Origin: Alphaproteobacteria bacterium
Lineage (GTDB): Bacteria > Pseudomonadota > Alphaproteobacteria > GCA-002720895
Direction: 5' to 3'
Length of the DNA: 49,135 nt
Assembly (NCBI GenBank): GCA_022450705.1
Contig: JAKUPP010000004.1
Span: 1 to 49,135 of the forward strand
A model generated the notes under the pieces. That model was not told where the DNA came from and ran no database searches. It saw only the letters and a program-made list of their open reading frames with translations. Positions 1 through 49,135 of the stretch are shown piece by piece; the first letter of the stretch is position 1; each line of letters starts with the position of its first letter. A program made the position numbers and the translations under genes.

Positions 1-52
1 AATCCTTCTTTTTTTCCAATCTTTCTTTTATTATGTCTTCATCATCTTCCAT
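1..52 (-). CDS. N-terminal fragment of an unidentified protein, cut by the left edge
   Basis: An open frame begins with ATG on the minus strand at position 52 and runs off the window. Only 17 residues are visible, starting MEDDEDIIKERLEKKKD, which is strongly charged. It is divergent from the decarboxylase gene and the 53 bp between them would hold both promoters. There is too little sequence to assign a family, and the frame could be fortuitous. Confidence 0.4.
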   Translation of the reverse strand, partial: MEDDEDIIKERLEKKKD

Positions 53-105
53 AAACAATTATTATATTCTTTATAAAATCAAAATTAAATTAATAATAGA
101 GATTT

Positions 106-1245
106 ATGATATCTGCAAATTTTTTAATAAATCAATTATCTAAATATAAGTTTAATTTCTTTACAGGTGTCCCTTGCTCTCATTTAACTTCAGTAATTAA
201 TGGAGTTATAAACTCAAGAAAAATAAAATACATTGGTGCAACTAGTGAAGGAGAAGCAGTTGGAATTGCGTCGGGTGCTTGGTTAGCTGGAAAAAAAAGC
301 GTTGTTATGATACAAAACTCAGGTTTAGGTAATACAATTAACCCTTTAACATCTCTAAATCATACTTTTAAGATTCCAATTCTATTAATTACAACATGGA
401 GAGGTGAACCTAAAATAAATGATGAACCGCAACATGAATTAATGGGTAAAATTACAAGAAATATTCTTAGATTAATAAAAATTAAAAATGAAATATTCCC
501 AATAAAGGAAAATAATCTTAAAAAAGTGCTTCTTAAAATTAATAATTCAATAAATAAAACATCGCTACCTTATGCTTTGGTAATGAGAAAAGAAACTATT
601 AAAAAAGAAAAGTTAAAACAAAAAAAAATTCTTATTAAAAAAAAAAATAAAGCATTAATTTTTTATAAAAAAAATAAAATACCTTCTAGGTTTAAGGTTT
701 TAGAGAATTTAAATAAAAATATTGATAATAAAGTAGGAGTTATTGCAACAACAGGAAAGACTGGAAGAGAATTATTTAGTTTAAATGATTGTGAGAATTT
801 TTTTTATCAGGTTGGTTCTATGGGTTGTGCAAGTGCTATTTCTTTAGGTGTTGCACTAAATACAAAAAAAAAAATTATAGTATTAGATGGTGATGGTTCA
901 CTACTGATGAAAATGGGAAATATGTCAACAATTGGAGCTAATCAACCAAAGAACTTAATTCACATATTACTTGATAACAATGTTCATGATTCAACTGGTC
1001 AACAATTAACAAATGCTTCAAATGTAAATTTTGCTAATATTGCAATAAATTGTGGTTACAAAGAATCTTATTCTACAGATAACACAAATGATTTTTCAAA
1101 AATTATAAAAAATAAATTAAAAAATACAAATGGCCCAATTTTTATTCATATCAAAATTCAAAAAGGATCTGTTCAAAACTTAGGCAGACCTACAATACAT
1201 CCTAAAGATGTGGCTATAAGGTTTAAAAATTTTTTAAAAAATTAA
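106..1245 (+). CDS. aepY: phosphonopyruvate decarboxylase (thiamine diphosphate-dependent)
   Basis: Converts phosphonopyruvate to phosphonoacetaldehyde and CO2. This irreversible step pulls the unfavourable PEP mutase reaction forward. The 379-aa protein has the two halves of a ThDP enzyme: an N-terminal pyrimidine-binding half with the activating glutamate in ATSEGEA (about E48), and a C-terminal pyrophosphate half with GDGS at about 262 followed by DNN at 290-292, the classical ThDP/Mg motif. Length and the GVPCSHL start fit the phosphonopyruvate decarboxylase family rather than acetolactate synthases, which are about 550 aa. A very lysine-rich linker (about 163-190) joins the halves. The gene converges on the dioxygenase gene, and the two stop codons share the tetranucleotide TTAA. 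PEP mutase and an AEP transaminase nearby support the role. Confidence 0.93.
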   Translation: MISANFLINQLSKYKFNFFTGVPCSHLTSVINGVINSRKIKYIGATSEGEAVGIASGAWLAGKKSVVMIQNSGLGNTINPLTSLNHTFKIPILLITTWRGEPKINDEPQHELMGKITRNILRLIKIKNEIFPIKENNLKKVLLKINNSINKTSLPYALVMRKETIKKEKLKQKKILIKKKNKALIFYKKNKIPSRFKVLENLNKNIDNKVGVIATTGKTGRELFSLNDCENFFYQVGSMGCASAISLGVALNTKKKIIVLDGDGSLLMKMGNMSTIGANQPKNLIHILLDNNVHDSTGQQLTNASNVNFANIAINCGYKESYSTDNTNDFSKIIKNKLKNTNGPIFIHIKIQKGSVQNLGRPTIHPKDVAIRFKNFLKN

Positions 1246-1994
1246 ACTTTAAATTTATAATCTTTATTTGGATCTCTATCTATATCAGGTGGGTAGTTCT
1301 TATACTTATCATTATAATACTTTTCTCTAAAATTACCGTCAGCTAATTTGTTATATGTTAAATATAAAATTCTTCTTGATTTACTTGTTAGATTTGGTTC
1401 AGATCTATGTGGAGCATAACAATCAAAAAAGACAGCGTCTCCTGGTTTGGTTTCAATTGGAATAAATTTCATATTTTTCATATCTTCGTCTGATAACGGT
1501 TTCCATAGTTTTCCAATAAGACCAGATTTGTTATGACCTGGAGCAAATTCTAGGCATCCATTTTGTACCGTTGATTCATCAACGCTAACCATAGCAGTTA
1601 AATAAAATTTTGCATAATCATCCCAACCTGCTTGGGAGTCTTGATGCGGAGAAAAACCTGATCCTCCAGGCATTTTAAAATTAATTTTATCCTTAAATAA
1701 AACTCCCTCTTCTCCTAAACAATCATTTACACATTCCATAATTCTGCTTTTAGTACATAGCTCATGAAAACCTTTGTGAGATTTACAAAAATTTTCTATT
1801 CTTGCTAAAACTTTTTTATTTTCTTCAATCTCACTTTTTTCAAAATATTTCCATTCTTTTCCTGAAATTTCCGGAGAATTCTGTAGTTCTTCGGTATATT
1901 CTAAAATTTCTTTTATTTCAGAATTATTAAATAATCCTGGTACTAAAACAAAACCATCTGTTTTAAATTTTTTGATTTGATCATCATTTAACAT
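1242..1994 (-). CDS. PhyH/PhnY-like Fe(II)/2-oxoglutarate dioxygenase, putative AEP 1-hydroxylase
   Basis: A 250-aa phytanoyl-CoA dioxygenase-family protein. The metal-binding triad is visible as HQD (H117, D119) and a distal histidine in APHRSEP (H196), with SRR (207-208) supplying the likely 2-oxoglutarate-binding arginine. The stretches KINFKMPGG and HQDSQAGW resemble my recollection of PhnY, which hydroxylates 2-aminoethylphosphonate at C1. No PhnZ-type HD oxygenase, which would cleave that product, is in the window. Here it sits 21 nt downstream of the AEP transaminase on the same strand, inside a biosynthetic cluster, so I infer tailoring of AEP (or an AEP lipid) to 1-hydroxy-AEP rather than breakdown. 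The PhyH fold and cofactor use are well supported; the substrate is inference. Confidence 0.8.
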   Translation of the reverse strand: MLNDDQIKKFKTDGFVLVPGLFNNSEIKEILEYTEELQNSPEISGKEWKYFEKSEIEENKKVLARIENFCKSHKGFHELCTKSRIMECVNDCLGEEGVLFKDKINFKMPGGSGFSPHQDSQAGWDDYAKFYLTAMVSVDESTVQNGCLEFAPGHNKSGLIGKLWKPLSDEDMKNMKFIPIETKPGDAVFFDCYAPHRSEPNLTSKSRRILYLTYNKLADGNFREKYYNDKYKNYPPDIDRDPNKDYKFKV

Positions 1995-2015
1995 AAATTT
2001 ATTTTAATAAAAAAT

Positions 2016-3131
2016 TTAATTTGATAAATATTTAATACGTTTTTTTAAAATAATCTTTTTTATTGCTGATAAAAGCATTTTTATATGCTTACTATGAATA
2101 TTACCAATACATCCAATTCTAAACGTTTTTTGAGAAGTTATACTTCCAGGATAAATCACAAACCCTCGTTTGCTTAAATTAGTATATAAAAAATTAAAAT
2201 CTAAGTTTTTAGGAATATTAAAACTTACTATGATTGGTGAATGTAGATTTTCATTAAGATAACAATTAAAACCCATTTTTTTCATACCAGATAAAAGAGC
2301 AAAATAATTTTTTTTATATCTTTTATTTCTATTAATTATTCCACCTTCATTCTTTAGTTGGTTTAAAGAAGATGATAGAGCAACTATTGCTTGAATTGGT
2401 GGCGTAAAGCGCCATTGGTTATTTTTTTGAAATCCCTTCCACTGTTCATATAAATCTAAAGATAATGTATTAGCATTATTTTTTGATTTTGATAAAGAAT
2501 TTTTCTTTATTATAGAAAAAGAGAATCCTGGTATTCCTTCTAAACATTTATTTGCAGAACTTACTAACGTATCAATGTTATTTTTTTTTATATTTATACT
2601 TATTCCGCCAAATGAGCTCATAGCATCAACAATTAATTTTTTTTTGAATTTTTTACATAATAGAGATATTTCATTTAATGGATTTAAAATTCCACTACTT
2701 GTCTCACAATGTACTAAGGCTACGTGTGAAATAGATTTGTTCTTATATAAAATTTTTTTAATTTTATCGATAGGCATTGATGAATTTTCATTAAATTTTA
2801 AAGGTATAAATTTTTTTCCAATTTTTTTACAAATATTAATAATTCTATTTCCATAAACGCCATTACTAAGAATTAAAATTTTAGATTTATAATTAAGAAG
2901 TGTGCTAAAAGTAGCCTCTAGACCAAAAGTTCCACTTCCTTGAATCGGTAAACATACATATCCTTTACTTGCATTTCCTAACTTTAATAGCTGTGACATC
3001 AGTCTTTTATTGATTCTAATAAAATCATCATCTCTTGATCCTAAATCTATAAGTGTGTTTTTTTTTGTTATATCCGAAGTATTAAGCGGACCAGGCGTAA
3101 AAAGTAATTTTTTTTTAATTTTTTTTGACAT
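2016..3131 (-). CDS. phnW: 2-aminoethylphosphonate-pyruvate transaminase-like class V aminotransferase
   Basis: A PLP enzyme of 371 aa related to PhnW. In this context it most likely aminates phosphonoacetaldehyde to 2-aminoethylphosphonate, the reverse of the catabolic direction. Diagnostic pieces are LFTPGPLNTS at the start, the DLGSRDDDF segment (29-37), GSGTFGLEA (65-73), the PLP-nitrogen aspartate in VDAMSSFGG (D169) and the PLP lysine in SSANKCLEG (K195). The length matches the family (about 365 aa). It is the first gene of a two-gene unit with the dioxygenase and is divergent from the flippase-like gene. The 73-bp divergent region contains a perfect palindrome CTCTATAGAG (3157-3166). 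A related small-molecule transaminase such as alanine-glyoxylate transaminase is the alternative, but the neighbours argue against it. Confidence 0.88.
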   Translation of the reverse strand: MSKKIKKKLLFTPGPLNTSDITKKNTLIDLGSRDDDFIRINKRLMSQLLKLGNASKGYVCLPIQGSGTFGLEATFSTLLNYKSKILILSNGVYGNRIINICKKIGKKFIPLKFNENSSMPIDKIKKILYKNKSISHVALVHCETSSGILNPLNEISLLCKKFKKKLIVDAMSSFGGISINIKKNNIDTLVSSANKCLEGIPGFSFSIIKKNSLSKSKNNANTLSLDLYEQWKGFQKNNQWRFTPPIQAIVALSSSLNQLKNEGGIINRNKRYKKNYFALLSGMKKMGFNCYLNENLHSPIIVSFNIPKNLDFNFLYTNLSKRGFVIYPGSITSQKTFRIGCIGNIHSKHIKMLLSAIKKIILKKRIKYLSN

Positions 3132-3204
3132 TTTTCTTTTATATAGAAGATATAAGCTCTATAGAGTATTTTATTATAGATAATAAAAAAAAGGATATCT
3201 ATAA

Positions 3205-4188
3205 TTGTCTAAATTTAAGTTTCTTTATCTAATCTTTGGTATAGCACTCCTTGTTTTTATATTTAATAAAGTTGATTTTAATTCTTTTTTAAATGAATTA
3301 AACAAACTAAGATTTAGTTTCTTTGCTATCCTCATTATTTATTTTGTTGGATTTATTTTAGATAGTTACTCATGGCAATTATGTATAGAAAATTTAGTTA
3401 AAACAAAACTAAAACTCCATCAAATATTTAAAATTAGAATTATAGGAGAAGCATTTAATTATATATTTTTTCAAGTAGGAGGAGAACCTGTAAAAGCATT
3501 TTTATTAAAAAATAATTATGGAATTAAATATAAATCTTCGATTGGTTCATTAATACTAGCAAAAACAATTATTCTTTTCGCTCTTATAATTTTTTGTTTT
3601 GTAGGTCTAGTTAGCATCTTTTACACAAATAAATTTGGAGATAACTTTGAAAAAGCTTCTTTAATAGGTTTTGTTTTATTTACAACGTTAATATCTTTAT
3701 TTTTTATAGTTCAAAGATATAAATTAACATCAAAATTCCATAATATTTTTAAAAATAAATTATCAAAAAAATTTAATAACTTTTTTAAACATTTACAAGA
3801 AACAGAGCATAAAATTGCTGATTTTTATAAAAAAACAAAAAAAGATTTTTTTAAAATTTTATTTTTAAATTTAAGTAATTGGTTTTTTGGTGCTCTTGAA
3901 TTATATGCAATTTTTTATCTTTTAAATGAAAAAATTACTTTCTTAGAGGCAGTAGCAATTGAAACTCTTGTTCAATTAGTAAGAGCAATGCTTTTCTTTA
4001 TACCTTCAAATTTAGGAACTCAAGAGGGTGTTTTTGTTTTAGCTGTAAATGTATTAAAAGATTCAACGCCTTTAGGATTGGCTGTTGCTATAATTAGAAG
4101 GCTAAGAGAGGTTATATGGATAAGTATAGGTTTAATTTTAGGATTTAATCAAAAAATAGATTTTAAGGAAATTAAAAAAAGATTATAG
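3205..4188 (+). CDS. lysylphosphatidylglycerol synthase TM region/UPF0104-family membrane protein, possible lipid flippase
   Basis: A 327-aa polytopic membrane protein with about eight hydrophobic segments. The pattern SYSWQLCIENL, GEAFNYIFFQVGGEPVKAF and SNLGTQEGVFVL is typical of the LPG_synthase_TM (UPF0104/AglD-like) superfamily. It lacks the cytoplasmic aminoacyl-transferase domain of MprF, so it is probably a transporter or flippase rather than a lysyl transferase. The start is TTG with AGGA nine bases upstream. The stop overlaps that of the convergent CDP-alcohol phosphatidyltransferase by 6 nt. In a cluster that appears to build a phosphonate-headgroup lipid, translocation of the product across the inner membrane is a reasonable role, but this is inference from context. 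Confidence 0.75.
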   Translation: MSKFKFLYLIFGIALLVFIFNKVDFNSFLNELNKLRFSFFAILIIYFVGFILDSYSWQLCIENLVKTKLKLHQIFKIRIIGEAFNYIFFQVGGEPVKAFLLKNNYGIKYKSSIGSLILAKTIILFALIIFCFVGLVSIFYTNKFGDNFEKASLIGFVLFTTLISLFFIVQRYKLTSKFHNIFKNKLSKKFNNFFKHLQETEHKIADFYKKTKKDFFKILFLNLSNWFFGALELYAIFYLLNEKITFLEAVAIETLVQLVRAMLFFIPSNLGTQEGVFVLAVNVLKDSTPLGLAVAIIRRLREVIWISIGLILGFNQKIDFKEIKKRL

Positions 4189-4800
4189 CTTTTTAGTTTT
4201 ATATAAAAATATAAAAATTGTTATAAATAAAAAGATTGGTGTGCCAATAAAAGAGTAAAATAAAAAAACATCAATCTTATTTAAAAAAGTCACTGGTATT
4301 ACAATATATATTATATCTTCATGCTCAAAACCTAATATATTACTTTGCTCAATCGCTTTCCCTCCTTTTATTCTTTCTAAATAAAATCTAATAGACATTA
4401 TTAAAAAAACACATGTAGCAGAAACGCAACCGTAACTCAGTCCAATATTAAAATTTTTATCTGAATAAATTCCAAGTCCAATAAATAAAAAAATGTATGA
4501 TAAACAAACTCCTACATGATCTAAGTAATGACCAAATGTGGATGTTTTATTAAGTTTTCTAGCAACTTGGCCGTCAACATGGTCAAAACATGCAGCAACG
4601 AAAAAAAATAATGAGGCTATTTTCGCGTAAAACAAATTTCCGAGTGTGTAAAAAAAGAATGCAAATATTCCAAATAAAATTCCGATAAGTGTAACTATAT
4701 TTGGATGAACATTAAAAAAAATAAAAGGTTTAGAAATGATTACAGCTATTCTTTGATCCCATGGAGAAGAAAAAGACAATTTTTTTAAGAAATTATTCAT
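4183..4800 (-). CDS. CDP-alcohol phosphatidyltransferase family protein (copy 1, atypical catalytic motif)
   Basis: A 205-aa integral membrane enzyme of the family that transfers a phospho- or phosphono-alcohol from a CMP-activated donor to a hydroxyl acceptor. The family signature D-x2-DG-x2-AR-x8-G-x3-D-x3-D is present from D73 (DHVDGQVARKL) through G90 and D94, but the last position, normally the catalytic-base aspartate, is valine (V98; codon GTT). About six membrane segments are visible, as expected. Its start overlaps the stop of the upstream nucleotidyltransferase by 8 nt, so the two are probably translationally coupled and act as an activate-and-transfer pair. The missing aspartate could mean altered chemistry or loss of activity. 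The headgroup substrate is inferred to be CMP-AEP or a relative. Confidence 0.87.
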   Translation of the reverse strand: MNNFLKKLSFSSPWDQRIAVIISKPFIFFNVHPNIVTLIGILFGIFAFFFYTLGNLFYAKIASLFFFVAACFDHVDGQVARKLNKTSTFGHYLDHVGVCLSYIFLFIGLGIYSDKNFNIGLSYGCVSATCVFLIMSIRFYLERIKGGKAIEQSNILGFEHEDIIYIVIPVTFLNKIDVFLFYSFIGTPIFLFITIFIFLYKTKKL

Positions 4801-5518
4801 CTATTTTTTTTAAAATATTTTTTTTAGCTAAGTCTAAATCTTTTTTAAAATCAATTTCGATCCAAGGAAGATTATTTATATGTTCATACTCCATTAAAAA
4901 TTTTTTTTCTTTAATTAATTTTTGAATTGCATCTTCATACATTGCTTTTTTATTCTTTGCCTTTATTTTTTTAGATTCATTTAATAATTTAATTGATGTT
5001 TTTTTTGAAAATTTAAAAAAACCAACAGACTCTCCTTGGAAATCAAAATTATTATCAACGTTTTTTCCAAAATCATAAATTTTATTATTTTTAATACAAA
5101 CTTTTACAGGCTCTTCTCCAGATTCAAAATGCTTATCAATTAAAAGTGTATCTTTTTTTTTTGTATCAATTAATTTTTTTAAAATTTTTTTATCATATAA
5201 AACATCTCCATCCATTAAAATTAACTCTCCTCTTTCATAAAAGAAACTGCTAGCACATACTAAAGAAACTATACTTCCTAATTTATATTTTGGATTTTTA
5301 ATGATCTTTATTTTTTTTTTCTTATCTATTTCTTTGATACATTTAATTAAGTACTGTGATTTATAACCTACAACAATTCCTATTTTTTTTACTCCCAAAC
5401 TTAAAAGATTGTCATAGTGTCTTTCGAGTAAACTTCTATTTCCAATTCTTAATAAGATTTTTGGAAGACTTACTTTTAATCTTTTACCAATTCCTGCTGC
5501 GAGTATTAATGCTTTCAT
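4793..5518 (-). CDS. MobA/LicC-type nucleotidyltransferase, putative phosphonate cytidylyltransferase
   Basis: A 241-aa NTP-transferase. The nucleotide-binding loop LAAGIGKRL begins at residue 6, a PK pair follows (SLPKILL), the metal-binding aspartates are in LMDGDVLYD (about residues 101-109), and the C-terminal PWIEIDFKKDLDLA is typical of the LicC/PntC-like group that activates phosphocholine, inositol phosphate or aminoethylphosphonate with CTP. It is first in a two-gene unit with CDP-alcohol phosphatidyltransferase copy 1. It is divergent from the PEP mutase gene, with 76 bp between them. It is separate from, and not identical to, the nucleotidyltransferase domain fused to PEP mutase, so the cluster carries two activating enzymes. 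Activation of a phosphonate is inferred from context; inositol-1-phosphate is an alternative substrate. Confidence 0.8.
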   Translation of the reverse strand: MKALILAAGIGKRLKVSLPKILLRIGNRSLLERHYDNLLSLGVKKIGIVVGYKSQYLIKCIKEIDKKKKIKIIKNPKYKLGSIVSLVCASSFFYERGELILMDGDVLYDKKILKKLIDTKKKDTLLIDKHFESGEEPVKVCIKNNKIYDFGKNVDNNFDFQGESVGFFKFSKKTSIKLLNESKKIKAKNKKAMYEDAIQKLIKEKKFLMEYEHINNLPWIEIDFKKDLDLAKKNILKKIDE

Positions 5519-5546
5519 TTATATTTAAAAATTATAAACAATAATT

Positions 5547-5564
5547 ATGTCATATATTTGTAAT
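5547..5564 (+). promoter_or_regulatory. candidate Pho box in front of the PEP mutase gene
   Basis: ATGTCATATATTTGTAAT matches the enterobacterial Pho-box consensus CTGTCATAWAWCTGTMAY at 16 of 18 positions. The two seven-base half-sites, ATGTCAT and TTGTAAT, are spaced by 4 nt, giving the diagnostic 11-bp period. It ends 30 nt before the pepM start codon, in the divergent region shared with the separate nucleotidyltransferase gene. Several weak -10 candidates follow (TATATT at 5570, TACAAT at 5581). AT-rich intergenic DNA makes chance partial matches plausible. Confidence 0.5.
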
Positions 5565-5582
5565 ATTTTTATATTTGTAATA
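5554..5582 (+). repeat. two 12-bp direct repeats, 17-bp period
   Basis: ATATTTGTAATA occurs at 5554-5565 and again at 5571-5582, both identical, immediately upstream of the PEP mutase start. The first copy overlaps the right half of the candidate Pho box. The duplication could provide two operator half-sites or could simply be a small tandem duplication. Confidence 0.6.
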
Positions 5583-5594
5583 CAATTCTAAGTA

Positions 5595-7268
5595 ATGGCA
5601 ATAATACATGCAAAAGACATTGGTATTAGAAAAATATCTAAATCACAACTTTTAAAAAAAGAACTTAATAGTAAAGAACTATCATTTTTAATGGAAGCCC
5701 ATAATGGTTTGACTGCAAAAATAGTCGAGACAAGTGGTTTCAAAGGAATATGGGCGTCTGGATTATCTATATCAACTGCCCTTGGTGTAAGAGATAGTAA
5801 CGAAGCTTCATGGACACAAATATTGGATGTTTTAGAATTTATGTCTGATGCAACAACAATACCAATACTAGTTGATGGAGATACTGGTTATGGGAATTTT
5901 AACAATTTTAGAAGACTTGTTTCAAAACTATGTCAAAGAAAAATTGCTGGTGTCTGTATTGAAGATAAACAATATCCTAAATCAAATTCTTTTGTTAAAA
6001 AATATCAAAAATTAGCTGATATAGATGAATTTTGTGGAAAAATACAAGCGGGTAAAGACATGCAAGATGATGATAATTTCTCTATTGTTGCAAGAGTAGA
6101 GGCTTTAATAGCTGGTTGGGGAATTGGAGAAGCTATCAAAAGAGCAGAGGCATATTGTAAAGCTGGCGCTGATGCGATACTTATACATTCAAGCAAAGAT
6201 AATGCGAATGAAATATTAAAATTTAAAAAAGAATGGGGGAATAAATCTCCTGTAATTATTATTCCAACTACTTATCATAAAACTCCGACAAATATTTTTA
6301 AAAAAGCTGGTTTTTCTACTGTTATTTGGGCCAACCATTCTTTAAGAGCTTCAATTAAAGCAATTCAAGATGTAACAAATCATTTAATCAAAAAAGAAAG
6401 TATTAAAGGTTTGGAAAATAAAATATCAAGTTTAAATGAGGTTTTTGAATTAGCAGGAAATGATGAATTATATGAAGCTGAAAAAAAATACTTATTAGAA
6501 AAAAAGAATTATAATGCAATTGTTTTAGCTGCATCTAGAGGTCATCAACTTAAACATTTAACTAAAAACAAACCTAAATGTATGCTTGATATTCAAGGAA
6601 AACCTCTTTTAGAAAGACTAACTTCAACATTGAAAAAAGATAATATTGGGAAAATCTCAATAGTTTCTGGATACAAAAATAATGTAATTGAAAATAATAA
6701 TAATCTATCAAATCTAAATATTATTCAAAATAAAGATCATGCTAAAACTGGTGAGCTTTTCTCACTTAATAAATCTGCAGATGAAATAAAAGATGATTGT
6801 ATTGTAACCTATGGTGATATAGTTTTTAGAAAATATATTTTAGATGCATTATTATCTACTAAAGGAGAAATTGTAATAGTAGTTGATGCTCTTCTTAAAA
6901 ATAAAGGAAAAAAGTCCCAAAAAGATCTTGTGATTTGTGATAGAGAATTTACTGGAAACTATCTACTTGAATCTAAACCAGCAATTTTAAAATCGGTGCA
7001 TAATGAATTAAAGAAAAAAATTACTGGTCAATGGATTGGTTTATTAAAAACAAACTCAAAAGGATCAAAAATATTAAGAAATCAAATTCATGCTTTAAGT
7101 AAAAACAAAAACTTTAAAAATTTAGCAATGCCAGATTTATTTAATAATTTAATAAAAAATAAAATTAAAATTAATGTTCTTTATATAGCTGGGCAATGGT
7201 TGGATGTAAATGATGCTTTTGATTTAGCTGAAGCTAGAAAAGTATCTTGGGCAAAAAGCTTTAATTAG
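5595..7268 (+). CDS. aepX: bifunctional phosphoenolpyruvate mutase / nucleotidyltransferase fusion
   Basis: Residues 1 to about 290 form an isocitrate-lyase-superfamily barrel with the PEP mutase signature EDK-x5-NS ([10 protein letters not shown], 123-132) and the metal-binding VDGDTGYG (93-100). This domain rearranges PEP to phosphonopyruvate and creates the C-P bond. From about residue 305 a second domain begins with [19 protein letters not shown], a nucleotidyltransferase loop in which the usual GxG is changed to SRG, followed by YGDIVFRK with a probable metal aspartate and a C-terminal [11 protein letters not shown]. PepM-cytidylyltransferase fusions are known, and the second domain is understood to activate AEP as CMP-AEP. 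At 557 aa both domains are full length. The stop overlaps that of CDP-alcohol phosphatidyltransferase copy 2 by 8 nt. It is the defining gene of the cluster. Confidence 0.94.
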
Positions 7269-7887
7269 TTGACTTTACAAATCTTTTCAAATTATAAATA
7301 ACAAAAACAACTGAACCAATTGAAGCTATCAGAAAAAAGAAATTAATAAATCCAATCCAAGTAATTGGTCCAATTAAATATACGCCATCTTCTAATGCTA
7401 CTTTGTCTGTTTCTGGAAAACCATAAAAATCCTTACTAGTTCTAAATTTATGAATAATTCCTAAAAAAGTATTAAAAATAGATGCAATAATAGCTGAAAA
7501 TAATAAATAGTTCTGTAAATCGAAATCTACAATACTAAAAAACTTAATTTCAAAAGTTCCGGGCGGTATACCAGCTGAAATGCCGACAAACATCAATATA
7601 TATGTTGCGGTATCAACAAAACTATCATAATACCATCCAAATTTACTTTCTTTTTTTAACTCTCTTGCTAACTGCCCATCTACATGATCTAAAAATTTAG
7701 AAAAAATAAATAAAATAGACCCAATAACAGAAAAGACATATATACCAAAACTAAAAAATACAGCAGCTAATGCTGCTAACAAAAGACTAAATGTGGATAC
7801 TTGATTGGGAGTTATAGAAGTTTGTGCTATATATTTAACAACTTTTTCTGCAATCTTTTCATCTATCTTTTTTCTATATTTAAACAT
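7261..7887 (-). CDS. CDP-alcohol phosphatidyltransferase family protein (copy 2, intact motif)
   Basis: A 208-aa membrane enzyme of the same family as the copy at 4183-4800. Here the full signature is kept: D67, D70-G71, A74-R75, G84, D88 and the final catalytic D92 ([20 protein letters not shown], then YDSFVD). Hydrophobic segments span most of the rest. Its probable donor is the CMP-activated phosphonate made by the convergent PepM fusion, and the acceptor would be diacylglycerol, a ceramide-like lipid or another membrane alcohol. The two copies share the DHVDGQ core but otherwise differ greatly, so they are not a recent duplication. The mix of one intact and one atypical copy suggests a division of labour. 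Substrate assignment is inference. Confidence 0.88.
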
Positions 7888-7925
7888 ATAAGAACTTCAA
7901 AAAAAAATTTTCATTTCTTGCAAAT

Positions 7926-7937
7926 TGATTATAATCA
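7926..7937. promoter_or_regulatory. perfect 12-bp palindrome TGATTATAATCA
   Basis: A perfect inverted repeat lies in the 99-bp gap between the divergent CDP-alcohol phosphatidyltransferase gene and the 50-aa ORF. It contains a TATAAT hexamer on the plus strand, so it may be a -10 element, possibly with TTGCAA a few bases upstream at too short a spacing. An operator is also possible. Confidence 0.3.
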
Positions 7938-7986
7938 TTTATATATTTTTTATATATTTTTTTATAAACATTATATTTAATTTAAT

Positions 7987-8139
7987 ATGACTGATAAATT
8001 CACATCAAGAAAAGCTAAAGATATTGCAACAGCAAGTTCTTATGCATTTTCAAAAAAAAAAATAGCTGGTAACTCAGCTACATCAAATATCTATACTTCG
8101 GGAAGATCAGCAAAAACTACTGCTACTAAAAATTCATAA
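7987..8139 (+). CDS. 50-aa unknown protein (too short for the ORF track)
   Basis: ATG at 7987 opens a 50-codon frame ending in TAA at 8139. The predicted peptide is basic and rich in Ser, Thr, Ala and Lys (starts MTDKFTSRKAKDIATASSYA, ends TATKNS), with no signal peptide and no membrane segment. No clear ribosome-binding site precedes it. It lies 12 nt before the alpha/beta hydrolase gene on the same strand and fills most of an otherwise empty gap, and its Ala-, Ser- and Lys-rich composition looks like a protein rather than random AT-rich DNA. I do not recognise a family. Confidence 0.5.
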   Translation: MTDKFTSRKAKDIATASSYAFSKKKIAGNSATSNIYTSGRSAKTTATKNS

Positions 8140-8151
8140 GAATTATTTAGT

Positions 8152-9021
8152 ATGAAATCTTTCCCGGAAAAGAAATCCTTAATTAAATTAAGGAATGGGA
8201 ATAATATTGGTCACTCTTTCTTCGGTAATAAAAGAAATTTTCCTATTTTTTATTTTCATGGATGGCCAGGCTCTAGATTTGAACTAAGAAATATACCATT
8301 AAAAAAAAAGAAATGCTTTATAATTGCGTTAGAAAGACCTGGTTATGGAATATCGGACCCAATTTCAAATTTTAAAATAACTGATTGGCCTAAAATTGTT
8401 TTAGAATCTGCAAATAAACTTAAAATTAAGAAATTTTCTATAATTGGTGTTTCTGGAGGCGCTCCTTTTGCTCTTGCTTGTGCAAATAAAATTAAAAGTA
8501 AAATACTTAAATCGGTTGCTATAGTTTGTCCATTAGCACCCCATAATGCTAAAGGTATGAGGAATGGTAGAGTTGGAATGTTATTAAACTATGGAAAAAA
8601 ACCTATTACATCATGGTTGTTAATTAATTTCTTAAGAATAAGATTGCTAAACAGTGATACTGAAAAAAGTTTTGCTAGATGGAAAAATAAAATACCTCTA
8701 CCTAAATCGGATTCAAAATTATTCACAATAGATAGAGGAATAAAGCTAATGGAAAATTTTAAAGAAGCTATTAAACATGGAACTACAGGTGTTCATAGAG
8801 ATGCAAACTTATATTCAAAAGATTGGGGTTTTAAATTAAAAAACATAGAAAGAAAAATTTTTGTTTGGCATGGAGAAAAAGATTTAACTGTGCCAATTAT
8901 TACAAATAAATATTACAAAAAAAAATTAAAAAATAAGGAAATATTTATAAAGCCAAATGAAGGTCATTTCTCTATTTGTTATAATTTTATGAATGATATT
9001 ATTCAACAAGTAAGTGAATAA
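8152..9021 (+). CDS. alpha/beta hydrolase
   Basis: A 289-aa alpha/beta-hydrolase-fold protein. The oxyanion segment FHGWPGSRFE (35-44) is followed by the nucleophile elbow GVSGGAPFA with S101. The acid D244 is in WHGEKDLTVP and the base H272 is in NEGHFS, completing the Ser-Asp-His triad. The lid region (about 140-215) is moderately long. No signal peptide is visible, so it is cytoplasmic. The substrate cannot be read from the sequence; esterase, lactonase or C-C hydrolase activities are all possible. Its stop codon lies inside the start of the peptide transporter gene (8-nt overlap), which indicates one transcript. Confidence 0.88.
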   Translation: MKSFPEKKSLIKLRNGNNIGHSFFGNKRNFPIFYFHGWPGSRFELRNIPLKKKKCFIIALERPGYGISDPISNFKITDWPKIVLESANKLKIKKFSIIGVSGGAPFALACANKIKSKILKSVAIVCPLAPHNAKGMRNGRVGMLLNYGKKPITSWLLINFLRIRLLNSDTEKSFARWKNKIPLPKSDSKLFTIDRGIKLMENFKEAIKHGTTGVHRDANLYSKDWGFKLKNIERKIFVWHGEKDLTVPIITNKYYKKKLKNKEIFIKPNEGHFSICYNFMNDIIQQVSE

Positions 9022-10342
9022 GTATTTAGATACTCCGTTAAAAACAAAAAAAATACCTAAAGGTATACCTTATATTATTGCAAACGAAGCTGCTGAGCGT
9101 TTTAGTTTTTATGGAATGAAAGGAATATTGGTAATCTACATGACCCAATATCTTTTTCTGACAACCGGAGAGTCAAATATTTCTGAGCAAAGTGCTAAAG
9201 CATATTTTCATTTATTTACATCAGCAGTTTACTTTTTTCCAATATTTGGTGCTTTAATCTCAGATATTTTTTTTGGAAAATACAAAACAATAATTGCTTT
9301 ATCGTTAATTTATTGTTTAGGTCATTTAGTTCTCTCCATCGATCCTTCTATATTAGGCTTATCTCTTGGTTTAATATTTATTTCAATGGGATCCGGAGGA
9401 ATTAAGCCATGCGTATCTGCACATTTAGGTGATCAATTTAGTAAAACTAATAGTAATTTAATTGGTAAAGCTTATAGCTGGTTTTATATCGCAATTAATT
9501 TAGGAGCATTTACATCAACATTAATAACTCCTTATTTGTTAAAATATTATTCTCCAAGCATCGCTTTTGGGGTTCCAGGAATCTTTATGGTTTTAGCTAC
9601 ATTATTTTTCTGGGCAGGAAGATATAGATTTATACATATTAAACCTCAAGGAAAAGGGACTTTTTTAGAACTAAAGAAGAGTAAAAACATAAAAATTATA
9701 TTAAAACTTTTTTCTATCTTTATATTTGTATCTTTTTTTTGGTGTTTATTTGATCAAACTGGCTCTTCTTGGATACTTCAAGCAGAGAAGATGGACCGTG
9801 AAATTTTTGGATTTGAAATTCTTAGTGGTCAAATTTTATCAGCTAATCCAATAATGATATTAATTTTTACACCTTTATTCTTTAAGTATTTATATCCTAA
9901 ATTAAACAGTTATATAAATCTTAATTCCGTCAACAAAATTATAATAGGTTTTTTTTTAACATTTCTATCCTTTGCTTTAATCACAATTATTCAATATTGG
10001 ATTGATTTAGGGAAAGAAGTAAATGTTAGTTGGCAATTATTAGCTTATGCAATATTAACAAGTGGTGAAATTTTTGTATCTATAACATGTTTAGAAATAT
10101 CTTATACTCAAGCACCTAAAAAATTAAAATCCATTACAGTTTCAATTTTTCTACTAAGTATTGCTATTGGCAATATTTATACCAGTTTAATAAATTTTTA
10201 TAATGAAAGAGAAGATGGGAGTGTTATTTTAACTGGGTACAATTATTTCTTACTTTTTACCCTAATGATGCTCGTTGTTACATTTTTATTTATTCCATTT
10301 GCTAAAAAATTTGCAAATGAAAAAGTTTTATTACAAGGATAA
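9014..10342 (+). CDS. POT/PTR-family proton-dependent oligopeptide transporter
   Basis: A 442-aa major-facilitator protein with about 12 membrane segments. POT hallmarks are the ExxER-type motif in NEAAERFSFYGM near the start (transmembrane helix 1) and the PTR2 signature around GGIKPCVSAHLGDQF followed by SWFYIAINLGAF. These proteins import di- and tripeptides with protons. The GTG start overlaps the hydrolase stop by 8 nt, so translational coupling is likely. The gene converges on the lipoprotein gene with 12 nt between stops. Length is slightly under the bacterial DtpA size (about 490-500), which has two extra helices. A coupled hydrolase suggests scavenging of small peptides or esters, but this is only a suggestion. 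Confidence 0.9.
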   Translation: MNKYLDTPLKTKKIPKGIPYIIANEAAERFSFYGMKGILVIYMTQYLFLTTGESNISEQSAKAYFHLFTSAVYFFPIFGALISDIFFGKYKTIIALSLIYCLGHLVLSIDPSILGLSLGLIFISMGSGGIKPCVSAHLGDQFSKTNSNLIGKAYSWFYIAINLGAFTSTLITPYLLKYYSPSIAFGVPGIFMVLATLFFWAGRYRFIHIKPQGKGTFLELKKSKNIKIILKLFSIFIFVSFFWCLFDQTGSSWILQAEKMDREIFGFEILSGQILSANPIMILIFTPLFFKYLYPKLNSYINLNSVNKIIIGFFLTFLSFALITIIQYWIDLGKEVNVSWQLLAYAILTSGEIFVSITCLEISYTQAPKKLKSITVSIFLLSIAIGNIYTSLINFYNEREDGSVILTGYNYFLLFTLMMLVVTFLFIPFAKKFANEKVLLQG

Positions 10343-10354
10343 AAAGTAGAAGTG

Positions 10355-10771
10355 TTATTTAAACAATCTAAGGCTTGAGCTTTTTAATTTTTTTTTAAGA
10401 TCTTTTTCTAAGGCTTTGTTAAATTCGTATATTTCAGAAGGAAATTTCATTTCAATAACATTATTTTTGCTTACTACCTTACCTTTTTTAAAAATGCTAT
10501 ATTTTTGAGATCTTGGATCAATTTGTATACATATAGGTTTCTTTGTTATAACTCTTCCTATTTTACAATCTTTTCCTATTGCAGCAGATAAAAGATGGTC
10601 GTTAATTGTTTTTCCTGTTGTTTGATATGTTGCTACATCTGCAACTCCTTTAGTTATACCTAAATATTTTAATGCTGTTTCAGTTCCTGATGGAGCTAAA
10701 GAACTACAACCAGACAAAGCAACAAACGAAGCAATAATAGTTATTTTATTTTTAAAATTAATTTTTTTCAT
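10355..10771 (-). CDS. small predicted lipoprotein of unknown function
   Basis: A signal peptide (MKKINFKNKITIIASFVALSGC) ends in an LSGC lipobox, so the mature protein should be acylated on cysteine and membrane anchored. I place the start at the internal Met preceding KKINF because it gives a normal signal peptide; the ORF track adds four residues (MLIS) to position 10783, and neither start has a clear ribosome-binding site. The mature part is about 117 aa with two further cysteines (DCKIGR and PICIQ) about 15 residues apart that could form a disulfide. I recognise no named domain. It is divergent from nrdR. Confidence 0.8.
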   Translation of the reverse strand: MKKINFKNKITIIASFVALSGCSSLAPSGTETALKYLGITKGVADVATYQTTGKTINDHLLSAAIGKDCKIGRVITKKPICIQIDPRSQKYSIFKKGKVVSKNNVIEMKFPSEIYEFNKALEKDLKKKLKSSSLRLFK

Positions 10772-10803
10772 ACTTATCAACATCTTATCAACAATTTTTT
10801 AAC

Positions 10804-10833
10804 TTGACAAATTAATTACTTGCATTGTATACA
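10804..10833 (+). promoter_or_regulatory. probable nrdR promoter with NrdR-box-like DNA downstream
   Basis: TTGACA (10804-10809) and TATACA (10828-10833) are separated by 18 bp. A second possibility is TTGCAT (10820) with TATACT (10844). The following ACTATATATTGTAC (10847-10860) resembles the AT-rich palindromic NrdR-box pattern (ACACTATATATAGTGT type), so autoregulation is possible. This is a pattern match only. Confidence 0.45.
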
Positions 10834-10885
10834 TTATTTCATATATACTATATATTGTACTGTTAGATAGGATTGCAAGAAAAAA

Positions 10886-11389
10886 ATGTTAAAAAAAAAT
10901 AAGGAATTATGCCCAATTTGTAACGAATCAATTCAAAAAAAAGGGATTAAAAATTTTAACCTTAATGAGACCACTGTAACAGATTCGCGTGTTACAAAAA
11001 ATGGTTCAATGATACGTAGACGTAGAGTTTGTGTATGTGGAAGTGGTTATAGATTTACAACTTATGAGAGAATTTATAGACCTGAATTAACAGTTATTAA
11101 AAGAAATGGCCAGATTATCCCTTTCAATAAAGAAAGAATTTTTCAATCAGTAAGAATTGCCTTAAATGGTTGTGTAGATCAAGAAAAGAAAACTGAGCAA
11201 ATATCTAATGAAGTAAATGAAAAAATTCAAGATTTCGGTAAAGATAGCGTGCCAACCAAAACCATAGGAGAATACATACTAAAAGCACTTAAAGAAAAAG
11301 ATAAAATGGGATATGTAAGATTTTATGGTGTTTTCAAAAAAGTAACTGATCCTAAAGAATATAAAAGAATTGTCGATACGCTTCACTAA
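10886..11389 (+). CDS. nrdR: transcriptional repressor NrdR
   Basis: A 167-aa repressor of ribonucleotide reductase genes, with an N-terminal zinc ribbon (CPIC at 9-12; VTDSR; IRRRRVC; RFTTYE) and a C-terminal ATP-cone (VIKRNGQIIPFNKERI onward) that senses ATP/dATP. Two details differ from typical NrdR (about 150 aa). The segment between CPIC and VTDSR is about ten residues longer. The second zinc-ligand pair reads C-x-C-G-S-G before YRFTT instead of the usual C-x2-C-x2-RFTT. Zinc binding may therefore use altered geometry. The gene converges on oxyR with only 2 nt between stops. It is away from the usual glyA/ribD neighbourhood. Confidence 0.92.
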   Translation: MLKKNKELCPICNESIQKKGIKNFNLNETTVTDSRVTKNGSMIRRRRVCVCGSGYRFTTYERIYRPELTVIKRNGQIIPFNKERIFQSVRIALNGCVDQEKKTEQISNEVNEKIQDFGKDSVPTKTIGEYILKALKEKDKMGYVRFYGVFKKVTDPKEYKRIVDTLH

Positions 11390-11391
11390 AA

Positions 11392-12291
11392 TTAAATATT
11401 TTTTTTTAAGAATTCAGCAAATTTAAGAAAATCTTTTGATCTTGGAGTGGAAATTCTCCAACATACAGCGATCTCTCTGTAGTTTTGATTATTTTCATAA
11501 TTTAAAATTTTAATTTTATTAGTTTTAAGTAATTCAGAGTTTATTACTAAGTCTGGTAATAAGGTTATTCCACTATTATTTGCAACCATTTGAACCAAAG
11601 TTAGTAAGCTTGTTGCTTTAAAAGCATCTATTTTTTGTTTTGCTTCCTTACTGCATGCTTGGAGCGCATGGTCTCTTAAACAATGTCCTTCATCTAACAA
11701 AAGCATATTACTATTACTGATATCTTTATTATTCAATGATTTCTTTTTGGTTTCTGCTAAAGGACTATCAGTAGGAAGTGCTACATGAAAAAAATCTTTT
11801 TTTATCAACTCAATATGTAAGTTCTCTACTTTATAAGGCCTTGCAATTAATGCTAAATCTAAACTTCCAGAATAAAGCATGTTTAAAATATTTGCGGTTT
11901 GATCTTCAACAAGTTTAAGAGATATTGATGTATATTCTTTTCGGATTTTTGGCATTAATCTTGGCAATATATATGGGGCAATAGTTGGTATAACCCCTAA
12001 TCTTGTTTCCCCAAACATATGTTCTTGGGCTGATTTAGCTAAGTCCAAAACATCATTCATCTCAATATTTATATATTTAGCCTTGTCTGCAATTTTTTCT
12101 CCTAAAGGAGTTAAAAAAACTTTTCTTTTTGTTCTTTCAACTAATTTAACATTTAATAATTTTTCTAATTCTTGTATACCGGAACTAAGAGTGGATTGGC
12201 TTACAAAGCATTCTTTAGCTGCTTTACCAAAATGTAAACATTTTGAAACTGATACTAAATATTTTAATTGCCTAAAAGTTGGATGAAACAT
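11392..12291 (-). CDS. oxyR: hydrogen peroxide-sensing LysR-type regulator OxyR
   Basis: A 299-aa LysR-family regulator with an N-terminal winged helix-turn-helix (FRQLKYLVSVSKCLHFGKAA through SQSTLSSGIQELE, about 6-43) and a C-terminal sensor domain. The redox pair of OxyR is present: C204 in GHCLRDHAL and C213, with the same nine-residue spacing as E. coli C199/C208. This distinguishes it from other LysR proteins. It should activate peroxide defence on disulfide formation. It is divergent from the PqqA-like peptide gene, and the 114-bp gap contains a 19-bp inverted repeat with LysR-type architecture, suggesting autoregulation. Confidence 0.93.
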   Translation of the reverse strand: MFHPTFRQLKYLVSVSKCLHFGKAAKECFVSQSTLSSGIQELEKLLNVKLVERTKRKVFLTPLGEKIADKAKYINIEMNDVLDLAKSAQEHMFGETRLGVIPTIAPYILPRLMPKIRKEYTSISLKLVEDQTANILNMLYSGSLDLALIARPYKVENLHIELIKKDFFHVALPTDSPLAETKKKSLNNKDISNSNMLLLDEGHCLRDHALQACSKEAKQKIDAFKATSLLTLVQMVANNSGITLLPDLVINSELLKTNKIKILNYENNQNYREIAVCWRISTPRSKDFLKFAEFLKKNI

Positions 12292-12310
12292 AAAATTTAA
12301 CTATTTTTAC

Positions 12311-12329
12311 TAATCGATATAGTCGATTA
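12311..12329. promoter_or_regulatory. inverted repeat with LysR-type binding-site architecture
   Basis: TAATCGA-TATAG-TCGATTA is a perfect 7-bp inverted repeat with a 5-nt spacer. It contains the T-N11-A / ATC-N9-GAT form typical of LysR-family sites and lies 20 nt upstream of the oxyR start codon, in the oxyR-pqqA divergent region. Binding by OxyR itself is the simplest guess. Confidence 0.5.
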
Positions 12330-12349
12330 TTTTATACAAAAAAAATTAT

Positions 12350-12378
12350 TTGATCAATCAAAAAAAAGAGGCTAAATT
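12350..12378 (+). promoter_or_regulatory. candidate promoter of the PqqA-like gene
   Basis: TTGATC (12350-12355) and TAAATT (12373-12378) are separated by 17 bp and lie 28 nt before the start codon. Both hexamers are imperfect, so this is tentative. Confidence 0.35.
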
Positions 12379-12405
12379 AGTATCAACCTTTAAGGGAGGT
12401 CAATC

Positions 12406-12483
12406 ATGACTTGGTATACACCTAAAGTTGCAGAAATAGCTGTTGGCCTTGAAATTAATAGCTATGCATGCGCTGAAGTTTAA
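12406..12483 (+). CDS. pqqA: pyrroloquinoline quinone precursor peptide PqqA
   Basis: A 25-aa peptide beginning MTWYTPKVAEI and containing the E-x3-Y motif (EINSY) whose Glu and Tyr are cross-linked to make PQQ. The tryptophan at position 3, the proline at 6 and the Gly two residues before the key Glu fit the alphaproteobacterial PqqA pattern. The start is fixed by a strong ribosome-binding site, GGGAGG, six bases upstream, unusual for this genome. A strong intrinsic terminator follows, so it forms a monocistronic unit. None of pqqB, C, D or E is in this window, so the maturation enzymes must be encoded elsewhere or be absent. It was missed by the ORF track because of its length. Confidence 0.88.
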   Translation: MTWYTPKVAEIAVGLEINSYACAEV

Positions 12484-12500
12484 TTATTAAACTTCTTTAT

Positions 12501-12540
12501 AAAAACGGCTCTTAGTATTATTATTAAGAGCCGTTTTTTT
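12501..12540 (+). terminator. strong intrinsic terminator after pqqA
   Basis: ACGGCTCTTA and TAAGAGCCGT form a perfect 10-bp stem (longer if the flanking A/T pairs are counted) with a 10-nt loop, followed by a run of T. It is the clearest rho-independent terminator in the window. It separates pqqA from the glycosylase gene. Confidence 0.93.
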
Positions 12541-12559
12541 ATTTATAATCAAAAAAAAA

Positions 12560-13246
12560 TTGTCATTAAATAACTGGAAAAATCTTAATCAAGAAATAAT
12601 AGGCTGCCGAAAATGTAAAAGACTTGTGAATTTTAGAGAAAAAATAGCTCGTAATAAAACAAAAAGATTTAAAAAATGGAATTATTGGGGCAAGCCTGTT
12701 ATTGGATATGGCAATAAAAACGGAAAATTAATAATTTTAGGTTTAGCTCCTGCTGCTCATGGTGGGAATAGAACTGGAAGAGTTTTTACTGGTGATAAAT
12801 CTGCTGATTTTTTAGTTAGTTGTTTACATAAAGTCAAATTTGTAAATCAAACTACTTCAGAAAGAAAAAATGATGGTTTAAAAATGTATAATTCGTATAT
12901 GACTCCGGTTTTAAAATGTGTTCCTCCTGAAGATAAACCAACAACAAAAGAGCTGACTAATTGTTTTCATTTTTTTAAAGAAGAAACAAAATTATTAAAA
13001 AAAAGTAAAATCTTTTTAGCCTTAGGAAAAATAGCTTTTGATGCATGTGTAAAATTTTTCAAAGATAGTAATTATATTGATTATAATTATAAATTTAAAT
13101 TTTCTCACGGAGTTACCTATAAAATTAATAATAAATTTACACTTGTAGGTTCGTATCATCCAAGTCCTAGAAATGTAAATACGGGAAGGTTAAATTCAAA
13201 AAAAATGATATATTTATTAAACAAAATAAAAAAAAAAATCAAATGA
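12560..13246 (+). CDS. uracil-DNA glycosylase, family 5 (UdgB)-like
   Basis: A 228-aa member of the uracil-DNA glycosylase superfamily. The catalytic-motif region reads GLAPAAHGGNRTGRVFTGD (about 68-86), which lacks the polar aspartate of families 1 and 4 and matches UdgB, and the DNA-binding loop reads HPSPRNVNTG. Four cysteines, CRKC near residue 16-19 and two more in the middle third, fit the iron-sulfur cluster of this family. It removes uracil and some other deaminated bases. No in-frame ATG is available near the N terminus, so the TTG at 12560 is the likely start. The stop overlaps the msrA start (ATGA), indicating co-transcription. Confidence 0.88.
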   Translation: MSLNNWKNLNQEIIGCRKCKRLVNFREKIARNKTKRFKKWNYWGKPVIGYGNKNGKLIILGLAPAAHGGNRTGRVFTGDKSADFLVSCLHKVKFVNQTTSERKNDGLKMYNSYMTPVLKCVPPEDKPTTKELTNCFHFFKEETKLLKKSKIFLALGKIAFDACVKFFKDSNYIDYNYKFKFSHGVTYKINNKFTLVGSYHPSPRNVNTGRLNSKKMIYLLNKIKKKIK

Positions 13247-13701
13247 AATTAGAAAAAGCAATTTTAGGGGCAGGTTGTTTTTGGCATGTAGAAGAATTTT
13301 TCTCAAATATTAAAGGTGTTCATGCAACTAGGGTTGGGTATGCATGTGGTATTACTAAAGATCCTACATACAAGTTAGTTTGTACAGGTGATACTGGTCA
13401 TGTTGAAGTTGTAGAAATTACCTTTAATCCGGAAATCGTAAAATACGATCAATTACTTAAACAGTTCTGGCAAATACATGATCCTACGTCAGTTGATAAA
13501 CAAGGGCCAGATGTTGGTTCGCAATATAAGTCTGCTTTATGTGTTTTAAATGATATTCAAAATGAAGTTGCAAAAAAGAGTAAAAAAGAAATTCAAAATA
13601 AGTTTGATAATAAAGTAGTTACACTAATTTGTAGATGTAAAATATTTTATCCAGCAGAAGAATATCATCAAAAATACTTAAAAAAAAATCCTGGTTACTG
13701 A
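13243..13701 (+). CDS. msrA: peptide methionine-S-sulfoxide reductase MsrA
   Basis: Repairs oxidised methionine. The catalytic motif GAGCFW places the reactive cysteine at C12, with VCTGDTGHVEVV and PAEEYHQKYL as further family blocks. At 152 aa it is a compact MsrA. The C terminus stops at KKNPGY, whereas many homologues continue with a resolving cysteine just after this motif; here the resolving partner would have to be one of the internal cysteines (about 35, 46, 105, 126 or 128). The start overlaps the glycosylase stop by 4 nt. Being close to oxyR fits an oxidative-stress role but does not prove co-regulation. Confidence 0.95.
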   Translation: MKLEKAILGAGCFWHVEEFFSNIKGVHATRVGYACGITKDPTYKLVCTGDTGHVEVVEITFNPEIVKYDQLLKQFWQIHDPTSVDKQGPDVGSQYKSALCVLNDIQNEVAKKSKKEIQNKFDNKVVTLICRCKIFYPAEEYHQKYLKKNPGY

Positions 13702-13768
13702 AAAACTTGCATTATTCCTCAACCTATAGATTAAAAAAAAATCGAATTTTTCTTAAATTATCCAATAA

Positions 13769-14167
<399 letters not shown>

Positions 14168-14233
14168 AATATTATTTTTTAATTTCTTTTTAATGTTAAG
14201 AATTCGCGATACTTTTTTTTGGAGGTTTATATC

Positions 14234-15664
14234 ATGGATTTAAAATGTAATACACCAGCTGATGTGTTAAAAGCAGCAAAAGATAATAAAGTTAAAATGG
14301 TCGATGTAAAGTTTGTTGATATGCCAGGCATGTGGCAACACTTTAGCGTTCCTCTTCACGAACTTGAAACAAGTTCCTTTACGGATGGTTATGGATTTGA
14401 TGGTTCCTCTATTAGAGGTTATCAAGATATTAATGAAAGTGATATGTTGGTAGTTCCGGATCCAACTACTGCTATTCTTGATCCTTTCACTTCTGTACCT
14501 ACTCTATCTCTAATTTGTAATATTGTTGATCCAATAACAAAACAGCGATATGGAAAAGATCCTAGATATATAATTCATAAAGCTGAAGAATATGTTAAAA
14601 AAGGTGGATTTGGAGATACATGTTACGTTGGGCCTGAAGCCGAGTTCTTTGTTTTTGACAATATACGTTATGACTCTGGTGTAAATTTTGGTTTTTATGA
14701 AATAGATTCTGTAGAAGGAAATTGGAATACAGGTACTGAAGAAGAGCCTGGTAATTTAGGTCATAAACCAAGACCAAAGGAAGGATATTTTCCTACTCCA
14801 CCAGTCGATACTATGCAGGACATTAGAACTGAAATGGTTAATGTAATGGAAGATTGTGGCTTAGATATTGAATGCCATCATCATGAAGTTGCAACTGCTG
14901 GTCAAGCTGAAATTGATATGCGATTTCAAACAATGGCTAAAATGGCAGATCAACAAATGCTTTACAAATATATTGTAAAAAATGTTGCAAAAAATTATGG
15001 GATGACTGCAACTTTTATGCCTAAACCACTTTGGAATGATAATGGTACTGGTATGCATGTGCATTCAAGTATTTGGAGAGATGGAAAACCTTTATTTGCA
15101 GGGAATAAAGCTCTTGGTTTAAGTGATATGGCACTTCATTATATTGGTGGTATCCTTAAACATGGACCTGCAATTTTAGCTTTTACAAATCCTACTACTA
15201 ATTCTTACAAAAGATTAGTGCCTGGTTTTGAAGCGCCGGTTAACCTGGTTTACTCAGCTAGAAATAGATCTGCAGCATGTAGAATACCTATGTATTCACA
15301 AAATCCAAAAGCTAAAAGGGTTGAGTTTAGATGTCCAGATCCTTCTGGTAATCCATACTTAGCTTTTGCAGCAATCGTAATGGCTGGGTTGGATGGGATT
15401 AAGAATAAAATTGATCCAGGTAAACCAACTGAAGGTGATTTGTTTAGTATGACTGAAAGACAGCTATCAAGAATTAAAACTGTTCCGGGTTCTTTGGAAG
15501 GAGTTTTAGATGCGCTTGAGAAAGATCATAAATTCTTATTAGAAGGAGAAGTTTTTTCTAAAGAATTAATTGATACTTGGCTATCATATAAAAGAGAAAC
15601 TGAGGTAGATGAATTAAGACAAAGACCTCATCCTCATGAGTTCTTTTTATATTACGATATTTAA
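14234..15664 (+). CDS. glnA: glutamine synthetase type I
   Basis: A 476-aa ATP-dependent ammonia assimilation enzyme. I place the start at 14234, eight bases after a strong GGAGG; the ORF track start (14219) is a TTG inside that ribosome-binding region. Family blocks are DGSSIRGY (57-63), the metal/glutamate segment [10 protein letters not shown], the [12 protein letters not shown] catalytic loop (268-279), [10 protein letters not shown] (326-335) and NRSAACRIP. The segment that normally carries the adenylylation tyrosine (NLYDLP in E. coli) reads DLFSMT, so the modified residue is Phe404. GlnE-type adenylylation should therefore be impossible, and control would rest on transcription or feedback. 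It converges on the cysteine hydrolase gene with a 1-nt gap. Confidence 0.97.
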
Positions 15665-15665
15665 A

Positions 15666-16196
15666 TTATTTTATAAGTTGTGAGATGGCTTTAAATTCAT
15701 TGGTCCCAGATTTTCTTAACCACTCGAATAAAACCATTTCACAACTTACTATTTGAATATTAGGATATTTATCTAATCTGCTAAGTGCTGTTAAATAATC
15801 TTTTTGATATCTAGAAGAAACAGCATCATGAACAATATAGACTCTGTTTTTATTAGCAGTTTCCGCTATATCAATTGCAGTTTGCAAAACACAGATATGA
15901 GACTCGATACCAGAAATAATAAAATGAGTTGCTGATAATTCTTTTATTGGAACTGAAAAAGCAGTTTTTTCTATTAATGTATCATTAGTAGTTAGATTTT
16001 CTTTTATTTTTTTAATAGTATTGCCCAAACCTTTTGGATATTGTTCTGAACATATAACAGGAATTTCTAGAATTTTACTAGCCTTTTGAAGCTTTATTAT
16101 ATTATCAATAAATGTGTGAGGTTTATGCATCGCAGAAACCAACTTTTCTTGGACATCAATAATATATAATATAGATTTCTCTTTTTCTATTAGCAT
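15666..16196 (-). CDS. isochorismatase-like cysteine hydrolase
   Basis: A 176-aa cytoplasmic alpha/beta hydrolase of the isochorismatase superfamily. The catalytic triad is visible: D14 in IIDVQEKL, K77 in LIEKTAFSV and the nucleophile C102 in GIESHICVLQT, preceded by the cis-peptide-like SGIES. Small members of this group include YcaC-type hydrolases, nicotinamidases and ureidoacrylate hydrolases, so it probably hydrolyses an amide or related bond. The metal-binding residues of nicotinamidase are not evident, which argues against that activity. The substrate is unknown. It is downstream of gcrA on the same strand with a 31-nt gap, so the two may be co-transcribed. Confidence 0.85.
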   Translation of the reverse strand: MLIEKEKSILYIIDVQEKLVSAMHKPHTFIDNIIKLQKASKILEIPVICSEQYPKGLGNTIKKIKENLTTNDTLIEKTAFSVPIKELSATHFIISGIESHICVLQTAIDIAETANKNRVYIVHDAVSSRYQKDYLTALSRLDKYPNIQIVSCEMVLFEWLRKSGTNEFKAISQLIK

Positions 16197-16227
16197 TTAA
16201 ATATTCTACTAAAAGAAAATAAAAAAA

Positions 16228-16551
16228 TTAACTTGCTTGTTTTTGTTTTTTTTGTTCTTCGATAATAAGTCTACAATGAAAAGCGCAATATTCTCGTCCT
16301 GGTTGAGCGGTCATGGTACAAGTTGAGTGGGAACATATTTTAGGCTGGTATAATTCTTCAACATTATTATTTTCTTCATAAATTATTTCTTCATTATCTT
16401 CTAATCTACTTGGATGTTTTGGCAAACCTAATCTGTTTGCTTTGCCAATAACTGCATTTCTTGTAGTTCTTAATTGCAAAGCTATTATTCGCGCAGGTTC
16501 TCCCCTATTCCAAAGTCTCCTTAAAACATCTATTTGTTCTTTAGACCACAT
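16228..16551 (-). CDS. gcrA: GcrA family cell-cycle regulator
   Basis: A 107-aa homologue of the alphaproteobacterial regulator that works with sigma-70 at promoters, many of them methylated at GANTC by CcrM. The N terminus is diagnostic: MWSKEQIDVLRRLWNRGEPA then TRNAVIGKANRLGLP. I use the internal ATG at 16551, which gives that N terminus; the longer ORF-track start adds 14 unrelated residues. The C-terminal part has a compact Cys/His cluster (CSHSTC, EYCAFHC) that could bind a metal. It is shorter than Caulobacter GcrA (about 170 aa), mainly through a shorter linker. A good promoter and a 14-bp palindrome lie upstream. Confidence 0.92.
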   Translation of the reverse strand: MWSKEQIDVLRRLWNRGEPARIIALQLRTTRNAVIGKANRLGLPKHPSRLEDNEEIIYEENNNVEELYQPKICSHSTCTMTAQPGREYCAFHCRLIIEEQKKQKQAS

Positions 16552-16578
16552 AATTATACAACATGTTGAATATAGGTA

Positions 16579-16606
16579 ATAATAACATACCATATGATTT
16601 AATCAA
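16579..16606 (-). promoter_or_regulatory. probable gcrA promoter
   Basis: On the minus strand TTGATT (16601-16606) and TATTAT (16579-16584) are separated by 16 bp. The predicted start site is roughly 20 nt before the gcrA ATG. The same hexamers and spacing occur in front of rpsL. Confidence 0.55.
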
Positions 16607-16618
16607 GTATTTATTGTA

Positions 16619-16632
16619 TACTATATATAGTA
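16619..16632. promoter_or_regulatory. perfect 14-bp palindrome upstream of the gcrA promoter
   Basis: TACTATATATAGTA is a perfect inverted repeat about 13 bp upstream of the gcrA -35 element and just after the metE stop. It shares ATACTATATAT with the region upstream of nrdR (10845-10855) and resembles an NrdR box. It could be a regulator site for gcrA or just AT-rich sequence. Confidence 0.35.
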
Positions 16633-16639
16633 GATATAT

Positions 16640-18916
16640 TTATCGTAAAGATTTAGCAACTAAAGTCATAGATTTGAGAGCTTTTTTTACTTCTGGCCAA
16701 CCTCTTGTTTTTAAGCCGCAATCAGGATTTACCCAAATTTTTTCTTTATTTAAATATTTTTGAGCTTTTTTTAATAAAATCTTTATTTCAGAAAAAGTTG
16801 GTACCCTTGGTGAGTGAATATCGTAAACTCCAGGTCCAATGGAATTAGGATATTTATAATTCTTGAAAGAATCTAAAAGTTCCATATTAGATCTTGAAGT
16901 TTCTATTGATATAACGTCAGCATCTAATTTTTCAATTGAGTCTAAAATATCATCAAACTCGCAGTAACACATGTGAGTATGTATTTGTGTTTCATCTTTT
17001 ACAGATGATGAAGCAATTTTAAATGAATCTATTGCCCACTTCAAATAAGAATTCCATTCATTCTTTCTTAAAGGTAAACCTTCTCTTAAAGCAGGCTCAT
17101 CTATTTGTATAATTTTTAATCCATTTTTTTCCAAATCTAAAACTTCATCTAAAAGAGCTAATGCTATTTGTTTACATGTATATTCTCTTGGCTGATCATC
17201 TCTTACAAAAGACCATTGAAGAATGGTAACGGGGCCTGTTAACATCCCTTTGACAATTTTCTTTGTTAATGACTGTGCATATTTAGACCAAAAAATAGTC
17301 ATTGGTTTTGTTCTACTTATATCACCAAAAATAATTGGTGGTTTTACACATCTAGATCCGTAACTTTGAACCCAACCAAACTTTGTAAAAATAAAACCTT
17401 TAAGTTGTTCGCCAAAATATTCGACCATGTCATTTCTTTCAAACTCGCCATGAACAACAACATCTATTCCAATGCTTTCTTGAAACTTAATTGTTTTTTT
17501 TGTCTCTTTTTTTAAAAAATTTTCATATTTTTTTAAGTTTATTTCTTTTCTTTTAAACTTTAGTCTATATTTTCTTACTTCCGAAGTTTGTGGGAACGAA
17601 CCTATTGTTGTTGTAGGAAATAAAGGTAAATTAAGTTCGCTTTGTAACATTTTTCTCAAAAAATAGTTATTTTTTCTTCGTAACATTTTTGAAGAAATGG
17701 ATTTTATTCTTTTTTTTACGAAATTGTCATGTATAAGCTTTGAAGTTTTTCTTTTTTTTACCGAAATATTATTATTCATTAGAAATTTGCTATTTTGTAA
17801 TAAATTAGAATTAAAATATCTTTGTAAAAAAACTATCTCAGTTAACTTTTGATCAGCAAAAGAAAGCCAATCTTTTATATTATTATTTAAACTTTCTTCT
17901 TTATTTAAATCTACAGGGCTATGTAAAAGTGAACAAGATGAAGAGACGATTAACTTATCACTACTTATTTTTCTCTTTATTTTTTTTAATATATCGATGG
18001 ATTTTGATAAGTTATTTTTCCAAATATTTCTTCCATTAATTAAACCAGCTGAAAAAAATTTGTTTTTAGGAAAATTCTGAATAATTTTATTTAAATCCTT
18101 ACTTTCCGTATTTACTAAATCAATATGAATTCCATCTACATTAATTTTCTTTAAAAGACTGTAATTCGGATAAGTAGATGAAAAATATGAAGTTAATAAA
18201 ATTTTTGGTGAATCTTTACTTAAATTTTTATATGTTGAAATAAATTTCTTTTTTATATTATTTTCTATATCTAGCGCTAGTATTGGCTCATCAACTTGAA
18301 TCCATTCAGCTCCAAATTTTTTTAGTAATTTAAAAATTTCTCTATATACAGGAATTAATTTAGTTAATAAATTAAATCTATTAAATTTGTTAGAAGTAGA
18401 TTTTCCTAAAAATAAGAAAGATAGCGGGCCTAATATCACAGGTCTTGTTTTAATGCCAAAATTTTTTGCTTCTAAGAACTCATCTATAATTTTAGAAAAA
18501 GCTAATTTGAATTTTTGATTTGGTTTAAATTCAGGAACTATGTAATGATAATTTGTATCAAACCATTTAGTCATTTCCATAGCTTTAATATCTATTCGTC
18601 CTTTTTGATAACCTCTTGCCATTGCAAAATAGAGTTCTAATATGTTTTTTTTATTCTTTAACTTTTTAAATCTATCAGGGACAGCATCAACCGTTAAACA
18701 CATGTCTAAGACATGGTCGTATAATGAGAAATCATTTGAAGGTATAAAATTTATACCTGCTTTTCTTTGCTTTATCCAATTATTCTTTTTTATATTTGAT
18801 ATATTTTCAAACAAACTTGTTTGATTTATTTTTTTTTTCCAGAAAGATTCTAGAAGCCATTTTAATTCTCTATTTGGTCCAATACGTGGATATCCTAAAT
18901 TTGAGCTTAGTAACAT
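16640..18916 (-). CDS. metE: cobalamin-independent methionine synthase MetE
   Basis: Transfers the methyl group of 5-methyltetrahydrofolate (polyglutamate) to homocysteine, without vitamin B12. The 758-aa length is typical. The N-terminal half begins LGYPRIGPNRELKW and carries the folate-binding scaffold. The C-terminal catalytic half has TTIGSFPQT (about residue 440), the zinc ligands in HTHMCYCEF, and the last zinc cysteine in NPDCGLKTRGW near residue 733. It follows mgtE by 9 nt, so the two are probably on one transcript. I see no SAM riboswitch-like leader in the available space. Presence of MetE means methionine synthesis here need not depend on cobalamin. Confidence 0.96.
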   Translation of the reverse strand: MLLSSNLGYPRIGPNRELKWLLESFWKKKINQTSLFENISNIKKNNWIKQRKAGINFIPSNDFSLYDHVLDMCLTVDAVPDRFKKLKNKKNILELYFAMARGYQKGRIDIKAMEMTKWFDTNYHYIVPEFKPNQKFKLAFSKIIDEFLEAKNFGIKTRPVILGPLSFLFLGKSTSNKFNRFNLLTKLIPVYREIFKLLKKFGAEWIQVDEPILALDIENNIKKKFISTYKNLSKDSPKILLTSYFSSTYPNYSLLKKINVDGIHIDLVNTESKDLNKIIQNFPKNKFFSAGLINGRNIWKNNLSKSIDILKKIKRKISSDKLIVSSSCSLLHSPVDLNKEESLNNNIKDWLSFADQKLTEIVFLQRYFNSNLLQNSKFLMNNNISVKKRKTSKLIHDNFVKKRIKSISSKMLRRKNNYFLRKMLQSELNLPLFPTTTIGSFPQTSEVRKYRLKFKRKEINLKKYENFLKKETKKTIKFQESIGIDVVVHGEFERNDMVEYFGEQLKGFIFTKFGWVQSYGSRCVKPPIIFGDISRTKPMTIFWSKYAQSLTKKIVKGMLTGPVTILQWSFVRDDQPREYTCKQIALALLDEVLDLEKNGLKIIQIDEPALREGLPLRKNEWNSYLKWAIDSFKIASSSVKDETQIHTHMCYCEFDDILDSIEKLDADVISIETSRSNMELLDSFKNYKYPNSIGPGVYDIHSPRVPTFSEIKILLKKAQKYLNKEKIWVNPDCGLKTRGWPEVKKALKSMTLVAKSLR

Positions 18917-18925
18917 AAAAATATT

Positions 18926-20335
18926 CTATAACAAATAAATAGAGCCTAGTCCTAAAAATGTAAAAAAACCAAATATATCAGTTATTGTTGTTAATACTAC
19001 GGTAGATGCTATTGCAGGGTCAATACCTGTTTTATCTAAAATTAAAGGAATTAAGATACCTGATAAACATGCAATAATTAAATTAAGTATCATTGCTGCA
19101 GCTATAACAAAACCTAATAAAGGCATCTGAAACCAATAAGATGCAATTGTTCCAATTATTACGGCAAATATTAATCCGTTAATTGCTCCTACAGCAAATT
19201 CTTTACCTATAACACGTAAAGCATTTGCTCGTGTTATTTCTCTTAAAGCTAAAGCTCTAACCGCTACTGTTAATGTTTGAGTTCCAGCATTTCCACCCAT
19301 CGATGCAACTATAGGCATTAGTATAGCAAGAGCTACAACTTGTTTTAAAGATGTTTCAAAAATACCAATTACAAATGATGCGGCTATTGCTGTAAACAAG
19401 TTTATTAGTAACCAGCCAAATCTAGATTTTATTGTTTGAAGAACTGCGCTATAAGTATCTCCTGATTGAACTCCGCTTAACCTTAACAAATCTTCCTCTG
19501 CCTCTTCTTCAATAATATCAATAATATCATCATGATTAATTTGTCCGACAATTTTACCTGACTTATCTGTAACTGGGGCAGATATCAAATTATTTTGTTT
19601 AAATCCAAGTGCAATTTCTTCTTGGTCAGTGTCTATAGGAATAGTTTTAAATTGTGTATTCATAATATCTTTTACAATAGTGTTGCTGCTAGATCTTACT
19701 ATTGTATTTAAATTTAATGTTCCTATTGGTTTTCTTTTACTATCTAAAATATAAACCTCATATATATCATCGGGCAATAATTCCTTTTTTTGACGCAAAA
19801 ATTTTAATGTTTTTCCTATTGTCCATGAAGCAGAAACAGAGACTACGTTAGTAGACATGATACGACCAGCTGTATCTTCTGGAAACTTTAATCCTTTTTT
19901 TACTAGTTCTCTTTGACTTTTTTTTGGAAGTAATTTTAAATACTGTCCTCTTTTATCTTGATCTAACTCTTCTAAAACAACAATTAAATCATCTGTATCT
20001 AATTTTGAAACAACATCTAAAAATGTATGTTCTCCAACAACAGAAATTATTTCATTTCTTATTTCCTTATCTAATTCTAAAATTATCTCAGGTTCAATAG
20101 AAGAACCTAGAAAAAATATTAATTTCTTTCTATCACCTGCATCTAGTTGTTCAATTATATTTGCAATTTCACCAGAGCTTAAATCAGATAAAAAACTTTG
20201 TGTTTTATCAATTAACCCTAAGTTTATTGAATCCATTAAAGCATTAATGAATTTTGGAGGAACTGGAGCAATCTCTTTTTTTAATTTCTCGTAATCAGTC
20301 CTCTTGTTAAATATTTTTGTTAAAGATTTTAGCAT
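18926..20335 (-). CDS. mgtE: magnesium transporter MgtE
   Basis: A 469-aa Mg2+ channel/transporter. The N-terminal helical MgtE domain (about 30-135) is followed by a tandem CBS pair (about 150-280, with IMSTNVVSV and IMNTQFKTIP) that senses cytoplasmic Mg2+, and by a five-helix membrane domain starting near residue 290 with the GGNAGTQTLTVAVRALA pore motif. Length and domain order match the family. It is upstream of metE in an apparent two-gene unit and downstream of tRNA-Leu on the same strand. No M-box-like leader fits in the roughly 66 nt between the tRNA and the start. Confidence 0.95.
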   Translation of the reverse strand: MLKSLTKIFNKRTDYEKLKKEIAPVPPKFINALMDSINLGLIDKTQSFLSDLSSGEIANIIEQLDAGDRKKLIFFLGSSIEPEIILELDKEIRNEIISVVGEHTFLDVVSKLDTDDLIVVLEELDQDKRGQYLKLLPKKSQRELVKKGLKFPEDTAGRIMSTNVVSVSASWTIGKTLKFLRQKKELLPDDIYEVYILDSKRKPIGTLNLNTIVRSSSNTIVKDIMNTQFKTIPIDTDQEEIALGFKQNNLISAPVTDKSGKIVGQINHDDIIDIIEEEAEEDLLRLSGVQSGDTYSAVLQTIKSRFGWLLINLFTAIAASFVIGIFETSLKQVVALAILMPIVASMGGNAGTQTLTVAVRALALREITRANALRVIGKEFAVGAINGLIFAVIIGTIASYWFQMPLLGFVIAAAMILNLIIACLSGILIPLILDKTGIDPAIASTVVLTTITDIFGFFTFLGLGSIYLL

Positions 20336-20382
20336 TTTTAAATATTTAGAAAATTATTCATAGATATTGCTGTTAAATTGTT

Positions 20383-20399
20383 GTTTTTCAATGAAAAAC
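20383..20399. terminator. short inverted repeat directly after tRNA-Leu
   Basis: GTTTTTCA and TGAAAAAC form a perfect 8-bp inverted repeat around a single base, beginning 3 nt after the encoded CCA end of the tRNA. There is no T tract beyond it, so it may be a processing signal or a weak terminator. Confidence 0.35.
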
Positions 20400-20401
20400 T
20401 T

Positions 20402-20488
20402 TGGTGCGGCCGAGAAGACTTGAACTTCCACAGGATTACTCCCACAGCGCCCTCAACGCTGCGCGTCTACCAATTCCGCCACGGCCGC
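20402..20488 (-). tRNA. tRNA-Leu (GAG anticodon)
   Basis: The minus strand folds as a class II tRNA. The acceptor stem GCGGCCG pairs with CGGCCGC. The D-arm has GGCGGAATTGGTAGACGC, and the anticodon stem CAGCG/CGCTG encloses loop TTGAGGG with anticodon GAG (complement of 20452-20454). A long variable arm is followed by a GTTCAAGTC T-loop. Discriminator A and an encoded CCA (20402-20404) complete the 3' end. The GAG anticodon reads CUC and CUU leucine codons. Confidence 0.97.
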
Positions 20489-20547
20489 ATTTTTTATTAA
20501 AAAAAAATAACGTAATTTTTAAGATTGTTTAGAAGATAAAGATAAAT

Positions 20548-20856
20548 TTATATGGTTTCAAGAATTTTTATTCCTTTTATATTATTTTTCATTTCAGTAA
20601 AATCATCTATATAATCCACTGTTATATCGTCAACTTCCGCTAACGGAGGCCCTTTTTTACATTTTTTTATCATTTCATTTAGATTTTTTTCTAGACCCGA
20701 AATTTCAGCCTCAACTTTATTGCTATTTCTATTTCTGACCCATCCTTTTAATTTTTTCTTTTCACCTTCACTTTGAAACCACCAGCGATATGAGACACCT
20801 TGAACTCTTCCCGAAATATAAATATGTACAATTTTTATAGGATTATTATTCATCAA
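20548..20856 (-). CDS. acyP: acylphosphatase
   Basis: A 102-aa acylphosphatase, which hydrolyses carboxyl-phosphate anhydrides such as acetyl phosphate. The family signature GRVQGVSYRWW supplies the phosphate-binding loop with catalytic R24, and GWVRNRNSNKVEAEISG supplies N42. Length is slightly above the usual 90-98. The start overlaps the end of pccA by 11 nt, so it is probably translated from the propionyl-CoA carboxylase transcript. Why it is coupled is unknown; hydrolysis of a leaked carboxyphosphate-type intermediate is a speculative idea. Confidence 0.93.
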   Translation of the reverse strand: MMNNNPIKIVHIYISGRVQGVSYRWWFQSEGEKKKLKGWVRNRNSNKVEAEISGLEKNLNEMIKKCKKGPPLAEVDDITVDYIDDFTEMKNNIKGIKILETI

Positions 20857-22822
20857 ATTCTATGAGCACTTGGTCAACTTCAACAGCGTCATTAGGTTTT
20901 ACGTTTATTTTTTTTATTTTTGTATCTTTATCAGCTGTTATTAAATTTTCCATCTTCATTGCTTCAAGTATTAATAAATTTTCTCCAGACTTTATTTTTT
21001 GTCCATCTTTAACATTTATAGAAACAATTTTTCCAGGCATAGGTGCTAATAAAAACTTTGATAAATCTACAACATCTTCTTCAATCATATATTTCTCAAA
21101 TTTTGCAGTATTTTTATCATAAAAAACAAAATCAAATGAATAATCTAAATATGTAATAGAAGAGTAACTTTTAAATTTATCAAATTGTAATAGATATTTT
21201 TTTTTATTTATTTGAATATCAATTAAACTGTCATTTATTTTCCATGAACTTTTCACTTTAAATGAAGAATTTTTATAAATAATCTTAACTAAACCTTTTT
21301 TTCCTTCCTTAATTTCAACGGGGTACTTTTTTTTATCTAAAATTAAAACATAAGAACTCATTTTTTTATCAAAAAAATTATGACTTTCATTTTTTAAATA
21401 CTTGTATCCAATATATGAAGCAACAGAGATAAATATTTTTTTAAAGAGCTTATTTGGTGGTTGTGGATAGTTATAACCATCTTTGTATTCTTGATCTAAA
21501 AGTCCTGTGTGTATATCTCCTTTGGAAAAATTCTCAGATTTAAAAATAGAAATTAAAAACTTAATATTATTATTAAATCCTCTTAAATAATAAGAATTTA
21601 AAGCTTTTATCATTGTGCCAATGCACTGACTTCTATTCTTTCCTTTAACAACTAATTTAGCAAGCATAGGATCATAATTAATACTTACATCTGAGCCGTT
21701 AATAATACCTGAATCTAAACGTACATTTTTTAAATCTATTGGCTCAATATACTTTTTTACCCTTCCAACAGATGGTAAAAAATTTCTAATTGGATCTTCT
21801 GAATAAATTCTTGCCTCCATTGCCCAACCATTAATTTTTACATCATTTTGTTTAATTTTTAATTTTTTTTCATCTGCAATCCTTATCATTTGCTCGACTA
21901 AATCAATATTGGTAATTTCTTCAGTTACAGGGTGCTCTACCTGTAATCTTGTATTCATTTCTAAGAAATAAAAATTATTTTTTTGGTCTACTATAAATTC
22001 AACTGTTCCTGCTGATTGGTATCCTACTGCTTTGGCTAATGCTACTGCTTGTTCTCCCATTTCCCTTCTTAGTTTTTTAGATACAACGGAACTTGGCGCT
22101 TCTTCAATAATTTTTTGATGTCTTCTTTGTATTGAACACTCTCTTTCACCTAAATGAATTACATTTCCAAACTGATCAGCTAAAATTTGTATTTCAATAT
22201 GTCTAGGTTTTTCAATATATTTTTCTATAAATACTCTAGAATCTCCAAAACTTGATTTGGCTTCACTTGAGGCTAGTTGGAATGCATCTTTTACTTCTTT
22301 TGAGTTTCTTACAATTCTCATACCTTTTCCACCGCCCCCAGCAGAAGCTTTTATCATTAATGGAAAACCAATATCTTTAGAAATATTTGACGCATGCGAG
22401 TGATCCTTAATCACATCATTAAAACCAGGTATTGTATTTACTTTTGCCTTAATTGCTAAATTTTTAGATTGAATTTTGTCGCCCATAATTTTAATAGCTT
22501 CAATATTGGGACCAATAAATTTTATTTTTTCCTTTGATAGCTTTTGAACAAATTTAGAATTTTCAGATAAAAAACCGTATCCAGGATGTATAGCATCAGA
22601 ATTTGTTTCTTTAATTGCATTAATTATTTTTTCTATTGAAAGATAGCTTTCAGATGCAGGGGCCGGACCAATTAGAATAGATTCATCTGCTTCTAAAACA
22701 TGTTTAGAATATTCATCAGCTTCAGAATATACTGCGACTGTTCTTATTCCCATTTTTTTTGCAGTTTTGATTACTCTACATGCAATCTCTCCCCTGTTTG
22801 CAATGAGTATTTTTTTAATCAT
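20846..22822 (-). CDS. pccA: propionyl-CoA carboxylase (acyl-CoA carboxylase) biotin-containing alpha subunit
   Basis: A 658-aa subunit with biotin carboxylase at the N terminus (IKKILIANRGEIACRVI; ATP-grasp glycine loop KASAGGGGKGMRI; EMNTRLQVEHPVTE at about 290) and a C-terminal biotinyl domain with the acceptor lysine K623 in LEAMKMEN. The middle section (about 450-580) is the subunit-interaction domain and is lysine-rich and diverged. With PccB it carboxylates propionyl-CoA to methylmalonyl-CoA, feeding odd-chain, branched-chain and possibly DMSP-derived carbon into succinyl-CoA. It lies 5 nt after pccB. A 3-methylcrotonyl-CoA carboxylase alpha subunit is the main alternative; the partner's sequence favours PCC. 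Confidence 0.92.
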   Translation of the reverse strand: MIKKILIANRGEIACRVIKTAKKMGIRTVAVYSEADEYSKHVLEADESILIGPAPASESYLSIEKIINAIKETNSDAIHPGYGFLSENSKFVQKLSKEKIKFIGPNIEAIKIMGDKIQSKNLAIKAKVNTIPGFNDVIKDHSHASNISKDIGFPLMIKASAGGGGKGMRIVRNSKEVKDAFQLASSEAKSSFGDSRVFIEKYIEKPRHIEIQILADQFGNVIHLGERECSIQRRHQKIIEEAPSSVVSKKLRREMGEQAVALAKAVGYQSAGTVEFIVDQKNNFYFLEMNTRLQVEHPVTEEITNIDLVEQMIRIADEKKLKIKQNDVKINGWAMEARIYSEDPIRNFLPSVGRVKKYIEPIDLKNVRLDSGIINGSDVSINYDPMLAKLVVKGKNRSQCIGTMIKALNSYYLRGFNNNIKFLISIFKSENFSKGDIHTGLLDQEYKDGYNYPQPPNKLFKKIFISVASYIGYKYLKNESHNFFDKKMSSYVLILDKKKYPVEIKEGKKGLVKIIYKNSSFKVKSSWKINDSLIDIQINKKKYLLQFDKFKSYSSITYLDYSFDFVFYDKNTAKFEKYMIEEDVVDLSKFLLAPMPGKIVSINVKDGQKIKSGENLLILEAMKMENLITADKDTKIKKINVKPNDAVEVDQVLIEFDE

Positions 22823-22827
22823 TATAA

Positions 22828-24360
22828 TTAAAGAGGAATATTGTTATGTTTTTTTGGAGGATTTTTTAAAAATTTATTTTTTAACATTTTTAATGCTTTA
22901 CAAATTCTAGCTCTTGTTCCTGCGGGACGAATAATGTCATCTATAAAACCTCTAGAGCCAGCAATAAATGGGTTTGCAAATTTTTCTCTATATTCTTCTG
23001 TTCTTTCAGCAATTTTTTTTTTATCTTTTAAATCGCCACGAAAAATTATTTCAACTGCTCCTTTAGGACCCATAACTGCTATTTCGGCAGTAGGCCAGGC
23101 GTAATTTACATCTCCTCTTAAATGTTTAGAACTCATAACATCGTAAGCGCCTCCATATGCTTTTCTTGTAATAATAGTTATTTTGGGAACTGTTGCTTCT
23201 GTAAAAGCAAACAATAGTTTAGAGCCATGTTTTATTATTCCACCATACTCCTGTTTTGTTCCTGGTAAAAAACCAGGCACATCAACAAAAGTAATTAATG
23301 GAATATTAAAACAGTCGCAAAATCTTACAAACCTTGCTCCTTTTCTAGAAGAGTCAATATCTAAACAACCAGCTAATACTAAAGGTTGATTGGCAATAAC
23401 ACCTACAGGTTGTCCATCGATACGAGCAAAACCTGTAATAATATTTTTTGCATAGTTTTCTTGAATTTCAAAAAAATCTTCATTATCAATGATTTTATTA
23501 ATCACTTCTTTCATGTCATAGGGTTTGTTAGGATTTTTTGGTACTATTGTATTTAAAGATTCTTCATTTCGATTATCTTTATCAGTTTTTTTCATTAAAG
23601 GAGGCTTTTCTCTAAAAGATAAAGGAAAAAAATCAAACAATCTTCTAACCTCTTTTAATGCAACAATGTCATTCTTAAAAGAACCATCAGCAACACTTGA
23701 TTTTGTAGTGTGAGTTGAAGCACCTCCAAGTTCTTCATGGGTAACGCTTTCATGTGTAACAGTTTTAACTACATCAGGCCCAGTTACAAACATGTAAGAG
23801 GTTTTGTTTACCATAAAAATAAAATCTGTCATGGCTGGTGAGTAAACTGCTCCTCCTGCGCAGGGGCCCATAATAAGAGATATTTGTGGAATTACTCCAG
23901 AAGCTAAAACATTTTGTTCAAAAACTTTTGCATATGCAGCGAGTGAATCGACACCTTCTTGTATTCTTGCTCCTCCAGAATCATTTATTCCTATTACAGG
24001 TGCACCAACCTGCATTGCTTTTTTCATAATCTTTACAATTTTATTTGCATGAGCTTCTGATAAAGAGCCTCCAAAAACTGTAAAGTCTTGACTAAAAACA
24101 AAAACTTGTCTTCCGTTTATTGTTCCATGACCAGTAACCACTCCATCTCCTGGTACTTTATTTTTTGCCATACCAAAATCTGTAGACCTGTGTTCTACAA
24201 ACATATCCCACTCTTCAAATGAGTCTTTATCTAATAATATTTCAATTCTTTCCCTTGCAGTTAATTTTCCTTTTTCATGTTGGGCATCTATACGTTTTTT
24301 TCCACCACCCTTTTGAGCCTTTTTTCTTTTTTCTTCTAATAACTTGATTATGTCTTTCAT
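22828..24360 (-). CDS. pccB: propionyl-CoA carboxylase carboxyltransferase beta subunit
   Basis: A 510-aa carboxyltransferase with two crotonase-like halves. Recognisable blocks are [13 protein letters not shown] (about 29-41), [18 protein letters not shown] and [17 protein letters not shown] in the N half (biotin side), and [30 protein letters not shown] and [13 protein letters not shown] in the C half (acyl-CoA side). The size and the [11 protein letters not shown] context are typical of PccB. It is the first gene of the pccB-pccA-acyP unit. The 129-bp gap upstream, before rpmG, contains the pccB promoter region and a GTATTAATAC palindrome near 24446, with no clear terminator for the ribosomal operon. 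Confidence 0.93.
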
Positions 24361-24489
24361 AAGATAATAAAATAAAGAGTTTACTTAAGTATGTTTACAA
24401 ACAATTCTACTAATTTTTTATTTTTTTTCACCTTTTAATCCACGTGCGTATTAATACAAGTGAAATATATAAATTAAAATAAAATTAAT

Positions 24490-24672
24490 TTATTGTTTTT
24501 TTGGATTTGGAAGCTTGGCTTCTTTGAACAAAACATGTTTTTTAGCTATTGGGTCAAATTTTTTAACTTCTAATTTAGATTTTTTTTCTCCTTTTGTACC
24601 TCTTTTAACAATATATGAGTAACCAGTCCCTGCTGTACTTAATAATCTTTTAACTTCAAATGTTCTTGCCAT
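24490..24672 (-). CDS. rpmG: 50S ribosomal protein L33
   Basis: 60 aa with the L33 pattern LLSTAGTGYSYIVKRG and VKKFDPIAKKHVLFKEAKL. No zinc-binding cysteines remain, so it is the zinc-independent form. It starts directly after the rplQ stop and would be the last gene of the alpha-operon transcript, an unusual place for rpmG. Confidence 0.95.
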   Translation of the reverse strand: MARTFEVKRLLSTAGTGYSYIVKRGTKGEKKSKLEVKKFDPIAKKHVLFKEAKLPNPKKQ

Positions 24673-25221
24673 TTATTTATCCTTTTTTTCTTCTAACTTT
24701 TTTGCAATTTCTTGATTTTCTTTCAATTCTTTTTCCGGTACATTTTCTTTAGCTGTTTGCTCGGTAGTTTCTTTAGGTGTATCAGCAATTTTTTCATCAG
24801 GTTTATTTTCATCAACTTCTTTCTTTTTTTGTACTGGACCTGAATCTAATCCTTTTGCTTTTTCATCTCTATCAACCAATTCTATCACTGCTAATGGTGC
24901 CATATCTCCATATCTAAAGCCGTTCTTAAGTATACGAATATAACCGCCTTTTCTAGTCTCATATCTTTTAGCTATGTTTGAAAAAAGTTTATCAGTAATT
25001 TTTTTATTTTTTAATATTGAATAAGCTTTTTTTTTGGATGCTAAGCTACCATTCTTTGCAAGAGTAATTATTTTTTCTACAAAAGGTCTCAAATTTTTTG
25101 CTTTGGGTAAAGTTGTGTTTATTTGTTCATGTTTAATCAAAGCCACTGCCATATTATTAAGCAAAGCTTTTCTGTGAGATGTGGTTCTATTAAGTTTATA
25201 TTTTAAAACTCTATGTCTCAT
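24673..25221 (-). CDS. rplQ: 50S ribosomal protein L17 with acidic/basic tail
   Basis: The L17 core begins [20 protein letters not shown] and continues to IELVDRDEK near residue 124. The protein then extends by about 55 residues rich in Lys, Glu, Pro and Thr (182 aa in all, against about 120-140 in most bacteria). The tail is low complexity and probably disordered. Follows rpoA by 4 nt. Confidence 0.96.
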
Positions 25222-25225
25222 TACT

Positions 25226-26290
25226 TTACAAATTATCGTCTAGATTTTTAGATAACTCCTCAATATTTTCTGGTGGCCAATCGCTGATATCCATTCCAAG
25301 ATTTAAACCCATTTGCATTAAAACTTCTCTTATTTCATTTAGTGATTTTCTACCAAAATTCGGCGTTCTTAGCATATCGTTCTCAGATTTTTGAACTAGA
25401 TCACCAATATAAACAATATTATCATTTCTTAAACAGTTTGCAGATCTGACTGATAGTTCAAGTTCGTCGACTTTACGTAGAAGATTTCTATTAAATTTAA
25501 TTTCAGACTCTTCTTCTTTAGATTTGTCATCGATTTCTGGCTCTTCAAAATTAATAAAATACTGCAATTGTTCTTGTAAGATTCTAGCAGACATTGCTAT
25601 TGCATCATCTGGTTCCATGGAGCCATTGGTCTCTACATTTAAAGTGAGTTTGTCGTAATCGGTTACTTGCCCAACTCTAGAATTCTCAATATTATATGAG
25701 ACTTTCTTTACAGGAGAAAAAATAGAGTCAACAAGTATAAGTCCTATTTGTTTATCTTCTTTTTTTTGTAGTTCAGCTGCGACATATCCTTTACCATTTT
25801 GTACAGTTAATTCTAGATTTATTTTTGCGGACTTATCAAGATGACACAAAATCAAATCTGGATTTATAATTTCAATATCACTTCCTGCTTCAATGTCTGA
25901 TGCTTTAACCTCTCCTGGACCAGAAGCTTTTAATGACATTTTTTTTGGCTGATCGCTATTTAATTTTAAGGCTAATGACTTAATATTTAAAATAAATTCA
26001 GTAACATCTTCGATCATTCCTGGAATAGAAGAAAATTCATGCAAAACTCCATCTATTTGTATAGATGTAACTGCGGCTCCTTGAAGAGAAGATAATAAAA
26101 TTCTTCTTAAAGCATTTCCAATTGTTAACCCAAAACCTCTTTCCAAAGGTTCTATAGAAACTGATCCATAAGTTTTTTTATCTTTTTTATCTACATCTAT
26201 TTTTGTAGGCTTTATTAATTCTGTCCAATTTTTATATGCAAATGGCTCTGGTTTTTTTAAATTTTCATTATTTTCTTCTTTTTTATTCAT
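25226..26290 (-). CDS. rpoA: DNA-directed RNA polymerase alpha subunit
   Basis: 354 aa. The N-terminal dimerisation/assembly domain has [16 protein letters not shown] at about 54-69, and the C-terminal domain has the DNA- and activator-binding helices ([18 protein letters not shown] near 310). It carries an extra N-terminal stretch ([20 protein letters not shown]) and an acidic linker ([15 protein letters not shown]). It is part of rpsM-rpsK-rpoA-rplQ-rpmG. Confidence 0.98.
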
Positions 26291-26324
26291 ATTTATCCTT
26301 TTTTACCTTTCATTATTTATAAAA

Positions 26325-26792
26325 TTAAACTCTTCTTCTTTTTGGAGGTCTACAACCATTATGCGGCAATGGTGTAACGTCCTTTATAGAGGTTATTGTA
26401 AATCCAACAGCTTGCAACGCTCTTAACGCAGATTCTCTTCCAGCTCCAGGACCTTTAATATATATATCTAAAGTTTTAACACCGTGAAACTTAGCTTTTT
26501 CACCAGCATCTGATGCTGCAATTTGTGCAGCATATGGAGTTGATTTTCTAGAACCTTTAAAACCTTTTACGCCAGATGAAGACCATGATAGCGTATTACC
26601 TTTAACATCAGTTATGTTAATAACTGTATTATTAAAAGTAGCGTTAACATGGGCTATGGCATTAGGAATACTTTTTCTTACTTTCTTTTTAAGAAATCTT
26701 TTTTTTGGCTTTGCTTTTTCCTTATCTTCTTGCTTTTCTTCTACTTTTTCGTTTTCTTTTGTTTTTAATTTTTCTTTTTTTTCATCAATCAT
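26325..26792 (-). CDS. rpsK: 30S ribosomal protein S11 with charged N-terminal extension
   Basis: The S11 core ([16 protein letters not shown] onward, ending [10 protein letters not shown]) follows about 35 residues of Lys/Glu repeats ([19 protein letters not shown] and so on), giving 155 aa instead of about 129. The last codons retain the functional PPKRRRV tail. It starts 6 nt after rpsM. Confidence 0.97.
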
Positions 26793-26798
26793 ATAAAA

Positions 26799-27176
26799 TT
26801 AAGCAACTGCTTTCTTTTTATTAGCAATCGCTACTCCTTTTCCTTTACGGGTTCTGGCATTAGTATGAGTTCTTTGGCCTCTAACTGGAAGTTTCTTTCT
26901 ATGTCTGAGTCCTCTGTAAGTTCCTAAATCAGTTAGTCTTTTGATATTTAATGAGACTTCGCTTCTAAGATCACCTTCTACCTTAAATTTACCTTCTATA
27001 TATTCTCTAATTTTTAAAACTTCTTCATCTGTTAATTTGTTTACTCTTTTATCATCAGAAATACCAATATCTTTACATATTTTGTTAGCTATTGTTGGTC
27101 CTATTCCAAATATATATGTTAAAGCAACTTTAACACGTTTGTTAGTAGGTAAATTTACACCAGAAATTCTCGCCAA
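26799..27176 (-). CDS. rpsM: 30S ribosomal protein S13
   Basis: 125 aa, beginning [14 protein letters not shown] and ending with the tRNA-contacting basic tail ([15 protein letters not shown]). The start is TTG at 27176, preceded by AAGG seven bases upstream; no ATG is available. It is the first gene after a strong promoter. Confidence 0.97.
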
Positions 27177-27201
27177 TTGAATACCTTAAAAAATAAAACG
27201 A

Positions 27202-27229
27202 ATTATACTAATTAATGATTTTAAGTCAA
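27202..27229 (-). promoter_or_regulatory. promoter of the rpsM-rpsK-rpoA-rplQ-rpmG operon
   Basis: On the minus strand TTGACT (27224-27229) and a perfect TATAAT (27202-27207) are separated by 16 bp, about 26 nt before the rpsM start codon. It is the best sigma-70 match I found in the window. No rpmJ gene lies between adk and rpsM. Confidence 0.75.
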
Positions 27230-27254
27230 TAAAAACTAACATTATATAAATTTA

Positions 27255-27824
27255 CTAAATTTCATCTATAGATTTAGACATGTCATTACTTACACTTTCA
27301 ATAGCTTGCATGCCATCTAATGTTTTTAAAATATTGTTTTTTTTATATAAATCTATTAAAGGAGTAGTTTCTTTTAAATATACGTCTAATCTTGATTTTA
27401 GAACATCAACGTTATCATCGTCTCTATTTTCTTCTGATTGTCTTTTTTGAATTCTTTTTATTATTTCTTCTTCATCTATTAAAATATGAATAACACAATC
27501 AATTTTTTGTTTCTTTTTTTTTAATAATTCTTCAAATCCGCGTGCTTGATCTACATTTCTAGGAAAACCATCAAATAATATTCCTTTATTTCTTGATAAT
27601 TCTTCTGAAAGAATTTTTTCAACAATTTTAATTATTATTTCATCTCCAACTAACTTTCCCGCATTAATAATACTTTCAATTTTTTGACCTATTTCTGATT
27701 TCTTTTTTATTTCATCTCTTAAAATATCACCGGTTGAAAAATGAAAGAGTTCTTTTGATTTGCAAAGTATATTTGCCTGTGTGCCTTTGCCTGCTCCTGG
27801 CGGTCCTAGGAGAACAACGATCAT
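27255..27824 (-). CDS. adk: adenylate kinase
   Basis: 189 aa. The P-loop GPPGAGKGTQ is at 7-16 and the AMP-binding segment FSTGDILRDE follows, with FDGFPRN (about 84) and a short LID (RIQKRQSEENRDDD) lacking zinc cysteines. Interconverts ATP+AMP and 2 ADP. The start overlaps the secY stop as TAATG. It is the last gene of the spc-type operon. Confidence 0.97.
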   Translation of the reverse strand: MIVVLLGPPGAGKGTQANILCKSKELFHFSTGDILRDEIKKKSEIGQKIESIINAGKLVGDEIIIKIVEKILSEELSRNKGILFDGFPRNVDQARGFEELLKKKKQKIDCVIHILIDEEEIIKRIQKRQSEENRDDDNVDVLKSRLDVYLKETTPLIDLYKKNNILKTLDGMQAIESVSNDMSKSIDEI

Positions 27825-29164
27825 TATAATCCGCCTTTAAAATCGGTTTTTTTTAATAAATCTTGATACTGATGAGCAAATAAATGTGATTGAATTTGGC
27901 CTATTGTATCCATCATTACTACAACCACAATTAGTAAACTTGTTCCTCCAAAATAAAAAGGTACAGAGAATTTAGATATTAATATTTCAGGAATTATACA
28001 AACAGTACCCAAATATAATGCTCCTACAAGAGTCAATCTTGTTAAAACATAATCAAAATATTGTGCTGTATTTTCTCCTGGTCTTATTCCAGGAACAAAA
28101 CCTCCGTTCTTTTTTAAATTATCCGCTGTTTCTTGAGGATTAAAAACAATAGATGTATAAAAAAAACAAAAGAAAACTATTAATGAAAAATATAAGATTA
28201 AATATATTGGTTTTCCATGACCAAGATAGGTGCTCAAAAAATTAATAAATCCTGGACCTTTACCTCCTGATAATCCACTTAAAGTTAATGGTAAAAGTAA
28301 AACCGAAGAAGCAAAAATTGCAGGAATTACTCCGGACATATTTAACTTAAGTGGCATATGGCTACCTTCACCACCATACATTTTATTTCCTATCTGCCTT
28401 TTTGGATACTGAACAAATATTCTTCTTTGAGCCCTTTCCATAAAAACTATAAATATAAATATTAGTACTATAAAAAAAATTAATGCTATTACAAAAAATG
28501 GAGATAGTGCTCCAGTTCTAACTAATTCAGCTGTTCCAGCAATAGCAGACGGTAGATTTGCCACTATTCCAGCAAATATTATTAAAGATATACCATTACC
28601 AATTCCGCGTTGAGTTATTTGTTCACCTAACCACAATAAAAAAATTGTGCCTCCAATAATAGTAATTACTGTGCTAAGTCTAAAAAAAAGTCCAGGGTCG
28701 ATAACAGCTGATCCAGATCCTCCTCCCATACTCTCAAGTCCTATTGATAAACCATATCCTTGAAAAGTTGCTAATAATACTGTTCCATATCTAGTATATT
28801 GATTTATTTTTTGTCTTCCTAATTCCCCACCTTCTTTTTTTAACTGAGAAAGTGTAGGATTTAAATGAGTTAATAACGACATTATAATTGACGCTGAAAT
28901 ATATGGCATAACACCAAGTGCAAATATACTCATCCTTTGAACTGCACCACCCACAAACATATCAAACATACCTAGTAAGCCACTGGAGTTTTGGGCAAAA
29001 ATTTCTTGAAATATATCAGAATTAATACCTGGAATTGGTATAAAAGTACCTAATCTATAAACTACTAAAGCAAATAAAACAAATACAATTTTTTTTTGAA
29101 GATCTTTTGCCTTGCTAAAAGCACCCATATTGGCTTGAGCGTTTGTATGGTCAGTAGAAGACAT
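27824..29164 (-). CDS. secY: preprotein translocase subunit SecY
   Basis: 446 aa with ten membrane segments forming the Sec channel. Conserved stretches are FALGVMPYISASIIMSLL (TM2 region), GIGNGISLIIFAGI and the large cytoplasmic loop QYPKRQIGNKMYGGE, which contacts the ribosome and SecA. It lies 3 nt after rplO in the usual spc-operon position. Confidence 0.98.
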   Translation of the reverse strand: MSSTDHTNAQANMGAFSKAKDLQKKIVFVLFALVVYRLGTFIPIPGINSDIFQEIFAQNSSGLLGMFDMFVGGAVQRMSIFALGVMPYISASIIMSLLTHLNPTLSQLKKEGGELGRQKINQYTRYGTVLLATFQGYGLSIGLESMGGGSGSAVIDPGLFFRLSTVITIIGGTIFLLWLGEQITQRGIGNGISLIIFAGIVANLPSAIAGTAELVRTGALSPFFVIALIFFIVLIFIFIVFMERAQRRIFVQYPKRQIGNKMYGGEGSHMPLKLNMSGVIPAIFASSVLLLPLTLSGLSGGKGPGFINFLSTYLGHGKPIYLILYFSLIVFFCFFYTSIVFNPQETADNLKKNGGFVPGIRPGENTAQYFDYVLTRLTLVGALYLGTVCIIPEILISKFSVPFYFGGTSLLIVVVVMMDTIGQIQSHLFAHQYQDLLKKTDFKGGL

Positions 29165-29167
29165 TTT

Positions 29168-29707
29168 TTATTTTTCTATATTATCTTTATTTAGTTCTTT
29201 TTTAATAGGATCTTTTTTTAAATTCTTATCTTTTTTTAAGATATTAGTAGAGACCTTAATGATATTAATTTTTCCACCAATTTTTTCTATTTTTATAATT
29301 GCATTTTTACTTGCTTTATTTGCTTGAATATTAACCTTAGATTTAATATCACCTTTTCCTAAAATCTTTATACCGCTTAACTTTTTTTTTATTATTTTCT
29401 TTTTTAATAACAATTCTTCTGTAATTTCATCTTTAATATCCAATTTCTTTTTATCTATTAAGCTTTGTATTTCTAATAAATTAAAAGAATTAAATTCTTT
29501 TTTAAAATAATTTTTAAATCCTCTTTTTGGTAATCGTCTATACAAAGGCATTTGTCCGCCTTCAAAACCTTGGAGGGACACGCCTGATCTTGATTTCTGA
29601 CCTTTATGACCTCTTCCTGAAGTTTTTCCAGTTCCAGAACCAATACCTCTACCTAATCTTTTTCTGGATATTTTTTTTTTTCTCAAATTAATTAAAGTAT
29701 TAAGCAT
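29168..29707 (-). CDS. rplO: 50S ribosomal protein L15
   Basis: The N-terminal glycine-rich segment GRGIGSGTGKTSGRGHKGQ and FEGGQMPLYRRLPKRGF identify L15. At 179 aa it is longer than usual (about 145-160) because of a Lys/Ile/Asn-rich C-terminal tail. Confidence 0.96.
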   Translation of the reverse strand: MLNTLINLRKKKISRKRLGRGIGSGTGKTSGRGHKGQKSRSGVSLQGFEGGQMPLYRRLPKRGFKNYFKKEFNSFNLLEIQSLIDKKKLDIKDEITEELLLKKKIIKKKLSGIKILGKGDIKSKVNIQANKASKNAIIKIEKIGGKINIIKVSTNILKKDKNLKKDPIKKELNKDNIEK

Positions 29708-29712
29708 TGTTC

Positions 29713-29913
29713 TTAACTATTCTCAATTTTTACTAAATGATTTACTTTTTTAAGTAAGCCTTTAGTAGATTTATTTATAACAATTGTTCTAGATGCTCCA
29801 ATTTTTTTTAAACCTAATGAAATTAAATGTTTTTCTTGGATTTTATCTCTTCCAATAGTACTTTTAATTTTTGTAACCTTAAAGGTTTTATTTGTTATCG
29901 TTTCTTTTTTCAT
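29713..29913 (-). CDS. rpmD: 50S ribosomal protein L30
   Basis: 66 aa with the L30 pattern [25 protein letters not shown]. Its start lies inside the end of rpsE (26-nt overlap in another frame), so translation is probably coupled. Confidence 0.93.
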
Positions 29914-30445
29914 TTGATTTCTTTTTAAAATATAAATCGGTTACTTGCTTACCACGTCTCTCAGCAATTTTTTTTATGTCGTCTAATCTGCCTAATGCAT
30001 CAAAAGTTGCTCGAACCATATTATGTGGATTAGTTGTTCCAATTGACTTGGCGACAACATCATGTACTCCTAATGCTTCAAAAACTGACCTTATAGGTCC
30101 GCCGGCTATAATACCTGTTCCTGGAGGGGCTGATCTAAGTAAAACTTTTCCAGATCCATGCCTCCCTAGTACATCATAAAAGAAAGTTCTGTTCTTTTTT
30201 AAAGGAAAATATTTCATGTTTCTTTTTGCTTTATCAGTTGCCTTTTTTATTGACTCGGGGAACTCTTTTGCCTTACCATTTCCAAAACCTGCTTTCCCTT
30301 TTCCATTTCCTACAACAACCAAAGCAGCTGTTCCAAATCTTCTACCGCCTTTAACAACTTTAGAAACTCTATTTACATAAACAACTTTTTCTATTAAATT
30401 CTCATCGTTATTATTTCTTTGGTTTTTTCTTACATCAACTTCCAT
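29888..30445 (-). CDS. rpsE: 30S ribosomal protein S5
   Basis: 185 aa with the double-stranded-RNA-binding N domain ([20 protein letters not shown]) and the C domain ([26 protein letters not shown]). S5 contributes to decoding accuracy. Its end overlaps rpmD by 26 nt. Confidence 0.97.
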
Positions 30446-30447
30446 AA

Positions 30448-30807
30448 TTAAAAATCCAATCCTGCTTTTCTTGCACTATCTGCTAACGCTTTAATTCTTC
30501 CATGGTAAAGATATTTACCTCTATCAAAAATTACTTTTTTAATTCCTTTTTCCATTGCTTTTTCTGCTAAAATTTTTCCAATTTCAGTTGCAGCTTCTTT
30601 ATTTCCTGTATTTTTAAACTTTGATTTAATCTTTTTATCTAATGTTGATGATGAAAGCAATGTTTTTCCTTTATTATCATCTATTATTTGAGCATAAATG
30701 TTTTTTGAAGATCTAAATACTGATAATCTATAACGACCATTAGCGCTTTTTTTTATTTTTTCTCTCGTACGTGTTTGTCTCAAAATATTTTTATCCATAA
30801 TATTCAT
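30448..30807 (-). CDS. rplR: 50S ribosomal protein L18
   Basis: 119 aa with [20 protein letters not shown] and [24 protein letters not shown], the 5S-rRNA-binding fold of L18. A second ATG three codons in (30798) is an equally possible start. Confidence 0.96.
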
Positions 30808-30810
30808 TTA

Positions 30811-31344
30811 TTATTTTTTCTTCCCTTCTTTTCTAAAGATATATTCATTCTCGTATTTTATTCCTTTTCCTTTATATGGCTCAGGTTTTCTAAATGATCT
30901 TATATCAGCAGCAACTTGTCCTACCTGTGTTTTGTTAGAACCTGAAATTTCAATAGTATTTGCATCTGCGCACTTAACATTTATACCTTCTGGAATTTCG
31001 TAATCTATATCATGGCTGTAACCAGCGCTAATTTTTAAAATTTTTCCCTGTAATTGTGCTTTGTAACCAGTTCCTACAAGTTTTAGGACTTTTTTAAATT
31101 CGTTTATACATCCTAAAATAATATTATTTAATAAACTTCTAGTCGTTCCCCAAATCATTTTAGTTTTCTTATTTATTTCTTTTGGTTTTATTAATATTTG
31201 TTTATTTTCAATTGAAACAATAAGATCTTTAGAAAATTCAAATTGTTTTTCTCCAGATTTATCTTTTACAATTATATTTGTTTCTTTTAATGTAACTTCA
31301 ATACCCTCTGGTATTTCTATCGGTGTATTTCCTGTTCTAGACAT
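30811..31344 (-). CDS. rplF: 50S ribosomal protein L6
   Basis: 177 aa beginning MSRTGNTPIEIPEGIEV. The C-terminal signature reads PEPYKGKGIKYENEYIFRKEGKKK. Two tandem L6 folds. Length is as expected. It lies 9 nt after rpsH. Confidence 0.97.
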   Translation of the reverse strand: MSRTGNTPIEIPEGIEVTLKETNIIVKDKSGEKQFEFSKDLIVSIENKQILIKPKEINKKTKMIWGTTRSLLNNIILGCINEFKKVLKLVGTGYKAQLQGKILKISAGYSHDIDYEIPEGINVKCADANTIEISGSNKTQVGQVAADIRSFRKPEPYKGKGIKYENEYIFRKEGKKK

Positions 31345-31353
31345 ATAAAAAAA

Positions 31354-31752
31354 TTAAAAAACTTGGCACAAAATTTCACCGCTTAAATTTGAAATTCTTG
31401 CCTTTTTATCAGTCATTACTCCTTTTGAGGTTGAAACAATAGTTATACCATATCCTTTAAAATAAGATGGTAGACTTTTAAGTTTAGAATAAACTCTTCG
31501 ACCAGGTTTAGAAATTCTAGAAATTATTTTTATTGAAGATTCTCCATTTACATATGACAAAATAATATTTATTTCTTTTATACCTTTTTTAATCTCATTT
31601 TCCTTAAATGATTTTATGTAACCTTCTTCTTGTAAAATTTTTAATATATTTATTTTTAATTTAGATGATGGGGTTTTAACAGACTCTTTTGACAATAATA
31701 ATCCGTTTCTAATTGTTGTTATCATATCTGATATTGTATCTGTAACTACCAT
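31354..31752 (-). CDS. rpsH: 30S ribosomal protein S8
   Basis: 132 aa with DTISDMITTIRNGLL near the start and the conserved STSKGVMTDKKARISNLSGEILCQVF end. In E. coli S8 represses the spc operon; no matching leader element was recognised here. Confidence 0.97.
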   Translation of the reverse strand: MVVTDTISDMITTIRNGLLLSKESVKTPSSKLKINILKILQEEGYIKSFKENEIKKGIKEINIILSYVNGESSIKIISRISKPGRRVYSKLKSLPSYFKGYGITIVSTSKGVMTDKKARISNLSGEILCQVF

Positions 31753-31759
31753 ATTTTTT

Positions 31760-32065
31760 TTACCAACTTGATTTTATTATTCCAGGTAATTTGCCGTCAC
31801 TAGCTAATTCTCTGAAAGCAATTCTTGATAATCTAAATTTTCTATAATTTCCTCTTGGTCGCCCAGTAACAATACATCTGTTTCTTAAACGACAAGGTAG
31901 GCTATTTCTTGGCAATTTTGATAATTTATTAATAGCATCAATCCTTGCTTCGGGACTTGTTTTTTTATTTTTAATTATTTTTTTTAAAGCAATTCTTTTT
32001 TTGCTATATTTTTTTACTAATCTTTCTCTTTTTAAATTACGTTGTATTAAACTTAATCTTGTCAT
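31760..32065 (-). CDS. rpsN: 30S ribosomal protein S14 (zinc-independent form)
   Basis: 101 aa, the long form without the C-x2-C pair. The signature LPCRLRNRCIVTGRPRGNYRKF is intact. Confidence 0.97.
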   Translation of the reverse strand: MTRLSLIQRNLKRERLVKKYSKKRIALKKIIKNKKTSPEARIDAINKLSKLPRNSLPCRLRNRCIVTGRPRGNYRKFRLSRIAFRELASDGKLPGIIKSSW

Positions 32066-32069
32066 GTTG

Positions 32070-32609
32070 TTATTTGCTTAAAGGAAAATTAAATGCTTTT
32101 AATAAAGATTCTGCTTCATTATTCTTTTTTGTTGAAGTTACAATTGTTACATCCATCCCTTTTACTTTATCTATTTTATCATAGTCAATTTCAGGAAATA
32201 TAATGTGCTCCTTAATACCAAAAGTATAGTTTCCAAAACCATCAAAATTTTTTGATGACAAACCAGAAAAATCTTTAGTTCTAGGTAAAGCAATATTAAT
32301 TAATCTATCAATAAATTCATACATTCTTTTTTTTCTTAAAGTAACTTTACAACCAATAGGCATATTTTCTTTTGTTTTAAAGTTTGCTATAGCTTTTTTT
32401 GTTTTAGTAACAATTGGCATTTGACCAGAAATTTTTTTTAAATCTTCAACAGCAGCTTCCAATTTCTTTTTGTCATTTGCATCTATTCCTAACCCCATAT
32501 TTATAACAATTTTTTTTAATTCTGGTACAGAATAAATATTTTTTAAACCTAGTTCTTTCATTAAATTAGGCTTAATACTTTTTAAATATTCTTCATGTAA
32601 TCTAGACAT
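32070..32609 (-). CDS. rplE: 50S ribosomal protein L5
   Basis: 179 aa, 5S rRNA-binding. Contains LKKIVINMGLGIDANDKK, KTKKAIANFKTKENMPIG and FGNYTFGIKEHIIFPEIDYD. The start overlaps the rplX stop by 8 nt. Confidence 0.97.
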   Translation of the reverse strand: MSRLHEEYLKSIKPNLMKELGLKNIYSVPELKKIVINMGLGIDANDKKKLEAAVEDLKKISGQMPIVTKTKKAIANFKTKENMPIGCKVTLRKKRMYEFIDRLINIALPRTKDFSGLSSKNFDGFGNYTFGIKEHIIFPEIDYDKIDKVKGMDVTIVTSTKKNNEAESLLKAFNFPLSK

Positions 32610-32928
32610 TTTTTATTATTTCTCCTGTTTTTTTTTCAAATCTAATTTTCTTATTATTTTCGATCTTATAACCGATTTTTGTTTTTTTTCCATCTTTTAT
32701 AGAAATAAATGATAGGTTCGAAATATGTACTGGTAACTCCTTCTCAATTATTCCTCCGCCACTTTTTTTATCTGGTTTTTGATGTTTTTTTACAATATTT
32801 ATTCCTTTAACAATTGCTTTATTTTTTGTTGGAAAAATCGACAATATAGAGCCTGATTTACCTTTATCCTTACCAGATACTACTATTACATTATCTCCTT
32901 TTTTTAATTTTGTTTTTATTTTATCCAT
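32602..32928 (-). CDS. rplX: 50S ribosomal protein L24
   Basis: 108 aa with the KOW motif KKGDNVIVVSGKDKGKSGSI near the N terminus and VKKHQKPDKKSGGGIIEKE. An assembly-initiator protein. It starts 1 nt upstream of the rplN end boundary on the same transcript. Confidence 0.97.
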   Translation of the reverse strand: MDKIKTKLKKGDNVIVVSGKDKGKSGSILSIFPTKNKAIVKGINIVKKHQKPDKKSGGGIIEKELPVHISNLSFISIKDGKKTKIGYKIENNKKIRFEKKTGEIIKNV

Positions 32929-33297
32929 TTATAAAACCTCAGGTGCTAATGAAATAATTTTGGTAAATCTTTTTGATCTCAGCTCTCTAGTAACTGGTCC
33001 AAAAATTCTTGTACCTATTGGTTCGCCTTCTTTTGTTAATAATACTGCTGAATTTTTATCAAACCTTATTGTAGAGCCATCTTCTCTTGAAACGCCTTTT
33101 TTAGTTCTTACAACAACAGCCCTTGTCACTTCACCTGTTTTTACTTTTCCATTTGGAATAGCTTCTTTTACTGAAACAACTATTACATCTCCTATGCTTG
33201 CGCTTCTTCTATGTGAACCTCCTAATACTTTTATACATTGAACTAATTTAGCACCAGAATTATCCGCAACGTTTAATTTTGTTTCTGTTATAATCAT
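32929..33297 (-). CDS. rplN: 50S ribosomal protein L14
   Basis: 122 aa beginning [18 protein letters not shown], with [20 protein letters not shown] and the conserved end [10 protein letters not shown]. Its start overlaps the rpsQ stop (ATGA, 4 nt). Confidence 0.98.
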
Positions 33298-33548
33298 TTA
33301 TCTGCTTTTTCCATTTTTTTCTCATTAAACAAAACAAATTTTTTTGTTTTTGAAATAGGTCTAGATTCAATAATTTGAACAACATCCCCTATTTTACTTA
33401 CGTTTTCTTCATCATGAACTGCAAACTTTTTATTTTTTCTTAAAATTTTTTTATATTTTTTATGCATGTATGTTGATTCAACATCAACAATTATAGTTTT
33501 TTCACTTTTATTTCTTATGACTTTACCTTTAAGTATTCTTTTTGGCAT
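33294..33548 (-). CDS. rpsQ: 30S ribosomal protein S17
   Basis: 84 aa, OB-fold protein with [19 protein letters not shown] and [20 protein letters not shown]. Its start overlaps the end of rpmC by 20 nt. Confidence 0.96.
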
Positions 33549-33744
33549 TCTTTTCCCCTAAAAAATCTTCATTTAATTTTGTTTTTATTTTAGCAATATC
33601 TTTTTTAACTTGATCAATTCTTCCAGTTTTTTCTAATTGACCATTTTTTTTTTGAAATCTAAGATTATAATTCTCTTTCTTTAAATCAATTAACAAATCA
33701 TTTAATTCATCTTTAGTTTTTTTTTTTATTTCAGTATATTTCAT
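33529..33744 (-). CDS. rpmC: 50S ribosomal protein L29
   Basis: 71 aa helical protein, KTKDELNDLLIDLKKENYNLRF type, immediately after rplP with no gap and overlapping rpsQ by 20 nt. Confidence 0.94.
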   Translation of the reverse strand: MKYTEIKKKTKDELNDLLIDLKKENYNLRFQKKNGQLEKTGRIDQVKKDIAKIKTKLNEDFLGEKNAKKNT

Positions 33745-34158
33745 TTAAGCATCCATTCTTTTAATAAAAAACGATTTTATTGGAAGCTTAGCTGCTCCCA
33801 ATAACAAAGCATTTTTTGCAATATCTTCACTGACACCGTCTACTTCAAAAAGAATTCTTCCTGGATGTATTCTACTAACCCAAAATTCAACACTTCCTTT
33901 ACCTTTACCCATTCTGACTTCAGCTGGTTTCTTACTAACTGGAACATCAGGAAATATTCTAATCCACACCCTTCCTTCTCTTTGCATTTCTCTTGTAATT
34001 GCTCTTCTTGCTGCTTCAATTTGTCTAGCATTAATTCTACCTGGATTACGTGCTTTTAAACCATAACTTCCAAAATTTAATTTGGAACCCGATTGCGCTT
34101 TACCATGGATTCTACCTTTATGTTGTTTTCTAAATTTTGGTTTTGATGGTTGTAACAT
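33745..34158 (-). CDS. rplP: 50S ribosomal protein L16
   Basis: 137 aa beginning [16 protein letters not shown], with [20 protein letters not shown] and [19 protein letters not shown]. It contacts the A-site tRNA region. Confidence 0.98.
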
Positions 34159-34170
34159 TTTTTTTTTTTA

Positions 34171-34833
34171 TTAATTATTTTTTTTATTATTATTAATATT
34201 TTCTTCTTTTGATAATTTTTCTCCTTTATATAACCAAACTTTTACTCCGCAAGTACCATATGTTGTTTTAGCAGTAGAGGTTGCATAATCAATATTTGCA
34301 CGCAATGTGTGTAATGGGACCCTACCTTCTTTAAACCATTCAACTCTAGCAATCTCTGCGCCGCCGATCCTTCCTCCAACACATACTCTTATGCCTTGAG
34401 CGCCTAACTTTAATGCTGATTGCACAGCTCTTTTCATAACTCTTTTTGTTGCTGCACGATTTTCTAATTGCATTGCTATGTTATCAGCAACAACCTTTGC
34501 ATCTAATTCTGGTTTTTTTGTTTCGACAATATTTAAATTTATTTCTGAACCAGTTAATTTTGATAATTCTTTTCTTAATTTTTCTATATCTGAGCCTTTT
34601 TTACCAATAATAATTCCGGGCCTTGATGCATGTATAGCGATAATGATTTTTTTTGAAGATCTTTCAATAACAACTCTTGATAATCCTGCTTTTTTTAGTT
34701 CTGATTCTATATATTTTCTAATTTTTAAATCAATTTCTAAAAAAGCACCATATTTATCTTCAGAGTACCAATTTGAATCCCAAGTTCTATTAATTCCTAA
34801 TCTTAATCCGGATGGATTTACTTTTTGTCCCAT
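34171..34833 (-). CDS. rpsC: 30S ribosomal protein S3
   Basis: 220 aa, [20 protein letters not shown] start, a KH domain with [17 protein letters not shown] (72-88) and the C-terminal [21 protein letters not shown]. It ends in a short Asn/Lys tail. The start overlaps the rplV stop by 1 nt. Confidence 0.98.
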
Positions 34834-35330
34834 TATTTATTTACCTCCTTGTTACTACTTTTTTTACCTTCTTTTTTAATTTTTTCTTTTTTATTTATTT
34901 CTTTTACATCACTTTTTTCTTTTAATTTAATAGTTAAATTACTAAAAGGTTTTAAGATTCTAACACCTCTTCCTTTTGCTCTTGGTTTAAATCTTTTCAT
35001 TACTAAACCTTTACCAACTGAAGCTTCATGTACATATAATTTATCTACATCTAATTGATGATTGTTTTCTGCATTTGCAATAGCAGACTGAAGAGCTTTT
35101 TTTATTTGGTAAGAAATACGTTTCTGAGAAAATGATAAATAATTTAGAGCTTTCTCTACATTTAAACCTCTTATTGGTGAAATAATTAAATTTAATTTTT
35201 TTGGACTTACTCTAATAGATTTTAAATATACTTTAGCAAAATCATTCTCGTTTTTTATGTTTTCTGCTACAACGTTTTTTTTTTTATCTTTTTTATTTAT
35301 ATCTTCATTTATTTTATTTTCCTCAGCCAT
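34833..35330 (-). CDS. rplV: 50S ribosomal protein L22 with charged extensions at both ends
   Basis: The L22 core ([20 protein letters not shown] through [19 protein letters not shown], about 35-133) is flanked by a Lys/Asp/Asn-rich N-terminal extension of about 33 residues and a Lys/Glu-rich tail of about 30. It totals 165 aa against about 110 in E. coli. The core beta-hairpin that lines the exit tunnel is intact. Confidence 0.95.
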
Positions 35331-35750
35331 TTATTTCTTTTCCCCCTTACTTTCTTCTTTTGGTTTATTATCGGTTGGTTTTTCTTGCGCTGGTTTTTCT
35401 GGAGACGTTGCAGTTGATGGTGGAGATGATGCTCCAGGTGCGGTTGTTGTTCCAGGCGCAGTTGTTGTCGGTTTTGTTTCTACTTTACTTACAGCAGAAT
35501 GGGATTGAAAATTTCTAGTTGGTGAAAATTCTCCAAATTTATGTCCAACCATATTTTCATTTACGCTAACAGGTATAAATTTATTTCCATTATAAACACC
35601 AAAAGTTAAACCTACAAATTCAGGTAAAATTGTTGACCTTCTGGTCCAAATCTTTATTACTTGGTTTGTTTTACCAGATTTTCGAACATCATCGGCTTTT
35701 TTTAAAAGGTACTCTTCATAAAATGGTCCTTTCCATGTTGATCTAGTCAT
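35331..35750 (-). CDS. rpsS: 30S ribosomal protein S19 with Pro/Thr/Ala-rich tail
   Basis: The S19 core ([17 protein letters not shown] to [17 protein letters not shown]) occupies the first 87 or so residues. A tail of about 48 residues follows, rich in Thr, Pro, Ala and Ser with the repeat [12 protein letters not shown], then turning Lys/Glu/Pro-rich. Total 139 aa against about 92. The tail DNA is visibly richer in G and C than the flanking genes. S19 sits at the head of the 30S subunit, so the tail should be solvent exposed. Confidence 0.95.
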
Positions 35751-36572
35751 TTATTTAACTCTCCTTGATCTTACAATCGATCTATCTGTTTTTTTATTTT
35801 TTCTAGTTTTATAGCCTTTTGTTGGTTTTCCCCAAGGAGTAGACGGGTGTCTTCCTCCTGATGTTCTTCCTTCGCCGCCCCCGTGTGGGTGGTCAATTGG
35901 ATTCATTGCTACTCCTCTTACTTTAGGTCTAAAACCAAGCCATCTTTTTCTACCAGCGCTTCCTATTTTAATGTTTTTATTATCTAGATTTGATACTGTT
36001 CCAACTGTCGCGAAACAATTCTCATTTACATTCTTTATTTCACCTGAATTTAATTTTATTATTGCATTACCTCCATCTATTGCTAATAAACTAACTGACG
36101 ATCCTGCTGATCTTGCAATTTGTGCTCCTTTACCAGGTTTTAATTCTACATTATGTAAAACTGTACCAACTGGAATGTTTTTTAATGGCATTGAATTTCC
36201 AATTCTTATATCAACTTTATCTCCAGATTGAACTTTATCGCCAATTTTTAATTTATCTGGAGCAATAATGTATGATTTAGTTTTGTCTTCATATTCTATT
36301 AATGCAATGCGTGCTGTTCTTATTGGGTCATATTCAATGCGAATTACTGAAGCTGGAATATCAAATTTTGTTCTTTTAAAATCAATAACTCTAAATTTCT
36401 TTTTATGTCCTCCTCCTCGGTGGCGTGAAGTAATTCTACCTGAATTGTTTCTACCAGCTTTTGAGGTATATTTCTTAGTTAAAGATTTCTCAGATGACCC
36501 TTTCCATAAATGAGCTCTTTCAGACAAAACTGCGTGTCTTCTAGTCGATGTATATGGTTTAAAATTCTTCAT
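35751..36572 (-). CDS. rplB: 50S ribosomal protein L2
   Basis: 273 aa with [20 protein letters not shown], the peptidyl-transferase-centre segment [20 protein letters not shown] (containing the conserved histidine of L2) and the C-terminal [16 protein letters not shown]. Full length and unmodified. Confidence 0.98.
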
Positions 36573-36576
36573 TTTT

Positions 36577-36909
36577 TTAAATTCCAGTTGTTATATCAAT
36601 TTTTTGTCCTTTTTCTAGTGAAATAATTGCCTTTTTTTCATTTTTCCTTCTTCCTACTTTACCTTTAAATCTTTTAGTTTTTCCCTTTGATACAATTATA
36701 TTTATTTTTTTTACATTAACTCTAAATAGCTTTTCAACTGCTTCTTTTACATTCTTTTTAGTAACATCCATAGGTATAGAAAAAATTACCTGTGAATTAT
36801 TTGATAATAAAGTAGCTTTTTCTGTAATGATTGGCTTTTGTATTGAGTCGTACAATTTTGTAGAAACTTTATTTTCTTTTTTTATTTTTTCTTTTTTTTT
36901 GAAAATCAT
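36577..36909 (-). CDS. rplW: 50S ribosomal protein L23
   Basis: 110 aa. A Lys/Glu-rich N-terminal extension of about 20 residues precedes [18 protein letters not shown]23 is the docking site for trigger factor and SRP at the tunnel exit. The start overlaps the rplD stop by 4 nt. Confidence 0.95.
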
Positions 36910-37532
36910 ATTAATTTTTTTTCAACCTCTACAAGTGCGTCTTTAGAAATTATTAAATTATTAAATTTTAAAATATCATAAACATTCATGCCTACTACAG
37001 GTAAAAGATTTATATTGTTAATATTTAAAATTGATTGTTTAAAACTTTTATCATTTTTATTAGAACTACTATCGATTATTAAAGCTGATTTAATTTTCAA
37101 TTTTTCTAATTTTTTCACAATTTCCTTAGTTGAAGTTTTGGTTATAGATATTTTGTCAATAATAATAATCTTTTTTTCTTTTTCTTTTACAGATAATGCT
37201 GTCTTTAAACCAAGTTTTCTTATTTTTTTTGGAAGTTTCTTTTTATGATCTCTTAAAACAGGGCCATGAGTCACTCCTCCTCCTCTTAAAATATTTGTTT
37301 TTAGATTTCCTCTACGAGCGCGTCCTGTTCCTTTTTGCTTAAAAGCTTTAGCTGTTGTTCCTACAATTTCAGAACGTTGTTTTGCCTTATGTGAACCTTG
37401 TCTTCTATTTGCTAACTGCCAATTTACAACTTCTTTTAAAATATCTCTTCTTATAGGTAGGGAAAATATACTTTTTTTTAATTCCACTGAGCCTACTTTT
37501 TTTGAATCTAAATTTATTATATCATGCTTCAT
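36906..37532 (-). CDS. rplD: 50S ribosomal protein L4
   Basis: 208 aa, with NWQLANRRQGSHKAKQRSEI and the loop KQKGTGRARRGNLKTNILRGGG that reaches the exit tunnel. In E. coli L4 also represses the S10 operon; here rpsJ has no leader, since it overlaps fusA, so that control seems absent. Confidence 0.97.
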   Translation of the reverse strand: MKHDIINLDSKKVGSVELKKSIFSLPIRRDILKEVVNWQLANRRQGSHKAKQRSEIVGTTAKAFKQKGTGRARRGNLKTNILRGGGVTHGPVLRDHKKKLPKKIRKLGLKTALSVKEKEKKIIIIDKISITKTSTKEIVKKLEKLKIKSALIIDSSSNKNDKSFKQSILNINNINLLPVVGMNVYDILKFNNLIISKDALVEVEKKLI

Positions 37533-37534
37533 AA

Positions 37535-38296
37535 TTATTTTTTATCCTCTTTCGGTTTTTGATCATTTGATTTTTCATTAGAAGGTTCTTTTGCTTCAGC
37601 TTTTTTTTCTTTTTTAGACGAGTCCTCTGTTATTTCTTCTTTTTTAATTTTTACTAACAATGATTTTGGTTTAATAGCATCCCTAATAACCAATAAAGTT
37701 CCTTTTGAACCAGGAACCGATCCTTTAATCAAAATTAAACCGTCTTCATTATTTATTTCTACAACTTCTAAATTATGCATGGTTACTTTATTATGCCCCA
37801 TATGACCTGCCATTTTTTTCCCTTTAAAAGTTCTTCCTGGATCTTGACACTGTCCAGTAGAACCGTGACTTCTATGTGAAACTGAAACACCATGAGTTGC
37901 TCTTAAACCTCCAAAATTATGTCTTTTCATAGAACCAGCAAACCCTTTACCGTTTGATTTCCCAATTACATCAACATATTGTCCTACTTTGAAAAAATTT
38001 ACATCTAACGTATCACCTAAATTTATATTTTGGTCATTAGCTACTTTAAATTCTAAAATCTTTTTTTTTGGCTCAATTTTTAATTTGGAGAAATAATTTC
38101 TTATAGGTTTTGTTATTTTTTTTACTTTAATATTGCCCGAGGCAATCTGAACTTGTTTTAAGTTTTTTTGAGATACTTCTCTTACTCTGGTTACATAATT
38201 TTTTTCGACTCCTATTAAAGTAACAGGTACATTTGAACCATCTTCCCTAAAAAATCTTGTCATACCTAATTTCTTTGCAATTATTCCTGCTCTCAT
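37535..38296 (-). CDS. rplC: 50S ribosomal protein L3 with charged tail
   Basis: Core L3 (MRAGIIAKKLGMTRFF; GKGFAGSMKRHNFGGLRATHGVS; QDPGRTFKGKKMAGHMG) is followed by a C-terminal Lys/Glu/Ser tail of about 40 residues, giving 253 aa against about 210. The GQ motif of the central loop, whose Gln is methylated in E. coli, reads TGQCQDPG here. Confidence 0.97.
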   Translation of the reverse strand: MRAGIIAKKLGMTRFFREDGSNVPVTLIGVEKNYVTRVREVSQKNLKQVQIASGNIKVKKITKPIRNYFSKLKIEPKKKILEFKVANDQNINLGDTLDVNFFKVGQYVDVIGKSNGKGFAGSMKRHNFGGLRATHGVSVSHRSHGSTGQCQDPGRTFKGKKMAGHMGHNKVTMHNLEVVEINNEDGLILIKGSVPGSKGTLLVIRDAIKPKSLLVKIKKEEITEDSSKKEKKAEAKEPSNEKSNDQKPKEDKK

Positions 38297-38310
38297 AATT
38301 TATCTCAATT

Positions 38311-38619
38311 TTAAGTTTTTATTTCTACATCAACGCCTGATGCTATATCTAAATTCATTAATGCATCGACCGTCTGAGGTGTAGGGTTAACAATATCGAT
38401 TAATCTTTTATGTGTTCTCATTTCAAATTGTTCTCTTGATTTTTTATCTACGTGTGGAGATCTTAAAACAGTAAATTTATTCTTTTTTGTTGGCAATGGT
38501 ATTGGGCCAAGAATTTTTGCTCCTGTTTTTTGTGCTGTATTCACAATCTCAACTGTCGATTGATCTAACAATTTATGATCATATGCTTTTAATCTTATGC
38601 GGATATTTTGTTTAGGCAT
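38311..38619 (-). CDS. rpsJ: 30S ribosomal protein S10
   Basis: 102 aa beginning [21 protein letters not shown] use the ATG at 38619, supported by GGAGA seven bases upstream; the ORF track adds seven residues. The start overlaps the end of fusA by 8 nt. It is the first gene of the S10 block, and no tuf gene precedes it. Confidence 0.97.
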
Positions 38620-40717
38620 TTTTATCTCCTTCACTTCCACTTGTTTTACCGGATTTAATTTCTTCTGCTACATTCTGAGGAACTTGTGCGTAATGGTCAA
38701 ACTGCATAGTAAATTGCGCTCTTCCTTGACTCATAGAACGTAAATTATTTACATATCCAAACATATTTGCTAATGGGACCTTTGCTTTAAAAACTCTAGC
38801 GTTACCCCTATTTTCCATTGCTCCCACTTGTCCTCTTCTCGAATTTAAATCACCAATTATATCTCCCATATATTCTTCTGGTGTAACAACTTCTACATCC
38901 ATTACTGGCTCTAGCAAAACTGGGCTTGATTTTGCCATTCCTTCTCGAAATGCGCCTTTAGCTGCTAATTCAAATGTCATTACATTTGAATCAACATCGT
39001 GAAAGTCTCCATCTATAAGAGTAGCTTTGTAATCAATGACTGGATAACCTGCAAGGATTCCAGTTTCATTTGCTAATGTTAAACCTTTTTCAACACCTGG
39101 TATATATTCTTTTGGAATAGCGCCACCTTTAATAGTATCTTCAAAAACAAAACCGCTACCTGATTCACCTTTTTCAAAAACAATTTTTACTCTGGCGTAT
39201 TGACCTGCACCGCCAGATTGTTTTTTTAATGTATGGTCTACTTCTCCCGTTTGATTTATAGTTTCTCTATAAGCTACTTGTGGTGCTCCTACATTTGCTT
39301 CAACCTTAAATTCTCTTTTCATTCTATCAACAATAATATCTAAATGTAGTTCTCCCATTCCTTTAATAATAGTTTGTCCGCTTTCTTCATCCTGAGAGAC
39401 TCTAAAAGAAGGATCTTCTGCTGCCAACTTTACTAATGCTTCTCCCATTTTATCTTGATCTCCTTTTGTTTTTGGTTCAACTGCAACTTCAATAACAGGA
39501 TCTGGAAAATCCATTTTTTCTAAAACAATTGGATTATTTGGATCACAAATAGTTTCTCCGGTTGTTGCGCCTTTTAAACCTGTTATAGCAACTATATCGC
39601 CAGCATAAGCTTCACTTATATCCTCTCTATTGTTACTATGCATTAATAACATTCTTCCTAATCTTTGTGTCTTTCCTTTAACTGATAATAAAATATTATC
39701 TCCTTGATTAACTTTTCCTGAATATATACGACAAAATGTCAATGTTCCTACAAATTCATCGGTAGCAATTTTAAATGCAATAGCAGAAAATGGTTCTTCG
39801 TCGTTAGATTGTCTGGAAATTTCTTCTTCTTCATCTTTTGGATTAACACCCTTAGCTGGCAATACCTCGTTAGGTGCTGGCAAATAATCTACAACTGCGT
39901 CAAGCAAAGGTTGGACGCCTTTGTTTTTAAAAGCACTGCCGCACAATACTGGAACGAAACTAAAAGCAACAGTTCCTTTTCTTATACACTTTTTTATTTC
40001 GTCTTCTGTAGGAATTTCTCCATTAAGATATTTTTCCATAATTTCATTATCTTGCTCGACAACTAATTCTATTAATTCATTGCGTGCTTTTTCAGATTTT
40101 TCTTTAAATTCTTCAGGTATGTCTACTATTTCAAACTCTGCTCCAAGTTTTTCTTCTTTCCAGGTAATAGCTTTATTTTTAACTAAATCTATAACTCCTT
40201 TGAAATTTTCTTCTGACCCTATTGGTAATTGTGTTACTGCTGGTTTTACATTTAGTCTATCTTTAAACATTTCAACACACTTATCAAAATCCGCGCCCAT
40301 ACGGTCCATTTTGTTTATAAAACAAATTCTAGGCACTTTATATCTATCAGCTTGGCGCCAGACTGTTTCGGATTGTGGTTCTACTCCTGCAACGCCATCG
40401 AAACAACAAACTGCTCCATCTAAAACTTTCAACGATCTTTCAACTTCAATAGTAAAATCTACATGTCCAGGTGTATCGATGATGTTAATTCTATAATCGT
40501 TCCAATAACATGTTGTTGCTGCTGAAGTAATAGTTATGCCTCTTTCTTGTTCTTGTTCCATCCAGTCCATAGTTGCATTTCCGTCATGAACTTCTCCAAT
40601 TTTATGCGACTTTCCTGTGTAATATAAAATTCTTTCTGTAGTTGTTGTTTTTCCTGCATCAATATGAGCACATATTCCAATATTTCTGTATTTATTTATT
40701 TCTGTTGTTCTAGCCAT
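38612..40717 (-). CDS. fusA: translation elongation factor G
   Basis: The GTPase that drives ribosomal translocation. I place the start at 40717 ([14 protein letters not shown]), the normal EF-G N terminus, giving 701 aa; the ORF track start adds 16 unrelated residues. G motifs are [32 protein letters not shown] and NKMDRMG. Domains II-V follow with full length. Its end overlaps rpsJ by 8 nt. The gene normally found next, tuf (EF-Tu), is missing here. Confidence 0.98.
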
Positions 40718-40730
40718 ATAAATTAAATTT

Positions 40731-41201
40731 TTACCATCTAAAATGAGCAAAAGCTTTATTAGCATCTGCCATTTTATGGGTGTCCTCTCTTTTTTTTACA
40801 GCTCCCCCTTTGTTTTGATGAGCATCTAAAAATTCTTGATATAATTTCATTTCCATATTCTTTCCACCTCTTCTTCTAGCAGCGTCTATAATCCATCTAA
40901 TTGCTAAAGCTTGCGATCTATCAACCTTAACTTCCATTGGAACTTGGTAAGTTGCTCCTCCAACTCTTCTAGATCTAACCTCGACTCTTGGTTTTACATT
41001 GTTTAAAACATCATGAAAAAACTTAATCGCATCGATTTTTTTTTCTTTTGAAATTTTGTCTAAAATAGTATAAATAATTTTTTCTGCTCTAGTTTTTTTT
41101 CCATCAAGCATTATAACATTTACAAATTTAGAAATAATTCTGTCTTTATATCGGGCGTCAAGTTCAATATCTCTTTTATTTATTTTCTTTCTTCTTGACA
41201 T
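40731..41201 (-). CDS. rpsG: 30S ribosomal protein S7
   Basis: 156 aa, [19 protein letters not shown] start, with [22 protein letters not shown] and a C-terminal [11 protein letters not shown]7 nucleates 30S head assembly. Confidence 0.98.
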
Positions 41202-41219
41202 AATATTGTTTTGATTAAA

Positions 41220-41591
41220 TTATTTAGGTTTCTTAGTGCCGTAAAGCGATCTTCTTTGTTTTCTATCACCAACTCCTTCTGTATCTGCATTTCCTCTTAA
41301 AATATGATATCTAACACCTGGTAAGTCCTTAACTCTACCACCTCTTATCATTACAACTGAATGTTCCTGTAAATTATGACCCTCGCCTGGGATATAACTA
41401 GTAACCTCAAAACCGTTAGTTAACTTTACTCTTGCTACTTTCCTTAATGCCGAATTAGGTTTTTTTGGCGTTGTTGTGTATACCCTTGTACACACGCCTT
41501 TTTTTTGAGGAGAACTCTTTAAAGCAGGCACTTTATTCCTAGAAATTACCTTTTTTCTCCCTTTTCTAACTAATTGGCTTATAGTTGGCAT
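41220..41591 (-). CDS. rpsL: 30S ribosomal protein S12
   Basis: 123 aa with [31 protein letters not shown] and [25 protein letters not shown]. The lysines where streptomycin-resistance changes arise are unchanged. It is the first gene of the long str/S10/spc transcript. Confidence 0.98.
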
Positions 41592-41631
41592 TTAATATAA
41601 ATTCCATAAATAATTAATAAATACTGTGGAG

Positions 41632-41659
41632 ATAATATGTATTTAACATATGTAATCAA
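41632..41659 (-). promoter_or_regulatory. probable promoter of the rpsL-rpsG-fusA-S10-spc transcript
   Basis: On the minus strand TTGATT (41654-41659) and TATTAT (41632-41637) are separated by 16 bp, just after the rpoC terminator and about 40 nt before rpsL. The same hexamer pair and spacing precede gcrA. Confidence 0.55.
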
Positions 41660-41661
41660 CT

Positions 41662-41696
41662 AAAAAAGACAAGAAAATTAATTAATTTTATCTTGT
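41662..41696 (-). terminator. probable intrinsic terminator at the end of rpoC
   Basis: On the minus strand ACAAGA and TCTTGT flank an AT-rich centre that itself contains ATTAATTAAT, and a CTTTTTT run follows. The left arm spans the last sense codons of rpoC. Stem GC content is low, so termination may be partial, allowing some read-through into rpsL. Confidence 0.55.
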
Positions 41697-44600
41697 GCTT
41701 TTTTGCGTAGTTTTTGGTTTTTTTGCAGCTTTTTTCTCGATTAGAGCTAGAATTTCTTTATCTTTTTCTATTGCACTTTTTTTGTATCGCCTTACTTTGC
41801 TACCAGTACCAGCCGGTATCAATCTTCCAACAATTACATTTTCTTTTAAGCCCCTTAATCTATCAGTTTTATTATTAACAGCAGCATCTGTTAAAACCCT
41901 AGTAGTTTCTTGGAAAGAAGCAGCGGAAATAAAGGATTTTGTTTGCAATGCAGCTTTAGTAATACCTTGTAATAAAACTTTTCCTGTCGCTTGTTTTTTT
42001 TTATCTTTTTCTAATTTTTTGTTAGTTTCATTAAATACATCCTTAAAAACTGTTTCTCCAGGAATAAAAGTTGAATCACCGCTTTCTAAAATAGTTACTT
42101 TTTTTAACATTTGCCTTAAAATTACCTCAATATGTTTGTCATTTAATTGGACACCTTGCAATCTATAAACATCTTGTATTTCATTTATCATAAAATTTGC
42201 AAATTCAACATTTCCTAAAACTTCTAAAATATCATGAGGTGTTGGTTGGCCATCTACAATTAGATCGCCCTTATTTATTAAATCTCCTTCATTTACATTT
42301 ACGTGTTTACCCTTTGGAACAAAATATATTTTTTCTGGTTCTTTTTTATCAGTTGGTTCAACAATAATTGCTCTTTTTGCTTTATAATCCTTACCCCATT
42401 TTACAACACCGTCAGTAGCGCATAAAATACCATGATCTTTTGGTTTACGTGCCTCAAATAAATCAGCAACTCTTGGCAAGCCACCTGTGATATCTTTTGA
42501 TTTAGATGTTTCTCTAGGAATCCTAGCTATAACGGTTCCTGCTGTTATTTTTGTTCCTTTAGCTACGCTTAAAACTGCTTCTATAGGAAGAAAATATTTA
42601 GCTTCTTTATTTTTTGCAGTTTTAATTATTTTTCCTTTTTCATCTACTAATTTAATTTGAGGTTTTAAATCTTTACTTTTTGGATTTAATTTCCAATCAA
42701 TAATTGCTCTATGCGAAATACCAGTTGATGCATCAACAGTTTCTCTTGATGTAAATCCATCAAGAACATCCTCGTATTCCACTATCCCATTTTTTTCTGA
42801 AATAATTGGTATAGTATATGGATCCCATGAAGCTATTACATCTTCTGGTTTAACTTTTTTTCCATCATCTACAAATAATTTTGCTCCATATGGAATATGG
42901 TTATATGATTTTTCTTTATTTGTACTAGAATCTAAAAAAAGCACCTTACAATTTCTGCTCATTACTATTAATTGGCCTTCACTATTTTTAACAGTAGAAT
43001 TATTTTGTATTTTAATCTTTGCATTATGGTTTGAAACTATACTTGATTGAACAGTAGCTTGTGTTGCTGCCCCACCTATGTGAAAAGTTCTCATTGTTAA
43101 TTGTGTCCCAGGCTCGCCTATTGATTGGGCAGCTTGTATGCCTACGGCTTCGCCCATATTAACTATAATACCTCTAGCTAAATCTCTTCCATAACATTTT
43201 TGACATACTCCATCTATTGTTTCGCAAAATAAAGGTGATCTTACTTTCACAGTTTCAATATTAGCATCATAAATTTGTTTAATAGATTTCTCATCAAGAA
43301 CATCCCCTTTAGATAAAATCTTTTTCTTACTAGTTTTTTCAACAGAATATAAATCTTCTGCTATAGTTCTTCCAAGTATTCGTTCTCCAAGCGATGCAAT
43401 TACAGCGCCGTTTCTAATTACAGCTGAAACTTCGATGTGGAGTTTAGTATTACAATCTTCTTCTACTATCACAACGTCTTGTGAAGAATCAACAAGACGT
43501 CTCGTTAAATAACCTGAGTTTGCAGTTTTTAATGCTGTATCTGCAAGACCTTTTCTTGCGCCATGTGTTGAATTAAAATATTCAAGAACTGTAAGACCTT
43601 CTTTAAAATTTGAAGTTATTGGAGTTTCAATAATTTCGCCTGTAGGTTTGGCCATTAAACCTCTCATTCCTGCTAATTGTTTTAACTGGGCGGCAGAACC
43701 TCTTGCTCCTGAGTCAGACATCATAAATACAGAATTGATTTTATTTGTGTTTCTTGTTTTCTCGATTTCATCAGTCATTGCTGAGGCAACGGAATCTGTG
43801 CATTGAGACCAAGTATCAATTGTTTTATTGTATTTCTCTTTTTTGGTAATAATTCCATTTAAATATTGTTGATCATAGTTTTTGATATCTTTTTTAGCTT
43901 CATTTACTAACTGATCTTTTTCCTTTGGAATTATAAGATCATCTTTACCAAAAGAAATGCCAGCTCTACACGCATGTTCAAAACCTAAAACCATTATTTT
44001 ATCACAAAATTTAACGGTTTCTGTTTGTCCACAATGTCTATAAATTGCATCTATGACATTACTTACTTCTTTTTTTGTTAAAATCTTATTTATCAAACTT
44101 AATTCTATTTTTGGATGCTTAGGTAAAATTTCATAAATCATCATCCTTCCAGCAGTAGTTTCAATTATGGCACTTTCTTCTTTATTGTCTTCATTCATGA
44201 AATTGCATCTACATTTAATTTTAGAATGTAATGTTATTTTTTTTGCTAATAAAGCATGTTCTATTTCTGCAATATCAATAAATGCCATTCCAGCGCCTTT
44301 ATCTTCTTCAAACATTAAACTTAAATAATAAATTCCTAAAACCATATCCTGGGTAGGAACAATTATTGGTTTTCCACTAGATGGACTTAAAATATTGTTA
44401 GTAGACATAATTAAAACTCTTGCTTCTAGTTGCGCTTCTAATGATAGCGGAACATGGACTGCCATTTGATCGCCATCAAAATCTGCATTAAATGCTGTGC
44501 AAACTAATGGGTGCAACTGAATTGCTTTGCCTTCAATTAGCATAGGTTCAAAAGCTTGGACTCCTAATCTATGTAAAGTTGGAGCGCGATTTAATAATAC

Positions 44601-45875
44601 CGGATGTTCTTTTATAACTTCTTCCAAAATATCCCAAACTTCTGGTTTTTCTTTTTCTACTAATTTCTTAGCAGTTTTAATAGTATTAGATAATCCGTAC
44701 TGCTCTAATTTTGAATATATAAATGGTTTAAAAAGTTCTAAAGCCATTTTTTTTGGAATTCCACATTGATGTAATAATAAATGAGGGCCTGGAACAATTA
44801 CAGATCTTCCAGAATAATCAACTCTTTTACCTAATAAATTTTGTCTAAACCTTCCTTGCTTACCTTTTAACATTTCAGACAAAGATTTAAGTGGTCTTTT
44901 ATTTGATCCAAGAATTGCCCTTCCTCTTCTTCCATTATCAAAAAGCGCATCGACTGCTTCTTGAAGCATTCTTTTTTCATTTTTTATAATTATGTCTGGT
45001 GCATTTAACTCTATTAATCTTCTTAATCTGTTATTTCTATTAAGAACTCTTCTATATAAATCATTGAGGTCGGACGTAGCAAATCTACCACCATCTAATG
45101 GTACAAGAGGTCTTAAGTCAGGAGGAATAACAGGTAAAACTTCCAATATCATCCAATCGGGTTTTACTTTAGATTTAGAAAAAGCATTTAATAATTGTAG
45201 TCTTTTTAAAAGTTTTAATTTTGTAATATCTGATTTTGTTGTTTCAATATTAACTTGTACTGCCTTAATTTCTTTTTCAATTTTTAGCTCACTAAGTAAT
45301 CTTTTAATTATTTCAGCGCCTATTCCTACTTCAAACTTTCCTTCTCCATACTTTTCAATCAGTTCTTGATATTTTTCTTCAGTTATAGTTTCTCGTTGTT
45401 TAAGATCAGTTAAGCCTGGCTCTATCACTATGTATTCTTCAAAATACAAAACCTTTTCTAATGATTTTAAAGTAATATCAAGTAACGTGCCTATTCTGCT
45501 TGGAAGCGATTTAAAAAACCAAATATGTGCAACTGGTGCTGCTAGTTCTATATGGGCCATTCTTTCTCTTCTAACTTTTGAAAGTGTAACCTCTGTACCG
45601 CATTTTTCACATATGATACCTTTATATTTCATTCCTTTATATTTTCCACATATACATTCGTAATCTTTTGTTGGGCCAAAAACCTTACCACAGAACAAAC
45701 CATCTTTTTCAGGTTTAAAAGTTCGATAATTAATAGTTTCAGGTTTTCTAATTTCTCCAAAAGACCAAGAACGGATTTTGTCAGGACTTGAAATAGATAT
45801 ATTTATAGTATCAAAATCTTCTACTTCAGCCGAAGATCTTTTAGTTGTTTCAAAAATTTTTTTAGTTAATGACAT
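41688..45875 (-). CDS. rpoC: DNA-directed RNA polymerase beta' subunit
   Basis: 1395 aa. The N-terminal zinc ribbon ([22 protein letters not shown], about 68-90), clamp, and active-site loop [12 protein letters not shown] (three catalytic Asp, about 460) are intact. The second zinc site is [17 protein letters not shown] (about 890-905), and the trigger loop region follows with [16 protein letters not shown]. It ends in a Lys/Thr-rich tail. It follows rpoB by 6 nt. Confidence 0.99.
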
Positions 45876-45881
45876 ATATTT

Positions 45882-48800
45882 TTAAACCTCTGCACTTTTT
45901 AATTGTACATCTAGAGCCAAAGATCTTAATTCTTTTACTAGAACATTAAAAGATTCTGGTATACCTGAATGAAAATCGTGTTGTCCCCTTACAATTGCTT
46001 CATATACTTTTGTCCTTCCAGCTACATCGTCAGATTTTACTGTCAACATTTCTTGCAAAGTATATGATGCTCCGTATGCTTCTAAGGCCCAAACTTCCAT
46101 TTCTCCAACCCTTTGCCCTCCAAATTGTGCTTTACCACCTAAAGGTTGTTGTGTAACAAGACTATAAGGTCCAATTGATCTTGCATGTAGCTTCTCATCT
46201 GCCAAGTGGTGTAATTTTAACATATAAATATAGCCGACAGTTATTTGTCTATCAAAATACTCTCCTCTTCTTCCATCTATAAGCTTAACTTGGCCAGAAT
46301 TATCTAAATTTGATCTTTCAAAAAAATAATTAATATCATTTTCTTTTGCTCCATCAAAAACTGGAGTTGAAATAGAAACGCCCTTTTTTATTTCAGATTT
46401 ATAATCTAGCAACTCTTTTTTATTACTAAATATTTGATCCACAATATTTTTGTCATATAAAAGTTTTAAATTTTCCTCAAGCTCTTTCTTTTGATTGTTT
46501 TTTAAATACTCATCAATTAGTTTGCAAATTTGTTTTCCTAAACCAGCGCAAGCCCAACCTAAATGAGTCTCAAGAATTTGTCCAACATTCATACGTGATG
46601 GAACGCCAAGAGGGTTTAATAAAATATCAACTGGTGTGCCATCTTCTAAATGAGGCATGTCCTCCACCGGGACAATCTTTGAAATACAACCTTTATTACC
46701 GTGGCGACCTGCCATTTTATCACCAGCTTGTAATTTTCTTTTCGTTGCTACAAAAACTTTTACCATTTTCATAACTCCAGGTGGTAATTCATCTCCTAAT
46801 TGTAGCTTCTCAACTTTTATTTGAAATCTATTCTCTAAATTTTTTAGTTCATCATCAAAACTTTTAATTAATTGCTGAATTTTCTCCTGTTTTTTTGAGT
46901 TTTTTATAGAAATTTTTCTAAGATCTTTTATTCCAATATCTTCAATATCATTCATTTCTATGTTTTGATTTTTTTTTAAATTTTTTGGTCCTTTTGATAC
47001 TTGGTTATCAATAAGATTTTTTCTCAAAATTTGTGAAAATGATTCTTCTAATATTGCTCTTTCATCATCTCTATCTTTAGCTAAACTTTCAATTTCAGAT
47101 CTCTCAATAGCTAAAGATCTTTCATCTTTTTCTATACCTCTTCTATTAAAAACTCTTACTTCAACAACAGTTCCTGCGTCCCCTGGCGGAACTCTTAAAG
47201 AAGTATCACTTACATCAGTTGATTTCTCACCAAAAATTGATCTTAACAACTTTTCTTCAGGAGAAATTGTTGTGTGTGCTTTTGGAGTAATTTTACCTAC
47301 TAAAATATCTCCTGCTTTTACTTCAGCACCTATATAAATAATCCCTGCTTCATCAAGATTTTTTAATGCTTCATCTCCTACGTTTGGAATATCTCTGGTA
47401 ATTTCTTCTTGCCCTAGCTTAGTGTCCCTAGACATAACATCATATTCTTCGATATGAACAGAGGTAAAGGTGTCATTTTTTACAACTTTTTCAGACATAA
47501 TTATTGCATCTTCGAAGTTGTAACCTTGCCATGGCATAAATGCTACTAAAATATTTTTACCTAAAGCTAGCTCACCTTTAGATGTAGCTGGCCCGTCTGC
47601 AATAATCTCGCCTGCTTTTATATAATCTCCTTTTTTTAACAATGGCACTTGGTTAATACATGTACTTTGATTGGATCTTTGAAATTTCTTCAAATTATAT
47701 ATATCTACTCCGGATTGATTTTGAGATGGGTTAGTTGCACTAACAACTATTCTTCCTGAATCGACACTATCTACTTTTCCATCTCTTTTTGCAACAATTG
47801 TAACGCCTGAATCTTTTCCTACTGACTCCTCCATTCCAGTTCCAACAAATGGTGCGTCTGGTCTTAATAGAGGAACAGCTTGTCTCATCATATTGGATCC
47901 CATTAATGCTCTATTTGCATCATCATTCTCTAAAAATGGAATTAATGCACTTGCTACAGAAACTAATTGTTTTGGAGAAACATCCATAAAATCTACAGTG
48001 GATGGATTAGCGATTAGAAATTCTCCTCCTTGTCTAGCACTTATTAATTGATCGATTATCTTTCCATTTGGATCAATTTTAGTATTGGCCTGAGCTATTG
48101 TATATTTTTGTTCCTGGTCAGCTGCTAAAAAAACAATTTCTTCAGTAACTTTTTCATTAACAACTTTTCTATAAGGACTTTCTATTAGTCCATATTTATT
48201 TACTCTAGAGTATGTTGCTAATGAATTTATTAAACCGATATTAGGTCCTTCAGGAGTTTCAACCGGACATATTCTACCATAATGAGTTGGGTGTACATCT
48301 CTTACTTCAAAACCTGCTCTTTCTCTAGTTAAACCACCTGGACCTAATGATGAAACTCTTCTTTTATGAGTAATTTCTGAGAGCGGATTTGTTTGATCCA
48401 TAAATTGTGATAATTGAGATGTTCCAAAAAATTCTCTGAGAATTGAAACTGCCGGTTTTGAATTAATTAAATCTTGAGCTGTTGCTGTAAAAATATCAAT
48501 TGATGACATTCTTTCTTTAATTGCTCTTTCCATTCTAACGAGGCCAATTCTGTATTGATTTTCTATTAATTCGCCAACAGATCTAACTCTTCTATTACCT
48601 AGATGATCAATATCATCTTTATTTCCTTTTTTATCATTTAAAAGCAAAAGATGTCTTGCAATTTGTAAAATATCATTTGAAGTAAGAACGTTTACTGTTT
48701 CTTTAATTTTTAATTCGCTTCTAATATTTAATTTATATCTTCCTACCTTCGATAAATCATATCTTTCAGGATTAAAAAAAAGATTATTAAAAAGATTCTC

Positions 48801-49135
48801 AGCTGCTTCTAAAGTAGGAGGTTCTCCTGGTCTAAGATTCTTATAAATATCTATTAACGATTCCTCTCTGTTTAAATTTAAATCAGAATGGACTGTATTT
48901 CGTAAAGCTGCTCCAACATTAACGTGATCAACATTTAAAATTTTAATATTCTTAATTTTATTCTTTTTAAAATTTTCTAAATCTTTATCGGTTATTTCAT
49001 CTCCTGCTTCAAAAAGAATTTCTCCTGTGCTTTCATTAATAATATCTTCTGCTAAATACCTTCCTATAATCGCTTGATCGTTTAAGAAAAATTCTTTTAA
49101 TCCTTCTTTTTTAAGTTTTTTTGCTTCATCAAATA
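45882..49135 (-). CDS. rpoB: DNA-directed RNA polymerase beta subunit, 5' end cut by the window edge
   Basis: The frame is open to position 49133, so 1083 C-terminal residues are visible. The ORF-track start at 48647 is an internal Met: upstream codons read [17 protein letters not shown] and, further on, [16 protein letters not shown], both RpoB. The rifampicin region ([31 protein letters not shown]) has wild-type residues at the main resistance positions. Active-site blocks are [13 protein letters not shown] and [13 protein letters not shown], and the C terminus has [12 protein letters not shown]. The missing part is roughly the first 270-300 residues. Confidence 0.99.

Follow-up and report, generated by a model that had tools for sequence, protein, structure and literature searches.

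A predicted Pho box upstream of pepM suggests phosphate control of phosphonate synthesis in an uncultured marine alphaproteobacterium

Background

In the sea, phosphonates make up a large reservoir of phosphorus in reduced form and give rise to methane, and why cells in phosphate-poor water invest phosphorus in them is a puzzle. A Pho box in front of pepM would provide a concrete link between phosphonate synthesis and phosphate shortage. The locus described here raises the question whether such a box is present and, if so, whether PhoB turns the gene on or off. A rise of pepM expression on starvation would place phosphonate synthesis within the phosphate-stress response, and a fall would mean that the cells economize. 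The window, i.e., the whole stretch of 49,135 nucleotides that was analyzed, corresponds to contig C36 of a MAG (989 kb, 79% complete) that represents a small uncultured marine bacterium.

The phosphonate gene neighborhood

The PepM protein, the phosphonopyruvate decarboxylase and the 2-aminoethylphosphonate aminotransferase encoded in the window all score above the curated cut-offs of the respective models (Table 1), and therefore the prediction of a 2-aminoethylphosphonate synthesis cluster is well supported. The nucleotidyltransferases, one fused to PEP mutase and one separate, together with the CDP-alcohol phosphotransferases suggest nucleotide activation followed by transfer to a lipid or glycan, and the formation of a C-P head group, as read from the two phosphotransferases, appears plausible. 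The pepM gene is flanked by two different CDP-alcohol phosphotransferases and two nucleotidyltransferase domains, which points to two distinct transfer reactions involving head groups or glycans. An Rfam search of the window yields no matches.

Table 1. Predicted genes and promoter elements of the pepM locus (positions in the window)
Feature	Coordinates	Strand	Details
Phosphonopyruvate decarboxylase (ppd)	106..1245	+	TIGR03297, 424.3 bits (cut-off 312.5)
PhyH-family dioxygenase, distant relative of phosphonate hydroxylases	1242..1994	-	far below NF052437 cut-off
2-aminoethylphosphonate aminotransferase (phnW type)	2016..3131	-	TIGR02326, 423.3 bits (cut-off 400.8)
LPG_synthase_TM-family membrane protein	3205..4188	+	PF03706
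CDP-alcohol phosphotransferase	4183..4800	-	PF01066
MobA-like nucleotidyltransferase, divergent from pepM	4793..5518	-	PF12804
Candidate -10 of the divergent nucleotidyltransferase gene, TATAAT	5531..5536	-	10 bp from box edge
Predicted Pho box, ATGTCATATATTTGTAAT	5547..5564	+	half-sites ATGTCAT / TTGTAAT, 11-bp period
Candidate pepM -10, TGTAAT	5576..5581	+	11 bp after box; by analogy with pstC promoters
Alternative pepM -10, TACAAT	5581..5586	+	16 bp after box; TATAAT in sister MAGs
pepM, PEP mutase fused to nucleotidyltransferase domain	5595..7268	+	TIGR02320, 374.9 bits (cut-off 319.55)
Second CDP-alcohol phosphotransferase	7261..7887	-	PF01066

The predicted Pho box and its rarity

The sequence ATGTCATATATTTGTAAT agrees with the Escherichia coli Pho-box consensus CTGTCATAWAWCTGTMAY at 16 of its 18 positions, and its half-sites, TGTCAT (5548) and TGTAAT (5559), follow each other at a distance of 11 bp, exactly as the first-pass annotation had described it. 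The box is located 31 bp upstream of pepM, within the 76-bp gap (5519-5594) between this gene and the divergent nucleotidyltransferase gene. In Markov-simulated intergenic sequence, the expected number of matches with at most two mismatches in such a gap is about 3e-5 on one strand, an order-of-magnitude value that derives from a single simulated match in 2 Mb.

A scan of the 989-kb assembly with the E. coli consensus, rather than with a motif fitted to the MAG's own genome, identifies only two places with two or fewer mismatches, namely the pepM site and the pstS promoter on contig C58 (ATGTCATAAAACTGTAAT, one mismatch), so that pepM shares its motif with pstS. Many equally good matches in unrelated AT-rich intergenic regions, the refuting outcome named in the first-pass annotation, are absent from the assembly: the remaining four places, with three mismatches each, are the pstC promoter on contig C40 and three sites within coding genes. 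The raw match count at three mismatches is not enriched. With up to three mismatches, the true pattern yields 6 matches in this genome compared to 7 for the reversed pattern, and in six genomes (family and order together) the totals of 47 and 39, respectively, are near chance. The weight of the observation lies in the top two matches, in placement and in conservation. When only intergenic, correctly oriented matches less than 100 bp from a gene are considered, the six genomes contain five upstream of pstS, four upstream of pepM, two upstream of pstC, and one each upstream of a porin-like and a metB-like gene.

A matrix trained on ten pst, phoR-operon and porin sites of the family (pepM excluded; two of the ten from C40) assigns the pepM box a score of 18.79, as high as those of training sites (18.2-23.8), compared to 10.44 for the second-best place in the window. 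The expected number of scores of 18.79 or higher in the gap does not exceed 1.2e-4, even when the background is given the composition of the gap itself.

Promoter geometry

In E. coli, the Pho box lies about 10-11 bp upstream of the -10 element. The first candidate pepM -10, TGTAAT (TTTAAT in sister MAGs), fits this expected spacing, whereas TACAAT, or TATAAT in the sister MAGs, is the better hexamer. In pstC promoters, the -10 follows the box after 10 bp (TAAAAT in G001, TAACAT in G004 and TACATT in G005), and the 11-bp spacing of the first candidate resembles this arrangement. The 16-bp spacing of TACAAT was initially likened to the geometry of pstS promoters (17 bp), but the 10-11 bp reading fits pstC better; both candidates are retained. 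Either of them would leave a very short leader.

Under the TACAAT alternative, the second half-site at the same time forms a -35 hexamer, TTGTAA, located 17 bp before the -10, and two other readings of the gap take support from this overlap. The first holds that the box is a chance match in an AT-rich constitutive promoter, with no involvement of PhoB. The near-control totals at three mismatches are compatible with it; the expectation of about 1e-4 or fewer such matches in the gap and the fact that pstS is the only other place in the assembly with a comparable match argue against it. The second reading is that PhoB does bind, but as a repressor occluding this -35, with phosphonate synthesis shut off and phosphorus saved when phosphate is scarce; against it, the pepM box-to--10 spacing is like the one found at pstC, where activation is expected.

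The box had been proposed to serve both divergent genes. This holds up toward pepM and is only possible on the nucleotidyltransferase side. On the side of the nucleotidyltransferase gene, a -10 element is found at a distance of exactly 10 bp from the box (TATAAT in this genome, TATAAA in MarineAlpha6_Bin4), as expected if a single box drives both pepM and the nucleotidyltransferase gene with its CDP-alcohol phosphotransferase neighbor. However, the direct repeat is oriented toward pepM and thus inverted relative to the divergent promoter, the minus strand of the gap contains no Pho-box match better than 6 mismatches, and the spacing is not kept in MarineAlpha6_Bin2. Such dual control, which would add to rather than compete with PhoB control of pepM, appears doubtful.

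Conservation in relatives

Among the named relatives with a pepM locus, the closest are MarineAlpha6_Bin4, Pelagibacteraceae SP38 and MarineAlpha6_Bin2; Bin4 and SP38 hardly differ and were counted as one lineage. In comparison with Bin4 and SP38, 17 of the 18 box positions are identical, in a stretch with 21 consecutive identical base pairs (P 0.007 for the run in a permutation test), compared to 42 of the remaining 58 positions of the gap; at fourfold-degenerate sites of pepM, the identity between the species is 53%. The use of the second half-site as a -35 could explain part of this conservation, but the sister MAGs also conserve the first half-site, where no -35 would lie, which argues against the constitutive-promoter reading.

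The pepM sites of the sister MAGs score 14.2 with the family matrix. In Bin2 (G005), which belongs to another genus, the aligned box position is degenerate (TTGTGTTGTATTTGCGAT), and a good match (TTGTCATATAATTGTTAC, score 15.8) is displaced and overlaps the -10 close to the start codon, so that the Bin2 evidence is ambiguous: the failure to keep the box in place favors a chance match, and the overlap with the -10 favors repression. All told, we consider a chance match very improbable.

No Pho box is detected upstream of pepM in 24 other alphaproteobacterial regions, where the best sequences have 5-9 mismatches; this survey covers mostly GC-rich regions, with SAR11 proper apparently unsampled. 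Thus, the Pho box on pepM looks lineage-specific rather than general among alphaproteobacterial pepM genes.

Phosphate regulators and other Pho boxes

The genome encodes a PhoR on contig C91 (272.9 bits to TIGR02966, below the cut-off of 334.2); its gene adjoins a ppk gene that is cut by the end of the locus near the contig end. The phoB gene is absent from the 79%-complete, 989-kb assembly and present in the genus members G001 and G004. In G001, the gene order is phoR, ppk, sixA, ppx, pstC, pstA, pstB, phoU, phoB, and in G004, pstC-pstA-pstB-phoU-phoB comes immediately after phoR; given this order, phoB is expected just past the end of C91. Accordingly, the presence of phoB, on which the first-pass annotation had made its proposal depend, is borne out for the genus, where the gene lies beside the pst block, and not for the incomplete MAG, whose contig breaks before this block. 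The PhoB proteins of the genus are 83-85% identical and have TIGR02154 as the best profile, with 291.1 and 289.2 bits, slightly below the cut-off of 296.2; their recognition-helix stretch RTVDVHIRRLRK presumably resembles that of E. coli PhoB.

Two regulators were considered as the organism's own PhoB and rejected as far from the genus PhoB, namely a ChvI-like protein (C18) and a second OmpR-family response regulator (C27:73-735, L003/L042). The latter is encoded beside a MarR-like gene and has a TAG in frame close to where the contig ends, possibly an assembly error or the mark of a pseudogene. The divergent phoR-pstS-pstC-pstA-pstB operon on C40 (L025), initially taken for the organism's own, was not relied on by itself: its PstC and PstA are only 48-53% identical, and its PhoR 34-36% identical, to the genus proteins. 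This operon, which shows a somewhat higher G+C content and its own 7-4-7 Pho-like repeats, may reside on a foreign contig or represent an acquired second Pst system.

On C58 (L026), a porin gene and pstS are convergent neighbors with a Pho box at each outer end (457-474, plus strand, and 2906-2923, minus strand), and the same arrangement is found in G001 (L089) and G004 (L093); this porin is likely phosphate-related. A second porin-pstS copy on C63 (L027), with a pstS 86.5% identical to the C58 copy and a porin box identical to that of G001, probably reflects strain heterogeneity or a relative's contig in the MAG. Upstream of the main pstS box, an additional half-site (TGTAATAAA/TGTCATAAA) recurs in five genomes (L004, L055, L057, L058, L080), which suggests tandem PhoB binding at pstS promoters; the pepM promoter lacks this extra half-site.

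Probable regulation of pepM by phosphate

Taken together, these observations are best compatible with 5547-5564 being a PhoB-binding Pho box, such that pepM quite probably belongs to the Pho regulon of this lineage and is activated along with phosphate uptake when phosphate is scarce. Phosphate control of pepM, as put forward in the first-pass annotation, is well supported because the motif is common to the pstS, pstC and porin promoters, the spacing and conservation agree, PhoR is encoded here and PhoB in the genus. Several facts count against this assignment: phoB is missing from the assembly, PhoR and the genus PhoB fall under the model cut-offs, the totals at three mismatches or fewer are near the reversed control, the box aligned in Bin2 is degenerate with its match displaced, and it runs against intuition that starving cells should spend phosphorus on phosphonates.

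Under the proposed mechanism, PhoR would phosphorylate PhoB when phosphate becomes scarce, and PhoB~P would occupy both half-sites, 11 bp apart, ahead of the pepM -10 and recruit RNA polymerase, as it is expected to do at pstS and pstC. Synthesis of 2-aminoethylphosphonate would thus be switched on at its committing step alongside phosphate uptake, perhaps such that a phosphonate surface or head group is kept supplied while phosphate esters shrink. We infer PhoB binding, activation over repression, and this purpose alike.

The likeness to pst promoters indicates that pepM is probably induced, not repressed, by phosphate limitation. Repression has the more economical logic, and Acker et al. 2022 (PMC8931226) explain the rarity of producers among Prochlorococcus of P-limited water by what the trait costs in phosphorus. 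Conversely, in the same work, phosphonate persists in P-starved Prochlorococcus SB, with the phosphonate to phosphate ratio changing from 0.72 to 2.4, driven by falling phosphate esters. Activation of pepM agrees with this behavior, by analogy with another organism and with a study that does not have regulation as its subject. We regard repression as improbable. The more specific notion of phosphonate synthesis as a starvation response, in which PhoB turns on pepM together with Pst, possibly through one bidirectional box shared with the head-group transfer genes, seems to have a slight edge over its negation. If it is true, phosphonates are made at phosphate scarcity and not stored at plenty; the storage role suggested in the first-pass annotation is without support here.

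Comparison with known systems

The pepM box resembles the boxes of the E. coli Pho regulon (pstS, phoA, phn) in being an 18-bp direct repeat of two half-sites with an 11-bp period. Unlike the E. coli consensus, it has A for C at position 1 and T for C at position 12, and unlike the E. coli boxes, it precedes a gene for phosphonate synthesis rather than for uptake or breakdown. In marine heterotrophs, predicted Pho boxes precede the plcP lipid-remodelling genes (PMC4796936). The pepM box is similar in being a predicted PhoB site that would place a surface- or lipid-related pathway of a marine bacterium under phosphate control; the difference is that, with plcP, P-free lipids replace phospholipids and phosphorus is saved, whereas the pepM product contains phosphorus. 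The pathway itself, pepM-based phosphonate synthesis in a streamlined marine bacterium, is like that of the Prochlorococcus and SAR11 pepM clusters (PMC8931226). Unlike the present case, the text on those clusters mentions neither PhoB, the Pho regulon nor regulation and describes no Pho box. A literature search combining pepM, phosphonate biosynthesis and the Pho box found no precedent within its coverage, which leaves out most subscription papers. A Pho box upstream of pepM could serve as a sequence mark for Pho-controlled phosphonate producers in metagenomes and metatranscriptomes. The Pho box is an element of a known kind, and what is new is its use on phosphonate synthesis.
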